Positions 1-64,000 of a stretch of 64,000 nucleotides of DNA are shown in pieces. A program made the translations under genes and the position numbers. Source of the DNA: Bacteroidetes bacterium B1(2017) (lineage in GTDB: Bacteria > Bacteroidota > Bacteroidia > UKL13-3). The DNA lies in the NCBI GenBank assembly GCA_002256395.1, contig NKJG01000002.1, forward strand, positions 335,098 through 399,097. The letters are read 5' to 3'. The notes beneath the pieces are model-generated. The model did not search any database. It was given only the letters and a program-made list of their open reading frames with translations, and was not told the origin of the DNA. How positions within the stretch are numbered: position 1 is the first letter of the stretch; each line of letters opens with the position of its first letter.

Positions 1-496
1 AGGAATAGAAGGCGTTGTTAAACCCATTGTTGAGTACCCAGAAGAAGTTTTTGATAAGGTAATTTCTGTCAATGTAAAAGGCATTTGGTTGGGTAATAAA
101 TATGTATTGCCACAAATGAATGATGGCGGTAGTATTATTATGACATCCTCTGTGGCAGGTTTATTGGGCTTTGCAAACTTGGGTGCCTATGTAACCAGTA
201 AGCATGCCGTGGTGGGCATAATGCGCACCACAGCGCTAGAAGCTGCCGCAAGAAAAATTCGAGTTAATTCGGTTCACCCCTCACCTGTAAACAACAGAAT
301 GATGCGTTCTATAGAAGAAGGTGCATCTGCCGGACATGGCGAAGATGTTAAGAAACAATTTGAAGCTAGCATACCATTAAAACGCTATGCCGAAGCCATT
401 GAAATAGCCCAATTAGTTCTCTTTTTAGCAGGTGATAATAGCAAATTTATTACGGGTACCACCCAAGTAATAGATGGTGGTATGTGTGCTCAATAA
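1..496 (+). CDS. SDR family oxidoreductase, C-terminal part (5' end outside window)
   Basis: The reading frame is open from base 2, so the gene starts before the window; an internal ATG at 89 is not the start. The visible part matches the second half of a classical short-chain dehydrogenase/reductase. An SVNVKG segment is followed by the catalytic Ser in IIMTSSVAG, the YVTSK catalytic Tyr-Lys pair, and the C-terminal ITGTTQVIDGG that is normal for the family. The Rossmann glycine motif lies upstream and is not visible. Reaction: NAD(P)-dependent oxidation or reduction of an unidentified alcohol or ketone in the cytoplasm. The substrate cannot be predicted. The gene is followed directly by the hairpin repeat at 512. 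Confidence 0.9.
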   Translation, partial: GIEGVVKPIVEYPEEVFDKVISVNVKGIWLGNKYVLPQMNDGGSIIMTSSVAGLLGFANLGAYVTSKHAVVGIMRTTALEAAARKIRVNSVHPSPVNNRMMRSIEEGASAGHGEDVKKQFEASIPLKRYAEAIEIAQLVLFLAGDNSKFITGTTQVIDGGMCAQ

Positions 497-511
497 ATTT
501 GGGAAACTTCT

Positions 512-843
512 CTATTTTTTAGAGGTAATCCTCCTAAATTATGAGGTGATCCTCGGTTTTTACGAGGATTACCTCGTTACAGCGAGGTGATCCTCTATTT
601 TTTAGAGGTGATCCTCCTAAAATACGAGGTGATCCTCGGTTTTTACGAGGATTAGCTCGTTACAGCGAGGTGATCCTCATTTTTTTGGAGGTGATTCTCG
701 TAAAATACGAGGTGATGCTCTGTTTTTACGAGATTCATCTCCTTACAGCGAGATGATTCTCATTTTTTTGGGGATGATTCTCGTAAAAAGGGAGATGATT
801 CTCTGTTTTTACGAGATTCATCCCCTACTAGAGAGATATTATG
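512..843. repeat. 83-bp tandem repeat of nested hairpins, four copies
   Basis: Four head-to-tail units begin at 512, 595, 678 and 761, exactly 83 bp apart; the last is degraded at its end. Each unit carries several GAGGTGATCCTC-like blocks and their reverse complements. The strongest fold is CGAGGTGATCCTCG, a short GTTTTTA loop, then CGAGGATTACCTCG. Shorter stems are ACCTCG/CGAGGT around TTACAG and CCTCTA/TAGAGG around a T tract. Units 1-2 use CC/GG where units 3-4 use TT/AT in both arms, so pairing is largely kept while the sequence changes. It fills the space between two convergent genes. No ORF is credible here. Function is unknown. Confidence 0.85.
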
Positions 844-887
844 AAAGTATAAGGTAGATTGTGTAGCCTAAAAACCTCAACTTCTAC

Positions 888-1301
888 TTAAACTAACTTT
901 CTCTCCGATTCACTAATTTCTAAATCGTTGATGCTCGCATAGCGTTTTGCCATATAGCCAAGCTCGTCAAATTCCCAGTTTTCATTGCCATAGGCTCTAA
1001 ACCATTGTCCGCTTGAGTTTTGATATTCATACTCAAACCTCACAGCAATGCGGTTATTGGTATGCGCCCAATATTCTTTTTTGAGCTTATACTTGAGTTC
1101 TTTTTTCCATTTGGCATTCAAAAAGGAAACAATTTCATCTCTTCCTTTTAGAAATTGGTTTCTATTTCTCCACTCGCTATCAATAGTATAAGCTTGTGAT
1201 ACACGAACAGGATCTTTACTATTCCAGGCATCTTCGGCCATTTGAATTTTTTGTTTGGCTGTTTCCTCCGTAAAAGGCGGCAGCGGATTTCTTGGTTCCA
1301 T
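888..1301 (-). CDS. NTF2-like protein of the DUF1348 family
   Basis: The 137-residue product is full length for DUF1348, a SnoaL/NTF2-fold family. It opens with the typical [10 protein letters not shown] segment, then [10 protein letters not shown], a WRNR motif, [21 protein letters not shown], and [10 protein letters not shown] close to the C-terminus. These proteins are small cytoplasmic alpha+beta barrels that are often annotated as enzymes or ligand binders, but no reaction is established for the family. The gene is monocistronic, convergent with the SDR gene across the hairpin repeat. The ATG at 1301 begins right at the conserved N-terminus, which supports this start. Confidence 0.85.
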
Positions 1302-1642
1302 TATAAGTGAGGATTAAACTAGTTAGTATTTAAGCACCTGCTAAAGTACAATATTAATGGCTAAAAAAGGGACTTTAGTGAGCATCCCTCCCTAATTACT
1401 CAATCCCACACTCACACTATATTCTAATTACTCAAACTCACACTCCCACTTTACTTTAGTGAAATTGCCTCAATAATAGAAAAGGAAAAGTAACCACAAT
1501 GGCCACAAAGGGAAGAACACAACAGACACGAAGGCGCTGAAGGCAGGGAAAAATTATGAATTTTGAATTATGAGTTATGAATTAATCCAAATTCACAGCG
1601 CTCAACGCCAACTCCACCATAGCAAAGCCACTACTTTCCTTA
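1302..1642. other. intergenic stretch with degenerate low-complexity repeats
   Basis: I see no gene in this 341-bp stretch. It contains a tandem-like run of ACTCAATCCCACACTCACAC motifs near 1398-1450. It also has a CCACAAAGG/CACAGACACGAAGG-type segment near 1493-1545 and a TGAATTATGAATT-type stretch at 1553-1583. The last resembles a second copy at about 2227-2269, on the other side of the next gene. Confidence 0.5.
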
Positions 1643-2227
1643 TTATCCTTGCAACATTTTAAGAAACAAATATTGCTTCTTAGTTAGGTTCCATTTGTTG
1701 GTTTCAAAATCATCCGAGAAATAATAAATCAATTGCTTCCCTTTATAGTTTATCCATACTTGGTGGTAAGGAACATGGTCTGTAATACTTGAAGAAATAA
1801 CTGTTCTTCCATCCTCCAAAACAAGAGTATCTTTACTCCTTTCAAGCTTTTCAGTTAGCATTTGCTCAAAATTAATAGCAAGAAAACTATCTAGGTCAAG
1901 CGCATTCGTTTTAAAGGATTTACTAAGGCCATAATTATTAATTTTCTTAGCATAATAATTCCTCTTTTCCTTGAAATAAAGGCTTACTTGAAAGGGGTTT
2001 TCATAATAAAGTTCGCGCTTTTTATCATTGTATTTTATGTAACCAAGGTGAGTTACCTTATAAGCTATAAAAAAGGAATCCTTTGCCAAAATTTGCTGTT
2101 GAGCATTAACAATACTATCTGCTTGCGTATACTCAAAAAGAACCCCTTTATGCTTTACCTTCTGCGCAATTGCAGGAATGCAATTTAGAAAAATTGAAAA
2201 GATTATACTATAGTATGCCTTAGTCAT
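1643..2227 (-). CDS. secreted protein of unknown function
   Basis: I do not recognise a family. I chose the internal ATG at 2227 because the residues after it form a signal peptide: a Lys near the start, a hydrophobic run (SIIFSIFLNCIPAIA) and an AQ junction. The longer upstream extension to 2275 is polar and out of character. The mature part of about 170 residues is rich in Lys, Tyr and Phe, with several YY/YF pairs, and shows no cysteine pattern or repeat. It is probably periplasmic or surface exposed. The gene lies 51 bp downstream of the arr start-to-stop unit on the same strand. Diverged direct repeats flank it (about 1553-1610 and 2227-2269). Confidence 0.6.
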   Translation of the reverse strand: MTKAYYSIIFSIFLNCIPAIAQKVKHKGVLFEYTQADSIVNAQQQILAKDSFFIAYKVTHLGYIKYNDKKRELYYENPFQVSLYFKEKRNYYAKKINNYGLSKSFKTNALDLDSFLAINFEQMLTEKLERSKDTLVLEDGRTVISSSITDHVPYHQVWINYKGKQLIYYFSDDFETNKWNLTKKQYLFLKMLQG

Positions 2228-2277
2228 TGAATTATGAATTATATTATTAGTCCCAGCGCCCAATTCCCCTTCCAAAA

Positions 2278-2685
2278 CTAATCTTCAATTGCTTCAATTC
2301 CTTCTTCCTTTAGCTTGGCCAGCGCCGCTTTCATGGCATTCACTTGTTCTTCTGGGTGAGCTTGCCAAATGGTAATTTCTCCCACCACCTTAAATGGATG
2401 TTTAGATCTGTAAGATTTAGTAGGGTTTCCTGGGAATTTTTTATCAGTTAAATTAGGGTCGTCTTCAATGGGCCCAGTAGCTTCTACAAGGTATATTCGT
2501 TGGCGGTTTGAACCTAAGGCAAGTTCGGCGCCCCAAATAGCAGCATCTATGGTAGCAGTGAGGTAAATATATTTAGCCGCGTTTCTTTGCCCATAGTTTG
2601 AGTTGACTCCTACTTCTATTAAATCACCTAAATTTAAATCGGCCTTAGTGCCATGAAAGTATGTTTGCGAAAAAGGCGTTTGCAT
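2278..2685 (-). CDS. arr: rifampin ADP-ribosyltransferase (Arr)
   Basis: At 135 residues the protein has the usual Arr length and runs in register with the family throughout: FHGTKADL (His11), YIYLTAT (Tyr41), AAIWGAELA, the EDDPNLTDKKFPGNPT block containing the conserved Asp (75/76), and a C-terminal HPEEQV segment. His, Tyr and Asp are the catalytic residues described for mycobacterial Arr. The enzyme transfers ADP-ribose from NAD+ to the 23-hydroxyl of rifampin in the cytoplasm and inactivates it. Many environmental bacteria carry chromosomal arr genes. No mobile element or other resistance gene lies next to it here. Whether this copy gives resistance cannot be told from sequence. Confidence 0.9.
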   Translation of the reverse strand: MQTPFSQTYFHGTKADLNLGDLIEVGVNSNYGQRNAAKYIYLTATIDAAIWGAELALGSNRQRIYLVEATGPIEDDPNLTDKKFPGNPTKSYRSKHPFKVVGEITIWQAHPEEQVNAMKAALAKLKEEGIEAIED

Positions 2686-2729
2686 GATTACTTTTTGTTT
2701 TTATTTGTGTTAAAAATTTAGAAGTCAAT

Positions 2730-3218
2730 CTAAGAATGTTCTTCTAAATTTATTTGTTCAAAATCCTCTAAATCAATCACACATGTACCGGCCCACATAT
2801 CACCAATTCGTTGGTGTTTTTCAGAATTCAATATAGCAATCATAGCTGGAATTCCATACATAAACACATCTATTGGATCAATCAAATGCCTTTTAAGGGC
2901 TTGAGAAAACTCTATTTCTTTTCTCTTCAAAGTAAGTACCTTCAAATGAAAAGCAAGATGTCCAAAGGTACCTCCAAACCTATATTCAACAAGCACAAAA
3001 TAGCAGAACCAAAAAATAGGAATAGGCAAAAACATGAGCCCCGTAACCGTTTTTTCCCCATTTCCAATTTCAGTTCCAAAGAACATAATATATACAAAAA
3101 AGCTCAAGAAATAGATGGCATAATCGAGTATAGAAGCAAAAATTCTCTTCTTTAAATTGGGCTTATACTTTAAGTACTCATTGTCTATATGCATACCAGA
3201 AATAGAAAGGTCTTGCAA
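2730..3218 (-). CDS. RDD family membrane protein
   Basis: The 162-residue product has two hydrophobic segments (about residues 27-48 and 57-79), and the family's residues are in place: Arg25 and Asp32 in KRIFASILDYAIYF, and an Asp in HLIDPIDVF (114/117). The connecting GGTFGHLAFHLKV loop is also typical of RDD proteins. These are small inner-membrane proteins of poorly known function; some have been linked to ion transport or stress. It lies upstream of arr on the same strand with a 44-bp gap, so the two may be co-transcribed, but nothing else links them functionally. Confidence 0.8.
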   Translation of the reverse strand: MQDLSISGMHIDNEYLKYKPNLKKRIFASILDYAIYFLSFFVYIMFFGTEIGNGEKTVTGLMFLPIPIFWFCYFVLVEYRFGGTFGHLAFHLKVLTLKRKEIEFSQALKRHLIDPIDVFMYGIPAMIAILNSEKHQRIGDMWAGTCVIDLEDFEQINLEEHS

Positions 3219-3478
3219 GGTATGTTATTCTGAAATTTGTATTGCAATTGCCTAAAAACAAAAAAGCCCTTTGATAACTTTAAAAACAATTCAATTATTT
3301 AGATTGCTATTTTGTTTAATCTCTTTGTTTGTCCCATTCAAATTTTTTTTCCTTCCAGTATTCGTAGGTAATATTTGTAACTAGCCTTACTTTATAGTTA
3401 AAGGCTTAATCTCTAAAATGAAGAATAACTTGCTTTGGAAGTGACTTTATTGTAATCGAATTTTCAACAATTGAAATA

Positions 3479-3688
3479 TCAGGTAAAGCAATATTGGAAT
3501 TCAACTTCAATCGAAGAATCTCCTTTTGTAATAGATACAACATCCGACAAGCTACAAATAGTAGCCTCACTATACCAATGTGCCTCAATGTCATCGTCAC
3601 TTATAATTATTTCACCATGCCTCCTCGTTTTGCTTTTGCAGGATAGTATAAAGGCAGAGAATAGAAAAAAAGAAAGGATAAATTTCAT
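3479..3688 (-). CDS. small lipoprotein, probably frameshifted at its C-terminus
   Basis: From the ATG at 3688 a signal sequence (KFILSFFLFSAFILSC) with a lipobox Cys leads into a polar domain containing EIIISDDDIEAHW. The frame stops at 3479 after a short, unconvincing EFQYCFT tail. In another minus-strand frame an open stretch continues to 3406 and reads like the missing end of a beta-rich domain (LPDISIVENSITIKSLPK). A single indel near 3495-3510 would join them into a lipoprotein of roughly 100 residues. I do not recognise the family. Either the gene is a young pseudogene, or the sequence has an error, or the short form is real. Confidence 0.45.
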   Translation of the reverse strand: MKFILSFFLFSAFILSCKSKTRRHGEIIISDDDIEAHWYSEATICSLSDVVSITKGDSSIEVEFQYCFT

Positions 3689-3850
3689 AAAGGTTCCTTT
3701 AAAGTAGCAAATAACATTTTGCAAATTCAAGAGTTTGCAAATTTCGAAGGACTAAACTTTCTTTCATCACTGAACTTGATACGAAGCACAAAACTTTATT
3801 TAACCTCTGAACCGCCAATTTAATGTAGGCGATGGTATTGTGTTGTTTTA

Positions 3851-4594
3851 TTAACTCATAAATCTATGTGATCTGTAAATTTTCCATTTATGCATACGGT
3901 ATTCAATTGAAACAAGTAAGCAACCAATTCCATACTTTAGACTTCTCTTAAAATTTATTGAAGAAGCATCTTTAAAATATCTTGTTGGACAAGAAATTTC
4001 TCCAATTTCATAGCCCTCCATAAAAATTTGTGATAATATCTGATTGTCAAAAACAAAATCGTTAGAATTAACCTCAAAATTGATTTTTTTCAAAACATTC
4101 GTAGAGAAAGCTCTATATCCTGAGTGGTATTCAGATAATTTTTGATTAATTATTATATTTTGAGCTAAAGTTAAAAGACGATTAAAAAAATATTTATAAA
4201 TAGGCATGCCACCTTTCAAAGCTCCTTTACCTAAAATTCTTGAACCTAATACTACTGGATAAACATCATTTACAATTATATATGCAAATGATTCTATTAA
4301 TTTAGGTGTATATTGATAATCTGGATGCAGCATAATTACAATATCAGCATTAAGTTCAATTGCTTTTTTGTAACATGATTTTTGATTTGCACCATATCCT
4401 AAATTTGAGTCATGTTGGTAAACATGTTTTAAACCAAATGATTTTGCTATTTCAATGGTTTTGTCAGAACTACAATCATCAACAAGAATAATATCGTCCA
4501 CTATATCAAACGGAATTTCATTTAGGGTGGCAATTAATGTGTTTTCAGCGTTATATGCAGGTAAGACAACTATAATTTTTTTATTTTTAATCAT
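3851..4594 (-). CDS. family 2 glycosyltransferase, polyprenyl-phosphate sugar transferase type
   Basis: A 247-residue GT2 of the dolichyl-phosphate mannose synthase-like group. It has the N-terminal VVLPAYNAENT, the nucleotide-binding ILVDDCSSDKT (Asp39/Asp40), NLGYGANQKSCYKKA, and the metal-site HPDYQY (Asp92). A later SGYRAF segment and a C-terminal PTRYFKDASSINF block are typical of the subfamily. There is no C-terminal membrane anchor. Such enzymes make polyprenyl-phosphate sugars on the cytoplasmic face, which GT-C enzymes then use on the other side of the membrane. That fits the three GT-C genes just upstream. It is the last gene of the minus-strand operon, 9 bp after the preceding one. 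Confidence 0.85.
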   Translation of the reverse strand: MIKNKKIIVVLPAYNAENTLIATLNEIPFDIVDDIILVDDCSSDKTIEIAKSFGLKHVYQHDSNLGYGANQKSCYKKAIELNADIVIMLHPDYQYTPKLIESFAYIIVNDVYPVVLGSRILGKGALKGGMPIYKYFFNRLLTLAQNIIINQKLSEYHSGYRAFSTNVLKKINFEVNSNDFVFDNQILSQIFMEGYEIGEISCPTRYFKDASSINFKRSLKYGIGCLLVSIEYRMHKWKIYRSHRFMS

Positions 4595-4603
4595 GTTAAT
4601 ATT

Positions 4604-5956
4604 TTAAGGAATAGGCCACAAAGGCCCATTTAAGTGATTAAGAGAAATACCTAAATAAATAGAAATACTTACAACAAGTATAATCCCGTATATTATATTC
4701 AACACTATCATGTAATTTCCAATTTGTTGATTCAACGAACTTTTTTTAATCTGACTACCAAGGGTAATAAGTAATAGTATTATACCTGAAAGCATAAACA
4801 TCGATTTCATACTTGAAAAATAGGGATATCGTAATGTCTGAATAAATGGAACAAGCATAAATAAGAATCCTAATAAAATGGGTGGTATTTTAGTAAATAA
4901 GGTGAGCCAATTTAATTTGAACAAACTATTTTTAAAATCCTTGATACACGAATAAACAATAATGCCAAAATAAAATAACCATGTTAAACCTAATGAGTAT
5001 CCTAAACAGCCAAGTGTATTGGCCCATAGAATTTTAGGGCTAATAAATCTCCACTCATAATCATAAAATGTTCTTGCAAACAATTCTGTAAAAAAAGATG
5101 CTGAAGTTCTTTCGGAAATAAACGGCTCTTGATATAATTCAAAAATTCGAAACGAGAAAAACTCTACCTTATCTATCGAGCCAGGAAACTGATTTTTAGC
5201 GTAATCAAAATAGTGTTGATTGCTAACTAATAATTCACCTGTTTGGTTAAATTTCCATAATTCATTAGAAATTGACAGTAAAATAGCAATCAACAATATG
5301 GGAATTGCAAATATTAATTTTTTACGATATATTTTTTTACAAAGAACAAGGAAAATACTAAATGAAAATAAATGTATCAATAAACCATGTTGTTTTGTAA
5401 TGCTTCCTAAAGTGGCGGAAAGAATCAGTAAAATAAACCAGATCCAAACATTAATACCATTCCTTAATGCAAATAAGGTTTTTAAAAACAAATAGAATGA
5501 CAATATTGCAAAGAATACCAACATATAGTCATTTCCAATCATTGCAGAGGTGAAAATATCTCTAGGGAGAATTACAATAAAAGACAATGTTACAGCTATT
5601 GATAGTTTAGGCATTTTAAATAGCAGTAAAATTTGGTAAACAATAATTATAAGGATTATTGAAAGAAATGGATTAATAAATTGAACCATTTTCCAACAGG
5701 TAAGTTTGTCAACTCCTAAGGATTCGGCTATTTTGTATACAGCAGCACACGTATAATAATACAAGGGAGGCTGATAACATTCCCAACATTGAAAGGGGGC
5801 AGGTAGGTTAAAGCTTTCTGAATAGAACTGAATTACTTCTAAGTGGTCATCATATGAATTGTTAAACGGGCTTACCCAAAAAACAGTTAGCCTTAGAATA
5901 CCTCCTAAGCTAATAATAGCTATAATTAGATATTTATATAAACTCTCTTTTGACAT
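4604..5956 (-). CDS. polytopic membrane glycosyltransferase, GT-C fold
   Basis: A protein of about 450 residues with roughly ten or more hydrophobic segments. The first periplasmic loop holds an acidic motif (NNSYDDHLEVIQFY) and is followed by WECYQPPLYYYTCA. This is the arrangement of GT39/ArnT-like lipid-linked sugar transferases, where the loop aspartate is the catalytic base. I prefer the ATG at 5956 (MSKESLYKYL) over 5980, because it gives a normal cytoplasmic lead to the first helix. Either choice overlaps the end of the upstream gene (23 or 47 bp), which implies translational coupling. Acceptor and sugar are unknown. Confidence 0.75.
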   Translation of the reverse strand: MSKESLYKYLIIAIISLGGILRLTVFWVSPFNNSYDDHLEVIQFYSESFNLPAPFQCWECYQPPLYYYTCAAVYKIAESLGVDKLTCWKMVQFINPFLSIILIIIVYQILLLFKMPKLSIAVTLSFIVILPRDIFTSAMIGNDYMLVFFAILSFYLFLKTLFALRNGINVWIWFILLILSATLGSITKQHGLLIHLFSFSIFLVLCKKIYRKKLIFAIPILLIAILLSISNELWKFNQTGELLVSNQHYFDYAKNQFPGSIDKVEFFSFRIFELYQEPFISERTSASFFTELFARTFYDYEWRFISPKILWANTLGCLGYSLGLTWLFYFGIIVYSCIKDFKNSLFKLNWLTLFTKIPPILLGFLFMLVPFIQTLRYPYFSSMKSMFMLSGIILLLITLGSQIKKSSLNQQIGNYMIVLNIIYGIILVVSISIYLGISLNHLNGPLWPIP

Positions 5957-7415
5957 ATAGAAATAATATAAATGCTCCAATTAAACCAAAAACTAGCACC
6001 AATAAAGAAAAAAAACGACTCAATTTCGAAGTAGTAAAATGAAAAACTCTAATCCACCAAAAATTAATTGAATTTTTCTCTATTGATAAATTTAAGACAT
6101 CAACATTTGATGCAGTTCGTATCTCTTTCTTCCATGGAGAATAAGGCATATAATTATTTAATTTGCCACAATTTTTAGGTAAAATAATAGCTAATTGTTT
6201 TATCTGTGAAAAATGAGGCTCTTTTTTTATTGAATTAATATATTCCATGTCAGAAAGTCCGTTATAGGTAATATAGTCATTAAGCACATCTCTTTTATAA
6301 TTCACTGAAATTAGCACTACTTGGAAAATAAATCCAAGCAGTAGACAAACGAAAACCCATTTTTTAGGCTCTAAATAAATAATAGGTAGATAAATAAAAG
6401 GAATAATTGGTAGGATATAACGAGGACCATAAGACCATATACTTCCATGCCAAGCAAAGTTGAAAGAAAAAAAAACAAGATATGTTGCCGAAATTAGAAG
6501 AACAGAAAAAAACATTAACCGTTGCATATTCCAGAATATTTTTATTCTGAACAAGGCAATTATAATGGTTGTTGAGAAAAAGATAATTCCTTTTCCTGGA
6601 GAAAATAGAAAGCCGAAGAATGCTTTAGGGAATCCCGAGAAAGACCAAAAATCAAATTTTTCGGAATGAGCCAATGACCATGCTAATGAATATCCTGTTT
6701 CTAAAGGATTTCCAAAACGATAAAAATTGTATAGAAATACAAAAGCAATTCCAATTGTAAGACTAATTATTGCTTTTATTCTTTCTTTATTATTGTTTTG
6801 CAAAAACAAAATGGCTGGAACAGCAAGAATTGTTGTAGTTCTAAAAACTAAACCTATTGAAAGCATTAGACCAGATAAAAGACCTCGATGATTTATGTCT
6901 CTTTTTAGTGCAAAGTATATACTAAGCAAAATGAAAAACATTTCAAAATGGTGTTCGTAAGTGCTTTGTGCAAAAACAAAAGAGTAAGAAGTTAATCCAA
7001 AAAAAATACTAACTAGATAAGCTTGCTTTCTTAATGCGCCGAGAAGTAAGGCAATTTTAAATAATATAAAAGAACACAATGCATGAACCATATAATTTAC
7101 AAAAGACACACAGAATGCTGAAAAATAATACGCATTTACCTCATCTGTAGATACAAGATTTGCTATATAGTATATTGGGATGAAAATAATTGTTTGACCT
7201 GGATTGTAAACCATAAACCTTTGCCCATCTTTATTTATTGAAATGTTTCCATGCGAGTCTTCACCAACATCATCAGGCAATCCAAACTGATTATCATCTA
7301 GAATTATTCGAGTTTGTGTTAATCGTAAATGAGTATCTGGGTTCTCTATTTGTCCAGATGAGAATAGAATGCTTAGCACTAATCCAAAAAGTAAGAAAAC
7401 AAATAATGGTCGCAT
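5934..7415 (-). CDS. polytopic membrane protein, GT-C glycosyltransferase-like
   Basis: A 493-residue protein with about eleven to twelve hydrophobic segments. The first external loop after helix 1 contains ENPDTHLRLTQTR, in the position where GT-C enzymes carry their catalytic acidic residue. A PGQTIIFIPIYYI segment follows, similar in place to the HPPLY motif of GT39. The central part (YGPRYILPIIPFIYLPIIY) resembles the helix bundle of GT-C proteins. Motifs are weaker than in the neighbour at 7417, so the assignment rests partly on context. The start at 7415 is 1 bp from the stop of the upstream gene. Confidence 0.65.
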   Translation of the reverse strand: MRPLFVFLLFGLVLSILFSSGQIENPDTHLRLTQTRIILDDNQFGLPDDVGEDSHGNISINKDGQRFMVYNPGQTIIFIPIYYIANLVSTDEVNAYYFSAFCVSFVNYMVHALCSFILFKIALLLGALRKQAYLVSIFFGLTSYSFVFAQSTYEHHFEMFFILLSIYFALKRDINHRGLLSGLMLSIGLVFRTTTILAVPAILFLQNNNKERIKAIISLTIGIAFVFLYNFYRFGNPLETGYSLAWSLAHSEKFDFWSFSGFPKAFFGFLFSPGKGIIFFSTTIIIALFRIKIFWNMQRLMFFSVLLISATYLVFFSFNFAWHGSIWSYGPRYILPIIPFIYLPIIYLEPKKWVFVCLLLGFIFQVVLISVNYKRDVLNDYITYNGLSDMEYINSIKKEPHFSQIKQLAIILPKNCGKLNNYMPYSPWKKEIRTASNVDVLNLSIEKNSINFWWIRVFHFTTSKLSRFFSLLVLVFGLIGAFILFLYVKREFI

Positions 7416-7416
7416 A

Positions 7417-8874
7417 TTATTTATATAAGTTGACAGCTACAAAAGGGATAAATTCTAACTTTCTTTTTTGTTTAAGGTGATATTTATTTTCACAATATTC
7501 TACTCCTAACATTTCATCTATAAAAACAGCAGAAGAGGTCAATTCAACTGTTGTCTTATGGGCAGATACTAATTTAAAATTATTTTGAAGATAGTATGCA
7601 ACTCCGACCATTAAAACACCTTCAGGTTCAAACACTAATATTCTTGTATTTGAATCAACCTGACTATCAACAAAGCCTGCTACTTCTCGAAACATTTGTT
7701 TGGGAGCTCGATCAAGTTGGTATATTTGGCATAATACAATACCTGTTATAATAGAATAAGATAATGGGACTAATGATGAAACAACCTTGTAAGAGCTATC
7801 AATCAATTTATAGAAGCCCCAGTAGATAAAAATAAGACAGAACATGTAGTATCTTGGCACCAGAATGGTATGATGGCCAACTAACTGATCAAATACATAT
7901 ACTTGTAGGCCATATATTAAAATAGCGGACAATAAAATTAGTGTAAATTCCCTCTCCTTAATAAAAAGAAATACTAATAATATTGTTAGAATTAATATCA
8001 TCATTACTTTTTCATATGGAAACAGATTCTCTATTGGAGATATCAATAACTTATTAATTCCTTCAATATAACCTTTAATTGAAGCACTAAAAGAGATAAT
8101 TCCATCAGTCCAATGTACATCATGAAAACTCATTTGTTTTCTAACCGCAGGTACCCAAGGTAGCAAGCATAGAAAGGCAATACCATGATTCAGTAAAGAT
8201 CTTTTAAATCCAAATTTGAGCAATTCAACCCATGCTAAAGTAGTTAAAAAGAATAGTCCATAATAGTGAGTATATAACAAGCCAATAGATGAAAGACAAA
8301 AGAATAAGAACGCAAAAGATTTTATTTTTTTTTCCTCTTGATAAACCATCCAATATCGAAAGGTCAATGAGGCCAATAAAAAAGCTAAGGCATACATTCT
8401 TGCTTCAGAAAAAAAATAAAATAAAAATGGATTAAATATTAGCATCACAAGTACTAACCATGCTGTATATGTTTGCTTTGCTTTTTTTCTGAATAAGGTA
8501 AATAGCACCAATAATGAAATTAATCCACAGCATAAAGAGAAACTTCGAAGCGCCACCTCAGAATAACCAAAGATATAGGACCAAAATTTTAACAAAACAA
8601 AATACAGCGGTGGGTGTCCTTCATGCAAAATCTGTTTGGAAAAGTTAGAGTAGAAGTTATCTTCAGCTAACAATGTTTTAAAATGATTGACATCATAAAT
8701 AGTATCCTTTTCAGACCATATGCTACCTTCAAAATTATAAATACTCACCCCTTTTAAAAAAGATAGAGTATACATTTCGTCATGCCAAAAACCTTGCTTT
8801 TGACTGTAACTTAGTCCAAGGAGGAGATAAAGCATTAATAATATTAAAAGGAAAAATTTACTAATCAGATTCAT
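7417..8874 (-). CDS. GT39-family (ArnT-like) membrane glycosyltransferase
   Basis: The 485-residue product has the clearest GT39 signature of the three. WHDEMYTLSFL lies in the first external loop (Asp32/Glu33, expected catalytic acids). It is followed at about residues 84-112 by the GHPPLYFVLLKFW..YSEVALRSFS block typical of PMT_2 domains. About ten transmembrane helices and a C-terminal soluble tail follow. The enzyme should transfer a sugar from a polyprenyl-phosphate donor to a glycan or lipid on the periplasmic side. Its ATG overlaps (ATGA) with the ghost stop of the decayed GT2 gene upstream, so it was once translationally coupled to an intact GT2. Confidence 0.85.
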   Translation of the reverse strand: MNLISKFFLLILLMLYLLLGLSYSQKQGFWHDEMYTLSFLKGVSIYNFEGSIWSEKDTIYDVNHFKTLLAEDNFYSNFSKQILHEGHPPLYFVLLKFWSYIFGYSEVALRSFSLCCGLISLLVLFTLFRKKAKQTYTAWLVLVMLIFNPFLFYFFSEARMYALAFLLASLTFRYWMVYQEEKKIKSFAFLFFCLSSIGLLYTHYYGLFFLTTLAWVELLKFGFKRSLLNHGIAFLCLLPWVPAVRKQMSFHDVHWTDGIISFSASIKGYIEGINKLLISPIENLFPYEKVMMILILTILLVFLFIKEREFTLILLSAILIYGLQVYVFDQLVGHHTILVPRYYMFCLIFIYWGFYKLIDSSYKVVSSLVPLSYSIITGIVLCQIYQLDRAPKQMFREVAGFVDSQVDSNTRILVFEPEGVLMVGVAYYLQNNFKLVSAHKTTVELTSSAVFIDEMLGVEYCENKYHLKQKRKLEFIPFVAVNLYK

Positions 8875-9567
8875 TGTCCATATATTTTAAGTAACGTTGA
8901 CATAAAGAGTATAAAACTATTTTTCAATTTTACATTTAAGATTCCTGCTTTCCTTTGTTTTCAGGAAATAGATATAATTGCTATGTTTAATCCTATTTAA
9001 ATGCCTTTAAACTCATTTCTTAACAATAATAAACCCAGTAAAATCTAATGGAAATATTACTTTAATAGAACGTCTAGTATAAAGATTAAAGATATTTACA
9101 AATTCATTACAGTTAACACCTGTCTTAATTCTAACCCAATTATTAAAAATGCTTTTTGAGAAATATTTCCTAAAATGATATTTCTCTACTTGACCACCTT
9201 TTAAAAATCTTGAACCAAAAGCAACTTCATTGCCATCACCACAAATCATTTTGTGTGAAAATAGAATAGCCTTCAGAGCATCTGAACCATCTGCCATACA
9301 AATTGTAACAAAATCTCCTTGCCATTTGGTAAAACCGAAACGAATTGCATTACCGATACCTCCATCCCATTCCCTTGAAACATAATTTAAATTAGAGTAA
9401 ATTTTAGATAAATTTTCTAAAATTGGAAGCGTTCCGTAATCTGAGTGCTTATTCATAACCAAAATATTAAAAGGGATTTCACTTTTTAGTTTCTTTTGAA
9501 TATTATCTATTGTTTCTGTCAAGGTATGCATTTCGTTTTTGGCTAGTATGATTAAACATAGCTCCAT
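8871..9567 (-). pseudogene. decayed family 2 glycosyltransferase (open part 9013-9567)
   Basis: The open frame 9567-9013 encodes 184 residues of a GT2 similar in layout to the one at 3851 but stops early after FTGFIIVKK. The 140 bp downstream still hold the family's missing C-terminus broken over several frames: SLKAFK then a stop, IGLNIAIISIS in another frame, FPENKGKQES, and finally KLKNSFILFMSTLLKIY. The last piece ends at a TGA that overlaps the next gene's ATG as ATGA. At least three indels separate the pieces. The open part is also degenerate: the nucleotide-binding VDD motif is MNKHSDYGT, and the metal motif is CMADGSDA. I conclude the gene is dead, or at best makes a truncated inactive protein. 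Confidence 0.75.
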
Positions 9568-10569
9568 TTACTTATAAAAATTTAGATTTTCTTTTTTCCA
9601 AAGGCTAAACTCATTCTTAGGCATTCCATTACTACTCAATAGGCCTATTTTATCCGACCAAACATTATCACCATTTCCATCAATCATGGAGCCCCAGAAA
9701 ACAAACTTTAAATTCAAGTCACAAGCTTTTTGAAAAATAGTCTTAACATAAGATTTACGTTGCTCCTCATTGTACAATTTAGTACTTAAGGCTGTTTCTG
9801 AAATTCCAATAGGCAATGAGTATTTCATACTTATACTATCAAGATATATTGTAGAAAATAGCACGTCTGATTTCTTCTGTTCTGAAACCATATCAGGGTA
9901 TGTTGAAATGCCTAAATAATCAATATCCCCAAGAAGATTATCTAGAGTTGATAGTGAATTAGTCTCATTCCACCCATGATGGTGTCCATAGAGTAATTCA
10001 AGCTGATAAGATAGACCCACTTTTAATTCAGGTTTGTTTTTTTTTAGTTCTCTTTTAATTTCTCTAAACACAGAAGCAAAAGCTTTAAATCCCCCAGAAG
10101 ATGTTAATGCATAATAATTCACCTCAACTCCCAAATTAAAATAATTAGGATTATACGCATTTAATAATCTTATCATATCCTTCTTGAATAAATTCGCAGT
10201 TGCCACATTTTCAAAACTCCAGCCGCCATTAGTGCCAGAACGGTCAACTTTTTGCCAATCTACAGCTATCATAAAACTCTTACCGTGATCCTTAGCTAAG
10301 GAAAAATACCAAGCAACGTTATCAAAAAAACTACTATCATGAGGGCTCCAGTGAACTTGGGCAATAATAATGGAAGAATTTTCTAAGGTGTGTTGAACGG
10401 CATTTTTAATTGCAGTATCTTTATGTTGTTCGTTAATCCAAAGCAGAGCCCCTCCCTCCCTAAAATACAGATCTTCTGATTTTGAACAAGAAAAAAACAT
10501 GCTAATCAAAAGAATTAAAACAAACCTGTGATGATTAAAAATTTGGAATAATTTATTTTGTATTTGCAT
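9568..10569 (-). CDS. lipoprotein with glycoside hydrolase clan A-like TIM barrel
   Basis: A signal sequence (FVLILLISMFFSC, Cys28) marks a lipoprotein. The 300-residue rest reads like a GH-A (beta/alpha)8 enzyme. AVDW occurs on an early strand, the likely acid/base Glu149 lies in NLGVEVNYY, DYLGISTYP on strand 6, the likely nucleophile Glu258 in PIGISETA, and FVFWGS on the last strand. The arrangement recalls GH53 arabinogalactanase-type proteins, but I cannot fix the family. It heads the glycan operon; its stop is immediately followed by the start of the GT2 remnant. It may trim or recognise the glycan made by the downstream enzymes. Confidence 0.6.
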   Translation of the reverse strand: MQIQNKLFQIFNHHRFVLILLISMFFSCSKSEDLYFREGGALLWINEQHKDTAIKNAVQHTLENSSIIIAQVHWSPHDSSFFDNVAWYFSLAKDHGKSFMIAVDWQKVDRSGTNGGWSFENVATANLFKKDMIRLLNAYNPNYFNLGVEVNYYALTSSGGFKAFASVFREIKRELKKNKPELKVGLSYQLELLYGHHHGWNETNSLSTLDNLLGDIDYLGISTYPDMVSEQKKSDVLFSTIYLDSISMKYSLPIGISETALSTKLYNEEQRKSYVKTIFQKACDLNLKFVFWGSMIDGNGDNVWSDKIGLLSSNGMPKNEFSLWKKENLNFYK

Positions 10570-10685
10570 TTATTTTAATTTTTATTGCTTCTATATAAAT
10601 ATTAATAGTTAATTAGGAAAATGAGAATTATTCGCCGAATTTGATTAAAAATAGTTTGAAAGAACCTAGATATTAATAATTCAAC

Positions 10686-11255
10686 TCAATTTCGGCAATC
10701 AATCATTATAGTGCCAGCATTGCATATATAAACATTCTTAACATTAGGATTGGTTTTATAGTGCTCCTTTAATTCGTTTTTCAATGTTTCATATTCATTA
10801 TTCTTTTCAGGATTCTCAATTTTAACATTGATTAATCTTCCTATTGGATTTACCTTGTACAAACCATCTTTTGTATGTTTAGTGTATTTTTCACCATTTA
10901 GAATCCCATAACTTTTAAATTCAGTTTGTAAGGATTCAACAAATCCATCGGTTAAAACAAATAATTCTGCTTTAGTTTCTGCCTCACCATCAAATAAATT
11001 ACTTAAAAAATTCTTTTCATTTTTCAATTTTTCAATTTCCAAATTATAAACTTTCAGCGATTCAGTTAATGAATCATGAAGGCTAATTATTGAATCATTT
11101 TTAGGATTAAGGAATAAATCTAAATCAACTTGATTGTACACATCCGTTGTTTCAGATATTTTTTTTTCAAGTAATTCTATTTTCTTATAATTCCCATTGC
11201 ATGAAATCAATGTCAATAAGAATAATATTAGGAAGTATTTATTTGTCATATTCAA
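10686..11255 (-). CDS. lipoprotein with coiled-coil segment, unknown function
   Basis: A 189-residue product starting with a lipoprotein signal (YFLILFLLTLISC). It is followed by Lys/Glu/Leu-rich heptad-like stretches (about residues 24-40 and 66-90) suggesting a coiled coil. The C-terminal third contains two cysteines (VYICNAGTIMIDCRN) that could form a disulfide in the periplasm. No known domain is recognised. It is separated by 116 bp from the glycan operon and may be independent. An in-frame ATG two codons inside is an equally good start. Confidence 0.6.
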   Translation of the reverse strand: MNMTNKYFLILFLLTLISCNGNYKKIELLEKKISETTDVYNQVDLDLFLNPKNDSIISLHDSLTESLKVYNLEIEKLKNEKNFLSNLFDGEAETKAELFVLTDGFVESLQTEFKSYGILNGEKYTKHTKDGLYKVNPIGRLINVKIENPEKNNEYETLKNELKEHYKTNPNVKNVYICNAGTIMIDCRN

Positions 11256-11298
11256 ATGTAATCAGGTTAATGAATAAGAAAAGAAATTGGAAAATTAA

Positions 11299-11332
11299 AT
11301 AAAAAAAAAGCACCCTAAAATAGGATGCTTTT
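11299..11332 (-). terminator. Rho-independent terminator of the tRNA-Arg/tRNA-Leu unit
   Basis: The minus strand reads AAAAGCATCCTA, a short loop, TAGGGTGCTTTT, then a run of T: a 12-bp stem with one mismatch. It lies about 75 bp downstream of tRNA-Leu and in the right orientation for it. Confidence 0.75.
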
Positions 11333-11406
11333 AATGTCTAAAAATACGCTTTTGTACCACTCTTTTTTTCAAACCCTTTAATATCAAGGATTTACGTATC
11401 TAATAG

Positions 11407-11488
11407 TACCCAGAGCCGGGGTCGAACCGGCACAACTTGCGTTACTAGTGTTTGAGACTAGCGCGTCTACCAATTCCGCCATCTGGGC
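11407..11488 (-). tRNA. tRNA-Leu (anticodon CAA)
   Basis: On the minus strand the acceptor arm GCCCAGA pairs with TCTGGGT. The anticodon arm is CTAGT-CTCAAAC-ACTAG, giving anticodon CAA (codon UUG). A variable arm and a T arm with GGTTCGACC follow. It is second in a two-tRNA transcript after tRNA-Arg. Confidence 0.9.
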
Positions 11489-11527
11489 AGAAAACCCTTT
11501 AAAGCTTTTGGCAATAAAGGGTTTTGG

Positions 11528-11601
11528 TGGTCTCGACAGGATTCAAACCTGTAACCTTCTGATCCGTAGTCAGATGCTCTATTCAATTGAGCTACGAAAC
11601 C
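11528..11601 (-). tRNA. tRNA-Arg (anticodon ACG)
   Basis: The minus strand gives acceptor GGTTTCG pairing with CGAGACC (one wobble). The D arm is AGCTCAATTGAATAGAGC, the anticodon arm TCTGA-CTACGGA-TCAGA with anticodon ACG, and the T arm carries GGTTTGAATCC. An A is at the discriminator position. ACG is normally edited to ICG by TadA to read CGU/CGC/CGA. Confidence 0.95.
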
Positions 11602-11613
11602 AATTGTGGGGTG

Positions 11614-11644
11614 CAAATGTATGGAAATAGCCTAAAAAAACAAA
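11614..11644 (-). promoter_or_regulatory. Bacteroidota-type promoter for the tRNA unit
   Basis: TTTG (11641-11644) and TACATTTG (11614-11621) on the minus strand are separated by 19 bp, matching the -33/-7 pattern known from Bacteroidota. Transcription would begin a few bases before the tRNA-Arg 5' end at 11601. The TTTG lies inside the T-rich tail of the peroxiredoxin terminator. Confidence 0.75.
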
Positions 11645-11674
11645 TGGGTTCAGAAAAAAACCTGAACCCATCTG
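11632..11674 (-). terminator. Rho-independent terminator of the peroxiredoxin gene
   Basis: ATGGGTTCAG and CTGAACCCAT form a perfect 10-bp stem around an A/T-rich loop. On the minus strand the stem is followed by TTTGTTTTTTT. It begins 20 bp after the peroxiredoxin stop codon. Confidence 0.85.
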
Positions 11675-11693
11675 TTATACAGCACCTAAAATC

Positions 11694-12161
11694 TTATAAG
11701 CGCTCTAAAGTTTCGTTGATTGCAGCGAAATTTGGCAAGTCGCCAGCACTTTCTAATACTTCTGCATACTGAATAGTACCTTCCGCATCTATTACAAATG
11801 CAGAACGTTTTGCTACACCTTTTAATCCTAAGATCCAATTTTCGTAAATGGCACCGTAAGCAGTAATAGCTTCTTTGTTAAAATCAGATAACAAAGTAAA
11901 GTTAAGGTTTTGCAATTCTTTGAATTTACCTAAGGTAAAAGGCAAATCAACAGAAATAGCAACTACCTCACATTTATCGTTGTGGTACATGCTAATTGCA
12001 TCTCTAACTGTACATAATTGAGTAGTACAAACGCCTGTAAATGCAGCAGGAAAGAAATGTACAATAAGGTTTTTACCTTTAAAATCTTCTAAGGATACTT
12101 CTTTTTTATCGGTATCAATAAGTTTGAATGCTGGAGCTTTATCTCCTTGTTTTAATGCCAT
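11694..12161 (-). CDS. peroxiredoxin, PrxQ/AhpE-like
   Basis: A full-length 155-residue thioredoxin-fold peroxidase. The peroxidatic Cys45 sits in PAAFTGVC, the PxxxTxxC signature. A second Cys50 follows in a C-x4-C arrangement, the resolving-cysteine spacing of PrxQ (Bcp) proteins; the rest (FTLLSDFNKEAITAYGA, KRSAFVIDAEG) is typical of the superfamily. It reduces hydrogen peroxide or organic hydroperoxides using thioredoxin in the cytoplasm. It is a single gene with its own terminator. The start ATG is clear because MALKQGDKAP is the conserved N-terminus. Confidence 0.9.
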   Translation of the reverse strand: MALKQGDKAPAFKLIDTDKKEVSLEDFKGKNLIVHFFPAAFTGVCTTQLCTVRDAISMYHNDKCEVVAISVDLPFTLGKFKELQNLNFTLLSDFNKEAITAYGAIYENWILGLKGVAKRSAFVIDAEGTIQYAEVLESAGDLPNFAAINETLERL

Positions 12162-12292
12162 GGTATGTGTTAATTAATTGGTTTTACTAGTAAACGTATA
12201 GGGTTCAAAAAGGTTTTAGGTTTAATTACCCTCACATTCTAAGCGCAAAGTAACTGCGATTGTTTGTTGAATAAAAATCTTTTTATTTAATC

Positions 12293-13078
12293 TTATAAAA
12301 TTGATGGAATAATGCGCTTAATCATTCTTAATTTATGTGTATGTTTTCCAAGACTTTCGTTGAAAATGCCATAGCTATCAAGCACATCGCGCCTAACCAT
12401 TCCACTTGCATGAATAATTTCTCCTGGCTCTAATACCATTCCAACATGGGTTATTTTTCCCTGTTCATTATCAAAGAAAGCTAAATCGCCTAATCTGGCA
12501 TCATTTACAAAATCAACTTGGTCGCCAATTTCTGCTTGTTGATAGGCGTCTCTTGGTAATTGTAGGCCTGCAACTTTAAAAAGTAATTGAGTAAGTCCAG
12601 AGCAATCTATTCCCCACATGCTTTTACCGCCCCATAAATAAGGGGCGTTCAAAAATTTACAGGCATATTGTCCTATTGTTTTTGAACCAATTGCCATTAA
12701 CTCGTCTGGACTTATAGCTAAACTATACCTCACATTATTTATTTGAAAATACACCTCCTGCTCTTTCACGTCTAAATCATGAACAACGCTTCCTGGAAGG
12801 ATGTTTACCTCTAAATTAGAAACTTTATTGGTAGCAACAGCATAAGGGAACACACCCAACACCTGCCTACTTTCCGATTGCTCATTCCAAGTGCAATATT
12901 GATTTTGGCTAATCCACCCCTCATAATTCTCTGTTTCAGTTTTAATTTTTATCCAATCACTTTGTTGGTCCAATATCTCATAGGTTTCTCCAAATAATAA
13001 TTGAGAAACCATTTCACTTTTGCTTGTTGGTTCGAACCGAATTGGAATTAAACTCAATAGGCATACTCCATTTTGCAT
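12293..13078 (-). CDS. NlpC/P60 family cell-wall hydrolase with SH3-like domains
   Basis: The 261-residue protein has bacterial SH3-like segments over about residues 1-115 and a C40 peptidase domain from about 125. The catalytic Cys159 is in GIDCSGLTQLLF, His211 in ITHVGMVL, and the third polar residue His223 in IIHASG. RLGDLAFF precedes the His, as is usual. Such enzymes cut the gamma-D-Glu to diamino-acid bond in peptidoglycan peptides or in free muropeptides. No signal peptide is visible, so it may act on recycled peptides in the cytoplasm like YkfC, or be exported by another route. It diverges from the HPt gene with a very short intergenic region. Confidence 0.85.
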   Translation of the reverse strand: MQNGVCLLSLIPIRFEPTSKSEMVSQLLFGETYEILDQQSDWIKIKTETENYEGWISQNQYCTWNEQSESRQVLGVFPYAVATNKVSNLEVNILPGSVVHDLDVKEQEVYFQINNVRYSLAISPDELMAIGSKTIGQYACKFLNAPYLWGGKSMWGIDCSGLTQLLFKVAGLQLPRDAYQQAEIGDQVDFVNDARLGDLAFFDNEQGKITHVGMVLEPGEIIHASGMVRRDVLDSYGIFNESLGKHTHKLRMIKRIIPSIL

Positions 13079-13090
13079 AGGATACTTTTT

Positions 13091-13125
13091 TTTGATGCAA
13101 GTAAATTATTTTTTTCGTATAGTTG
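13091..13125 (+). promoter_or_regulatory. possible promoter for the HPt gene
   Basis: TTTG at 13091-13094 and TATAGTTG at 13118-13125 are 23 bp apart and lie just before the ATG at 13142. The -7 box has one mismatch to TAnnTTTG, so this is a moderate call. Confidence 0.4.
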
Positions 13126-13141
13126 TACGCAAATTATTGGT

Positions 13142-13489
13142 ATGGCAAATATAATCGACTTAACATATTTAAAAGAGATTTCGGGTGGCGATAACAGCTT
13201 CATTAAAGAAATGCTTGAACTCTACATTACCACTACTGCCACTGAGGCAGAATTGTATCATGAGTTACTAGCAAAGAACGACTTTGAAGGCATAGGGCAT
13301 CTTGCTCATAAAATGAAAGCACCTATTCAAATGCTTGGGGCGAATGAGTTATTTAACACCATTCGTAGCCTCGAACAATATGGCAAAGAGGGCAGTCACC
13401 TAGATCAAATGCCAGCTATGATTAATAAAATAAATGAATTGGTAGACAATTCAATTGTTGAAATAAAAGAGATTTTAAACACTTTATAA
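13142..13489 (+). CDS. histidine phosphotransfer (HPt) domain protein
   Basis: The ATG at 13142 gives a 115-residue stand-alone HPt protein; upstream in-frame sequence does not look coding. The phospho-accepting His56 lies in HLAHKMKAPI, the standard HPt signature, within a predicted four-helix bundle. Such proteins pass phosphate between the receiver domain of a hybrid kinase and a response regulator in a phosphorelay. No kinase is adjacent; the REC-histidine kinase at 62666 is a distant candidate partner only. It is a monocistronic gene closed by the terminator at 13494. Confidence 0.85.
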   Translation: MANIIDLTYLKEISGGDNSFIKEMLELYITTTATEAELYHELLAKNDFEGIGHLAHKMKAPIQMLGANELFNTIRSLEQYGKEGSHLDQMPAMINKINELVDNSIVEIKEILNTL

Positions 13490-13493
13490 ATTG

Positions 13494-13524
13494 AAAACGC
13501 CGACTAGTTCGGCGTTTTTTTTTG
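13494..13524 (+). terminator. Rho-independent terminator of the HPt gene
   Basis: AACGCCGA and TCGGCGTT form a perfect 8-bp stem around CTAGT, followed by a run of nine or more T. It starts a few bases after the HPt stop codon. Confidence 0.95.
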
Positions 13525-13530
13525 CCCATT

Positions 13531-13567
13531 TTTGAACTCAAAAAATTAATTTAAAATCCTACATTTG
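13531..13567 (+). promoter_or_regulatory. possible promoter for map
   Basis: TTTG at 13531 and a perfect TACATTTG at 13560-13567 lie 25 bp apart, a little longer than usual. The TTG within the -7 box (13565) is the first possible start codon of map. If the promoter is real, that codon is not transcribed. Confidence 0.5.
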
Positions 13568-14392
13568 CCCTTTAATCCAAAGCAATTGGCATTCAGAGAC
13601 ACAAAAAGTAAGATTATTATTAAAACTCCCGAACAAATTGAGGGAATTAGAGCTAGCAGTATTATTGCTGCAAATACATTAAAGGCCGTTGAACCTTTTG
13701 TTAAACCTGGCACTAGCACAGAGTTTTTGAATAAAGTTTGTGCCGAATTTATGCTTGACCATGGCGCAGTTGCTGCTACCTTGGGATATCATGGCTATCC
13801 AAAAGAATCATGTATTTCTGTTAATGAGGTAATTTGCCATGGCATACCTGGTCCTTACGAATTGCGCGATGGAGATATTGTAAATGTGGATATTACCACC
13901 ATTTACAAGAAGTTTTACGGCGATACCTCTAAAATGTTTTTAGTTGGAGAGGTAGCAGATCATGCCAAAAAACTGGTTGAGGTGACCAAAGAATGCCTAG
14001 CAATTGGGATCCGACAATGCTATACGGGTAATTACTTGAATAATATTGGCTACGAAATAAACAAATACGCCACCTCTTTTGGCTATAGCACTGTGTATGA
14101 GTTTTGCGGACATGGTGTAGGAATAAAATTCCACGAAGAACCAGAGGTTTGCCATATTGCCGATAAAAACACAGGCCCCATTTTGGCTCCAGGTATGATA
14201 TTTACTATTGAACCTATGATAAATGCTGGTAAAGCCAGATGCAAGGTAGATAGAAAAGATGGTTGGACAGCCAGAACTATTGATGGTAGGCCTTCGGCAC
14301 AATTTGAACATACCATTTGTATTACCAAAGGAAAACCATTTGTATTAACAGATGTGGATTCAGAATTTGAAATTCCAGCAGAGATTTTTTAA
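13565..14392 (+). CDS. map: methionine aminopeptidase, type I
   Basis: The product covers a complete type I MetAP. TPEQIEGIRASS opens the domain. The metal ligands appear in order: DGDIVNVDI, FYGDTSKMF, GHGVGIKFHEEP, FTIEPM and AQFEHTICI. A conserved His lies in VICHGIPG. It removes the initiator methionine from nascent proteins. There is no ATG before the conserved core. The longest frame starts with TTG at 13565, but that codon lies in a TACATTTG promoter box. TTG at 13586 (followed by AFRDTKSK) or even ATT at 13613 are alternatives. It is followed 12 bp later by the ureohydrolase gene. Confidence 0.93.
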   Translation: MPFNPKQLAFRDTKSKIIIKTPEQIEGIRASSIIAANTLKAVEPFVKPGTSTEFLNKVCAEFMLDHGAVAATLGYHGYPKESCISVNEVICHGIPGPYELRDGDIVNVDITTIYKKFYGDTSKMFLVGEVADHAKKLVEVTKECLAIGIRQCYTGNYLNNIGYEINKYATSFGYSTVYEFCGHGVGIKFHEEPEVCHIADKNTGPILAPGMIFTIEPMINAGKARCKVDRKDGWTARTIDGRPSAQFEHTICITKGKPFVLTDVDSEFEIPAEIF

Positions 14393-14404
14393 GCTTTATT
14401 GAAC

Positions 14405-15295
14405 ATGAAATATTATAACCACAAGAAGAACTTTCTTGCCATTGAAAACGACGACTTTTGCTCTTATGAAAAGAGTAAATACGTTATCCAATCGGCTCCA
14501 TATGAATATACTAGCTCCTATTTAGCTGGTTCATTTAAGGGTCCTGCCGCAATGATTAAAGCTTCCCAATTTGTAGAATTATACGATGAAGAATTGGATC
14601 AAGAAAGCTACCTTAAGGGTGGAATTTGCACCTTGCATCCAATGGATTTTACAGACAGAGTGGATTTAAAAGCCGTTAAACACATCGAAAAACATACTCA
14701 GCGTTTGCTAGCTGATAATAAATTTCCCGTAACACTTGGTGCAGAGCATACCATAACCTATGGAACGGTAAGAGCTGTAAAGCAATTTGTACCAGATGTG
14801 CATGTTTTACAAATTGACGCTCACAGTGATTTACGCCAAGAATATCACGGCAATAAATATTCTCATGCCAGTGTTATGGCTAGAATTCATGATTTAGAAG
14901 TGCCATTAACTCAAATAGGTATTAGAGCACAATGTATTGAAGAATCTCAGTTAATAAAGGATTCAGCTAATATCCATACCTTTTATGCTCATAATGTAAG
15001 ACAAAATCCTAATTGGGCTAAAGAGGCTTTAAAGACTCTTGGCGAAAACGTATATATTAGTATTGATGCTGATGGATTTGACCCGAGCATTGTTCCTGCT
15101 GTAGGCACTGCCGAACCAAACGGGATGCTTTGGAATGAAACCATTGAGTTCTTAAAAATGGTAATCGCAAAACGCAATGTGGTAGGATTTGATGTGGTAG
15201 AAATTGCTCCTGTAAAAGGCAATATTTTAACAGAATATACCATGGCAAAGCTTATCTATAAATTAATCGGTTACCAAACGTTAAAAGATAAATAA
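14405..15295 (+). CDS. speB: ureohydrolase, agmatinase-like
   Basis: A 296-residue arginase-superfamily protein from the ATG at 14405; an upstream TTG at 14399 adds only two residues. The dinuclear Mn ligands are visible: GAEHT, the IDAHSDLR block and SIDADGFDPS. The spacing is that of agmatinases/arginases. It should hydrolyse agmatine (or a related guanidino compound) to putrescine and urea; the superfamily does not allow certain substrate choice. Only 12 bp separate it from map, so they are probably co-transcribed. An agmatine-deiminase-like protein is encoded at 45989, but that one is exported. Confidence 0.85.
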   Translation: MKYYNHKKNFLAIENDDFCSYEKSKYVIQSAPYEYTSSYLAGSFKGPAAMIKASQFVELYDEELDQESYLKGGICTLHPMDFTDRVDLKAVKHIEKHTQRLLADNKFPVTLGAEHTITYGTVRAVKQFVPDVHVLQIDAHSDLRQEYHGNKYSHASVMARIHDLEVPLTQIGIRAQCIEESQLIKDSANIHTFYAHNVRQNPNWAKEALKTLGENVYISIDADGFDPSIVPAVGTAEPNGMLWNETIEFLKMVIAKRNVVGFDVVEIAPVKGNILTEYTMAKLIYKLIGYQTLKDK

Positions 15296-15338
15296 GACAT
15301 CCTAGCACCTAAACTTAAACTTAAAACATACATATCGA

Positions 15339-16466
15339 ATGAAGGTATATTTGGATAATGCGGCCACCACTCCTGTTGCACCAGAGGTTATTGAGGTAAT
15401 AACTAAAATGATGCAAACAGAATATGGTAACCCATCTTCTACCCATGCACATGGAAGAGTAGTTAGAACAATGGTTGAAGATGCACGCAAAAAAGTTGCT
15501 AGCATGTTAAATTGTACTCCAGGTGAAATATTTTTTACTAGTGGAGGCACCGAGGCGGATAATATGGCCATTAGAAGGTCTATTGAAGATTGTGGGGTAA
15601 AACATATTATTAGCTCACCTATTGAACACCATGCTGTAAGTCATACAGCCGAAGAACTTGCCAAGCATGGAAAGGTAGAATTGCATTTGGTAAACCTATA
15701 TCCAAACGGTCATATAAATATGGAACATTTGGAAGAATTGCTTGCTCAATACCCAAATGCCTTGGTTAGTTTAATGCATGCCAACAATGAAATTGGCACC
15801 ATGATAGACTTGGATGCTGTGGGTGAATTATGTGGTAAATACAATGCTTTATTCCATTGCGACACCGTACAAACTATGGGTCATTATTCATTCGACTTAA
15901 AGAAAACCAATGTGCATTTCTTAGCCTGTGGCGCTCATAAATTTAATGGTCCTAAAGGTGTTGGATTTATCTACATAAACCATAACGCTAAAATTTCACC
16001 TATGTTAACGGGTGGGTCGCAAGAAAGAAATATGCGCGGTGGAACCGAAAATGTATATGGAATTGTTGGCTTAGCAAAAGCTCTCGAACTTTCAATAACA
16101 AATTTGGAAGCCGATAAAAAGCATATTCAAGGTTTAAAAAGTTATTTGATCCAAGAATTAAGAAAGAATATCCCTGGAGTAGCATTTAATGGCGACCCGG
16201 AAGGAAATTCACTTTACACCGTTTTAAGTGTAAACTTCCCTCCTACACCAATTGCCGAAATGATTTTATTTAAGTTGGATATTGCTGGAATTTCTGCTTC
16301 GGGAGGCAGCGCTTGCTCTTCTGGATCAAATGTGGGTTCGCATGTTTTAGCAGCTTTAAACATTGCCCCAGACAGACCAAGTGTAAGATTTTCATTTGGA
16401 AAACAAAATACTTTAGAAGAAATAGACTATGTTGTGGCTCAATTAAAATCCATGTTAGGCTATTAA
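15339..16466 (+). CDS. cysteine desulfurase, NifS/IscS family
   Basis: A 375-residue class V aminotransferase-fold enzyme. It begins with YLDNAATTPVAPEV, contains SGGTEADN, the His of SPIEHHAV, and the PLP lysine Lys201 in CGAHKFNGPKG. The active-site Cys326 is in a long SGGSACSSGS loop, which places it in the IscS/NifS (group I) type. It takes sulfur from L-cysteine for Fe-S clusters, tRNA thiolation or Moco. Such an enzyme would be needed by MoaA, the ferredoxin and the U32 protein encoded further downstream, but no isc/suf scaffold genes are next to it. It lies 43 bp after the ureohydrolase. Confidence 0.92.
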   Translation: MKVYLDNAATTPVAPEVIEVITKMMQTEYGNPSSTHAHGRVVRTMVEDARKKVASMLNCTPGEIFFTSGGTEADNMAIRRSIEDCGVKHIISSPIEHHAVSHTAEELAKHGKVELHLVNLYPNGHINMEHLEELLAQYPNALVSLMHANNEIGTMIDLDAVGELCGKYNALFHCDTVQTMGHYSFDLKKTNVHFLACGAHKFNGPKGVGFIYINHNAKISPMLTGGSQERNMRGGTENVYGIVGLAKALELSITNLEADKKHIQGLKSYLIQELRKNIPGVAFNGDPEGNSLYTVLSVNFPPTPIAEMILFKLDIAGISASGGSACSSGSNVGSHVLAALNIAPDRPSVRFSFGKQNTLEEIDYVVAQLKSMLGY

Positions 16467-16493
16467 AATAAAACTAAACCAATTCTACTATTT

Positions 16494-17393
16494 ATGAAAA
16501 AAAATCTCCTACTTTTTTTAGTTCTAGTATCGGTTCAAACCGCATTTGCCCAAGGCGATTCAGCCGCAGTAAAACCTAAAGAAAGGCTGTTTAAACATAA
16601 TTTTCAAGCAGGCTTTACTTTAAATCAGAGTTCTTTTAGCGACAATTGGAAAGGTGGAGGTGTGAGCAGCTTTGCCTTTGGTTGGTTTTTAAATTACAAT
16701 GCTAAACACCATACCGATAATTGGGATTTTAATAGCGATCTTCAAATGCAATTGGGGTACCAAGACAATAAGGGTGAAAAGAGAAGGAAGAATGCAGATA
16801 GGCTATTTTATGACCTAAAGGCTGGTTATATTTTAAATTCCCACTGGAACGTGTTTGGTTCTTTAAATTTTCTTTCACAATTTAAAGATGGTTTTGATTA
16901 TAAAACAAAAAGCAGCGTAGATGCTACTATGGATTCTCTTATTTCCACGTTTATGGCCCCTGCCTATATTACCACATCTGTTGGTTTAGAATATAAGCCA
17001 CTAAATTATATCTGGATGCGCTTAGGTATTGGAACACTCAGACAAACGGTTGTTTTAGACAAATCTATTTCAAATGCACAATTATATGGTTTAGAAAAAC
17101 CAGGTGACAAAATTAGGAACCAATTTGTTTTACAGTACATTTTCAACTTTGATAAAGACTTGGCCAAAAATGTAAACTTTAAAACTAGGTATATGGTAAA
17201 TTACGATTACTTCAAGAATGGTAAACCAAACGCCTTTGTGCATATACTAAATGCCAACCTTACCTTAAAGGCAACCAAGTACATAAGCACCAACTTTCAA
17301 GTGAATTTAATTAATGATTATGATCAATCGCATACCATGCAATGGTCGCAAATACTCTCCTTGGGTATGATTTATTCACTAAGTAGTAAATAA
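16494..17393 (+). CDS. DUF3078 family outer-membrane-type protein
   Basis: A signal peptide (NLLLFLVLVSVQTAFAQ) is followed by HNFQAGFTLNQSSFSDNWKGGG and the alternating aromatic pattern of a small outer-membrane beta barrel, ending in a strand-like LSLGMIYSLSSK. The NWKGGG..S...W.LNY opening is the hallmark of DUF3078, a Bacteroidota-restricted family with no assigned role. It is 27 bp downstream of the cysteine desulfurase and is closed by the long hairpin at 17412. Confidence 0.85.
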   Translation: MKKNLLLFLVLVSVQTAFAQGDSAAVKPKERLFKHNFQAGFTLNQSSFSDNWKGGGVSSFAFGWFLNYNAKHHTDNWDFNSDLQMQLGYQDNKGEKRRKNADRLFYDLKAGYILNSHWNVFGSLNFLSQFKDGFDYKTKSSVDATMDSLISTFMAPAYITTSVGLEYKPLNYIWMRLGIGTLRQTVVLDKSISNAQLYGLEKPGDKIRNQFVLQYIFNFDKDLAKNVNFKTRYMVNYDYFKNGKPNAFVHILNANLTLKATKYISTNFQVNLINDYDQSHTMQWSQILSLGMIYSLSSK

Positions 17394-17411
17394 TGTGAAG
17401 AAACAATTTTT

Positions 17412-17460
17412 AAAAAAGCCTGTTTAATCTTTTACTTGCAAAGATTAAGCAGGCTTTTTT
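17412..17460 (+). terminator. 21-bp hairpin terminator abutting the next start codon
   Basis: AAAAAAGCCTG..TTAATCTTT and its complement form a continuous 21-bp stem with a single T-G wobble and a 7-nt loop (TACTTGC), ending in six T. The A and T tracts make it a good bidirectional-type terminator. The last T (17460) directly precedes the ATG of the adenosyltransferase gene. Confidence 0.9.
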
Positions 17461-18015
17461 ATGTCATTTAAAATCTACACAAAAACAGGCGATAAGGGCG
17501 AAACCTCATTAATAGGTGGCGTAAGAGTATTAAAATCTCATATGAGAATAGAATCTTATGGTACTATTGATGAACTCAACTCCTATTTAGGAATTATAAA
17601 AGACCTTAGTACTGACCAACACAGGCAGGAACTTTTATACGAAATTCAAGATCGATTATTTACCATAGGTTCGGTTTTGGCAAGTGATCCAGAAAAATCG
17701 AAAATGAAAATTCCAGATTTGCATGATGAGGATATTGCTCTTTTGGAAAAAGAAATAGACAAAATGAATGAAACTCTTCCAGAGTTGAAGAGCTTTATTT
17801 TACCTGGCGGAAATTTGGTTGCCTCGCATTGCCATGTTGCACGCTGTATTTGCCGCAGGGCCGAACGAATGGTTGTATTACTTCAATCAAGTTCAGCAGT
17901 GCCAGATATGATTGTAATTTACCTGAATAGACTTAGCGATTACCTATTTGTACTGTCGAGACAAATTGTATTTGAAAATAAGGGTGAAGAAGTTGCTTGG
18001 CGACCAAGAATTTAA
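17461..18015 (+). CDS. cob(I)alamin adenosyltransferase, PduO type
   Basis: A 184-residue ATR of the PduO/MMAB family. The ATP-binding TKTGDKGETSLIGG begins at residue 7, GTIDELNSYLG follows, and the CICRRAERMV segment and NRLSDYLFVL C-terminus are all in place. It transfers the adenosyl group of ATP to cob(I)alamin to make coenzyme B12. The start is fixed because the ATP motif is at the extreme N-terminus, yet the ATG follows the terminator hairpin without any spacer. No other B12 gene is near. Its stop codon overlaps, on the opposite strand, that of the HU-SPOR gene (TTAA at 18012-18015). Confidence 0.92.
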   Translation: MSFKIYTKTGDKGETSLIGGVRVLKSHMRIESYGTIDELNSYLGIIKDLSTDQHRQELLYEIQDRLFTIGSVLASDPEKSKMKIPDLHDEDIALLEKEIDKMNETLPELKSFILPGGNLVASHCHVARCICRRAERMVVLLQSSSAVPDMIVIYLNRLSDYLFVLSRQIVFENKGEEVAWRPRI

Positions 18016-19298
18016 AAAGCACAATACACCCAAATGGAAGGGTTATTTGCTTGTTTCTTTTCTAATAAATTTAATGCCTGATTTAAATTTGGGCTTTTTT
18101 GAAAGGCAACTAAATAATAAGGATAGGTGCTTGGCTTAAAAACCACGGCACTTGTATCACCTTTCTTCGCTAACTTGTCTTTAAGGCGAGTGGCATTGCC
18201 TTCATTTTTGAATGCCCCTGCTACCACATAAAATCCTTTTTCTATTCCGTTTTCTTTGGCATCCACATTAACCATGTTAGGAGCACCGTATACAGGTTCG
18301 TTTACAACTGCTTCGCTTGGGCTTTGAATGCTTGGCTCTTCTTTTACTTCTGAAGCAACGGGTGTTTCAATAATTGGTGTGGAAGCAATAGGCTCAATTA
18401 CTGCAGCCTCTGGAATAGTGTATAAGCTACTATCAAAATCAAAGTAGGCTCTAGAAAATGCAAGGTTAATATGAGAAGCAATGCTATCGTTTGTTACTGG
18501 CTGAACCAAAGCAGCTTCTACTGCTGGTTTAGACGTTTCTACTATTGGAGCAATACTCGGGGTTTCGGTCTTTTGAGTATCTAATATTTGGGCTGAATTT
18601 CCCAAAATATTCATTTGAGAAATTTGTTGTTTTAATTGTTCAACTGGCCCCTTAAACAAGAAGAAACCTAAGTTTATTAATAGAATAAGAGTTAAAACAG
18701 TAGCAACATAAGGGAAAATCTTGGACGACTTTTGTGGCTTTTGGCTCTCTGCTATTTTAGCATTATCCAAGAGTACTTTTAGTTCCTTTAGGGCGCTTTC
18801 ACGCATTTGAGTAAGTTCTTCGTCCTCGGCACTTTCCTCCCTATCCACAATAATACGTTTGGTTTTAAGCAAATTTGCAGCAAAATGAATGGGCTTTAAA
18901 CCAAAGGTTGAATCATTGAAACCATTGGCTAGGTTCGACTCAAAATTGAGTTCACCCATAACATTGTATCTAAAGGCCCCAAAATTATCGATTTCGAGCT
19001 TTTGAACATTTTTGACATTTTCCTCAAATGCCGCCACAAACTCGCTTAACTTATCAACAATTTGATTTTGCTCTAAAGTTAAACTATCACTAAGAAATTG
19101 AAGAAATTGTTCGCTAGTTTCAAATTCTCCCGTCTGAAAATAGATTTTACGGAAGGCAGGGATGATTTTTTTAGCTATTGGATCAACATTGAACTCATGA
19201 ACTTGGGCAGCAAACCTACCAATACCAGCAATACATAACTCGTTATGCTTGTGAAGGTAATGACCCACTAATTGCCATATTTGTTTTTCTTGGTTCAA
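18012..19298 (-). CDS. HU-like domain and SPOR domain membrane protein
   Basis: The 428-residue protein has three parts. Residues 1-120 match the pair of HU-like (CCDC81-type prokaryotic HU) domains, with LCIAGIGRFAAQ and EIDNFGAFRYN. A single transmembrane segment follows at about 199-220 (YVATVLTLILLINLGFFLF). After a Pro/Glu/Val-rich linker of about 120 residues, a SPOR domain occupies about 350-428 (GFYVVAGAFKNEGNATRLKDKL, PYYLVAF). SPOR domains bind denuded septal peptidoglycan. The topology puts the HU-like part in the cytoplasm and SPOR in the periplasm. A link between DNA or nucleoid and the division site is possible but unproven. Confidence 0.85.
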   Translation of the reverse strand: MNQEKQIWQLVGHYLHKHNELCIAGIGRFAAQVHEFNVDPIAKKIIPAFRKIYFQTGEFETSEQFLQFLSDSLTLEQNQIVDKLSEFVAAFEENVKNVQKLEIDNFGAFRYNVMGELNFESNLANGFNDSTFGLKPIHFAANLLKTKRIIVDREESAEDEELTQMRESALKELKVLLDNAKIAESQKPQKSSKIFPYVATVLTLILLINLGFFLFKGPVEQLKQQISQMNILGNSAQILDTQKTETPSIAPIVETSKPAVEAALVQPVTNDSIASHINLAFSRAYFDFDSSLYTIPEAAVIEPIASTPIIETPVASEVKEEPSIQSPSEAVVNEPVYGAPNMVNVDAKENGIEKGFYVVAGAFKNEGNATRLKDKLAKKGDTSAVVFKPSTYPYYLVAFQKSPNLNQALNLLEKKQANNPSIWVYCAF

Positions 19299-19508
19299 GT
19301 ATTCGTCTAGTTTATCTTACACAAATTAAGAAAATGTGAATTAAGCTATTTCCACAAGCTTTCCACATTAATGGAAAGGGATGTGCATAAGCCTAATTAT
19401 TCCAGAAATGTCATAGTTCGGCAAAGAATGTCTAGGAATTGGTAAAAACCATTTATTGGTTTAATTTGCTGTAAATTTCGACAAATAAATTCGGAATACA
19501 GCACGCAT

Positions 19509-21077
19509 ATGAAAATAAAATTACTCTCAGTATTTGTTCTACTAAGTAGCGTTTCAATGGCACAAATAAGCATTTTAAATGCCGATATGCCACAAGCTAA
19601 TGACAACCTAAGGTATAGCACCACTGCTAGTACGTTTGATTATACTTCTACAGGAGCTAATTACACCTGGGATTTTTCTAGCATAAAGGTTCAAAACCAG
19701 GATGTTCAGAAATATTTTTCACCCCTTCAAACACCCTATTTATTGCAGTTTTTAAGTAATGCATCCTATGGCATTCCACAATCAAACCAAGGGTTAGGTC
19801 CAATTGGAGGTGTTGCATCTAATGTATATATGTTCTATAAAACTAGCTCTGCTGCACAAATTATTGTTGGCAGAGGTGCTACCATTCAGAGTTTACCTTT
19901 AGGCATTGTATACGCTCCAAAAGATACTGTTTTTAAATATCCATTAACCTTTGGTAGTACCTACTCTGGTTCGTTTTCTGGGGAGCAAAGTTTGGCAACC
20001 TTGGGAACTCTAAAACAAGCTGGAACAAGATCTACCACTGTAGATGGCTGGGGGAAAATTACAACACCTTATGGTACATTTGACTGTATTCGTGTTAAAT
20101 CTATAGTAGATGAAACAGATTCCATAATTTTCAATGGTTTTGGAATTCCACTTCCAAATAGCAAAATTGAATACACTTGGCTTGCAAAAACAGAGAAATA
20201 TCCAATTATGGAAGTGGTTGTAAATAGCCTAACAAGTGCTGTTACAAGTATTAAATACAAAGATATTTATCGCCCAGAAGCATACGTAAACAATGCAAAC
20301 TTTAGCGCGAATAAGGTTGGAGGTAAAATTGGTGATACCATTACCTTAAGCAATAAATCATTCGGAATTCCTAAAACATTTAATTGGACAATTACACCTG
20401 GAACCTATGTATTTGCAGCAGGTTCTAGTGCAACAAGTGAAAACCCAAAGGTTATTTTTACAGCTACTGGAAAATACAGTGTAAAACTCAGTTTAACCTA
20501 TGAAGGTGCCGCCGATGATACCTTAAGAACTGATTATATTACTATTTCCGAACCTGTAGTAGCAAAATTTGCCTGCAGCAATGTAATGCCAGCCATTAAT
20601 GAAACAGTATATTTTACTGATTCAAGCACCGGAAACCCAACAAGTTGGAAATGGGCTATTACACCTACAACTGGTGTAATTTATTTATCTGGAAACATCG
20701 CCCAGAATATTCAGGTACAATTTACCCAAAAAGGAAATTACTCGGTACAATTAACAGCTACAAATGCCTCTGGAAATAACATCGTAAAGAAAGATAACTA
20801 TATTCAGGTATGGCCAACATCCATCAAACCAGTTGAACCTGTAGCTTTAGCAAAGTTTTTCCCAAATCCTGCAAAGAATTTTGTGAGCGTAGAATTATCT
20901 CAATCAGGCATCGCGGAACTTACCATTTACAATATTTTGGGTCAGACAGTTTTGCACAAAACCCTTGAAAATACAAGTCAAAACCAAATCAATACCGAAG
21001 ATTTGCCTAGAGGAATGTATGTGATTGAGATTAAACAAAACAAGCAAAAATTAAGCGAGCGTTTAATCTTAGAGTAA
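19509..21077 (+). CDS. secreted PKD-domain protein with T9SS type A sorting domain
   Basis: A signal peptide (LLSVFVLLSSVSMAQ) opens a 522-residue protein. The N-terminal 270 residues are a beta-rich domain I do not recognise. Two PKD-like domains follow (about 285-345 and 350-430; FNWTITPG..., WKWAITPTTG...). The last 75 residues are a Por-secretion (type A) C-terminal domain: FFPNPAKNFVSVEL, LTIYNILGQTVL, LPRGMYVIEI, ERLILE. The protein should cross the outer membrane by the type IX system and be anchored or released at the surface. Substrate or partner unknown. A small ATGTGG/CCACAT hairpin lies after the stop codon. Confidence 0.85.
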   Translation: MKIKLLSVFVLLSSVSMAQISILNADMPQANDNLRYSTTASTFDYTSTGANYTWDFSSIKVQNQDVQKYFSPLQTPYLLQFLSNASYGIPQSNQGLGPIGGVASNVYMFYKTSSAAQIIVGRGATIQSLPLGIVYAPKDTVFKYPLTFGSTYSGSFSGEQSLATLGTLKQAGTRSTTVDGWGKITTPYGTFDCIRVKSIVDETDSIIFNGFGIPLPNSKIEYTWLAKTEKYPIMEVVVNSLTSAVTSIKYKDIYRPEAYVNNANFSANKVGGKIGDTITLSNKSFGIPKTFNWTITPGTYVFAAGSSATSENPKVIFTATGKYSVKLSLTYEGAADDTLRTDYITISEPVVAKFACSNVMPAINETVYFTDSSTGNPTSWKWAITPTTGVIYLSGNIAQNIQVQFTQKGNYSVQLTATNASGNNIVKKDNYIQVWPTSIKPVEPVALAKFFPNPAKNFVSVELSQSGIAELTIYNILGQTVLHKTLENTSQNQINTEDLPRGMYVIEIKQNKQKLSERLILE

Positions 21078-21089
21078 ATCTTAAATTAG

Positions 21090-21105
21090 ATGTGGAAAAC
21101 CACAT
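21090..21105. other. short stem-loop between T9SS cargo gene and recN
   Basis: ATGTGG-AAAA-CCACAT forms a perfect 6-bp hairpin. It lacks a T run, so it is not a convincing terminator. TGTGGAAAA resembles a DnaA box, but only one is present. Confidence 0.4.
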
Positions 21106-21135
21106 ATACCTAAACCTTATATTCGCTCCTGAAAA

Positions 21136-22806
21136 ATGCTAAGGAGTTTAAAAATTCGAAATTACGCCATCATTAGGCAGAGTGAAATCCATTTTCACAA
21201 GGGACTAAGTATCATTACTGGCGAAACTGGGGCTGGAAAATCAATCCTGATGGGTGCTTTGGGCTTAATCTTAGGAGAAAGAGCCGACTCAAAAGTTATT
21301 CTAGAGGGGGCCGATAAATGTATTGTGGAGGCTCAATTTGAGATTGAATCCTATCATCTTACTGAGTTTTTTGAGCAAAACGAATTAGACTATGAACCGC
21401 TTTGCATTATACGGAGAGAGTTAAATTCTGCCGGAAAATCTAGGGCCTTCATAAACGATACACCCGTAAACTTACCTATTCTAAAAGAGTTAGGGCTGAA
21501 CCTAGTAGATATTGTTTCGCAGCATGAAACTCTGGAATTGAATGAGAGTAAATTCCAATTAGAAGTACTTGATTTAATTGCCAAAACTCAGGTAGAAAAA
21601 TCCAATTACTTAGCTGCATTTAAAGAGTTTGGAGCTCTAAAAAGAAAACTTCAGTCACTTAAAGAACAAGAAGCTCAATCAAAAAAAGATGAGGACTATC
21701 TTAAGTTTGTTTTAAACGAATTAATTGAACTGAATCCAAAAATTGGTGAGCAAGAGGAATTAGAAAAAAAACTGGATGAATTAAGTCATGCCGAAACCAT
21801 ACAACAAGCTTCCTTGCAAGCTAGCAACATGCTTGATGGAAGCGAAAATGCTGTGGTTGATATATTAAGGGAGCTAAAAAATAGTTTATCTACAGCAGCA
21901 AAACACCAAGAGACGGTAAAAAGTCTTTTACCAAGAATTGAAGGTAATTTGCTCGATTTAAAGGATATTTCTATGGAGCTGTTGGCCATATCAGATAAAA
22001 CACTTTCTGATCCTAAACTTTTGGCACATATTGAGGAACGCTTACAATTAATTTATTCTCTGCTAAAGAAACATAGGGTTCAAACCTTGGAAGAATTACT
22101 TACCTTAAAAGAAGAATTTGACCAACGTTTACAATCTTTAGGCTCTTTAGAAAACGAAATTGAGAAGACCTTAATGGACTTGGAAAAAGCTGAAAAAGTA
22201 TTACTGGATGCTGGTTTAGGCTTAAGAGATAAAAGAAAATCGAGTCTTTCTGAAATCAATACTAAGGTAAATGAACTCCTGGTTCAGGTTGCCATGCCTA
22301 ATGCCATTTTTGATATTCAATTTGTAGAATTAGCCTTTGAAAAAGCTAATGCGGATGGAATGGATGAAATAACCTTTTTATTCTCTGCAAATAAAGGGTT
22401 TAGTGCACAACCTATCAATAAAGTTGCAAGTGGCGGAGAGTTAAGTCGATTAATGCTTTGCATAAAATCATTAATTGCCGATCAAGTGAAATTGCCATCC
22501 GTAGTATTTGATGAAATAGACTCGGGAATTTCGGGTGAAGCTGCACAAAAGGTGGCAGCAGTTATGCGCAAACACGCAAGTTCGCATCAGGTTATTGCCA
22601 TTTCACACTTACCTCAAATTGCTGGAAAAGCCGACCAACATTTGTATGTATACAAAAGCAATGAAGGCGAGCAAACTCAAACTGCCATTAGAGCTTTGAA
22701 TAAAGAAGAACGAGTTTTAGAAATAGCCAGGATGCTAAGTGGTGAAAACCCTTCGGAAAAGGTACTTGCAGCCGCTAAAGAACTCATTGGGAATTTAGGA
22801 AATTAA
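21136..22806 (+). CDS. recN: DNA repair protein RecN
   Basis: At 556 residues this is full length for RecN, an SMC-like ATPase acting in double-strand break repair. The N-terminus has LKIRNYAII and Walker A (GETGAGKS, residues 29-36). The middle (about 155-365) is a Lys/Glu/Leu-rich coiled coil. The C-terminus has the ABC signature VASGGELSRLMLCIKS and Walker B SVVFDEIDSGISG, then the AISHLPQIA switch. It begins 58 bp after the T9SS cargo gene and is followed 20 bp later by the DUF4290 gene, with which it is probably transcribed. Confidence 0.96.
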   Translation: MLRSLKIRNYAIIRQSEIHFHKGLSIITGETGAGKSILMGALGLILGERADSKVILEGADKCIVEAQFEIESYHLTEFFEQNELDYEPLCIIRRELNSAGKSRAFINDTPVNLPILKELGLNLVDIVSQHETLELNESKFQLEVLDLIAKTQVEKSNYLAAFKEFGALKRKLQSLKEQEAQSKKDEDYLKFVLNELIELNPKIGEQEELEKKLDELSHAETIQQASLQASNMLDGSENAVVDILRELKNSLSTAAKHQETVKSLLPRIEGNLLDLKDISMELLAISDKTLSDPKLLAHIEERLQLIYSLLKKHRVQTLEELLTLKEEFDQRLQSLGSLENEIEKTLMDLEKAEKVLLDAGLGLRDKRKSSLSEINTKVNELLVQVAMPNAIFDIQFVELAFEKANADGMDEITFLFSANKGFSAQPINKVASGGELSRLMLCIKSLIADQVKLPSVVFDEIDSGISGEAAQKVAAVMRKHASSHQVIAISHLPQIAGKADQHLYVYKSNEGEQTQTAIRALNKEERVLEIARMLSGENPSEKVLAAAKELIGNLGN

Positions 22807-22826
22807 CCTATCTTGCAACACAACAC

Positions 22827-23507
22827 ATGACTGTAAGTTTAGAATATAACACCGAAAGAGGCAAATTACTAATTTCGGAATACGGACGCATCATACAGAA
22901 AATGGTGCAAGTGGCAGTAGAAGAGCCTGTTCGCGAGCGTCGCCAAATTATTGCAAATGAAATCATAAAGCTAATGGGGCAATTAAACCCTCATTTAAGG
23001 GATGTGGTTGACTATAAGCATAAATTATGGGATCACTTATTTGTAATGAGCGATTTTAAATTAGACGTTGATTCGCCCTACCCTATTCCAACTGCAGAAA
23101 CCATTAAGGCTAAGCCCGATCCATTAACCTATCCTCAAAGCAGAATTAAATTTAGATTCTATGGCAAAATTGTGCCTAAGATGATTGAAAAAATCTCTGA
23201 ATTTGAAGAAGGTCCAACTCGTACTTCTTATATCAATGCTATTGGTTCGTTTATGAAAATGAGTTCTAAAGCTTGGAACTTAGAAATGCTAAACGATGAT
23301 GAGGTTATGGCGCATTTGGAGAGCTTAAGTCAGGGTAAAATTAGCATAAGCGAAAGCGATGATTTGCAATTTAAAAACATGCAACAACGCAAGGTTACTG
23401 CCATTGGAGAAGATAAATACTCAAATGGAGGCAACCATAGAAATAACCAAAACAGAAATAAGTTCAATAAAAACCGCAATTTCAAGAACTTTAAAAAGAG
23501 ACCTTAG
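22827..23507 (+). CDS. DUF4290 family protein
   Basis: The 226-residue product matches the Bacteroidota family DUF4290: LEYNTERGKLLISEYGR at the start, then MGQLNPHLRDV, HKLWDHLFVMS and SPYPIP. The function is unknown. The last 35 residues are a low-complexity tail of Asn, Arg, Lys and Phe (NRNKFNKNRNFKNFKK), which looks disordered and nucleic-acid binding. It sits between recN and moaA with short spacers of 20 and 23 bp. Confidence 0.85.
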   Translation: MTVSLEYNTERGKLLISEYGRIIQKMVQVAVEEPVRERRQIIANEIIKLMGQLNPHLRDVVDYKHKLWDHLFVMSDFKLDVDSPYPIPTAETIKAKPDPLTYPQSRIKFRFYGKIVPKMIEKISEFEEGPTRTSYINAIGSFMKMSSKAWNLEMLNDDEVMAHLESLSQGKISISESDDLQFKNMQQRKVTAIGEDKYSNGGNHRNNQNRNKFNKNRNFKNFKKRP

Positions 23508-23530
23508 TTTTCTTTTTCTTACTACCATAC

Positions 23531-24511
23531 ATGCTTAGGGATTCCTACAACAGAGCACATACGTATTTGCGAATCTCGCTTACCGATCAATGCAATTTTA
23601 GGTGTGTATATTGTATGCCAAATGAGCATATGAAATTTATGCCTGCTGGGCATTTAATGAACGCCAAAGAAATCTTAGAAATTGCCTCTCTTTTTGTAAA
23701 ACAAGGTATCACCAAAATTAGACTTACCGGTGGAGAGCCATTGGTAAGAAAGGATTTCAAAGAGATTATTGAAGGCTTATCAACCTTACCTGTTGAACTT
23801 ACACTAACCTCAAATGGAGTGCTAATTGAGGAGCATTTAGAAACTTTAAAAAAGGCAAATATTCGTTCCATAAACATCAGTTTAGATACTTTACAAGCAG
23901 ACAAATTTGCACGTATTACACAACGGAATTTGTTTGAAAAGGTGTATAAAAACATAGTGTTATTAGTTGAAAACGATTTTCATGTAAAGGTAAATAGTGT
24001 TCTTATTAAAGGGCAAAATGAGAATGAGATTAATGATTTTATTCTTCTAGGTAAAGATTTACCCATTCATATTCGCTTTATTGAATTTATGCCATTTACT
24101 GGCAACCATTGGGATCAAAGCCAAGTTATTACCCATCATCAAATTCTAGAGCAAATAGGTTCAGTATATAGCTACCAAAAGCTTGAGGATGCCAAACATG
24201 ATACGGCAAAAAAGTATAAAATAACCGACTTTAAAGGAAGCTTTGCCATTATTACCACCATGAGTGAGCCTTTTTGTGGCGATTGCAACAGGCTTAGACT
24301 TACAGCTGATGGTAAACTAAAAAATTGTTTGTTCTCTGCCGAAGAATCTGATTTATTAAGCACCTTAAGAGAAGGAAAAGATATTCTTCCAATAATTACT
24401 CAAACCGTTTTAGGGAAAAAATTTAGTCAAGGTGGTCAATTTGCGCCGAGTTTTGAAGAAACAGACCCTGAAAAATTGGTCAATAGAAGTATGATAAATA
24501 TTGGTGGTTAA
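23531..24511 (+). CDS. moaA: GTP 3',8-cyclase MoaA
   Basis: A complete 326-residue radical-SAM enzyme. The N-terminal cluster motif is C21-x3-C25-x2-C28 (DQCNFRCVYCMP), and a KIRLTGGEPLVRKDF SAM-binding segment follows. The C-terminal second [4Fe-4S] site is in CGDCNRLRLTADGKLKNCLF. The protein ends in the conserved Gly-Gly tail (NIGG) required for activity in characterised MoaA. It converts GTP to 3',8-cyclo-GTP, the first step of Moco synthesis. It opens the Moco locus. Confidence 0.97.
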   Translation: MLRDSYNRAHTYLRISLTDQCNFRCVYCMPNEHMKFMPAGHLMNAKEILEIASLFVKQGITKIRLTGGEPLVRKDFKEIIEGLSTLPVELTLTSNGVLIEEHLETLKKANIRSINISLDTLQADKFARITQRNLFEKVYKNIVLLVENDFHVKVNSVLIKGQNENEINDFILLGKDLPIHIRFIEFMPFTGNHWDQSQVITHHQILEQIGSVYSYQKLEDAKHDTAKKYKITDFKGSFAIITTMSEPFCGDCNRLRLTADGKLKNCLFSAEESDLLSTLREGKDILPIITQTVLGKKFSQGGQFAPSFEETDPEKLVNRSMINIGG

Positions 24512-24537
24512 AGATTAAATTGAACCAAATTTCAATT

Positions 24538-25734
24538 ATGATATCTGTAAAAGAAGCTAAGGAATTAATACACCTTCATACTCATAAATTACAACCCAAA
24601 TTAGTTTCATTAGACCAAGCATTTGGAAAACATTTAGCTCAAGATATTCTAGCACCTATAAGTTCACCTCCATTTGATCAATCGGCAATGGACGGCTATG
24701 CCTTTTGTTGGAATCAAACAAATAGAAGTGAGCCAATTGAAATTAGCTCCGTGTCGCAAACCGGGCAAACCCATGCTATTAGCCTTAAACCAGGTACTGC
24801 AAGCAGAATTTATACTGGGGCGCCTGTTCCCAATGGTGCCGACACGATTATAATTCAAGAGCATGTAAAAGTTGTGGATTCAACTATTACCATCCATGAT
24901 TTAAAAATTAGTGAAGGAGCAAATATTAGGAAAAAGGGTTCTCAAATTGAACTTGGCGAAATTGCCGTTAAGGCAGGCACAAAATTAAACGCAGGCGTAA
25001 TTGGTTATATAGCTGGCTTAGGAATAAATGAGCTAAGTATTTATCCTGAACCAAAGATTGGAATAATAATTACAGGTAAAGAATTAGTAGCAAGTGGTGC
25101 ACATTTGGATCACGGTCAAGTATATGAAAGCAATTCTATTTTGCTTGAAGCGGCATTAGTTGAAGGAAATATTAGGCCTTATTTAGTGCGCATTTGCGAT
25201 GATATTGAAGAAGAAATTTCGAATGCTATTAAAGAGGCCCTTGATTGCTGCGACATGGTTTTAGTAACGGGTGGGATTTCTGTTGGCGATTTCGACTTTG
25301 TAGCCAAAGCGTTTCATAATAATGAGGTTGAAACCCTCTTTCATAAAATTAAACAAAAGCCGGGAAAGCCTTTGTATTATGGTAAAAAGGAAGACAAAAT
25401 GGTATTTGGTTTGCCAGGTAATCCCTCCTCAGTAGCATCTTGCTTTTACCATTATGTTGTTCCTTGCATTAGAAAAATGATGGGTTTTGAATTTGGTTCA
25501 GAAAATAAACAATACCTGCCCTTGGGAGCAGAAACATTTAAGAAAGCAGGACTTACCACCTTTTTAAAAGGCAGAAGTGAAAATGGCTTCGTGTATATTT
25601 GTGAAGGACAGGAATCATATAAATTAAGTGCTTTTACCCAGGCCAATTGCTTTGTTGTTTTAGAAGAAGAAGAAGCAGATTTTAAAGAAGGTAAATTGGT
25701 AGAAGTTCATCCATTTCAAGACTTTTGGGCCTAA
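24538..25734 (+). CDS. moeA: molybdopterin molybdotransferase MoeA
   Basis: From the ATG at 24538 the product has 398 residues; a TTG at 24520 would add six. Visible MoeA blocks are SVKEAKELI, SPPFDQSAMDGYAF, the RIYTGAPVPNGADTIIIQE segment, IIITGKELV, LVTGGISVGDFDF, and KPGKPLYYG..GLPGNPSSV. The enzyme inserts molybdate into adenylated molybdopterin. It lies 26 bp after moaA. Confidence 0.96.
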   Translation: MISVKEAKELIHLHTHKLQPKLVSLDQAFGKHLAQDILAPISSPPFDQSAMDGYAFCWNQTNRSEPIEISSVSQTGQTHAISLKPGTASRIYTGAPVPNGADTIIIQEHVKVVDSTITIHDLKISEGANIRKKGSQIELGEIAVKAGTKLNAGVIGYIAGLGINELSIYPEPKIGIIITGKELVASGAHLDHGQVYESNSILLEAALVEGNIRPYLVRICDDIEEEISNAIKEALDCCDMVLVTGGISVGDFDFVAKAFHNNEVETLFHKIKQKPGKPLYYGKKEDKMVFGLPGNPSSVASCFYHYVVPCIRKMMGFEFGSENKQYLPLGAETFKKAGLTTFLKGRSENGFVYICEGQESYKLSAFTQANCFVVLEEEEADFKEGKLVEVHPFQDFWA

Positions 25735-25747
25735 TTACTATTCAGAA

Positions 25748-26482
25748 ATGGCAGATGTAGAACTAGCATTTTATATTTTATTACCCATTGTAGCTTTCCT
25801 TTATGCTTCGGTTGGACATGGCGGAGCAAGTGGGTATTTGGCTTTAATGTCGGTATTTGCCTTTGCACCTACTGTAATGAAACCAACCGCTTTGGTTTTA
25901 AATATTTTGGTATCCTCCATTTCGTTTTGGCAATTTCAAAGAAAGGCTTCCATAAACTGGAATTTGTTTTTGATTTTGGTTCTAGCTTCAATTCCAGCAG
26001 CGTATATAGGCGGTTCAATAAGTTTGGACAACAAATTATATAGGCAAATTTTGGGGTTTATTTTATTTTTTCCAATTATTAGACTTACAGGATTTATGAA
26101 AGAGGAAGAAAAATTAGGGAGACCTTTTAATATACCATTAGCCTTATTTTTAGGCGCTAGTATTGGCTTTCTTTCTGGCTTAATTGGAATTGGGGGTGGA
26201 ATAATATTATCGCCCATTTTATTGTTTCTTGGATGGACGAATTTTAAAGAAACATCGGCTTTAAGTGCCCTATTTATTCTGGTAAATTCTATAGCTGGTA
26301 TTTTTGGCGCGCAAAAAATTGGTGTCGAATTCACTAATCAAATGATACTATTTATAGTACTTGCCATGCTAGGCGGAATTATCGGAGCTTTTTTAGGAGC
26401 TCAAAAGTTCAACTTAAAAACACTTCGTATATTACTTGCAGTGGTATTATTTATTGCTGCCACCAAACTTATATATACCTAA
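25748..26482 (+). CDS. TauE/SafE family membrane transporter
   Basis: A 244-residue protein with about eight hydrophobic helices arranged as two similar halves. The glycine-rich ASVGHGGASGYLA is in the first half and SGLIGIGGGIILSPILLFLG in the second, the TauE/SafE signature. The family exports small sulfur oxyanions or organosulfur anions such as sulfite or sulfoacetate. Its position 13 bp after moeA and just before moaD suggests a link with a molybdoenzyme acting on sulfur compounds, or transport of an anion needed for Moco, but no substrate can be assigned. Confidence 0.85.
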   Translation: MADVELAFYILLPIVAFLYASVGHGGASGYLALMSVFAFAPTVMKPTALVLNILVSSISFWQFQRKASINWNLFLILVLASIPAAYIGGSISLDNKLYRQILGFILFFPIIRLTGFMKEEEKLGRPFNIPLALFLGASIGFLSGLIGIGGGIILSPILLFLGWTNFKETSALSALFILVNSIAGIFGAQKIGVEFTNQMILFIVLAMLGGIIGAFLGAQKFNLKTLRILLAVVLFIAATKLIYT

Positions 26483-26528
26483 AATTTACTAATAATTGCT
26501 CACCTTTGCATGAATAGTTTAAATAGAA

Positions 26529-26762
26529 ATGAAAGTTAAAATCCTTGCTTTTGGACAAATTGCCGAAATAACCAAGAACCATACATGGATAATGGACGCG
26601 CCCAAGACCAGTGCTGATTTAGTGAACCAATTAGAAACTGATTTCCCTGAATTAAAAGAACTTTCCTATGCCATTTCTATAAACAAACGAATCATACATG
26701 AGCCATGCTTACTTCAAGAAATGAGTGAAATTGCTTTATTACCGCCTTTCTCTGGAGGTTAA
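26529..26762 (+). CDS. moaD: molybdopterin synthase sulfur carrier subunit MoaD
   Basis: A 77-residue ubiquitin-fold protein ending in PPFSGG; the C-terminal Gly-Gly is the site of adenylation and thiocarboxylation. KVKILAFGQIAEIT at the start is typical. It provides the sulfur for the dithiolene of molybdopterin together with MoaE. Its activating E1 enzyme is encoded 5 bp downstream. Confidence 0.93.
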   Translation: MKVKILAFGQIAEITKNHTWIMDAPKTSADLVNQLETDFPELKELSYAISINKRIIHEPCLLQEMSEIALLPPFSGG

Positions 26763-26767
26763 TCTTT

Positions 26768-27787
26768 ATGAATTACGCAAAGTTTAATAGACAAATAAAA
26801 TTACCTGGGTTTGGTTTGCTACAGCAAAAGAAACTATTTGAAGCAAAAGTATTACTTATTGGGGCTGGTGGTTTGGGTTGCCCTGCCCTACTATACCTAG
26901 CGGCTGCAGGTGTTGGTCAAATTGGTGTAGTTGATTTTGATACCGTTGAAGAAAGTAATTTGGCAAGGCAAATTTTGTTTGATGCAAATGATATTGGGCA
27001 ATTAAAGGCTCAAATTGCTTGTACTAAAATTCAACAAGCATTTCCCGATTCAACCCTTACTCCCTTTACTTTTAAATTGGATGAATCGACCATAGAAATT
27101 ACAAATGATTTTGATTTGGTGATTGATGGCAGCGATAATTTTGAAACACGTTACCTTTTAAATGATTATTGTGCTGCTCAAAATACTCCTTTAATCTATG
27201 GTTCTGTTTCGAGGTATGAAGGGCAAGTGGGAGTATTTAATGTAGAAACAGAGTCTGGTCAAAAATTTAATTTAAGGGATATTTTTCCCATTGAACCAAA
27301 GTCAGGAATGGTTGAAAACTGCGCCGAAGCGGGTGTTTTAGGCGTTGTGGCTGGATTAATAGGCATCTTGCAAGCAACAGAAGCCATAAAACTAATTACA
27401 GGACTTGGTTCAAACCTGAACCAAGAAATGCTTACTTATAATGCCTTAAGCAACCAATTTTATTCGGTTCAAATTACTCCAAAAAGTAAATCCATTATTC
27501 ATTCTGAACCAAAAACTATTGAGGATTTTAGAAGTGAATTGGAGGAGATTGATTATAAATTAATAGCCTTACTTGAAGAAAGAAATGAGCTTATTAAAAA
27601 AATTGCCAAAGTAAAAAAGGAATCAAATATGGAAATTGTGCAGGCCCAGCAATGGGAAAAAACAATGGCCAAAAAGTTAATTGAACTTGAAAAGTTATCT
27701 TTGAACAAAGAATTTGTGTTGGATATTTTTAATAGAATCCACCAAGAATCTATAGCAGAACAAAAGAAGTATTATGGAAACAACTAA
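26768..27787 (+). CDS. MoeB/ThiF-like E1 enzyme fused to an AroQ chorismate mutase domain
   Basis: Residues 1-240 are a MoeB/ThiF/HesA adenylyltransferase: GAGGLGCPA (33-40), DFDTVEESNLARQ with Arg67, the catalytic-type Asp123 in VIDGSDNFETR, and NCAEAGVLGVVAG. The YRC..C and C-terminal CxxC zinc cysteines of E. coli MoeB are absent. Residues 250-335 are instead an AroQ helical domain. Compared with E. coli chorismate mutase the spacing is exact: Arg255, Arg272, Lys283, Ser328 and Gln332 match Arg11, Arg28, Lys39, Ser84 and Gln88. Positions 51 and 52 are Gln295 and Trp296 instead of Arg and Glu. The E1 part should activate MoaD; the AroQ part may make prephenate or may be a sensor. The gene overlaps the U32 gene by 14 bp. 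Confidence 0.9.
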   Translation: MNYAKFNRQIKLPGFGLLQQKKLFEAKVLLIGAGGLGCPALLYLAAAGVGQIGVVDFDTVEESNLARQILFDANDIGQLKAQIACTKIQQAFPDSTLTPFTFKLDESTIEITNDFDLVIDGSDNFETRYLLNDYCAAQNTPLIYGSVSRYEGQVGVFNVETESGQKFNLRDIFPIEPKSGMVENCAEAGVLGVVAGLIGILQATEAIKLITGLGSNLNQEMLTYNALSNQFYSVQITPKSKSIIHSEPKTIEDFRSELEEIDYKLIALLEERNELIKKIAKVKKESNMEIVQAQQWEKTMAKKLIELEKLSLNKEFVLDIFNRIHQESIAEQKKYYGNN

Positions 27788-29024
27788 TTTGCCAGCACCA
27801 ATAGAATTAATGGCGCCAGCAGGTTCTTATGAATCGCTAATGGCAGCCATACAAGCTGGCTGCAACTCAGTTTATTTTGGTGTTGAGCAGTTAAATATGC
27901 GTGCTAGATCTACCAATAATTTTACGCTAAACGACCTAGAGAAAATTGCAGACATAGGCAAAAAACATAATGTAAAAACCTATTTAACCTTAAACACTGT
28001 CTTATATGACCACGATATTAGGTTAATGAAAGAGATAGTGATTGCCGCTAAAAAGGCGGGTATTACTGCAATTATTGCTTCAGACCATGCTGCAATTAGC
28101 ACTGCTTTTAAAGAAGGTGTGGAAGTACATATTTCTACCCAAGCAAATGTATCAAACGTTGAAACTATTGAGTTTTATAGCACCTTTGCAGATGTTGTGG
28201 TATTGGCAAGGGAATTAACATTAAAACAAGTAGCCGATATTTGCTCGAAAATTAAACGTAGAAATATTACAGGTCCAGCAGGTAAGCCGATAGAGATTGA
28301 AATCTTTGTTCATGGTGCCTTATGTATGGCCGTTTCGGGAAAATGCTATTTAAGTTTGCACTCACATAATGCCTCGGCAAATAGAGGTGCATGCATACAA
28401 AATTGCCGAAGAAATTATGTCGTAACAGATAAAGATGAAGGCATTGAGTTTGAAATAGACAACGAGTATATTATGTCGGCCAAAGACCTATGCACCATTG
28501 ATTTTATTGATAAAATTATTGACGCAGGTGTAAAGGTTATGAAAATTGAAGGCAGAGGTCGTTCGGCAGATTATGTATACACCGTTACCAAATGCTACAG
28601 AGAAGCCATAGATGCCCATTACGATAAATCGTTTAGCGAAGATAAAGTAGTTGAATGGAAACAACGACTCTCAACTGTATTTAATAGAGGTTTTTGGGAT
28701 GGTTACTACCTAGGTCGCAAAATGGGTGAATGGAATGATGAATATGGCTCTAAGGCAACTCAAAAGAAAATATATATTGGCAAAGGAATGAATTACTTTC
28801 CAAAAGTTGGCGTAGCCGAGTTTAAAGCAGAAAGTCATCAATTAAAAATAGGCGATAAAATAATTGTAATGGGCCCAAGCAGCGGCTATCAAGAAGCAAT
28901 TGTAAGCGAATTAAGGGTTGAGGATAAGCAAGTAGAAGAAATTAATAAAGGCGATTTGTTTTCATTACCACTAAGTCAAAAGGTTAGAAATTCGGATAAA
29001 TTATACAAATTGGTTGAGGCATAA
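27774..29024 (+). CDS. U32 family protein, TrhP-like (tRNA hydroxylation type)
   Basis: The 416-residue product is of the peptidase U32 superfamily but resembles E. coli TrhP (YegQ) rather than a secreted collagenase. ELMAPAGSYESL starts the barrel, and EIFVHGALCMAVSGKC and GACIQNCRRNY carry four cysteines (184, 191, 207, 211). These have the C-x6-C-x15-C-x3-C spacing of TrhP, expected to bind an Fe-S cluster. MKIEGRGRSADYV and a C-terminal beta domain follow. TrhP and its relative RlhA hydroxylate tRNA uridine-34 and 23S rRNA C2501 and require prephenate. Translational overlap with the AroQ-fusion gene upstream and the ferredoxin gene 1 bp downstream make a joint function likely. Confidence 0.85.
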   Translation: METTNLPAPIELMAPAGSYESLMAAIQAGCNSVYFGVEQLNMRARSTNNFTLNDLEKIADIGKKHNVKTYLTLNTVLYDHDIRLMKEIVIAAKKAGITAIIASDHAAISTAFKEGVEVHISTQANVSNVETIEFYSTFADVVVLARELTLKQVADICSKIKRRNITGPAGKPIEIEIFVHGALCMAVSGKCYLSLHSHNASANRGACIQNCRRNYVVTDKDEGIEFEIDNEYIMSAKDLCTIDFIDKIIDAGVKVMKIEGRGRSADYVYTVTKCYREAIDAHYDKSFSEDKVVEWKQRLSTVFNRGFWDGYYLGRKMGEWNDEYGSKATQKKIYIGKGMNYFPKVGVAEFKAESHQLKIGDKIIVMGPSSGYQEAIVSELRVEDKQVEEINKGDLFSLPLSQKVRNSDKLYKLVEA

Positions 29025-29025
29025 G

Positions 29026-29253
29026 ATGTATAAGGTAATCCAACAAAGAAATAAATGTATTGGCTGCAATGCTTGCGTAGAAGCTGCTCCCAACCGTTGG
29101 GGAGTTAGCAGAATGGATGGCAAATCGGTGTTGGTTGGCGCTGTTAACAAACGAGGTATGTTTAATGTAAACATTCCCGATTGGGAATTAGAAGAAAACC
29201 AAAGAGCAAAAGATAATTGCCCAGTTCATATTATTGATATCATAAAATTATAA
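29026..29253 (+). CDS. small [4Fe-4S] ferredoxin
   Basis: From the ATG at 29026, 1 bp after the U32 stop, the product has 75 residues. Cluster cysteines are in KCIGCNACVEAAPN, with a final Cys before Pro in DNCPVHII. One CxxCxxC...CP set means a single [4Fe-4S] cluster. The extra loop between the two halves (GAVNKRGMFNVNIPDWELE) is larger than in a minimal ferredoxin. It could donate electrons to the U32 protein or to MoaA. The longer frame from a TTG at 29014 would overlap the upstream gene and is less likely. Confidence 0.88.
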   Translation: MYKVIQQRNKCIGCNACVEAAPNRWGVSRMDGKSVLVGAVNKRGMFNVNIPDWELEENQRAKDNCPVHIIDIIKL

Positions 29254-29257
29254 GTTT

Positions 29258-29719
29258 ATGTCTGAACCTAAAAAGAAGAAAAACGTATTTGTAGAAGGTG
29301 CCATTGGTTCAGAATTTATTGCCAAATCTATTGCCAGTCATGGTAGCAAAACAGATATTGGAGCACACAGTATCTTCTTGGGTCAGGTAAGAGCAGATGA
29401 ACTAAACAACTCAACAGTGCAAGCCATTGAATACACTTGCTATCAAGAAATGGCTGAACCAATTTTGCATACGATTAGGGAAGATTGTTTTGCCAAATTT
29501 GACCTCAGCTGCATGCATATTTACCATAGTTTAGGAATTGTAAATGCAGGGCAAGTATGTTTGTTTGTTTTTACTTCATCTAAACATAGAACAAACGCAC
29601 AAGAAGCATGTTCTTACCTGGTTGAGCGCATTAAAAAGGAAGTGCCTATTTGGGGCAAAGAAATTTTAGAGGATGAAAATGAACACTGGAAAATAAATAC
29701 CAACAAAACCAATGATTGA
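29258..29719 (+). CDS. moaE: molybdopterin synthase catalytic subunit MoaE
   Basis: A 153-residue MoaE. Visible blocks are GAHSIFLGQVRADE, AIEYTCYQEMAE, the SLGIVNAGQVCLFVFTSSKHRTNAQEA core (shortened here to its parts), and the C-terminal VPIWGKE with the conserved Lys residues. It transfers sulfur from two MoaD thiocarboxylates to cyclic pyranopterin monophosphate. It follows the ferredoxin by 4 bp and overlaps the moaC-mogA fusion gene by 8 bp. Confidence 0.95.
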   Translation: MSEPKKKKNVFVEGAIGSEFIAKSIASHGSKTDIGAHSIFLGQVRADELNNSTVQAIEYTCYQEMAEPILHTIREDCFAKFDLSCMHIYHSLGIVNAGQVCLFVFTSSKHRTNAQEACSYLVERIKKEVPIWGKEILEDENEHWKINTNKTND

Positions 29720-30623
29720 TATTACACATAAATCGCCAAGCTTTAGAAAGGCAATTGCACAAGCTATTGTAAGTGTTAGCTCAATGGATACAATTGAGGC
29801 TATTAAAAACAAACAAATTGCCAAAGGCGATGTGTTTGAAATGGCTAAGACTGCGGGTTTATTTGCGGTGAAGCGTACCAGTGATATGATACCCGATTGT
29901 CATCCATTGCCCATTGAATACACCAAAGTGAGTTATGAAATAAATGGATTAGACATACAGATTTTATTGGAAGTGGCTACTATTTATAAAACAGGTGTGG
30001 AGGTAGAAGCCATGCATGGTGCATCGGTTGTGGCACTTACTATGTATGATATGTTAAAGCCAATTGACAAAGGAATTGAAATAAAAAACATTGCCTTGGT
30101 TCAGAAAAAAGGTGGCAAATCTGATTATAAAAACGAAATTGGTCATACTCTTAAAGCTGCGGTAATTGTTTGCTCCGACAGTATTTCGGCTGGCAAAAAA
30201 GAAGATAAAGCTGGTAAGGCAATACTTGAAAAATTAACAGCGATGAATTTCGCTAATTCAGATTATTGTGTAATTCCAGATCAAGTAGAAGTTATTCAAA
30301 CACAAGTGAAGGAATATTGCAAAGCAGAAATTAACCTATTAATAATTACAGGTGGTACAGGATTATCGCCGACAGATGTTACACCTGAAGCTTTAAAACC
30401 ATTGATTGAAAAAGAAATCCCAGGAATTGCAGAAGTCATACGCGATTATGGGATGCAACGGATGCCCTATGCCATGCTCTCTAGAAGTGTATGTGGGTTG
30501 ATAGGAAATACGCTTGTATTAGCGCTTCCAGGAAGCACTAGAGGCGCCATTGAATCTATGGATGCCGTGTTTCCATCGCTGCTACATATTTATAAAATGA
30601 TGGCAGGAGGAAAACACGACTAA
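29712..30623 (+). CDS. bifunctional MoaC-MogA/MoaB fusion
   Basis: Residues 1-150 are MoaC (cyclic pyranopterin monophosphate synthase): AKGDVFEMAKTAGLFAVKRTSD, the IPDCHPLPI motif with the catalytic His, and TGVEVEAMHGASVVALTMYDM. Residues 158-303 are a MogA/MoaB-type domain that adenylates molybdopterin: VIVCSDSISAGKKEDKAG, LLIITGGTGLSPTDVTPEAL, and LALPGSTRGAIESM. The fusion joins the second and the penultimate step of Moco synthesis in one chain. Such fusions are known in Bacteroidota. It closes the Moco locus, meeting dapD tail to tail. Confidence 0.95.
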   Translation: MIDITHKSPSFRKAIAQAIVSVSSMDTIEAIKNKQIAKGDVFEMAKTAGLFAVKRTSDMIPDCHPLPIEYTKVSYEINGLDIQILLEVATIYKTGVEVEAMHGASVVALTMYDMLKPIDKGIEIKNIALVQKKGGKSDYKNEIGHTLKAAVIVCSDSISAGKKEDKAGKAILEKLTAMNFANSDYCVIPDQVEVIQTQVKEYCKAEINLLIITGGTGLSPTDVTPEALKPLIEKEIPGIAEVIRDYGMQRMPYAMLSRSVCGLIGNTLVLALPGSTRGAIESMDAVFPSLLHIYKMMAGGKHD

Positions 30624-30633
30624 AAAATATTAA

Positions 30634-31446
30634 TTATACAGCTACATCATATTCTCTCAATGCATTATTGAGAGATGTTTTTAAATCGGTGCTGGCTTTG
30701 CGCTGACCAATAATTAAGGCACAAGGAACTTGGAAAGAACCTGCGGCAAATTGCTTGGTATATGAACCTGGAATTACAACCGAACGAGCAGGAACTCTTC
30801 CTTTGTATTCAATAGGTTCAGGACCAGTTACATCAATTATTTTTGTGCTCATAGTAAGTGTAACTCCAGCACCCAAAACAGCCTCACGCTCTACGTGTAC
30901 ACCTTCTACCACAATACATCTTGAACCAATAAAGCAATTATCTTCAATAATTACAGGAGCTGCTTGAACAGGCTCTAAAACCCCACCAATACCTACTCCA
31001 CCACTTAAATGAACATGCTTTCCTATTTGGGCACAACTACCTACAGTAGCCCATGTATCAACCATTGTACCTTCATCTACATAGGCTCCAATGTTTACAT
31101 AAGAAGGCATTAAGATTGTTCCTTTACTTAAATAAGCACCGTATCTAGCTACCGCGTGAGGCACTACTCTTACACCAAGTTCGGCGTAATTTGTTTTAAG
31201 AGCCATTTTATCATGAAACTCCATAGGCCCAACATGAATGGTTTCCATTTTACGAATAGGGAAATATAAAATAACGGCTTTCTTCACCCAGTCGTTCACC
31301 TTCCAACCAGTATCTGTTGGTTCGGCCACTCTTAACACTCCTTTATCTAATTTTTCAATTACCTCATTTATGGCGTCTTGAGTACTTGCTTCGCTCAATA
31401 AAGCACGATTATCCCATGCTTGTTCAATTATTAGTTTATGATCCAT
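30634..31446 (-). CDS. dapD: tetrahydrodipicolinate N-succinyltransferase
   Basis: A 270-residue left-handed beta-helix acyltransferase. The N-terminal part ends with WVKKAVILYFP. The hexapeptide repeats run from about residue 100 (GTILMPSYVNIGAYVDEGTM, GIGGVLEPVQAAPVIIEDN), and a VVIPGSYTKQF segment closes the domain. It transfers succinyl from succinyl-CoA to tetrahydrodipicolinate in lysine and diaminopimelate synthesis, hence peptidoglycan. Single gene with a promoter-like TTTG-N20-CACTTTTG just upstream. Confidence 0.96.
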   Translation of the reverse strand: MDHKLIIEQAWDNRALLSEASTQDAINEVIEKLDKGVLRVAEPTDTGWKVNDWVKKAVILYFPIRKMETIHVGPMEFHDKMALKTNYAELGVRVVPHAVARYGAYLSKGTILMPSYVNIGAYVDEGTMVDTWATVGSCAQIGKHVHLSGGVGIGGVLEPVQAAPVIIEDNCFIGSRCIVVEGVHVEREAVLGAGVTLTMSTKIIDVTGPEPIEYKGRVPARSVVIPGSYTKQFAAGSFQVPCALIIGQRKASTDLKTSLNNALREYDVAV

Positions 31447-31450
31447 AGGG

Positions 31451-31482
31451 CAAAAGTGTATTGCTTAAGGCATAAATGCAAA
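31451..31482 (-). promoter_or_regulatory. promoter for dapD
   Basis: On the minus strand TTTG (31479-31482) and CACTTTTG (31451-31458) are 20 bp apart; the -7 box has one mismatch at its first base. The ATG is only 4 bp beyond the box, so the leader would be very short or the transcript nearly leaderless. Confidence 0.55.
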
Positions 31483-31553
31483 TGAAAATTGGTTTTATTA
31501 ATTTGATTCCCTAAAAACAAGGTATAAATTGCCAACCTAAGAAATTACCATTC

Positions 31554-32228
31554 ATGGATGTAAAAATTGAAGAAAGCTGGAAATTGGTTTTAAACAATGC
31601 GTTTAATCAAGCTTCCTTTTTACACTTACGAAATTTCTTAAGGCTCGAAAAAAGCAAAGGTGAATTAATCTTCCCTCCTGGTCCACAAATTTTTGAGGCA
31701 TTTAATTACACACCTTTTGATAAAGTAAAAATTGTGCTTTTGGGCCAAGACCCCTACCACGGTCCGCAACAGGCGCATGGGCTAAGTTTTTCGGTAAATA
31801 ATGGAGTTGCATTTCCACCTTCTTTAAAGAATATTTTCAAAGGTTTACAAGTTGATTATCCCGACTATAAAACACCTCAAAATGGAAATTTAATGGCATG
31901 GGCAAAGCAAGGTGTTTTATTATTAAATTCTACTCTAACAGTTAGAGCAGGCCAAGCTGGAAGTCACCAAAAGAAAGGTTGGGAAGAGTTTACTGATGAA
32001 GTTATAAAACAGGTAAGCCTACAAAAAGAGCATATTGTTTTTCTTTTATGGGGAAGCTTTGCTATTAGCAAAGCTTCCTTAATAGATTCAAGTAAACATT
32101 TAGTATTAACCGCAGTTCATCCAAGTCCACTTTCGGCACATAGAGGTTTCTATGAATGTAGGCATTTTTCAAAAGCCAATACCTATTTAACTAGCAAAGG
32201 CCTTGAACCAATTAATTGGCAGATTTAG
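31554..32228 (+). CDS. ung: uracil-DNA glycosylase, family 1
   Basis: The 224-residue enzyme has the family 1 motifs in order: LLGQDPYHGPQQAHGLSFSV with catalytic Asp66, a NGNLMAWAKQGVLLLN loop, LLWGSFA, and the HPSPLSAHRGF leucine-intercalation loop with the catalytic His. It removes uracil from DNA in base excision repair. It is a single gene between dapD (divergent) and the envelope protein at 32236 (convergent, 7-bp gap). Confidence 0.97.
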   Translation: MDVKIEESWKLVLNNAFNQASFLHLRNFLRLEKSKGELIFPPGPQIFEAFNYTPFDKVKIVLLGQDPYHGPQQAHGLSFSVNNGVAFPPSLKNIFKGLQVDYPDYKTPQNGNLMAWAKQGVLLLNSTLTVRAGQAGSHQKKGWEEFTDEVIKQVSLQKEHIVFLLWGSFAISKASLIDSSKHLVLTAVHPSPLSAHRGFYECRHFSKANTYLTSKGLEPINWQI

Positions 32229-32235
32229 GTGTTGG

Positions 32236-33168
32236 TTATTTTTGGTTCGAACCAATAAGCACACCGAGCTTTAAACCTGTTTGCAAACAAAAGCTTACTT
32301 TACCTGAAGTAGAAGTAAAATTACCATAGCCAAAGCCGCCACTATTTGCATATATATCTGCCATTCCAAAATTGGAAGAATTTGATAAGCTCCCAACCAT
32401 TTTACCGTTTTCGTAATAGGTAACAGTTTTATTACCTATACCAGGTCCAATAAAGAAATCAACACAAAATATATCTGAGAAAACCCATTGCTTTCCAAAG
32501 TTAATAAAGAAGGCACCACCATTAACAACTATTTTATTATTTACATTATAAGTCCCAGATCCTCCAAATAATGAAAAATTACTCGTACCATTATTTTCAT
32601 GATGAATAAACATTGCCTCTGGTCTAATATAACCGCCCTTTAGTATATGGGTATAACGCATACCTTTCATATGGTAATCGGGTTGGTTTATAAACTTAAC
32701 TCCTAATCTAAAAAAGCCACCATCCGATTCGGTAAAATTATACGCATCGCTTGTATAGCTTCCTATTCCAATTATTCCAATTCCTCCTTCTACACTCATT
32801 CCTGGTTTTATAGAATATTCAAAGGATCCAGAAAACACTTTTCTAATTGGGCTAAACAAATCAATTTTAACGGCCATTTTTCTTTGGCTTGCATAGTTTT
32901 GCGCGTTACTAAATTCGTCTTCAGCAAATTTCATTACCGTACCATTGGCAAAAATAATTTTACGGATACGTTCTTTCTTTTCAACCATAATAGGCATAGA
33001 ACTATCTTCTGGCCACATTTTGTATTTTACATCATCTACTCCCAATTCCATAATTTTAACCTGTAAGGTATCGGCTTTGCCTCTAAGGAGCATTTTATCT
33101 TGTGCCATTAGTTTACTTGTACCTAATAGACAAATTAAAAGTGCTATAAAAAGTAGTTTTTGTTTCAT
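32236..33168 (-). CDS. envelope protein of unknown function, paralogue of the next gene
   Basis: A signal peptide (LLFIALLICLLGTSKLMAQ) precedes a conserved 75-residue domain (LRGKADTLQVKIMELGVDDVKYKMWP, then KIIFANGTVMKFAEDEF). A C-terminal part follows with alternating aromatic strands, ending in CLQTGLKLGVLIG, which suggests an outer-membrane beta barrel. It shares both parts with the protein at 33262, including RKMAVKIDLFSP and the NQPDYHMKGMRYTHI segment. Function unknown. The last codons contain the palindrome TTGGTTCGAACCAA (32242-32255). Confidence 0.75.
   Translation of the reverse strand: MKQKLLFIALLICLLGTSKLMAQDKMLLRGKADTLQVKIMELGVDDVKYKMWPEDSSMPIMVEKKERIRKIIFANGTVMKFAEDEFSNAQNYASQRKMAVKIDLFSPIRKVFSGSFEYSIKPGMSVEGGIGIIGIGSYTSDAYNFTESDGGFFRLGVKFINQPDYHMKGMRYTHILKGGYIRPEAMFIHHENNGTSNFSLFGGSGTYNVNNKIVVNGGAFFINFGKQWVFSDIFCVDFFIGPGIGNKTVTYYENGKMVGSLSNSSNFGMADIYANSGGFGYGNFTSTSGKVSFCLQTGLKLGVLIGSNQK
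32242..32255. repeat. palindrome TTGGTTCGAACCAA
   Basis: Exact 14-bp palindrome inside the last codons of the envelope protein gene. Identical copies occur at 34789 and 41638. The 10-bp core GGTTCGAACC also occurs at 13029 and 59992. Confidence 0.7.
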
Positions 33169-33213
33169 AGTATGAGTTATTTATAAATCAAAGTTAAGAT
33201 TAAGTCTGTAAAC

Positions 33214-33245
33214 ACAAAAGGCCCGATGAATATCGAGCCTTTTGT
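33214..33245 (-). terminator. hairpin between the two paralogous envelope genes
   Basis: ACAAAAGGC..CGAT pairs with ATCG..GCCTTTTGT around GAAT, a 14-bp stem with one mismatch. The T run is short, so it may act as a terminator or an RNA-stabilising end for the gene at 33262. Confidence 0.6.
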
Positions 33246-33261
33246 TAAAGTTTATTTCTAC

Positions 33262-34224
33262 TTATTTTTCTTCGGTAAGTCCGCCAATTAAGATACCTAA
33301 TTTCAATCCCATTTGAGTGGCAAATCCAACATTTCCTTCATGGTTAACAAGCATGCCCGCTCCTGTTCCCAAATCTATTGAATTAGAGTAGTCGTCGTAA
33401 AAGCCATAAGAGGTAGAACTAGTAACTGTAGTGGTTGAAACAGAATTCTGGGTGGTACGCGAATTACCAGATCCAATTCCAGCTCCCACAAAAAAGTCGA
33501 CTAAGAACACATCTGAAAACACCCATTGCTTTCCAAAATTTAACATAAAAGCATATCCAGAATAACTAGTAGTGGATTTGGTAATAGTTTGATTTGCTGT
33601 GTAAACTCCAGTGGTTGAATTATACACCGGAATATCATACGTTGTTGTTGAACCTTTATTAGAATAAAAATGAGCCACAACCTCAGGGCGTATGTATGCA
33701 CCTTTCATAATATGAGTATAGCGCATTCCCTTTAAATAATAATCGGGTTGATTTATAAACTTATATCCTGCTCTAAAAAATGCACCCGAATTTGGACTTG
33801 TGGTTTCGTTGGTATTAAATCCCAAACCTATCATTCCCACTCCTACTTCCCAACTTCTACCAGGCTCAATATTTTGTTCATAGGCAATGGATGTGGTACC
33901 CGATAATAATGAAAACAAATCCATTTTAATGGCCATTTTGCGTTGGTTGGTGTAATTTGATGCATTTGCGAATTCAGATTCAGAAAATCTCATCACAGTT
34001 CCATTCGACATAATAATTTTATTGATTCTATCCTTACGTTCAACCATAACAGGCATACCTTCATCTACTGGCCAAAGTTTATATTTAACTTCCTCGGTGC
34101 CAATTTCAATTACTTTAATTTTTAAGGTATCGGCTTTGCCTCTTAAAATCATTGCATCTTGTGCTTTAGACACTATTGGTGTTAAAGCGAATCCTAACAA
34201 TAGAAGGAAAAATAGTTTTTTCAT
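33262..34224 (-). CDS. envelope protein of unknown function, paralogue of the preceding gene
   Basis: A 320-residue product with signal peptide (KLFFLLLLGFALTPIVSKAQ), the same N-terminal domain as its neighbour (LRGKADTLKIKVIEIGTEEVKYKLWP, KIIMSNGTVMRFSESEF), and a similar barrel-like C-terminus with LGIL at the end. The middle has an insertion rich in Thr and Ser (YDIPVYNSTTGVYTANQTI) not seen in the paralogue. The two genes are head to tail on the minus strand with a hairpin between them, so they appear to be a recent tandem duplication with separate transcription ends. Function unknown. Confidence 0.75.
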   Translation of the reverse strand: MKKLFFLLLLGFALTPIVSKAQDAMILRGKADTLKIKVIEIGTEEVKYKLWPVDEGMPVMVERKDRINKIIMSNGTVMRFSESEFANASNYTNQRKMAIKMDLFSLLSGTTSIAYEQNIEPGRSWEVGVGMIGLGFNTNETTSPNSGAFFRAGYKFINQPDYYLKGMRYTHIMKGAYIRPEVVAHFYSNKGSTTTYDIPVYNSTTGVYTANQTITKSTTSYSGYAFMLNFGKQWVFSDVFLVDFFVGAGIGSGNSRTTQNSVSTTTVTSSTSYGFYDDYSNSIDLGTGAGMLVNHEGNVGFATQMGLKLGILIGGLTEEK

Positions 34225-34431
34225 AATGGGTTTTGGTTTTATGTAATTAGGTTGTTTTTTTTTACAGACATTGATATGACAAAACTAGGGCCACTTTTAT
34301 CGTAAATCTAACTGAATTTAGTAAATGACCTGTTTTTTATTTGCATAATTTGCAAATTACACGCTAAGGCTCTGGTTTAAATAGCGTATTTGTGTTCGAC
34401 AATAGTTCTAAAATTAGCATCTTTGCAAAGC

Positions 34432-35460
34432 ATGGAAAATCCAATTTTAGTTGAAATTTATAGAGGTGGCGTATTAGAAAGCTTTCACAGAGGAAGTGTT
34501 TGTGTAGTAAATCAAATAGGTGAAATAGTTTTTAGTCTAGGTAATCCAAATCAGATTTGTTATCCAAGATCTGCCATGAAATTTGTGCAAGCCATTCCAT
34601 TGATAGAATTAGGAGGTGTAGAGAAATTTGGATTTACCTTAGAAGAAATAGCCATTTTTTGTGGCTCACATAATGGAGAAGCCAAACACTTGGAAGTTGT
34701 CAGAAGTATATTAAATAAGATAGAGGTTTCTGAAGAGGAATTAGGATGTGGCTCCCAGTATCCTACCAATAAAAAGGATTCGGATGAGTTGGTTCGAACC
34801 AATACCAAACCAAGTGCCATACATAATAATTGCAGCGGGAAACATGCAGGAATGTTGGCTTTATGTAAACTATTGAACTACCCTACTGCAGATTATTTAA
34901 ACCCAAAACATCCTATTCAAGAGCTAATTTTGGAATGCGTGGAGGCAATGTATGAGTATCCAAAATCGAAAATGGTTTGTGCGTTAGATGGTTGCACTGC
35001 TCCAATTTATTCAATTCCTGTTTACAACCAGGCATTGTGTTTCAAGAATTTGGCCGAACCAAGTGCCTTTTCTGAACCAAGACAAACAGCTTGCAAAACA
35101 ATTCTTGAAGCCATAAGTGCACATCCATTTATGGTGGCAGGAAGCAAACGTTATTGTACAGATATGATGAACCTAACAGCACCCAAATTAATTGGAAAAA
35201 CAGGTGCTGAAGGCGTTTTCTGCATGAGCTTTACAGAACAAAAACTAGGTGTTTGCATTAAAATAGATGATGGTAAAATGTTGCCCCAATATAATGTAGC
35301 CCAAGCCTTATTAGAAGCTAGTGGGCTATTTGGTGAGGACATTATTGAAAAACTTCATTCGTATGCTACTAGTGAATTAAAGAACTTCAATAAATTAGTA
35401 ACAGGAGAAATTACTGTAAATACCAACCTATTTGCTCCATTTAGCAAGGTATTTGAATAG
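34432..35460 (+). CDS. asparaginase of the Rhizobium etli type
   Basis: The ATG at 34432 gives a 342-residue protein; the frame upstream to 34390 is not conserved-looking. Visible motifs of this family are RGGVLESFHRGS near the N-terminus, YPRSAMKFVQAIPL, CGSHNGE, IHNNCSGKHAGMLA, and DGCTAPIYSIP. These proteins resemble the thermolabile L-asparaginase of R. etli, unrelated to the E. coli type, and convert asparagine to aspartate and ammonia in the cytoplasm. It precedes gyrB by 123 bp. A CATCTTTG box lies 6 bp before the ATG. The CDS contains a TTGGTTCGAACCAA palindrome. Confidence 0.88.
   Translation: MENPILVEIYRGGVLESFHRGSVCVVNQIGEIVFSLGNPNQICYPRSAMKFVQAIPLIELGGVEKFGFTLEEIAIFCGSHNGEAKHLEVVRSILNKIEVSEEELGCGSQYPTNKKDSDELVRTNTKPSAIHNNCSGKHAGMLALCKLLNYPTADYLNPKHPIQELILECVEAMYEYPKSKMVCALDGCTAPIYSIPVYNQALCFKNLAEPSAFSEPRQTACKTILEAISAHPFMVAGSKRYCTDMMNLTAPKLIGKTGAEGVFCMSFTEQKLGVCIKIDDGKMLPQYNVAQALLEASGLFGEDIIEKLHSYATSELKNFNKLVTGEITVNTNLFAPFSKVFE
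34789..34802. repeat. palindrome TTGGTTCGAACCAA
   Basis: Exact copy of the 14-bp palindrome, here inside the asparaginase coding sequence, where it encodes part of LVRTNT. Confidence 0.7.
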
Positions 35461-35583
35461 GCTAAAAGTAATTCTGTTTTTTATATTGAAAACTTGTGGA
35501 AAACAAAGCCAATAAACGCCTTGATATATTTGGTTCAGACCGCCTTTTGGCTTACTTTTACGCATTAAAAATATTTCTTTTAA

Positions 35584-37539
<1,956 letters not shown>

Positions 37540-37552
37540 TATTTCCTGTGTA

Positions 37553-37595
37553 CCCCCACATACGATGGGGGAAGGAAATAACCGAAAGGTTGTTT
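37553..37595 (+). other. two hairpins in the gyrB 3' region
   Basis: CCCCCA/TGGGGG closes a 7-nt loop (37553-37571). It is followed by AAATAACC-GAAA-GGTTGTTT (37576-37595), an 8-bp stem with a GAAA tetraloop. A TTTCC/GGAAA pairing could extend the first hairpin and would then compete with the second. The role is unknown. Confidence 0.5.
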
Positions 37596-37602
37596 ATATA
37601 CT

Positions 37603-37640
37603 AAAAGTCCTGCACTGCAAAGTGTGGGACTTTTTTATTT
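37603..37640 (+). terminator. Rho-independent terminator of gyrB
   Basis: AAAAGTCCTGCACT and AGTGTGGGACTTTT form a 14-bp stem with two G-U pairs around GCAA, followed by TTATTTT. It lies just before the stop of the convergent SDR gene. Confidence 0.85.
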
Positions 37641-37643
37641 TAC

Positions 37644-38456
37644 CTATTTAAATGGGGAGTCTTTTTCTCTAGAAATTACCTTATAAACCTGCTTATCTAT
37701 ATAGGTTGGAAACAATTTATTAATCCAATACATTAGCTTGCCTGTAAGTGTAATTACATGGTATTTGCGTCTTTGCTTGACCATTTTCACTACATAATTT
37801 GCTACTTCCTCTGGCTGCATTAAATTCTTCTCATCAAGCGGACTGTCTTGCTGTTGCTGTCCTTTAGCATTTAAAGCAGAGTTGCGAATATTAGAAGCAG
37901 TATAACCTGGAAAAATACTACCAACATGTAATCCAGTTTTAAGATTTTCGACCCTAAGAGATTCCATAAAACCTAATAAAGCAAACTTTGAAGAAGTGTA
38001 TCCTGTTCGCGCTGGAAGTCCGGTAAAACCAGCCCAAGAATTAACTGCAATAACACTACCTTTTGATTTTAAAAGGTATGGTAAGGCATATTTGGTACAA
38101 TAAACCGCGCCCCAAAAATTGGTATTCATTAGCTCTTCCATTACCACTAAATCCATGTCGTTAAACATTGCACGCATACTAATACCTGCATTGTTTATTA
38201 ACACATCCATTCTGCCAAATTTTTGAATACTTTGCTCAATTAAGTTCTTGCAATCTTGTTCTTTTCGCACATCGCATTGAACAGCCAAAACAGAATTAGA
38301 ATAGGCATTTAAAGAGGCTGTAATTAATTCTAATTTAGCCAAATTGCGCGCAGCTAATACAATATTTGCACCTTCCTTGGCAAAGGAAAACGCACATGCT
38401 TCGCCAATTCCAGAGGAGGCACCGGTAATAATAATAGTTTTTCCTTTTAAGGGCAT
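37644..38456 (-). CDS. SDR family oxidoreductase
   Basis: A complete 270-residue short-chain dehydrogenase: TGASSGIG (11-18) for NAD(P), NNAG, the catalytic Ser in VIAVNSWAG, and YTSSK. The C-terminal extension (KRRKYHVITLTGKLMYWINKLFP) with basic and hydrophobic residues is typical of the DltE/retinol-dehydrogenase-like membrane-associated group. The substrate is unknown. It follows the thioredoxin-fold gene by 42 bp on the same strand. Confidence 0.9.
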   Translation of the reverse strand: MPLKGKTIIITGASSGIGEACAFSFAKEGANIVLAARNLAKLELITASLNAYSNSVLAVQCDVRKEQDCKNLIEQSIQKFGRMDVLINNAGISMRAMFNDMDLVVMEELMNTNFWGAVYCTKYALPYLLKSKGSVIAVNSWAGFTGLPARTGYTSSKFALLGFMESLRVENLKTGLHVGSIFPGYTASNIRNSALNAKGQQQQDSPLDEKNLMQPEEVANYVVKMVKQRRKYHVITLTGKLMYWINKLFPTYIDKQVYKVISREKDSPFK

Positions 38457-38498
38457 AAAGCTTGCTAATAAAAGGCTAGAGAACCTTTAAGAATCGAA

Positions 38499-39038
38499 TT
38501 ATTTTTTCCAAATAATTGGCGTGCCTTCAACTTTAGTTTCTGGATAGTCTATATCCATACCATCTAAGGTTTCTTCGATGGCTTCTTCTAAATAAACTGA
38601 AGTAACCATTGCTTCATTTTCCCAACAATCGTCGATAGCTCCTTTGTAGGCCAACTCACGTTTGCGATTAAATAAGAACACTTCTGGATTGGTAGTTGCT
38701 CCAAATTTCTTAGCTACTTCTTGCGTATCGTCTTGAAGGTATAAGAAATGCATTTCTTCTAAATTAAACTTAGCTGCCGCTTGTTGCATATGGGTAAAAT
38801 CGTCTAAAGGCGATTGTGCAGGGTCATTAGAATTGATACCTACAATACCCATGCTATCCTCTTCGTATTTTTCGAATAATTTTAGCAAACGCTGACTGTA
38901 AGCTTGAGATACAGGTGAGCTATTGCATGTAAAAATTACGGCTAGGGCATATTTATCGGCGTAATCAAAATGTGTGTACATTTTACCATCGAAACCCTTT
39001 AGGTTAAAATCAGGAAGTTTATCACCAATGTTAAGCAT
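38499..39038 (-). CDS. thioredoxin-fold redoxin with a single active-site cysteine
   Basis: I chose the ATG at 39038, since MLNIGDKLPDFNLKG is the usual start of this AhpC/TSA-like family; the frame extends to 39062. The active-site region is FTCNSSPVSQAYSQRL. In the proteins I remember, this reads FTCNHCP. So the first Cys is kept but the second is Ser here. GINSNDP, FGATTNPEVFLF (cis-Pro region) and a C-terminal acidic part are present. A one-Cys form could work as a monothiol reductase or as a peroxidase using an external thiol. Cytoplasmic, with no signal peptide. Confidence 0.75.
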   Translation of the reverse strand: MLNIGDKLPDFNLKGFDGKMYTHFDYADKYALAVIFTCNSSPVSQAYSQRLLKLFEKYEEDSMGIVGINSNDPAQSPLDDFTHMQQAAAKFNLEEMHFLYLQDDTQEVAKKFGATTNPEVFLFNRKRELAYKGAIDDCWENEAMVTSVYLEEAIEETLDGMDIDYPETKVEGTPIIWKK

Positions 39039-39136
39039 AACAGTGTTTATTTTGTTGTGCAAAGTAACAATTTAGGTTGAATAGTACAAAACAAGTTCCT
39101 TGTGTAATCCACTTTCATTGTTGAAATTCGCTGCAA

Positions 39137-40255
39137 ATGCAAGTTATAGAAGTAATTAGTTTTAAAGATCAGGAAGAATTCATTCACTTCCCTAAGAAAT
39201 TATATTCAAGTGATTCCAATTATGTTTCGCCTTTAGACACAGATATTAGGGATGTATTTGATCCTAAGATAAACAAAAACTTCTTAATAGGAAATGCTTG
39301 CAGGTGGCTATTAGTTAGGGATGGCAGCACTATTGGCCGCATTGCTGCATTTTATAAAATGGAAGACAACAGCCTAAATGGTGGCATAGGTTTTTTTGAA
39401 TGTATTAACAATTTTGAGGCTGCAAAAGAATTATTTGATACCGCCCAAAATTGGCTAAAGAAAAACGCCTGCAAAGAAATGAAAGGCCCAATTAATTTTG
39501 GAGAAAAGGATAAATATTGGGGGTTATTGGTAAATGGGTTCAAAAACCCATCTTATCAAGAGAATTATAACTTCCCTTATTACCAAAATTTATTTGAGCA
39601 ATATGGCTTTGAGAAAGTGTTTGAACAAACTACTAGTGAGATAGGATTATCTGATTTTAAATCGGAGCGTTTTATAAAATTATCGGAGCGAGTATTTAGA
39701 AACCCAGCCTATAGGTTCGAGCATTTTAAATTGAATAGATTAAATGAATTTGCTAGCGATTTTATCCATATCTATAATAAGGCTTGGGCTCATAGGCCAG
39801 ATTTTACGCCTATTACGCAAGATAAAATTGAAAGCACATTGGTTTCACTAAAACCTATAATGATAGAAGAGGCAATTTGGTTTGTATATGCAAATAATGA
39901 ACCGGCTGGCTTTTATGTAAATGTGTTAGATGTAAACCAAATTTTTAAACATTTAAATGGAACAATGAACTTATGGAATAAGCTAAAGTTCTTGTATCAC
40001 CGACATTTTGGTAAGATTAATAGGGTTAGAGGAATTGTATTTGGTGTTATTCCACAATATCAAAACTTGGGTTTAGAGACAGGTATGATCATTAAATTCT
40101 ACCAAACCATTAGGCAAACACATCCTCAATATACCTGCGCTGAATTGTCATGGATTGGCGATTTTAACCCAAAAATGCACAGTCTATTTGAGGCTCTTGG
40201 TGCAAAAACAACTAAAATTCATTATACTTACAGCTATACTTTTACTGAAAAATAA
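39137..40255 (+). CDS. GNAT-like protein of unknown substrate
   Basis: The 372-residue product has an N-terminal segment (FIHFPKKLYSSDSNYVSPLDTDIRDVFDPK) and a GRIAAF strand. Its C-terminal half resembles an acyl-CoA N-acyltransferase fold (GIVFGVIPQYQNLGLETGMIIKFYQ, ELSWIGDFNPKMHSLFEALGA). Proteins of this shape are common in Bacteroidota as uncharacterised GNAT-related enzymes. It is likely cytoplasmic. The next gene starts 34 bp downstream. No function beyond probable acyl transfer can be proposed. Confidence 0.7.
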   Translation: MQVIEVISFKDQEEFIHFPKKLYSSDSNYVSPLDTDIRDVFDPKINKNFLIGNACRWLLVRDGSTIGRIAAFYKMEDNSLNGGIGFFECINNFEAAKELFDTAQNWLKKNACKEMKGPINFGEKDKYWGLLVNGFKNPSYQENYNFPYYQNLFEQYGFEKVFEQTTSEIGLSDFKSERFIKLSERVFRNPAYRFEHFKLNRLNEFASDFIHIYNKAWAHRPDFTPITQDKIESTLVSLKPIMIEEAIWFVYANNEPAGFYVNVLDVNQIFKHLNGTMNLWNKLKFLYHRHFGKINRVRGIVFGVIPQYQNLGLETGMIIKFYQTIRQTHPQYTCAELSWIGDFNPKMHSLFEALGAKTTKIHYTYSYTFTEK

Positions 40256-40289
40256 ACTTAGAATTTCAAGTGAAATTCAACCTATAATT

Positions 40290-41678
40290 TTGAAAAAAAT
40301 ATTCTTACTAGTAGTGTTTTTTGTTTTGATTCAAGGTTCTTCATGGGCTCAGGATTCCTACAGAATGCGAAAGCTTTCGTCATTTAACAACCCAAACTTA
40401 CCCAAGGTAGATGGAACTGATATTTGGAATGATTTAACAGGGTATTTTGACCCCATTAAAAAACGAGAATATATTATTTGTGGCGGTACTGATAGTGTAT
40501 ATGTTTTTGATATTACAGATGCCAAAAACATGGTACGGGTGTCTGCTGTTGGTGGGGTATCTATATTTGCTCGCAACAGAGATTATGAAACCTATAAACA
40601 TTATGCCTATTGTGTTTCAGACCAAGGTAGTGGCGTTGGCGCTTTGCAAATATTTGATTTGCAATACCTCCCCGACTCCATCCATTTGGTGTATCAAAGC
40701 AATGAATTAGGAACATTTACCCATACTATTTTTATTGATTCGGTAAGTGAGAGAATGTATATGAGCAGCAATTTAAAGCCAAGTGGCTTTTCGGCTATGG
40801 ATATAATTTCGCTTAGAGACCCAGAAAAGCCTACCATGATGTGTAGCTTAAATGTACCTAAAAAACCAGGTGGATTTCCTTTATTTAATATCGTTCATGA
40901 AATGTTTGCTAGACACGACACCGTTTATTTAAGTTGTGGCGATCCTGGCTTATATATTTTTGATGTGAGAGACACAGCAAATCATGTGTTAATTGGAAGC
41001 ATTAACTCCTATCCAGATCAAGGATATAACCACAGCAGTTGGCTCGACAAAACTGGGAAATACTTAATGTTTACAGATGAAAACATGGGCTTAGATATTA
41101 AAATATTTGATATCCATACCTTAAGCAATCCTCAATTTATTAGTCAGTTTAATAGTAATGCAAACACCACCTCCCACAATGCTTATTGGGTAGGAAATTT
41201 TGCCTATGTTTCGGCTTATCATGATGGGGTAAGAGTGTATAATATTGCCGACCCAAGCAATCCAAAGCAAGTAGCCTGGTATGATACGCATCCTGAAACA
41301 CCTGAAATTTATGGCGGCTACAAAGGTTGTTGGGGCGTTTACCCTTATTTGCCAAGTCATCATATTATTGCTAGTGATTTAACATCTGGTATTTATGTTT
41401 TTGAAATAGATTCGGAATTAGTTAGTGTTGAAAGCAATCCTGAACCTAGTTTAGAAGTGAACATTTTTCCAAATCCAAGTACTGGAAAATTTAAGGTTAG
41501 TAGCCCTTTTAACAAGGTATCATTTGAATTAAGGAATACCATTGGAGAACTAATTTTAACAGAGACAAATTGGGATTCAAACTCAGAAATAAACTTGTCG
41601 CAATACCCGGAAGGAGTTTATTTTATTACTCTTTCGCTTGGTTCGAACCAAATTACAAAGAAGCTAATGAAATGGTAA
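40290..41678 (+). CDS. choice-of-anchor B family protein with LVIVD-type repeats and T9SS tail
   Basis: I start at the TTG at 40290 because it is followed by a signal peptide (KKIFLLVVFFVLIQGSSWAQ); the frame upstream belongs to the preceding gene's region. The 462-residue product has beta-propeller-like repeats of the pattern YVFDITDAKN, LQIFDLQYLPDS, YIFDVRD, KIFDIHTL, RVYNIADPSNP. It ends with a type A T9SS sorting domain (NIFPNPSTGKFKVSS, YPEGVYFITL, KKLMKW). An extracellular role in binding or adhesion is likely. The stop overlaps the start of the paralogue as TAATG. The CDS contains TTGGTTCGAACCAA near its end. Confidence 0.82.
   Translation: MKKIFLLVVFFVLIQGSSWAQDSYRMRKLSSFNNPNLPKVDGTDIWNDLTGYFDPIKKREYIICGGTDSVYVFDITDAKNMVRVSAVGGVSIFARNRDYETYKHYAYCVSDQGSGVGALQIFDLQYLPDSIHLVYQSNELGTFTHTIFIDSVSERMYMSSNLKPSGFSAMDIISLRDPEKPTMMCSLNVPKKPGGFPLFNIVHEMFARHDTVYLSCGDPGLYIFDVRDTANHVLIGSINSYPDQGYNHSSWLDKTGKYLMFTDENMGLDIKIFDIHTLSNPQFISQFNSNANTTSHNAYWVGNFAYVSAYHDGVRVYNIADPSNPKQVAWYDTHPETPEIYGGYKGCWGVYPYLPSHHIIASDLTSGIYVFEIDSELVSVESNPEPSLEVNIFPNPSTGKFKVSSPFNKVSFELRNTIGELILTETNWDSNSEINLSQYPEGVYFITLSLGSNQITKKLMKW
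41638..41651. repeat. palindrome TTGGTTCGAACCAA
   Basis: Third exact copy of the 14-bp palindrome, inside the T9SS tail of the first choice-of-anchor B gene, where it encodes LGSNQ. Confidence 0.7.
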
Positions 41679-43090
41679 TGCCTAGCAATAAAATTGGTTT
41701 ATATTTAGTATTCCTGCTGCTTACGGTGTGGGCTGAACCAATTTTTGCTCAGGGAGTTTCTGACAAAGTAGAGTTGCTTGGCCGTTATTCTAGAAATGAT
41801 TTACCCAAATTAAATGGCTACCAAATATGGAATGATTTAACTGGATATTACGATTCAACAACAAATAAAGAATACATTATTGCAGGTAGTACGGATAGCA
41901 TTTATTTTTTAGACATCAGCAATCCAGGAGCAATTGTTGTTTGTGATGTAGAAGATGGACGATCCAAAAATGTGGTGAATAGAGATTATGAATGCTACCA
42001 AAATTATGTGTATTGCGTAAGTGATAACGGAGATAAAGGAAGCCTACAAGTTTTTGATTTGCGTTATTTACCAGATTCGGTTCATAAGGTTTACGATAGC
42101 GATTCACTTTCCTTTAATACACACAGTATTTTTATTGAGGCCAAAAGCAAACGCCTATATTTAGCTATTAATAGATTAAAAAAAGGTGGTGTTGCCGCCA
42201 TGGATATATTAAGTTTAGAAACACCCGAACACCCTTATTGGATTGGCCGATTAAACGTTCCTACCTATGTGGATGGTGGCCCCTTATTTAAAAATGTTCA
42301 TGAAGTTTACGTAAGAAACGACACTGCCTATTGCTCGATAGAATACAAAGGATTATGGGTTTTTGATTTACGAGATTTAAAGAATCAAAAGCTTATTTCT
42401 ATGATTAACGATTACCCTGAAAACGGATACAACCATAGTAGTATGCTGAATGCAAGTGGTAAACGAATTATGTTTACCGACGAAATACCAGGTGGATTAT
42501 CCATTAAGATTTTTGATATAAGTGATTTAAATAATCCCAAATTGGTGAGTATGTTTAGATCCAATACAGGTGCAACGGCTCATAATGCCTATTGGATTGG
42601 CGACTTTGCCTATGTTTCCTATTACCACGATGGATTTTATGTGTTTGATTTAAGTAATGAAAGCTTGCCAAAAGTGGCTGGTTATTATCATACCTCAAGC
42701 TGGCCACCTACCAGTTATGAGGGATATAAAGGTTGTTGGGGAGTATATCCCTATTTACCATCAGGGTTAATTGCGGCGAGTGATATGGGTGAAGGGATTT
42801 TTATTTTCAAGCTCGACCCAAGTATTACGGGGATAAAAACAATAGGTGGAATAGAGAAGAATATTTTTTATCCCAATCCATTTACAGAAAAACTTTTTGC
42901 ACAAAACCTACCTAAGATGCCTGAGCCTTTTGAACTTAAGCTATATTCTATGAGTGGAGAATTGATATTGCATAAGATTTTTAGTGGAGCTACCTTTGAA
43001 ACCGAAACAAATGAATTAGAGAAAGGCATGTATTTTGTTGTTCTGCAAACTGCCTCCTTTCAATTGGTTCAAAAAATAATTAAACAATAA
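41678..43090 (+). CDS. choice-of-anchor B family protein, tandem paralogue
   Basis: The ATG at 41678 shares its A with the upstream stop (TAATG) and is followed by a signal peptide (GLYLVFLLLTVWAEPIFAQ). The 470-residue product is colinear with its neighbour: NGYQIWNDLTGYYD, YFLDISNPG, LQVFDLRYLPDS, WVFDLRDLKN, KIFDISDLNNPKL, YVFDLSNESLP, then GYKGCWGVYPYLPSG. It ends in a T9SS tail (FYPNPFTEKLFAQNLP, LEKGMYFVVL, QKIIKQ). The two are an ancient tandem duplication, clearly diverged. Surface-exposed; ligand unknown. Confidence 0.82.
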   Translation: MPSNKIGLYLVFLLLTVWAEPIFAQGVSDKVELLGRYSRNDLPKLNGYQIWNDLTGYYDSTTNKEYIIAGSTDSIYFLDISNPGAIVVCDVEDGRSKNVVNRDYECYQNYVYCVSDNGDKGSLQVFDLRYLPDSVHKVYDSDSLSFNTHSIFIEAKSKRLYLAINRLKKGGVAAMDILSLETPEHPYWIGRLNVPTYVDGGPLFKNVHEVYVRNDTAYCSIEYKGLWVFDLRDLKNQKLISMINDYPENGYNHSSMLNASGKRIMFTDEIPGGLSIKIFDISDLNNPKLVSMFRSNTGATAHNAYWIGDFAYVSYYHDGFYVFDLSNESLPKVAGYYHTSSWPPTSYEGYKGCWGVYPYLPSGLIAASDMGEGIFIFKLDPSITGIKTIGGIEKNIFYPNPFTEKLFAQNLPKMPEPFELKLYSMSGELILHKIFSGATFETETNELEKGMYFVVLQTASFQLVQKIIKQ

Positions 43091-43099
43091 GTCAAACTC

Positions 43100-44983
43100 G
43101 TGCATAAAAAGGCAATCGTTTTATTAGCTGTGATCCTCTGGCAATTGCCTAAACTAGCGAATGCCCAAAAGGATAGTAGTAAGCAGGTGCCCTACCCAAC
43201 CCAGTTTTTTACTGAGTTTGCTTTGGACAGAAATTTGGGGCTGGTGTATGAAGACACCGTAATTAGGCGCAACGAAATTTACCATACCTATTTCAAAAAG
43301 AACGTGATGTTTCAAGACCTCGGAAACATTGGAACTCCTGGTCGTAGTATGTTTTTTGATTGGAACAGAACAACCGATTTTGTTTTAGGATTTAACCCCT
43401 ACCAAAGCTATTATAAAACCCCTCAAGAATCGAGATATTACCATACTAAAAAGCCTTACGCCGATTTTACCTATACCCAAGGTCAAAAGGAAATGTTATT
43501 ATTTAGTGGGAAGTATTTTATGAACTTTACACCGCGCTTTAATATTGGAGTAGATTACGATAGGGTGACCTCACAAGGCTTTTACCCACGCCAATATACA
43601 AGTGGGTATTTTACCAATATAGCGAGCAATTACACGAGCAAAAACAACAGGTATGGCATACTTGCCAATGCTATTTGGAATAGAGGAGTTGTTGACGAAA
43701 ATGGAGGTATTAAAAGCGATTCTTTATTTGAAAGTTTGCGAGGGGTAAATAAAGCTGCTCCTGTTAAATTGGCAAATTGCCAAAGTAGGTTTAGGAGTAA
43801 AACGTATTATGCCAAACAGTATTTTTATTTAGGATCAATGAAAGAATTGATTAAGGATGAAGATACTAGTTATTATTTAAGTAGAGCAGGATTTATTTCT
43901 CATACCATACGCTATGATGTAGATAATTTTTATTTTGATAACCCTAGCGGTAACAAAGACAGTACACTCTTTCCTTCTGCCAACATTGATACTTCAGGCG
44001 TTTTTTATGATTCTATTTCTAGTAAAACGTTAATGAATAGATTGGCGTATGCCTATTGGACAAAAAGTAATGAATATCAACAAAGCTATATTGAATTTGC
44101 CCTTTCGCATAAGTATATAAATGTAAATCAAATGGGTTTGGCTAATACGTATCAAAATGTATGGGGTGAGGCCAAATTAGAACGCCTACCAAAAACTGCT
44201 CAGAATATTGGCATAAGGTTAGCTGCTTCCTACTGTATGAGTGGGTATAATCAAAACGATTTTAAATTAGGGGGAGATTTAAAATTCCTTTTCAAGAATT
44301 TTGATGTTTCTGGCAGTTTTAATAACCAATTATTACAACCCGATTATACCCTCACAAACTATAATTCTGCCCCATTTAGCTGGAGTAAAAACTATTCTAA
44401 AATAAATGTTACCCAATGGCGTGCAGGTATTGGTACTAAAAGGTTCAGACATAATTTTACAGCCATATTTAACCAATATATTATTGCCAATTGGGTGTAT
44501 TATGGAAAAGAAGTTACCCCAACCCAAAGCAGCGATATTTTGGTTATTAATACCCTCGAAGCAAATAAGACTTTTCAATTGGGTTGGTTCTTTTTTGAAA
44601 ACAAATTGATGCTTCAAAAATCTAATTTAGACATTGTTCAATTGCCTACTATGGGAGCTAATTTGCGCTACTATTTAAATGGAACTTTGTTTAGAAAAGC
44701 ACTCCTATTTCAATTGGGTGCTGAGGTATTTTACAATACCGCCTATTATGGAAACGCCTACAATCCATCGGCTAGAGCCTTTTATTTGCAAGATCAAACC
44801 AAGATTGGCAATTATCCATTAATAGATGTTTTTGTCACAGGCCAAATTATGACGGCCACTTTGTTTGCCAAGTTTGAACATATTAATATGGATTGGCAAA
44901 CTACAGGATATTATTATACACCGCATTATCCTTTGCCTGTTAGAGCTTTTAGATTTGGTATCCGATTAAGGTTGTACAACTAA
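43100..44983 (+). CDS. putative porin, Porin_10-type outer-membrane beta barrel
   Basis: A GTG at 43100 precedes a signal peptide (AIVLLAVILWQLPKLANAQ). The 627-residue protein opens with FFTEFALDRNLGLVYEDT..IYHTYFKK and NIGTPGRSMFFDWN, features of the Bacteroidota putative porin family. Long alternating Tyr/Phe strands follow and the chain ends with AFRFGIRLRLYN, a normal barrel closing strand. It is 9 bp after the second choice-of-anchor B gene, so barrel and surface proteins are likely one transcript. Substrate unknown. Its stop overlaps the convergent amidinotransferase stop by 4 bp. Confidence 0.85.
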   Translation: MHKKAIVLLAVILWQLPKLANAQKDSSKQVPYPTQFFTEFALDRNLGLVYEDTVIRRNEIYHTYFKKNVMFQDLGNIGTPGRSMFFDWNRTTDFVLGFNPYQSYYKTPQESRYYHTKKPYADFTYTQGQKEMLLFSGKYFMNFTPRFNIGVDYDRVTSQGFYPRQYTSGYFTNIASNYTSKNNRYGILANAIWNRGVVDENGGIKSDSLFESLRGVNKAAPVKLANCQSRFRSKTYYAKQYFYLGSMKELIKDEDTSYYLSRAGFISHTIRYDVDNFYFDNPSGNKDSTLFPSANIDTSGVFYDSISSKTLMNRLAYAYWTKSNEYQQSYIEFALSHKYINVNQMGLANTYQNVWGEAKLERLPKTAQNIGIRLAASYCMSGYNQNDFKLGGDLKFLFKNFDVSGSFNNQLLQPDYTLTNYNSAPFSWSKNYSKINVTQWRAGIGTKRFRHNFTAIFNQYIIANWVYYGKEVTPTQSSDILVINTLEANKTFQLGWFFFENKLMLQKSNLDIVQLPTMGANLRYYLNGTLFRKALLFQLGAEVFYNTAYYGNAYNPSARAFYLQDQTKIGNYPLIDVFVTGQIMTATLFAKFEHINMDWQTTGYYYTPHYPLPVRAFRFGIRLRLYN

Positions 44984-45912
44984 AAGAACATCATTTTCAT
45001 ACAAAATACACTTCCACCAGATTTCATATATTCACTGGTTTCTACTTCAAAAATGGTATAGCCACATTTGTTTAAAGCCGCTTTTGCAGCAACACTGCCC
45101 AACTGCAGTATGGCTGCCTTCTTATTGGTTTTTTGGTTGTTTACCACATGTGCATTTAAACAAAAGGTGGCTATCGCTTCCTCCATTGGAATTTCTAATA
45201 CTTCTTCAAAACATTGATGAATAAGCGCTAACCCTTCTTCTGTAAATGCTTCTTTACATAACATTACTTGTGTTTCGGATAAAGGTACAAAGCAGGTATC
45301 GAGGTGATAAAAATTTTCGTTTATTAACTCTAATGCAATTACCGGAACAGAAAGTTGCTCCGATAATTCTTCATAAGCTGTTTTATTACTTCTATGTCCG
45401 TAACCACCATATAACAAAAGCTTACCCGGGTGCGGAATGGTATCTCCCATTCCTTCAAAAAGCGGAGTTTTAGCAAAATGTCTTGGTTGGTACCCCATTT
45501 CTAAAAAATAGTTTTCAAAAAAAGGAACCTCACGTTGTCTGCTAGGGTGGCGCATACGGCTCATCCAAACTTCTCTCTTTTGGTTTGGCCCCATCCAAGG
45601 AAAGGTTTGATTGGCGCAAAAAACCATGTCTTCACAACCTTTGACTCCAAGTATAATTTTTAAACCCTCAATAAGGCCTTGATCCAAAAGCTGCGCATAG
45701 ACAAACTTTAAATCACTCCATTGTTTAAGCGCTAGTTCCTTATTCAATTGCTGAGCCATACCCTCCATATGAACATTTTTCACATCAATGATATCAAAGT
45801 ACTCTGGACTGCACATAAGCACCTGTAGCGGTTCTTCCCTCCTTTTTAAGTCATTTATGGTAAAAGGTAATTTTCCCGTGGTATAAACTTTGAAATTTTC
45901 GGCACTTGTCAT
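44980..45912 (-). CDS. amidinotransferase/arginine deiminase-fold enzyme
   Basis: I start at the ATG at 45912 (MTSAENFKVY); 45939 adds nine residues. The 310-residue protein has the guanidine-modifying superfamily pattern: VLMCSPEYFDI, CANQTFPW, MRHPSRQREVPFF, a FEGMGDTI acidic motif, the catalytic His in NFYHLDTCFVPL, and the catalytic Cys in SGGSVFCMKMMFF at the end. Relatives are dimethylargininase-like and citrulline-forming enzymes in many bacteria. No signal peptide, so cytoplasmic. It is divergent from the exported deiminase-like gene at 45989. Confidence 0.82.
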   Translation of the reverse strand: MTSAENFKVYTTGKLPFTINDLKRREEPLQVLMCSPEYFDIIDVKNVHMEGMAQQLNKELALKQWSDLKFVYAQLLDQGLIEGLKIILGVKGCEDMVFCANQTFPWMGPNQKREVWMSRMRHPSRQREVPFFENYFLEMGYQPRHFAKTPLFEGMGDTIPHPGKLLLYGGYGHRSNKTAYEELSEQLSVPVIALELINENFYHLDTCFVPLSETQVMLCKEAFTEEGLALIHQCFEEVLEIPMEEAIATFCLNAHVVNNQKTNKKAAILQLGSVAAKAALNKCGYTIFEVETSEYMKSGGSVFCMKMMFF

Positions 45913-45988
45913 ATGTTCGAATGGTATTAATAAACGCAAACATAGGTATAATCTATAACAGAATTAGCCTTTGGTTCGAATCAAAAAT

Positions 45989-47857
45989 ATGAGAAAAAAT
46001 ATCCTTAAAAATGTAGCAGTAGCTATTTTATTCTTGAGTTTTGCCATTACTGTAACTGCTCAAACCAAGCGCCCAGGTAAGAAACCCGCTTACCAAACAG
46101 AACAGGAAAAGGCTCTTAGAAATGCCAGCAAAACAGAGCAGCTATTCAAGACCTCACTTCATAAAATGGTACCCAATAATATTGTTTTACCAGGTGAGTT
46201 TGAAGAATCGCAAGCAGTTGCTATAAGCTGGAGTTTTGATTACGATGCTAATGGTAACCCAACAGGAGTTGATTTAACAACCGTTTATGGCGATGTATCT
46301 GCTCAATTAGCTGATGCCATTCAAAAAGAATGTACCGTTTGGATTAGAGTTTTATACAATGGCGATACGACCAAAATCTTGAACTTTATGACAGCTAGAG
46401 GCACGCCTCTTAAGAATTATAAGTTTATGGTTACTAGTGGCGACGATTGGTGGACGCGTGATTATGGCCCAATGGCCTTTTATTCTAAGAACCTAGATAG
46501 CATTGGCTTTGTGGATATGAAATACTATGATGGCAGAGATTACGATAATGTTTTTCCGGCACAAATGGCTGCAGCCATGGGGTATGAAAACTATGTTACG
46601 CAACTAAACTCAGAAGGTGGTAACCTTATGGGAGATGGATATGGACGATTGTTTTTTAGTGATGTCATTCCAACTATCAATGGAGAGAATGGCGTGCACT
46701 CTTCGCCATGGAGCCAACAACAAACTTTTGATACCTTAAGGCAAATTTTTAACACTCCCGATTTAAGCAATTTGGTTTCCTTGAAATGTGATGGAGGAAC
46801 GGGACATATTGATTTATATGTGAAGCTAATGGATGAGCAATCTTTAATAGTAGCGCAATATCCATCACAGATTACTGCTAACGATAAACAAATTATTGAG
46901 GATAATTACCAATATCTATTGGGTTTAAAATCAACCTATGGAAGGCCATTTAGAATTTTTAGAGTAGAGCATCCTACAGACGATAATGGCAATCATACAG
47001 TAAGAACATGCAATCAATTAAACAACGATGCACGTAATTTTATAAATGGATTAACAGTAAATGGCAGCTTCATTTTTCCATCGTATTATGATGGTAAAAC
47101 TGGCAATGCAGCGCAACATGCAAGAATTATGGCCTATTACAAGAAGTTGTTTCCAGGATATAAAATTGTTCCAATTGATAGCAGAGATTTATCTCCTTTA
47201 GGTGGCGCCATCCATTGTATTACCATGCAAATTCCGGTGGAAGACCCAATTCGTTTTTGGCATCCAAGTGTAGATGGAATAGTACCTGCTTTGCCAAAAT
47301 ACCATATCGTTTCTAAAATTGATACAAAGTCGGGTGTGCAAAATGCGGCCTGTTATTGGGTAAAGAACAATGATACAACTTGGAATAAAGTTAGCTTAAC
47401 AGATAGCAGTGGTTATTGGGTTGGCGATATTGAAAATGCTAAGCTACAAGGAAGCGATAGTGTGTATTATTATTTGGAGGCAAAAAGCAATTCGGGTAGA
47501 ACCTCTACGAAGCCTTTAAACGCAAAAGCTGGAGGTTATTACCAAATGCGTTTAACCTATGCAACAGCCCAAAATGACGTATTGATTGAAAGCACCAATC
47601 ACTTGTTTAACGCTTGGCCAAACCCAGCAAGCGACCATGTTACATTTGGATTTAAGTTGATTGAAACAGCACAAATAAAAATTCAATTGAGAGACCTAAA
47701 CGGCAAATTACTTCAAGAAATTGACCTTGGAAATAAGGCTGAAGGGAATCACCAAACCAGCATTCAAACAAGCAACTATCCTGCTGGAATCTATTTATAC
47801 CAAATGCTTGTGAATGATGTACCTTTGATGGGTAAGAAACTAGTTTTACAAAAATAA
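45989..47857 (+). CDS. secreted peptidylarginine deiminase-like protein with T9SS tail
   Basis: From the ATG at 45989 the product has 622 residues: a signal peptide to TVTAQ25, a PAD_porph/agmatine deiminase-fold domain (about 65-420), a linker with an Ig-like beta domain, and a type A T9SS tail (WPNPASDHVTFGF, YPAGIYLYQML, GKKLVLQK). Catalytic residues match the layout of P. gingivalis PPAD: Trp155-x-x-Asp158 in DDWWTRDYGP, His273-x-Asp275 in GTGHIDLYV, Asn358, and Cys410 in GGAIHC. PPAD citrullinates C-terminal arginines of proteins; agmatine deiminase is the alternative reaction. The domain order (catalytic, Ig-like, CTD) is that of PPAD. Confidence 0.85.
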   Translation: MRKNILKNVAVAILFLSFAITVTAQTKRPGKKPAYQTEQEKALRNASKTEQLFKTSLHKMVPNNIVLPGEFEESQAVAISWSFDYDANGNPTGVDLTTVYGDVSAQLADAIQKECTVWIRVLYNGDTTKILNFMTARGTPLKNYKFMVTSGDDWWTRDYGPMAFYSKNLDSIGFVDMKYYDGRDYDNVFPAQMAAAMGYENYVTQLNSEGGNLMGDGYGRLFFSDVIPTINGENGVHSSPWSQQQTFDTLRQIFNTPDLSNLVSLKCDGGTGHIDLYVKLMDEQSLIVAQYPSQITANDKQIIEDNYQYLLGLKSTYGRPFRIFRVEHPTDDNGNHTVRTCNQLNNDARNFINGLTVNGSFIFPSYYDGKTGNAAQHARIMAYYKKLFPGYKIVPIDSRDLSPLGGAIHCITMQIPVEDPIRFWHPSVDGIVPALPKYHIVSKIDTKSGVQNAACYWVKNNDTTWNKVSLTDSSGYWVGDIENAKLQGSDSVYYYLEAKSNSGRTSTKPLNAKAGGYYQMRLTYATAQNDVLIESTNHLFNAWPNPASDHVTFGFKLIETAQIKIQLRDLNGKLLQEIDLGNKAEGNHQTSIQTSNYPAGIYLYQMLVNDVPLMGKKLVLQK

Positions 47858-47875
47858 GTAGCGCATATATTGAAT

Positions 47876-48628
47876 ATGAAAACTAAAACAAACCGTAAAG
47901 ATTTTATCAAAACCTCTGCCCTATTGGGTTTAGGAGCATTAACCTTTGGCGTAAATGCGGAGCCGATAGTTGCTGAACCAACAGCAAAGGAAGCCGATAG
48001 TAAGCCAACAAATGGCAAATATGAACTACCAGCACTAGGATATGCTTATAATAGCTTAGAGCCATTTATTGATGCCCAAACCATGGAAATTCATTATAGC
48101 AAACACCATCAGGCGTATATCAATAAATTAAACGAGGCTATGGATAAAGAACCTAGTTTAAAAAACAAAAGCATAGAGGAGTTATTGCTGAACCTAGCCT
48201 CTGTGCCAGCAAGTGTTAAAGGTGCAGTGCGCAATCATGGTGGTGGGCATTGGAACCATAGTTTCTTTTGGAAATCATTAAAAACAGGAACATCAATGGG
48301 TTCAGAATTTACCAAATTGGCTACAGCTTCTTTTGGAGACATTGAGAATTTTAAAACCACCTTTGAAAAGGTTTCTATGGGTGTATTTGGATCTGGATGG
48401 GTATGGGTTATATTGCAAAACAAGCAATTAAAGATTGTTACCTCAGCCAACCAAGATAATCCATTAATGGATGCCGCAGCGGTTCCAGAAATGATGCCTA
48501 AAGTGATTTTAGGAATAGATTTATGGGAACATGCCTACTATTTAAAACACCAAAATAAGCGAATTGACTATGTAACGGGCTTTTGGAATGTAGTAAATTG
48601 GGATGAAATTGAGGGACTTCTGAAGTAA
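47876..48628 (+). CDS. exported Fe/Mn superoxide dismutase
   Basis: The ATG at 47876 gives 250 residues. The first 25 (TNRKDFIKTSALLGLGALTFG) look like a Tat-type signal with Arg-Lys instead of Arg-Arg. The SOD domain follows: YELPALGYAYNSLEPFID, MEIHYSKHHQAYINKLN, GGHWNHSFFWKSL, WVWVILQN, and IDLWEHAYYLKHQNKR, with all four metal ligands (His, His, Asp, His). It removes superoxide, here in the periplasm or outside, which is less usual than the cytoplasmic form. It is 18 bp downstream of the deiminase-like gene and may be co-transcribed. Confidence 0.93.
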   Translation: MKTKTNRKDFIKTSALLGLGALTFGVNAEPIVAEPTAKEADSKPTNGKYELPALGYAYNSLEPFIDAQTMEIHYSKHHQAYINKLNEAMDKEPSLKNKSIEELLLNLASVPASVKGAVRNHGGGHWNHSFFWKSLKTGTSMGSEFTKLATASFGDIENFKTTFEKVSMGVFGSGWVWVILQNKQLKIVTSANQDNPLMDAAAVPEMMPKVILGIDLWEHAYYLKHQNKRIDYVTGFWNVVNWDEIEGLLK

Positions 48629-48640
48629 TTGCAATTTTTT

Positions 48641-48671
48641 TTTGATTATTAATTTTCATTGAATACTTTCG
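48641..48671 (+). promoter_or_regulatory. promoter for tRNA-His
   Basis: TTTG (48641-48644) and TACTTTCG (48664-48671) are separated by 19 bp, and the tRNA begins 12 bp after the -7 box. The same spacing occurs at the tRNA-Arg promoter. Confidence 0.7.
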
Positions 48672-48683
48672 CACTCCCAAAAT

Positions 48684-48759
48684 GGTGGTTTTAGCTCAGT
48701 TGGTTAGAGCGCCTGATTGTGGTTCAGGAGGTCGCCGGTTCGAGCCCGGTATTCCACCC
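48684..48759 (+). tRNA. tRNA-His (anticodon GTG)
   Basis: The D arm is AGCTCAGTTGGTTAGAGC. The anticodon arm CCTGA-TTGTGGT-TCAGG carries GTG at 48719-48721, and the T arm is GCCGG-TTCGAGC-CCGGT. The acceptor GGTGG pairs with CCACC, but the next two positions read T-T on both sides and are unpaired, so the acceptor stem is weak at its base. The first G may be the extra G-1 of tRNA-His. Confidence 0.88.
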
Positions 48760-48769
48760 CATTTTTAAG

Positions 48770-48803
48770 AAAAAGCCCTTGCGTATGTGAGGGCTTTTTT
48801 TTT
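48770..48803 (+). terminator. Rho-independent terminator of tRNA-His
   Basis: AAAAAGCCCT and AGGGCTTTTT form a perfect 10-bp stem around a 10-nt loop, followed by more T. It begins about 10 bp after the tRNA. Confidence 0.93.
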
Positions 48804-48826
48804 GGCCTTGGGAAGTGGACATTGGG

Positions 48827-48882
48827 AAGGGAGATTTGACCGATTTTTACGGGATTTAGGAGAGTATAAAGTAAATTGTGTA
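48827..48882. repeat. diverged relative of the end of the 512-865 repeat region
   Basis: AAGGGAGAT, then TTTTTACGGGATT, then AGTATAAAGTAAATTGTGTA follow in the same order as AAGGGAGAT, TTTTTACGAGATT and AGTATAAGGTAGATTGTGTA at 788-865, with a shorter spacer. It lies between the tRNA-His terminator and the next gene. Confidence 0.5.
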
Positions 48883-48901
48883 AATTGGATTTGAAAATAT
48901 T

Positions 48902-49630
48902 ATGAAACGTACATCTAGATTCATACTTGCTGGTATTGGCATTTTTTTAAGTATTGCCTTTATTGCTATTAAATTCAAGCAAAACCCAATTGAATCTAAA
49001 ATTCTATCCTATGAAGTAGATTTAAAAAAACAAGATTTGCAGCTCTATTGGAAAAATGATGCTGGAGAAATAATAGGAAGTTTGGGTAATTTGAAAACCT
49101 ATGTGGAAAGTAAAAATAGAATATTACTTTTTGCCATGAATGGAGGAATGTATTTAAGAGATCAACGACCGCAAGGTCTCTTTATACAAAACTTTGAAAC
49201 CTACACTCTTATTGATACGAGTAGTGGAAATGGAAACTTTTACCTTAAGCCAAATGGAGTTTTTTATATCACTGATAAAAATACTCCAATCATTTGTATG
49301 AGCACTAATTTTATAGAAAGAGAAACCATAAAATTTGCCACCCAATCTGGTCCTATGCTAGTAATAGACGGACAAATACATCCTGAGTTTAAAGAGGGTT
49401 CAACAAATGTGAATATTAGAAATGGCGTTGGAATATTGCCCAATAACAAGGTAATTTTTGCCATTACTAAGGAGCCTATCAACCTATTTGATTTTGCTAC
49501 TTATTTCCAATCTATAGGATGCAAAAACGCGCTTTACCTCGATGGGTATGTTTCCAGAATGTACTTACCTCAAAAGAATTGGATTCAAACCGATGGGAAT
49601 TTTGGGGTGATGATTGGGGTAACAAAATAA
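48902..49630 (+). CDS. phosphodiester glycosidase family protein (NAGPA/DUF2233-like)
   Basis: An N-terminal membrane anchor or signal (FILAGIGIFLSIAFIAI) precedes a 210-residue domain with the family's markers: LLFAMNGGMYLRDQRPQGLFI, FYLKPNGVFYI, FATQSGPMLVIDGQIH, RNGVGILPNNKVIFAITKEP, and CKNALYLDGYVSRMY. This is the fold of the human uncovering enzyme NAGPA and its bacterial relatives, which cut GlcNAc-phosphodiester or similar bonds, often in cell-wall polymers. It probably acts in the periplasm. Confidence 0.85.
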   Translation: MKRTSRFILAGIGIFLSIAFIAIKFKQNPIESKILSYEVDLKKQDLQLYWKNDAGEIIGSLGNLKTYVESKNRILLFAMNGGMYLRDQRPQGLFIQNFETYTLIDTSSGNGNFYLKPNGVFYITDKNTPIICMSTNFIERETIKFATQSGPMLVIDGQIHPEFKEGSTNVNIRNGVGILPNNKVIFAITKEPINLFDFATYFQSIGCKNALYLDGYVSRMYLPQKNWIQTDGNFGVMIGVTK

Positions 49631-49712
49631 GAATAGAGCAAACAGTCTTTCAGAGTTTTTGTAATACGCTGTGTTTTTTGTTATTTGTTGGGAAATTAAT
49701 AGTTCAAAATTA

Positions 49713-50315
49713 ATGACCAGCAGCCTAGAAATTAAACTCATTACCGAACCAGATATAGAAGAGGTATTGGCTATTTATACCCAGTATGTTTTACATACCA
49801 GTATCACTTTTGAGCATACTGTTCCAAGTTTTGAAGAATATGCCCAAAGGGTAAATACCAATACTCAAAAGTACCCCTGGTTAATTGCCAAACAAGGTAC
49901 AAACATTGTTGGATTTGCCTATTGCAGCACGCATAGATACAGAGAAGCCTATCAATGGTCGCCAGAATCTACTATCTATATGGCACCCAATTTCCAGGGG
50001 AAGGGAATTGGAAAATTATTGTATTCAACTCTTTTTGAGCTATTGAAAATGCAAGGATTTGTGAATGTATTTGCTGGAGTAGTTATTCCAAATCCTAAGA
50101 GTATTGCCTTACATAAATCGTGTGGTTTTGAGGAGATTGGAATCTTTAAAAAAATAGGCTACAAACAAGGTACTTGGCACGATACCTTTTGGTTTCAATT
50201 GGCTCTAGCAGAACATACCCAAAATCCAATAGAACCAGTAAGCTTAAACAAAATATATCAAACAGAAGAGTTTATAAACATCCTTTCTAAAGCAAATCAA
50301 AGCCATACCATATGA
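49713..50315 (+). CDS. GNAT acetyltransferase, phosphinothricin-acetyltransferase-like
   Basis: The ATG at 49713 gives 200 residues. IEEVLAIYTQYVLHTSITFEH, PSFEEYAQRV, GFAYCSTHRYREAYQW, ESTIYMAPNFQGKGIGKLLYSTL (CoA-binding Q/RxxGxG/A) and HKSCGFEEIGIFKKIGYK match the PAT/YncA-type GNATs that acetylate phosphinothricin, methionine sulfoximine or related amino acids. About 30 extra C-terminal residues are unusual. It overlaps the following GNAT gene by 4 bp (ATGA). Confidence 0.88.
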   Translation: MTSSLEIKLITEPDIEEVLAIYTQYVLHTSITFEHTVPSFEEYAQRVNTNTQKYPWLIAKQGTNIVGFAYCSTHRYREAYQWSPESTIYMAPNFQGKGIGKLLYSTLFELLKMQGFVNVFAGVVIPNPKSIALHKSCGFEEIGIFKKIGYKQGTWHDTFWFQLALAEHTQNPIEPVSLNKIYQTEEFINILSKANQSHTI

Positions 50316-50866
50316 AACCTATAATTGAAACAGAACGCCTATTATTAAGAGAATTAGTTTCAACAGATGTGCAAGCATTCTATGAGTTAGACTCGAACCC
50401 AGAAGTGCACAAATACCTTGGAAGTAATGCCGCAACAAGCATGGAGGAATGTAGCGCCATGATTGAATTTATTCAAAAACAGTATCAAGAAAATGGCATT
50501 GGAAGATGGGCTATGATAGAAAAAGAAAGTGGTCATTTTATTGGTTGGACAGGCTTAAAACTCATGAAAACAACTGTTAATAATCGTACTGATTTTTTGG
50601 ATGTAGGCTACAGACTTATTCAGAACTATTGGGGTAAAGGGTATGCGACAGAATCTACGGTTGCCTCCTTAAAATATGCCTTCGAAAACCTTAAAGCGCA
50701 AGAAGTAATTGGAATTACTCATATTGACAATCTTGCATCGAGAAGAGTTTTAGAAAAATGCGGACTTAAATTTATTGAAACCTTTACTTGGCTAGAATGG
50801 GGAAATACGGAGTGTAATTGGTTAAAAATTTCGAAAGAAGAATGGATAGCTCACAATGAAAATTAG
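50312..50866 (+). CDS. GNAT acetyltransferase, RimJ/RimL-like
   Basis: A 184-residue protein with IETERLLLRELVSTDVQAFYEL at the start, GRWAMIEKESGHFIGWTGL, a GYRLIQNYWGKGYATESTV acetyl-CoA loop, and HIDNLASRRVLEKCGLKF, the usual RimL-like arrangement. Substrate unknown: ribosomal protein N-termini or small amines are possible. It is coupled to both neighbours by short overlaps (4 and 11 bp), forming a three-gene unit 49713-51971. Confidence 0.9.
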   Translation: MKPIIETERLLLRELVSTDVQAFYELDSNPEVHKYLGSNAATSMEECSAMIEFIQKQYQENGIGRWAMIEKESGHFIGWTGLKLMKTTVNNRTDFLDVGYRLIQNYWGKGYATESTVASLKYAFENLKAQEVIGITHIDNLASRRVLEKCGLKFIETFTWLEWGNTECNWLKISKEEWIAHNEN

Positions 50867-51971
50867 ATATAGCCTACTCCTATTTGTAGTATTACAAAGC
50901 TATTTTATAAGAGCTCAAAATTGTACCGAAATTGAACGAATACTAGATAGCACCTATGCTAGTTCGGCCTTTTATGGAAATGTATTAATTACAAAAAACT
51001 CAGAAGTTTTGTTTGAAAAAAGTTTTGGCTATTCTGATGCTGTAAAAAAAACGCCCTTAACCAAAAACAATTCCTTTCAACTTGCTTCCATATCAAAGCA
51101 ATTTACGGCCTATGGAATCCTGATTTTAAAAAGCAGAGGGAAACTTGAGTATGATTCGATGGTTTGCAAGTATATTCCTACTTTTCCTTATAAGAATATT
51201 ACCATTAGGCATCTCATTACACATACATCTGGCCTTCCTAATTTTTGGGATAAAATAAGATTGAACTTGGATACCACTAAATCAAATGGCAATAAAGAGG
51301 TATTAGATTATTTAATAAAACACCCTCTCCCATTGCAATTTGAGCCAGGAACTAAGTATGAATATGCCGATATAGGGTACGATTTTTTAGCCACTATTAT
51401 TGAGAATATTTCTGGTTTAAGCTATAAGGAATTTTTATTTCAAAACATTTTTAAACCTTTAAAAATGAAAGATACTTATGCCTATATGGTAACAGATATT
51501 AGCAGAATAAAAAATAAGAATTTGGCTATTGGGCATAGTTCTGAAAAGGGTGAATATGCCTATGCTCATTTGCAACCTAGGTTCAACTTTGTAACTTATT
51601 TAGGCGATTTTTATGGCGATGGATCTATGGTTAGCACAGCTAAAGACCTTGCCAAATGGGATAAGGCATTAAGAGAAAATACGCTATTGCCAGCTACCAT
51701 TCAATCAGAAGCTTTTGCCATTCCTATCTTTAATGGGCAAGAACTGTTTGCAAGAACCAACCCAAATATTGGATATGGATTTGGATGGTTTATTAAGGAT
51801 ACTCCTAAAGGCAAATTGGTTTATCATAGCGGAGGGCACCCCGGAAATATGCATATTATTTACCGGTTTTTAGATACAGGAGTGACGTGTATATTCTTAT
51901 CAAATACCGAAACCGCCGTAATTAAGGCCTTAAGAAGTAGGATTCTAGCGGAATTACAAAGAAATGAATAA
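50856..51971 (+). CDS. secreted serine hydrolase, class C beta-lactamase fold
   Basis: A signal peptide (YSLLLFVVLQSYFIRAQ) precedes a 350-residue penicillin-binding-protein-like domain. The SxxK motif is Ser78-Ile-Ser-Lys81 in LASISKQFTAYG. The YxN position reads Tyr-Ala-Asp in YEYADIGYD, an Asn to Asp change. HSGGHPG stands for the KTG-type motif. Also present is RHLITHTSGLPNFWD. Such proteins include esterases, D-amino peptidases and beta-lactamases; the actual substrate cannot be read from sequence. Confidence 0.88.
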   Translation: MKIRYSLLLFVVLQSYFIRAQNCTEIERILDSTYASSAFYGNVLITKNSEVLFEKSFGYSDAVKKTPLTKNNSFQLASISKQFTAYGILILKSRGKLEYDSMVCKYIPTFPYKNITIRHLITHTSGLPNFWDKIRLNLDTTKSNGNKEVLDYLIKHPLPLQFEPGTKYEYADIGYDFLATIIENISGLSYKEFLFQNIFKPLKMKDTYAYMVTDISRIKNKNLAIGHSSEKGEYAYAHLQPRFNFVTYLGDFYGDGSMVSTAKDLAKWDKALRENTLLPATIQSEAFAIPIFNGQELFARTNPNIGYGFGWFIKDTPKGKLVYHSGGHPGNMHIIYRFLDTGVTCIFLSNTETAVIKALRSRILAELQRNE

Positions 51972-52078
51972 AGGTAATTTAGGAATCGCTTCCACTTAAA
52001 CACCTTTATTGTTGGCTGCTATATTTAACTTGAAATAATCCCTAACTTTCAGGATATTGCGTTTTATAAACCCTTGTT

Positions 52079-53176
52079 TTGAACCTGCGAATAGTATTTC
52101 TTTCTGTTGTATTGTGCTTATTGCTTTCGCCAGCATATGCCCAACCTACTGTATTGGGTACAGATGCATTTAATTATAATACCTATTCCACCTACAATTT
52201 AAGCACATATGGTAAACTTAGATCTTACCGAGGTTTAGCGGCAAATAGTGCGTTAAGTGGCTTGGCAAAATGGGAGTTTGCAACAGGTACTGCTGCCGCC
52301 ACAAATTATTCTACCAATTGGCGGCCCTATTTTTCATCCACTGCTATTCCAGCTTTCGATAGTATTATTGACCCCTTGTTAACCGCAGGTTCGGCTAGGT
52401 GGAATACAAGTTTTGGTGGGCAAAGTGGATTTTTACCTGCCATCATTGCCGGTAGATATTATACCTTTAACATTGGTGATAATGGAGGTGCCAATAATTA
52501 TATGGCAGTATGGGAAACTAATTTTAATCCTGCAACCATTAGTTCTATCACCCAAAGTCCAATTACAATTTGTAGCAGTGGCAGCGATGTGAGTGTAACC
52601 ATAAATGCCAATCAAAGTTTAAACGCTGCAGAGAAAGGATATTTACGTTATTCATCGAGTGCAACGTTTACAAGCAGCAGTTTGGTTCAGATAAGCTTTA
52701 CCGGAACATCTGGAACTGCAACCATTCCAAACCCTGGTTCAGGAACAATTTATTACTATGTATTTACGTCAAAATTAGCCCTGAGCCAATTGGCACCAAG
52801 CGGTGTTGTTAATGAAACCTATTGCGATTTAAGCACCTTAAGTATGAATAATAATAGTGGAGCAAATTATTCTTTTACTGTTGTTGTAGGTACTGTTCCC
52901 TCGGCATTAAGTTTTACTCCTACCAATGCGTGTAATGGTATAGCCACAACCTTTACGGCTTCTGCCACCAATGCCGATTTATATGATTGGAATTTTGGTG
53001 CAGGGTTTATAGGTTTGGCTAGCGGTAATACGAGCATTCAAACACTTTCAACAGGAACAATATCTGTAACCTTACGAACCAAAAACAATACGAGTGGATG
53101 TGAAAAAACGCTTACACAAAGTGTAACAGTTAACCCTGTTCCCTCTACACAAACAATTAATCCAAATACAAACTAA
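52079..53176 (+). CDS. secreted Ig/PKD-like protein without sorting domain
   Basis: Starting at a TTG (52079), the product has a signal peptide (IVFLSVVLCLLLSPAYAQ) and 345 mature residues rich in Ser, Thr, Asn and Ala. The N-terminal 150 residues resemble a choice-of-anchor-type surface module (WRPYFSSTAIPAFDSIIDPLL, YYTFNIGDNGG). Two Ig/PKD-like units follow, the last starting VPSALSFTPTNACNG. It ends abruptly with VPSTQTINPNTN and has neither a type A nor type B T9SS domain. First gene of a three-gene unit. Confidence 0.75.
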   Translation: MNLRIVFLSVVLCLLLSPAYAQPTVLGTDAFNYNTYSTYNLSTYGKLRSYRGLAANSALSGLAKWEFATGTAAATNYSTNWRPYFSSTAIPAFDSIIDPLLTAGSARWNTSFGGQSGFLPAIIAGRYYTFNIGDNGGANNYMAVWETNFNPATISSITQSPITICSSGSDVSVTINANQSLNAAEKGYLRYSSSATFTSSSLVQISFTGTSGTATIPNPGSGTIYYYVFTSKLALSQLAPSGVVNETYCDLSTLSMNNNSGANYSFTVVVGTVPSALSFTPTNACNGIATTFTASATNADLYDWNFGAGFIGLASGNTSIQTLSTGTISVTLRTKNNTSGCEKTLTQSVTVNPVPSTQTINPNTN

Positions 53177-53210
53177 AAAATCAAACACATAACAATTTAA
53201 TTTAAACATC

Positions 53211-54005
53211 ATGAAAAACATCAACACAAAATTGGTACTATTAATTGGATTAATGGTACTTGGATTCACTCAAATTGCCAATGCTCAAAAGAAAATGTGG
53301 GAAGGAAAATCGTACAACTTTGGCGTTACAAACAACGCCCCAAATACTTATTTATGGAGCACAACAGGCTTAGCATCTGGCCTTACAGTAACAACAAGTA
53401 CAGGTAGTGCGACAACCTCTTTCGACATTACTTTTAGCAACTCTAATACTACCTCTGCAACAGGTACTTTGCGTTTAACAGAAACTGCAACAGGTAGCTG
53501 TTCTAGAGATAATGATTTAACTGTAACCGTGTTTCCATATCCAGAGTTTTCGGCTATGAGCGCAACTAATTTTTGTGCGGCTTCAGCAACATTACCTTCA
53601 AGTGTAACCATTACCTCTTCTAATTTTGCTAACATTAAAGGTGTAACAGCAAACGGTAATAGTTTAACCATTGGCTACCAATTATACGATGGTACTAATA
53701 CTCCAATTTTAACTGCGGGTGCTTCTGGAACAGTTTCATTAACAACAGGTGCTTCGGCATCAACCTCTACTGTTAATTTAAGTGGAACCCAAAGAACAGA
53801 TTTACTTACAGTATTAGGTGGTTTATCTGCTGGTACCTATACCTTAAGAGTGAGTTCTGTTACTACAAATCCAGCCACTGTTGCAACCGAAGCAGGTTCT
53901 GTAGTAAGTGGATATTTTGTATCAGGTAATGCCAGTGTATTAGATATTTTAAGCATAACTATCAACTCAGTTCCTTCGGCTAATACCATTACTCCTACTA
54001 ACTAA
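53211..54005 (+). CDS. secreted Ig-like protein, C-terminal tail shared with upstream gene
   Basis: A signal peptide (KLVLLIGLMVLGFTQIANAQ) precedes about 240 residues with an Ig-like unit (SYNFGVTNNAPNTYLWSTTG) and a second Thr/Ser/Ala-rich beta domain containing one cysteine pair at most. The last residues are VPSANTITPTN, similar in sequence and position to VPSTQTINPNTN of the upstream protein. No T9SS domain is visible. It is probably a surface structural or adhesive protein. 34 bp separate it from the upstream gene and 18 bp from the downstream one. Confidence 0.72.
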   Translation: MKNINTKLVLLIGLMVLGFTQIANAQKKMWEGKSYNFGVTNNAPNTYLWSTTGLASGLTVTTSTGSATTSFDITFSNSNTTSATGTLRLTETATGSCSRDNDLTVTVFPYPEFSAMSATNFCAASATLPSSVTITSSNFANIKGVTANGNSLTIGYQLYDGTNTPILTAGASGTVSLTTGASASTSTVNLSGTQRTDLLTVLGGLSAGTYTLRVSSVTTNPATVATEAGSVVSGYFVSGNASVLDILSITINSVPSANTITPTN

Positions 54006-54023
54006 GCTTTAGCTTAATTTACT

Positions 54024-55064
54024 TTGTTTCTTAAAGCAACTAAATTATTAGTTGCACTTCTCTTTGCGTTCAGTTACAGCGCTAGGTCTCAAATTATTGA
54101 TACCGTTTGCGTAGGACAAACTGATGCACGCTATGAAGTGCCTTTAACTGCAGGGTCTACTTATTTGTGGATTTTGGAGAAAGGCGGAGCTGTGCATACA
54201 GGTCAAGGTTCAAATAAAATTTCTGTTGATTGGCAAAGTAATCCAGGAATTTACACTTTAAAAATTGTTGAACAAAATAGCAGTGGCTGTTGGGGCGATA
54301 CCGCTTATGGCCAAATTGTTTTAGTTAGTAAATTGCCCGTTAAATTAGTAGGTCCGCTTAAAGTATGCCAAGGAGATACAGCCATATTTTATGCCTCTGG
54401 AGCCGATAGATTTATATGGAGCGATGGTTCAACTGGAAATTACTTTGTTTTTAAGGATACAGTAAATACAGAGTTGTATGTAATTGGTAAATCAAATACC
54501 TGTATTAGTGATACCATACGAACACTTATACAAATGAAAGAACAACCCATAGCTTCCTTCAATCATGCGCCTAATTATTGGATAATAGACGAAAAAATAA
54601 CCTTAAGTTATACCGGAGATAAAGCCGATTTATGGAAATGGTTTATCAATGATTCGTTAATTGATACAGGCAAAAACAAGATTGTTCTGCATTATCCAAA
54701 AGATACAGGAGTATTGGTAATTTCCTTAGTTACCCAAAATAACTCGGGTTGCAATGATTCTGTAACATATGTAGGCTATGTGTTTGATAAATCTAAAATA
54801 TTTGTACCTACTGCCTTTACCCCTAATGGCGATGGAACGAATGACTATTTTGGAATTGTTGCCTTTGGCTTTACAGAAGCTAAGGTTATAATCACCAATA
54901 GAATCAATATTCCGGTGTTTCAATCAGATGATGTAAATTTTAAATGGGATGGGACATACGATGGACAAAAATGTAATCCAGGTGTGTATTTCTATCAAAT
55001 AATTCTCATTGATGCCAACGGCAACGACCAAAAGATCAGAGGAGAATTTACCCTATTAAATTAA
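54024..55064 (+). CDS. secreted Ig-like protein with type B (gliding-motility-type) sorting domain
   Basis: Signal peptide (LLVALLFAFSYSARSQ), then Ig/PKD-like units (DTVCVGQTDARYEVPLTAGSTYLW, VCQGDTAIFYASGADRFIWSDG, FNHAPNYWIIDEKITLSYTG). The C-terminal 85 residues are a gliding-motility-associated (type B) domain: FVPTAFTPNGDGTNDYFGI, KWDGTYDGQKCNPGVYFYQI. Type B cargo is exported by T9SS with a PorP/SprF-like partner, none of which is in the window. It is the only one of the three genes with a sorting domain, and may export or anchor the other two. Confidence 0.82.
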   Translation: MFLKATKLLVALLFAFSYSARSQIIDTVCVGQTDARYEVPLTAGSTYLWILEKGGAVHTGQGSNKISVDWQSNPGIYTLKIVEQNSSGCWGDTAYGQIVLVSKLPVKLVGPLKVCQGDTAIFYASGADRFIWSDGSTGNYFVFKDTVNTELYVIGKSNTCISDTIRTLIQMKEQPIASFNHAPNYWIIDEKITLSYTGDKADLWKWFINDSLIDTGKNKIVLHYPKDTGVLVISLVTQNNSGCNDSVTYVGYVFDKSKIFVPTAFTPNGDGTNDYFGIVAFGFTEAKVIITNRINIPVFQSDDVNFKWDGTYDGQKCNPGVYFYQIILIDANGNDQKIRGEFTLLN

Positions 55065-55071
55065 ATTGATT

Positions 55072-55108
55072 AGAAGAATAGAAAAGGAAAATCCTTTTCT
55101 ATTCTTCT
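55072..55108. terminator. 17-bp bidirectional terminator overlapping the ftsB-like stop codon
   Basis: AGAAGAATAGAAAAGGA and its exact complement flank a 3-nt AAA loop. It serves the type B gene on the plus strand. On the minus strand its first arm contains the last codons and the stop (TAG at 55099-55101) of the ftsB-like gene. Confidence 0.88.
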
Positions 55109-55398
55109 TCTATCATCACAAAAACATCTTCGTTATCGGCTTTCATGAGATATTTCTCACGGGCAAATTTTTCTAAATTCTTTTTATTGCCAAAAAGCTC
55201 TTCTTTTTCCTTCTTCACTTTTTGAATTTCGGTTTGGTAGTACTCAAATTTTTGTTGAGCCTCTTTTAAATCCTTCCGATATTCTAATTGATCAAAAATA
55301 CTATTGCGTTCGTTTACTAAAAGCAAGACAAAAAATGCTATTCCTGCAAGCACATACTTGTTTCGAAATGGCTTAATATAGTTTGCATTTAGCTTCAT
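55099..55398 (-). CDS. FtsB/DivIC-like cell division protein
   Basis: A 99-residue bitopic protein: a cytoplasmic N-terminus, one transmembrane helix (YVLAGIAFFVLLLV) and a periplasmic coiled coil (LKEAQQKFEYYQTEIQKVKKEKEEL). The conserved NLEKFAREKYLMKADNEDVFV end fits FtsB/DivIC. It works with FtsL and FtsQ in the divisome. It lies 8 bp downstream of enolase, the same neighbourhood seen for ftsB in many bacteria. Confidence 0.9.
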   Translation of the reverse strand: MKLNANYIKPFRNKYVLAGIAFFVLLLVNERNSIFDQLEYRKDLKEAQQKFEYYQTEIQKVKKEKEELFGNKKNLEKFAREKYLMKADNEDVFVMIEEE

Positions 55399-55406
55399 GA
55401 AGGCTA

Positions 55407-56696
<1,290 letters not shown>

Positions 56697-56774
56697 TTAA
56701 TTGATACTTAATGGTTGTTAATTATAGGGGTAATCGCTACTGCGATAGTTTTGCGAAACGAAGTTAATTTATTT

Positions 56775-57875
56775 TTAATTCATCAAAGCCATAAAATCAT
56801 CAAACAGATACCTGCTATCTTCTGGTCCTGGAGCAGCTTCAGGATGGTATTGAACAGAAAAGGCTTTTTTACCTTTAATGCGTATTCCCTCAACGGTATT
56901 ATCATTTAGGTTAATATGCGTAAGCTCCACTGTTGGGTGATTTAAAGTTTCCTCTAAACTTACACCAAACCCATGGTTCTGGCTAGTTACTTCGCATTTT
57001 CCAGTTAGTAAATTTTTAACAGGATGGTTTAAACCTCTGTGTCCGTTAAACATCTTAAAGGTATGCAATCCTTGCGATTCTGCCAACATTTGATGTCCGA
57101 GGCAAATACCGAATAAAGGAATACCTGCCTCTACAATTTTTCTAACGGTTTCCACTGCATATGGCATCACAGCAGGGTCGCCAGGGCCATTGCTAATCAT
57201 AAAGCCGTCAGGTTTAAATTGCATCATTTCTTCAAAAGTGCTTTTGCAATTAAATACAGCCAAATAAGCTCCACGTTCTTCTATGCAACGAAGGATATTT
57301 TGTTTTACTCCTAAATCTAAAACAGCTACACGTTTAGCAGCATTTTCATTTCCAAAATAATAGGTTTCTTTAGTAGAAACGGTGCTAGAAAGTTCTAGGC
57401 CCTCCATAGATGGAACGGCAGCCAACTCTGCTTTTAACTCTTCAATTGTTTTATTTTCTGAAGAGATTATTGCGTTCATAGCTCCTTTACTCCTTACATG
57501 ACGAACCACCTCACGGGTATCAATATCAGTAATACCCACAATATTATTTAAGGCAAAATATTCCTGAACCGATTGGTCGGCTTGCTTGCGTGAGTAAGGA
57601 ACATTAAAGTTTTTACAAACTAAACCAGCAATTTTAATGGTATCTGATTCTTGTTCAATATGGTTTATCCCATAATTTCCAATATGAACATTGGTTTGAA
57701 GTAAAATTTGTCCAGTATAACTAGGATCTGTAAAGATCTCCTGATAGCCTGTCATACCCGTATTAAAGCAAATTTCCCCTGTAGTTGAACCTATTTTCCC
57801 AATGGAGGTTCCTGTAAATACCGTACCATCTGCTAATAACAAAGTGGCCGGAAACTTATTGACTGTTCTGTTCAA
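56775..57875 (-). CDS. carA: carbamoyl-phosphate synthase small subunit
   Basis: The 366-residue protein has the CarA N-terminal domain (LLLADGTVFTGTSIGK, TGEICFNTGMTGYQEIFTDPSY). A class I glutamine amidotransferase domain follows with the nucleophile Cys in FGICLGHQML and His/Glu in QYHPEAAPGPEDS. The frame has no ATG before the conserved region; TTG at 57875 is the likely start, 17 bp after a good -7 box. It supplies ammonia for carbamoyl phosphate. carB is not in the window. Confidence 0.95.
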   Translation of the reverse strand: MNRTVNKFPATLLLADGTVFTGTSIGKIGSTTGEICFNTGMTGYQEIFTDPSYTGQILLQTNVHIGNYGINHIEQESDTIKIAGLVCKNFNVPYSRKQADQSVQEYFALNNIVGITDIDTREVVRHVRSKGAMNAIISSENKTIEELKAELAAVPSMEGLELSSTVSTKETYYFGNENAAKRVAVLDLGVKQNILRCIEERGAYLAVFNCKSTFEEMMQFKPDGFMISNGPGDPAVMPYAVETVRKIVEAGIPLFGICLGHQMLAESQGLHTFKMFNGHRGLNHPVKNLLTGKCEVTSQNHGFGVSLEETLNHPTVELTHINLNDNTVEGIRIKGKKAFSVQYHPEAAPGPEDSRYLFDDFMALMN

Positions 57876-57892
57876 AGTAGTTTAGATTTGGG

Positions 57893-57924
57893 CAAAAGTA
57901 GGAAAACAATAGATACCCACCAAA
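57893..57924 (-). promoter_or_regulatory. promoter for carA
   Basis: On the minus strand TTTG (57921-57924) and TACTTTTG (57893-57900) are 20 bp apart, a full match to the Bacteroidota pattern. The TTG start of carA follows 17 bp downstream. Confidence 0.75.
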
Positions 57925-57972
57925 TGAAAGTATTCACAAATTAAATGTTGATTGCTTTGGGTCGGCACAAAC

Positions 57973-58656
57973 CTATGCCCCTCTAATAATTTGGCCATCT
58001 TGCATTTCAATAACCCTCTTAGTTCTGGAGGCAAATTCTGGATCATGGGTAACAATTAGTAAAGATTGATTGTATTCAAGGGCCAATTCTTCAAAAATTT
58101 CGAACACTACTTCTGAGTTTTTCTTATCCAAATTTCCAGTTGGTTCATCCCCCATAATTATCAATGGATTGTTTATGAGCGCTCTTGCAATAGCCACTCG
58201 TTGCTTTTGTCCTCCAGATAATTGGTTTGGTTTCTTGAGTGCTTCACTTTCAATGCCCAAAATTCTTAGCTTTTCAATGGCCTGGGCTTCTATTTGTTCT
58301 TCGCTATACTTAGCAAGTTTAAGGCCTGGCAACATTACATTTCTAAGCACATTAAACTCATTTAATAAATAATGAAATTGAAAAACGAATCCTATTTGCT
58401 CATTTCTAACCTTTGCCAATTCAGCTTCTTTAAGGTTTCGCATGGATTTACCATTAATAAGTAAATCGCCTTCATAGGCTGTATCCATGGTAGAAAGGAT
58501 GTAAAGTAGAGTTGATTTACCACAGCCAGATTTGCCTATTACCGAAACAAACTCTCCTTTTTGAATGGAAAAATTAATATCACTTAAAACCTTTACCGTA
58601 TTTGGGTCGTGGAAATATTTAGTGATTTGTTTGGCCTCTAATATTTTTGCTTCCAT
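57973..58656 (-). CDS. ABC transporter ATP-binding protein, LolD/MacB type
   Basis: A 227-residue ATPase with Walker A GKSGCGKST, Q loop in VFQFHYLLNEF, signature LSGGQKQRVAIARAL, Walker B LIIMGDEPTGNLD, and the H switch in VTHDPEFA. These are the features of the MacB/LolD/FtsE group. It is the last gene of a three-gene operon with a FtsX-type permease and an HlyD-like adaptor, with 1 bp between it and the permease gene. Confidence 0.92.
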   Translation of the reverse strand: MEAKILEAKQITKYFHDPNTVKVLSDINFSIQKGEFVSVIGKSGCGKSTLLYILSTMDTAYEGDLLINGKSMRNLKEAELAKVRNEQIGFVFQFHYLLNEFNVLRNVMLPGLKLAKYSEEQIEAQAIEKLRILGIESEALKKPNQLSGGQKQRVAIARALINNPLIIMGDEPTGNLDKKNSEVVFEIFEELALEYNQSLLIVTHDPEFASRTKRVIEMQDGQIIRGA

Positions 58657-58657
58657 A

Positions 58658-59917
58658 TTATTTGCCTCTAATAATTATTATTGGATCAATTTTACTCGCC
58701 TTTCGAGCAGGTAAAAACCCAGCAAAATAGGTTGTAACCACCGAAAAAATGCTTGCAATTATATAATAAGCCGGACTATAATCTACTGGATACGTTTTAA
58801 TGGTTGGTAAGGCTGAAGTATTAAATGGTATTTGATCAATTATTGCGGTTAATCCAAAACCAAGTATTAAACCCAGTAAGCCGCCAAACACTCCAATACT
58901 AAGGGCAATAGAAATAAAAATAAAATTCACATCCTTTCCCGAAAATCCTGTTGCCTTTAGGATGGCAATAGAATCCATTTTCTCATAAATCATCATGTTT
59001 AGGATATTATAGATTCCAAAACCTGCTACAATTAATAAGGTTATACCCACCACATACGAAATAAGGGTTCTAATAAATGTTCCTGTTTCAAATTGAGAGT
59101 TTGCTGTTTGAATATCTATGGCTTCTATACCAAATGTCTTAGTATATTCTTTAGCCATAGCTGGTGCCATTTTTATATCCAATATTTTCACTTGAATATC
59201 TGTCATGAAGCTATTACTTTCTCCTAATATTTTTTGAGTTGTTTGCAACGAGCAAAAGCTTTGAACCTTATCTACCTCTGCCAATCCTGATTGAAAAAAG
59301 CCCACAACTTTCAATTGATTCCGTTCTCCTTTTGTGCTTGTAATCTGCACTACATCACCAATTTGAACCATCATTTTTTCGGCAGCTCCTTTTCCAAGAA
59401 TTATACTATTTGGGGTGTTTAATAAATCGATATAATTACCTTTAACGACATAGTCCTTAAACAAAAAAAGTTTAGTTTCTGCCAATACATCAATTCCGTT
59501 AATAATTCCAGCCAAATCTGTTGAACCAATATTATAAAAAACCTGAGTCACAATTTTAGGCGCAATTCCATAAACTCTAGGATCAGCTTTAAGGGCTTTG
59601 ATAATGGCACCTCCGTTATATAAGCCTTGCCTATCGGAACGAGGTTTTACAGATCTAATAAAATTATGGCCAATAGTATAGGGAGCAATATGGTCTATAG
59701 GCTGAAAAGTAGATGCTTTAATTTCATTATATAATCGTACATGTGGTGTTCTATTTATAACCAATCCATCGAGCATAGAATTTAATCCCGACATAAAACT
59801 TAGCAAGGCAATAAACATAGTAATACTAAAGGTTACACCAATAGCTGCAACTAAGGTTTGACGCCACCTTGCAAGTAATAAGGAAATGGAAATAGAGGTA
59901 ATTAATTTGAATTTCAT
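58658..59917 (-). CDS. ABC transporter permease, FtsX/MacB_PCD type
   Basis: The 419-residue protein has the four-helix FtsX layout. The first helix is at about residues 20-42 (LVAAIGVTFSITMFIALLSFMSG). A 220-residue periplasmic domain follows (NSIILGKGAAEKMMVQIGDVVQI, LKVVGFFQSGLAEVD), and the C-terminal helices carry IYEKMDSIAILKATGFSGKDV and FAGFLPARKASKIDPI. Such permeases move lipoproteins within the envelope or drive tripartite efflux. It overlaps the adaptor gene by 4 bp, indicating coupling. Confidence 0.9.
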   Translation of the reverse strand: MKFKLITSISISLLLARWRQTLVAAIGVTFSITMFIALLSFMSGLNSMLDGLVINRTPHVRLYNEIKASTFQPIDHIAPYTIGHNFIRSVKPRSDRQGLYNGGAIIKALKADPRVYGIAPKIVTQVFYNIGSTDLAGIINGIDVLAETKLFLFKDYVVKGNYIDLLNTPNSIILGKGAAEKMMVQIGDVVQITSTKGERNQLKVVGFFQSGLAEVDKVQSFCSLQTTQKILGESNSFMTDIQVKILDIKMAPAMAKEYTKTFGIEAIDIQTANSQFETGTFIRTLISYVVGITLLIVAGFGIYNILNMMIYEKMDSIAILKATGFSGKDVNFIFISIALSIGVFGGLLGLILGFGLTAIIDQIPFNTSALPTIKTYPVDYSPAYYIIASIFSVVTTYFAGFLPARKASKIDPIIIIRGK

Positions 59918-60993
59918 TTTACTGGAATTATCAACTCATCAGCCTCTGTTATTCCAGAAAGAATTTCTATTTTTTGGTAGTCTTTTAGGCCGGTTCGAAC
60001 CAAAACTTTTTCACCAGTTGCTTTTGTTACAAAGGAATCGTTTTGCAAATAACTTCTTGGAATAAGCAATGCGCTAGGTTTAGTTTGGATAACAATATTT
60101 GCTTCAAAACTAATATTTGGAAAAAGTACGGGAGGCTGTTTAATAAAGGTAGCTTCAACCAGAAAGGTTTTGCTTCGCTCATTCATTATTGGAAATATTT
60201 TGCTCACCTCTGCAACAAACACCTCTCCTTTATAACTATCTAAACTAACCAACACCTGTTGTTTTAATTTTATTCTGGTTATATCATATTCATCCACTAA
60301 CATATTCAAAACAAAATCATTCTTACTTCCAATGATAGCAAGGGGATTTTGAGGCAAAACCATCTCCCCTTTTTCTTTAAGCAAACTATAAACTACGCCA
60401 TCAATATCGCTTTTAAGAGTATAATCGCTTTCAATGACAGAACTAATTTGAGCATTATTTTTCCCTTGCTTTGAATTAAAATCTAATTGTCGTTTTAAAT
60501 CGTCGTACTTACTTTTAGAAGATGCATAAGCGGTGCGAGAATTTTGGTAGTTCAATTCTTTCTGTTCTAGTTCAACTTTGGAACCAACTTGTTGAGCCCA
60601 TAAATTTTGTTGACGCACCCATAACATCGAATCATTTTTTAATTTGATGCGAGCCAATTCCATCGCATTACGGCCATCGGCCAGCTTTTCTCTATTTGCA
60701 TCAAAATCAGAAAAATTGGAAGCTAATTGGGCATTTTCTTTGGAAAGCTTTTGTGCTTCATTTGAAACAGATAATATGGCTTGGCCCTTTTTAACGGTGT
60801 CGCCCTCGCTAACATAAAACTTATTTATTACTCCCGAAACCATTAAAAAAGCTTGATATTGATCTTTGCTTTTAATTGTTCCAGAGGCATAAATGGATTC
60901 TGAAACAGATTCGATACTTGGTTTAATTTTTTCGACTTTATTTTTGCAGGCAAAAAGAGAAAGTGCCAAAACCAACAATAAACTATTTTTCAT
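59914..60993 (-). CDS. HlyD-type periplasmic adaptor lipoprotein
   Basis: The ATG at 60993, just after a TACATTTG box, starts a lipoprotein signal (SLLLVLALSLFAC). The extension to 61083 is not credible. The 359-residue protein has a split biotinyl-lipoyl-like domain (YASGTIKSKDQYQAFLMVSG, EGDTVKKGQAILSV). A helical hairpin follows (about 75-170), then DGVVYSLLKEKGEMVLPQNPLAIIG, and a beta-barrel domain. It links the ABC permease to an outer-membrane channel, as MacA does. No TolC-like gene is next to it. Confidence 0.88.
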   Translation of the reverse strand: MKNSLLLVLALSLFACKNKVEKIKPSIESVSESIYASGTIKSKDQYQAFLMVSGVINKFYVSEGDTVKKGQAILSVSNEAQKLSKENAQLASNFSDFDANREKLADGRNAMELARIKLKNDSMLWVRQQNLWAQQVGSKVELEQKELNYQNSRTAYASSKSKYDDLKRQLDFNSKQGKNNAQISSVIESDYTLKSDIDGVVYSLLKEKGEMVLPQNPLAIIGSKNDFVLNMLVDEYDITRIKLKQQVLVSLDSYKGEVFVAEVSKIFPIMNERSKTFLVEATFIKQPPVLFPNISFEANIVIQTKPSALLIPRSYLQNDSFVTKATGEKVLVRTGLKDYQKIEILSGITEADELIIPVK

Positions 60994-61001
60994 AACAGAA
61001 A

Positions 61002-61009
61002 CAAATGTA
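61002..61009 (-). promoter_or_regulatory. -7 promoter box for the efflux/export operon
   Basis: TACATTTG on the minus strand, 8 bp before the ATG at 60993. No clear TTTG is seen at the expected upstream distance, so only the -7 part is called. Confidence 0.5.
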
Positions 61010-61066
61010 ATGCTAAATTGAATTTTTGGATAGTTTCTGATTTTAATCCTATTTTTCGAACCTAAA

Positions 61067-61741
61067 ATGAATGAACAACCCATACCAATTTACTTCTTAA
61101 GTGGCTTAGGGGCAGATAGTAGAGCCTTTAAACGAGTAAAATTCCCGGTAAAATACACGGTAATTCACTTACCCTATTTTGAATCTGGGCCAACCGACAC
61201 CTTAGAAAGATACGCAGCTAAAATGGCAAAGGAAATTGATAGCAGCAAACCATTTTATTTAGTGGGACTATCTTTTGGAGGTATTTTATGTTGTGAATTA
61301 CTTCGCTTTATTCAACCACAAAAAACTTTTCTTATATCTAGTATTGCAGCGTATGCAGAACTTCCCCTTTTGTTTAAGATTGGTGGCAGCTTAAGAATTC
61401 ATAGGCTTTTACCAAGTAAAGCAACTACTCAATCTAATTGGATTACACGTTGGTATTTTGGAGTGAAAAAACAATCCGATAAACTTCTTTTAAACGATAT
61501 TTTAAAACATACGGATACTCAATTTTCAAAATGGGCCATCCATGCAATTGTTACCTGGAAAAGAAAGGAGCCGCCAACGAATATTATTAGAATTCATGGC
61601 AGTAACGACCATTTACTTCCTATTAATGGGTTCAAACCGAAGTATTTAATAAATAAGGCAGGACATTTTATGGTTTTAACAAAAGCACAAGAGATTTCTG
61701 AAATACTTATTGGCGAAATGGAAGGCAATGCAACCGATTAA
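61067..61741 (+). CDS. alpha/beta hydrolase
   Basis: A 224-residue protein starting FLSGLGADSRAF, with the nucleophile Ser69 in LVGLSFGGILCC, an acid in IRIHGSNDHLLP, and the catalytic His in NKAGHFMVLTKAQ. The compact size and cap segment (LRIHRLLPSK) fit small esterase-like hydrolases. The substrate is unknown. It is divergent from the adaptor gene across a 73-bp intergenic region. Confidence 0.88.
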   Translation: MNEQPIPIYFLSGLGADSRAFKRVKFPVKYTVIHLPYFESGPTDTLERYAAKMAKEIDSSKPFYLVGLSFGGILCCELLRFIQPQKTFLISSIAAYAELPLLFKIGGSLRIHRLLPSKATTQSNWITRWYFGVKKQSDKLLLNDILKHTDTQFSKWAIHAIVTWKRKEPPTNIIRIHGSNDHLLPINGFKPKYLINKAGHFMVLTKAQEISEILIGEMEGNATD

Positions 61742-61747
61742 ACATCC

Positions 61748-61755
61748 TATATTTG
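61748..61755 (+). promoter_or_regulatory. -7 promoter box for the RluF-like gene
   Basis: TATATTTG, a full match to TAnnTTTG, 19 bp before the ATG at 61775. The -33 TTTG is not clear. Confidence 0.45.
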
Positions 61756-61774
61756 TTACTAGAATAAGATATGA

Positions 61775-62665
61775 ATGGGTATGGAAAAAGTTCGATTAAA
61801 TAAATTTATAAGTGAAAGCGGTTTGTGTTCGAGACGAGAAGCCGACAGATATATAGAACAAGGACATGTATTCATAAATGGCCGACGCGCAAGTGTTGGC
61901 GACCAAGTTAAAATTGGAGATAAAGTTAGAGTTAATGGCCATAATCTTGAACCGAGAGGAGGCGAGGAAATAGTTTTTATTGCACTTAATAAACCGATAG
62001 GTGTTACCTCAACTACCGAAGATGGAGTTGAAAATAATATTGTTCAATTTGTAAATCATAGTAAACGAATTTTCCCAATAGGCAGGCTGGATAAGGATTC
62101 GCAGGGCTTAATATTTTTAACCAATAATGGAGATTTGGTTAACAAAATTCTTAGGGCAGGCAACAAACATGAAAAAGAATATGTGGTTAGTGTAAACAAA
62201 CCTCTAACTCCAGAAGTTATTAATGGAATGTCGGCAGGTGTGCCCATGTTGGGAGTAACTACCAAAAAATGCAAGATAATTCAGGAAGGAGCTCAAACCT
62301 TTAGAATAACATTAATTCAGGGATTAAATAGGCAAATAAGGCGCATGTGCGAGCATTTTGGATATGAGGTAACGAAACTCGAACGAGTAAGAATTATGCA
62401 TATTCATTTAAAGGGAATTCCTCTTGGCGATTGGAGAGATTTAACAGACGCAGAGTTAGAAATACTCTACAGTATGATTGAAGATAGCAAATCAAGCGAT
62501 CATAAAAAGAAAGAGACTCCGGCAAAAAAGACAGCTGCAAAAAAGGTAAGTACACCTGCAAAAAAGCAACATTCAGGCAATTACCATCGAAAACCCGAGC
62601 AAAGAAGAAACTCAGGGCCGAGCTCTGGAAATAGAAGAGGTGGAAGTAAACGCGGAGGCCGTTAA
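61775..62665 (+). CDS. rRNA pseudouridine synthase, RluF-like, with basic tail
   Basis: The 296-residue protein has an S4 RNA-binding domain ([27 protein letters not shown] split into parts, residues 6-60), the catalytic Asp106 in [15 protein letters not shown], and [20 protein letters not shown]. These features fit the RluE/RluF/RsuA group; RluF (23S U2604) is the closest by memory. The final 60 residues are Lys/Arg/Gly/Pro-rich ([33 protein letters not shown]), an accessory RNA-binding tail. ATG at 61775 or 61781 are both possible starts. It abuts the convergent kinase gene with no gap. Confidence 0.9.
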
Positions 62666-63760
62666 CTATTTACTTGGCAATTTAATTTCGAAAAGAGTAC
62701 CTACATTAGGAACAGAATTTACTTTCACTTCTGCTCCTAATTTATCAAGGGCATGTTTGGCATTGTAAAGTCCAATTCCAGAACCTGTTCCAATGGATGA
62801 AGCCCTAAAAAACATATCAAATATTTTTGGTATAAACTCTGGTTCAATTCCAATTCCATTATCCTCAACCAGAACAATAGCTTCGCCTTTTAGAACCTTT
62901 ACCGAAATTTTTATTAGTTTATTGGTATTTAACTCCCTTTGATATTTAATAGAATTAGAAATTAGGTTTTGAAGTGCCACCATAATGACTAAAGGATCAC
63001 TCCTAAATTCTTCATGTTGATCTACCTCTATGCTAATCTTAATACCCTTGCTTTGGGCATCCGATTCATAAATTTCAACAATTTGAAGTAATAACTCATC
63101 CAGATTAATGGCCTTAATATTGAGTTCTCCTCGTTTAATTTTATAGTATTCTAATAAGTTAAATATAAACTCATCAAGGCGACTAACATTTTTAGCAATA
63201 AGGTCGGCATAATCACTTACCTCGTTCATATTGCTACTTTTAGTAAGTAAATTTGAAATAGCTAATATACCCATTAAAGGAGAGCGTAAATCATGAGAAA
63301 CACTATATACGAATCTATCTAAATCTTTATAGGCCTCTTTCAATTCTCTATTTCGTTCCTCTAATTGATTTTTAGTAAAATAGTATTCAAAGCCCTCACG
63401 AACCACGTTTCTAATTTCATCTTCAACCCATGGCTTTTTAATATACCTATAAACCTGACCTTTATTAATTGCATCTGTCAGAGATTGCACATCGCCATAA
63501 GCAGTAAGTAATACTCTTAAAGGACGAGGATATACATCTCTAATTTTTTCAAACATTTCGATTCCCGTCATAAATGGCATGCGGTAATCAGAAATAATTA
63601 CATGTGGCTCGCAGGTTTTAAGCACCTCCATAGCTTCATCTGGCGAAGAGGCTAGGTTCACTTCGAAATCCATTCGAAACGACGCCTTAAAAGCCATTAA
63701 ATTATTCTTTTCGTCGTCAACGTAAAGTACAATTGGTTTAATATTTTTATCCGTTGCCAT
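62666..63760 (-). CDS. response regulator receiver-histidine kinase hybrid
   Basis: The 364-residue protein has an N-terminal receiver domain (VLYVDDEKNN; phospho-acceptor Asp58 in IISDYRMP; Lys in IKKPW). A short coiled coil at about 130-150 leads to a HisKA domain with His156 in YSVSHDLRSPLMG. The HATPase has ALQNLISNSIKYQ, LVEDNGIGIEP and GTGSGIGLYNAKHAL. REC before kinase, with no sensor or membrane part, makes it a cytoplasmic relay component driven by another kinase. It overlaps the upstream kinase gene by 14 bp. Confidence 0.93.
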   Translation of the reverse strand: MATDKNIKPIVLYVDDEKNNLMAFKASFRMDFEVNLASSPDEAMEVLKTCEPHVIISDYRMPFMTGIEMFEKIRDVYPRPLRVLLTAYGDVQSLTDAINKGQVYRYIKKPWVEDEIRNVVREGFEYYFTKNQLEERNRELKEAYKDLDRFVYSVSHDLRSPLMGILAISNLLTKSSNMNEVSDYADLIAKNVSRLDEFIFNLLEYYKIKRGELNIKAINLDELLLQIVEIYESDAQSKGIKISIEVDQHEEFRSDPLVIMVALQNLISNSIKYQRELNTNKLIKISVKVLKGEAIVLVEDNGIGIEPEFIPKIFDMFFRASSIGTGSGIGLYNAKHALDKLGAEVKVNSVPNVGTLFEIKLPSK

Positions 63761-64000
63761 TGTTAAAAATTAAAGATCTATTCAATTGAATTTCAAAACT
63801 TGTACCCTCTCCTTCAGTAGACTTAACCGAAATTTTGCCTTTGTGAGTTTCGATGGTTTTAAATACTATAGACATACCTAATCCAGTACCTTGTCCAACC
63901 GGTTTGGTGGTAAAAAAAGGTTCAAACACTCGTTTTTGAACTGCCTCACTCATACCTATTCCATTGTCTTCAAAACTAAGGTAAATGAACTCCTTATCAA
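63747..64000 (-). CDS. histidine kinase, C-terminal part (5' end outside window)
   Basis: The minus-strand frame is open to the window edge and reads SFEDNGIGMSEAVQKRVFEPFFTTK, GQGTGLGMSIVFKTIETHKG and STEGEGTSFEIQL. These are the N, F and G boxes of a HATPase domain. An internal ATG at 63953 is not the start. It is likely the sensor kinase or first kinase of the same pathway as the REC-kinase gene it overlaps by 14 bp. Confidence 0.9.
   Translation of the reverse strand, partial: DKEFIYLSFEDNGIGMSEAVQKRVFEPFFTTKPVGQGTGLGMSIVFKTIETHKGKISVKSTEGEGTSFEIQLNRSLIFNNGNG

Follow-up and report, generated by a model that had tools for sequence, protein, structure and literature searches.

The window analysed here, a 64,000-nt stretch of the Bacteroidetes bacterium B1(2017) genome, carries three adjacent forward-strand genes, ORF1 to ORF3, between positions 52079 and 55064. 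The places and ends of these genes, and of the tails that close the first two, were verified against the sequence-only reading that had drawn attention to them. Their parts are as follows (+, forward strand):

52079..53176, +, ORF1, putative tip, 365 aa: signal peptide, N-terminal part, one PKD-like unit and C-terminal tail; orthologues in loci L012-L015 and L114
52895..52927, +, VPSALSFTPTN, in-chain counterpart of the tail in ORF1, followed by the PKD-like unit starting ACNG
53138..53173, +, ORF1 tail VPSTQTINPNTN, proposed donor strand into ORF2
53211..54005, +, ORF2, putative middle subunit, 264 aa: signal peptide, W.G-type N-terminal acceptor domain, second domain and tail
53286..53546 (limits approximate), +, ORF2 N-terminal acceptor domain, a distant relative of that of ORF3
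53970..54002, +, ORF2 tail VPSANTITPTN, proposed donor strand into ORF3, modelled on the L015 homologue
54024..55064, +, ORF3, putative anchor, 346 aa, TTG start: signal peptide, acceptor PKD_6-like domain, further Ig-like part and type B sorting domain
54090..54338, +, ORF3 N-terminal acceptor domain, with a Pfam PKD_6 match
54801..55058, +, T9SS type B sorting domain of ORF3 (CHU_C / TIGR04131)

Judged by eye, all three N-termini are signal-peptide-like (ends ..YAQ, ..NAQ and ..RSQ) without a lipobox cysteine. Searches of Pfam and NCBIfam agree with the initial view that ORF3 alone has a sorting domain: it passed the cut-offs of both type B models (CHU_C, 7.7e-14, 52 bits, cut-off 27; TIGR04131, 4.6e-13, 49.1 bits, cut-off 35), and no T9SS sorting domain was found in ORF1 or ORF2 up to E 0.1. 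ORF1 has no acceptor domain either. Where VPSALSFTPTN had been seen to precede an Ig unit starting ACNG, a PKD_4-like unit was indeed found (residues 274-351, E 0.0096, below the curated cut-off). The PKD_6 match of the ORF3 acceptor starts only at profile position 13 of 82, which was an early hint that the first (A) strand of this domain may be absent. Further upstream in the window lie two genes with family assignments that are our assumption: 45971-47857, presumably a secreted, peptidylarginine/agmatine deiminase-like protein with a T9SS type A-like C-terminal end, and 47870-48628, which we take to be superoxide-dismutase-like, with a signal-like N-terminus.

A search for similar gene sets ahead of type B genes had been suggested as a check, and such sets were found in other genomes. 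A search with ORF2 gave matches in 9 of 147 genomes, the window's own included. A probe alignment (A3) was made of 11 N-terminal domains taken from following proteins; some homologues of the ORF2 acceptor match it with E about 3e-5 to 8e-5. By reading of its matches, 20 of 64 genomes in the window's family have small ORFs whose N-terminal domain it picks out. In a class sample of 237 genomes, N-terminal A3 matches occurred in 13, of which 10 lie outside the window's family (f3, f5, f38 and f56), and the loci there have the same layout as the window set; a further candidate in G634 falls outside the loci examined. A search around G067 added G561, and a survey of 32 regions round other type B genes (up to 681 aa) added one more set (L126, identical with L162). 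When 394 genomes from the whole phylum were searched, small ORFs with an N-terminal acceptor turned up in the window's own genome only; with just 12 candidates scored per genome this search was too shallow, and the class search found more. Plasmid records gave no match. The resulting sample comprises 44 loci from five families of the class, mostly relatives of the window, and many are closely related, such that counts over them are not independent.

Across these 44 loci, 91 ORFs open with a PKD/Ig-like acceptor domain right after the signal peptide, 34 with a type B domain and 57 without. All but three of the latter end in a tail (54 of 57), the exceptions being frameshifted (L011), fitted with a type A domain (L156) or cut by a contig end (L157). 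Putative tips, which have a tail and no acceptor domain, stand beside most sets (38 matched, 3 discarded by eye). They include CUB-domain proteins (L160, L161), PKD_6-containing proteins (L099, L151, L155) and one with a lamin-tail match below cut-off (L115); one large gene in L099 and one in L101, with weak internal profile hits only, were counted as tips. The tip gene is found downstream of the anchor in L151, L152, L154 and L155 and not ahead of the set, and L161 encodes two tail proteins without an acceptor domain, so one set may hold two alternative tips. In eight sets of one genus (L102, L104-L110) the last gene encodes a tail protein and no anchor adjoins it; each of the eight genomes has an acceptor-bearing type B gene elsewhere. 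For two of them (G061 and G063, loci L093 and L094) we found a type B acceptor gene with no donor beside it. Donor sets without anchor and anchors without donor in the same genomes suggest unlinked partners.

One acceptor protein, in L156 (G065, reverse strand, rc 373-1467), has the type A domain TIGR04183 in place of a type B domain and is flanked by tail proteins ending ..IIQHRN and ..AIQHKD.

The tails go beyond chance, since sets elsewhere keep them (..LTPTN with ..ITPTN; ..SINAN with ..PIIAN), a second set on another contig of the window's genome has its own (..PIPILYHY and ..ATSAIMHY), and the pattern is enriched. Among the 57 acceptor proteins lacking a type B domain, 54 fitted a loose tail pattern, versus 42 of 475 other ORFs; the two counts were made with slightly different patterns, end letters fitted to the set, and a pattern picked in part after the tails had been inspected. 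Four-gene sets have tails ..INSY, ..IIAY and ..IKHY, then the anchor. Outside the window's family (e.g. ..TSPIFHN, ..TTTIFHD, ..TSSIYHY) the usual tail ending is I[FYQ]H, in some cases followed by a final N, D or Y. Loss of the tails in relatives was named beforehand as an outcome that would speak against the donor-strand idea; instead they are kept in five families and also on unrelated tips (PKD ends, CUB proteins, the weak lamin-tail match). Four type B proteins, ORF3 among them (..FTLLN), match the loose pattern too, which we read as chance, as the end of a sorting domain can look alike.

Tails that enter W.G-type acceptors have no His near their end, and other tails often end I.H[NDY]. 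The counts are 0 of 16 (13, plus three no-His cases read as W.G) versus 36 of 60, an association confounded by ancestry.

To characterise the acceptor domains, we used a repeat profile of 97 positions (consensus ..NVTVNPKPAPAITG AASVCAG..), for which large ORFs in other loci supplied 107 distinct internal repeats. Acceptor domains start at profile position 26 (median), and a start at position 12 or earlier was seen in 0 of 72 acceptors versus 35 of 38 other PKD domains of the same loci. Aligned in this way, the acceptor domain is a PKD domain without its A strand. On the profile, the tails (such as SVTVFPKPTPSAIKHY and ITINSVPSANTITPTN) line up with the stretch just ahead of the break. When the protein's own 20-residue tail was placed ahead of the acceptor, the profile start shifted from 27 to 10-12, with a gain of 3.60 bits for 43 pairs of the window's family and 5.64 bits for 16 pairs of other families; random C-termini gained 0.49 and 0.42 bits, respectively (Wilcoxon p 2e-10 and 3e-5). 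These values come from the 59 of 76 pairs that could be scored, the remainder falling below 25 bits or giving no hit, and one of those scored (L157) does not represent a real donor. For a single pair the gain is small: in a separate comparison, none of 40 random C-termini equalled the own tail in only 17 of 56 pairs (from a set of 59, of which 3 went unscored). When tails were swapped between sets, a set-specific fit was not seen in the window's family, where tails of other sets gained 4.13 bits compared with 3.60 for the own tail. Since foreign tails fit as well there, the test speaks to fit and not to partner specificity. W.G-type acceptors, such as that of ORF2, score poorly on the repeat profile.

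The initial view was that the tails look like the cut-off first strand of an Ig-like unit, and they match, in register, the strand that the partner lacks. What marks a donor-strand fibre can be recognised at the level of sequence, namely an acceptor without one strand and a free strand of its partner that fits the gap. That a conserved tail and an absent strand exist is close to certain, and the proposed joining of subunits through the tails is well supported by these alignments.

We also looked at structure models for the homologous set of L015. When the ORF2 homologue is modelled alone, its tail has no strand (coil, pLDDT about 50), and tandem-Ig chains mostly end at residues 248-257 of its 262. 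As all three L015 genes share one frame, a single chain running from the last PKD unit of the tip to the anchor's C-terminus could be obtained by translating the stop codons (TAA) as Gln; it was modelled with AlphaFold2, using 14 further alignment rows. In this read-through model both tails form strands (94-97 and 365-367), which cover only 3-4 residues per tail; the pTM is 0.42, residues 96-129 have pLDDT below 50, and the covalent link between donor and acceptor forces their closeness. Fourteen of 50 listed PDB entries align, by first and last residues, from residues 355-362 through the anchor. Residues 355-362 lie within the tail of the ORF2 homologue, and the anchor's own mature start is near 411. 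Among the entries that align from the tail are titin I67-I69 (2rjm), CD22 (5vkj), ICAM-1 (2oz4) and fragments of GhpA (9flu, 9fls). In the model, the second tail is thus taken for the opening of the first Ig domain in the following protein, which is support, not proof. The conjecture that a free strand could complete a partner's fold gains from both the strand-less partner domain and this model, and the core of the donor-strand idea is supported.

The window's genome has a T9SS: we found SprA at 2518 bits, six PorP/SprF genes and 20 type B matches. Two of the 20 lie at contig starts, where the upstream side is unreadable. Near-identical fragments of a type B gene stand at the starts of contigs C9 and C119 of G000 (L055 and L054 being these loci), probably a repeat that broke the assembly. 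Type B substrates usually, though not always, have a cognate PorP/SprF gene adjoining them. A PorP/SprF gene directly follows the anchor in L150, L158, L160, L161 and L162 and stands one gene further on in L099 and L101; none of the genome's six copies is beside ORF3. Orphan type B substrates with a common shuttle are known in F. johnsoniae, according to the available text of PMC12618676. T9SS substrates are inferred to exit the translocon CTD-first (available text of PMC10994853), which would allow the anchor to pull a chain behind it; tip and middle are probably exported in tow.

Taken together, we propose that ORF1, ORF2 and ORF3 form a chain as its tip, middle subunit and anchor, that C-terminal donor strands hold this chain together, and that it is likely to be exported in tow; we put the probability of this reading at roughly 0.75. 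ORF1 and ORF2 each finish with a free strand that is equivalent to strand A of a PKD/Ig repeat, and the PKD/Ig-like domain that directly follows the signal peptide in ORF2 and in ORF3 is missing this strand. ORF2 would then have its first domain completed by the ORF1 tail, and ORF3 by the ORF2 tail, giving one non-covalent Ig chain from three polypeptides. Assembly would take place in the periplasm, and the whole chain would be exported CTD-first, towed by the type B domain of ORF3. At the surface that domain would anchor the whole chain to a PorP/SprF carrier, and ORF1 would form the outer tip.

The tails might instead be short sorting signals for a T9SS part or the PorP/SprF carrier, and not strands that complete a partner. 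They are short and C-terminal, their end residues are common to unrelated proteins, and outside the window's family most share the I[FYQ]H ending. We consider this improbable, because it leaves unexplained both the absence of the A strand in the proteins next in line (0 of 72 versus 35 of 38) and the register fit. Even less credible is gene fission, by which one long multi-Ig protein would have been divided, leaving the tails as functionless remnants. The gene order does resemble that of an Ig array interrupted after strand A and before strand B (the consensus runs ..KPAPAITG, then AASVC..), but the tails persist in five families, occur on unrelated tips, and stay where the order has changed and the tip lies downstream of the anchor. 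It is also conceivable, though we think it unlikely, that the donor-strand joining is real and takes place on the surface or is confined to the periplasm, with ORF1 and ORF2 placed by another route: co-export is what we infer, and some sets have no neighbouring anchor. Against this stands the linkage of acceptors to sorting domains, type B in 34 cases and type A in L156, along with the further acceptor-bearing type B gene in every genome with an anchor-less set.

Compared with known systems, the set resembles T9SS type B substrates in the type B domain of its anchor, in the PorP/SprF gene near several sets and in a genome with SprA and six PorP/SprF copies, but the substrates in the literature consulted, as far as the available texts go, are single chains, whereas the anchor of the present sets appears to have further proteins attached that lack a sorting domain. 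Like the type V (Mfa1/FimA) fimbriae of Porphyromonas, for which donor-strand assembly with tip and anchor proteins has been proposed (available text of PMC5789003), it would be a Bacteroidota surface fibre with tip and anchor. Those fimbriae are made from lipoprotein precursors, and a protease removes the first strand and so opens the groove; in the window set no lipobox was seen, and the groove would be open from the start, as the gene itself lacks the strand. In chaperone-usher pili and TasA fibres, too, one subunit lends a strand that completes its neighbour's fold. The chaperone-usher donor strand is N-terminal and comes with a chaperone and usher (available text of PMC5789003), and donor-strand joining is reported for TasA (PMC9674648); in the window set, by contrast, the donor would be C-terminal, with a T9SS domain on the anchor only. 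The GhpA grappling hook protein of Aureispira is likewise an Ig-like array, and its fragments, identified by entry title, align with the joined model (Z about 9-11), but it is a single very long polypeptide, with residue numbers above 5000 in those titles. An SprB-type gliding operon was considered as the closest model and rejected: the window set does not have the gene content of such a locus (sprC, sprD, giant sprB, sprF), and in two genomes, loci that we take to be sprCDBF-like lack such tails and differ in layout from the window set; their sprC-like gene itself ends in type B-like sequence.

A literature search returned Mfa/Fim fimbriae, TasA, general T9SS work and unrelated papers, and no description of a C-terminal donor-strand chain with a T9SS anchor was found in its scope, which mostly left aside subscription papers and preprints. 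If correct, the proposed mechanism would explain how secreted proteins without a sorting domain arrive at the surface of T9SS bacteria, and C-terminal donor-strand joining would be added to the known modes of fibre building. Many proteins that now lack annotation could be recognised as tips or middles from two marks, a short tail and a first domain that is truncated. It is somewhat more probable than an even chance that a general donor-strand coupling code operates in Bacteroidota, in which proteins that carry no T9SS signal snap tail-to-head onto PKD domains lacking the A strand and a single sorting domain, type B or occasionally type A, tows the whole train across the outer membrane, so that tips on a common anchor can be exchanged.

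Finally, ORF3 (at 54024) and most anchors of the window's family begin with TTG or GTG: in 19 of 23 anchor genes the start range contains no ATG (22 scored, plus L015 taken from its copy L006). An ATG is present in all middle genes that could be scored, and this difference could keep anchors scarce relative to middles.
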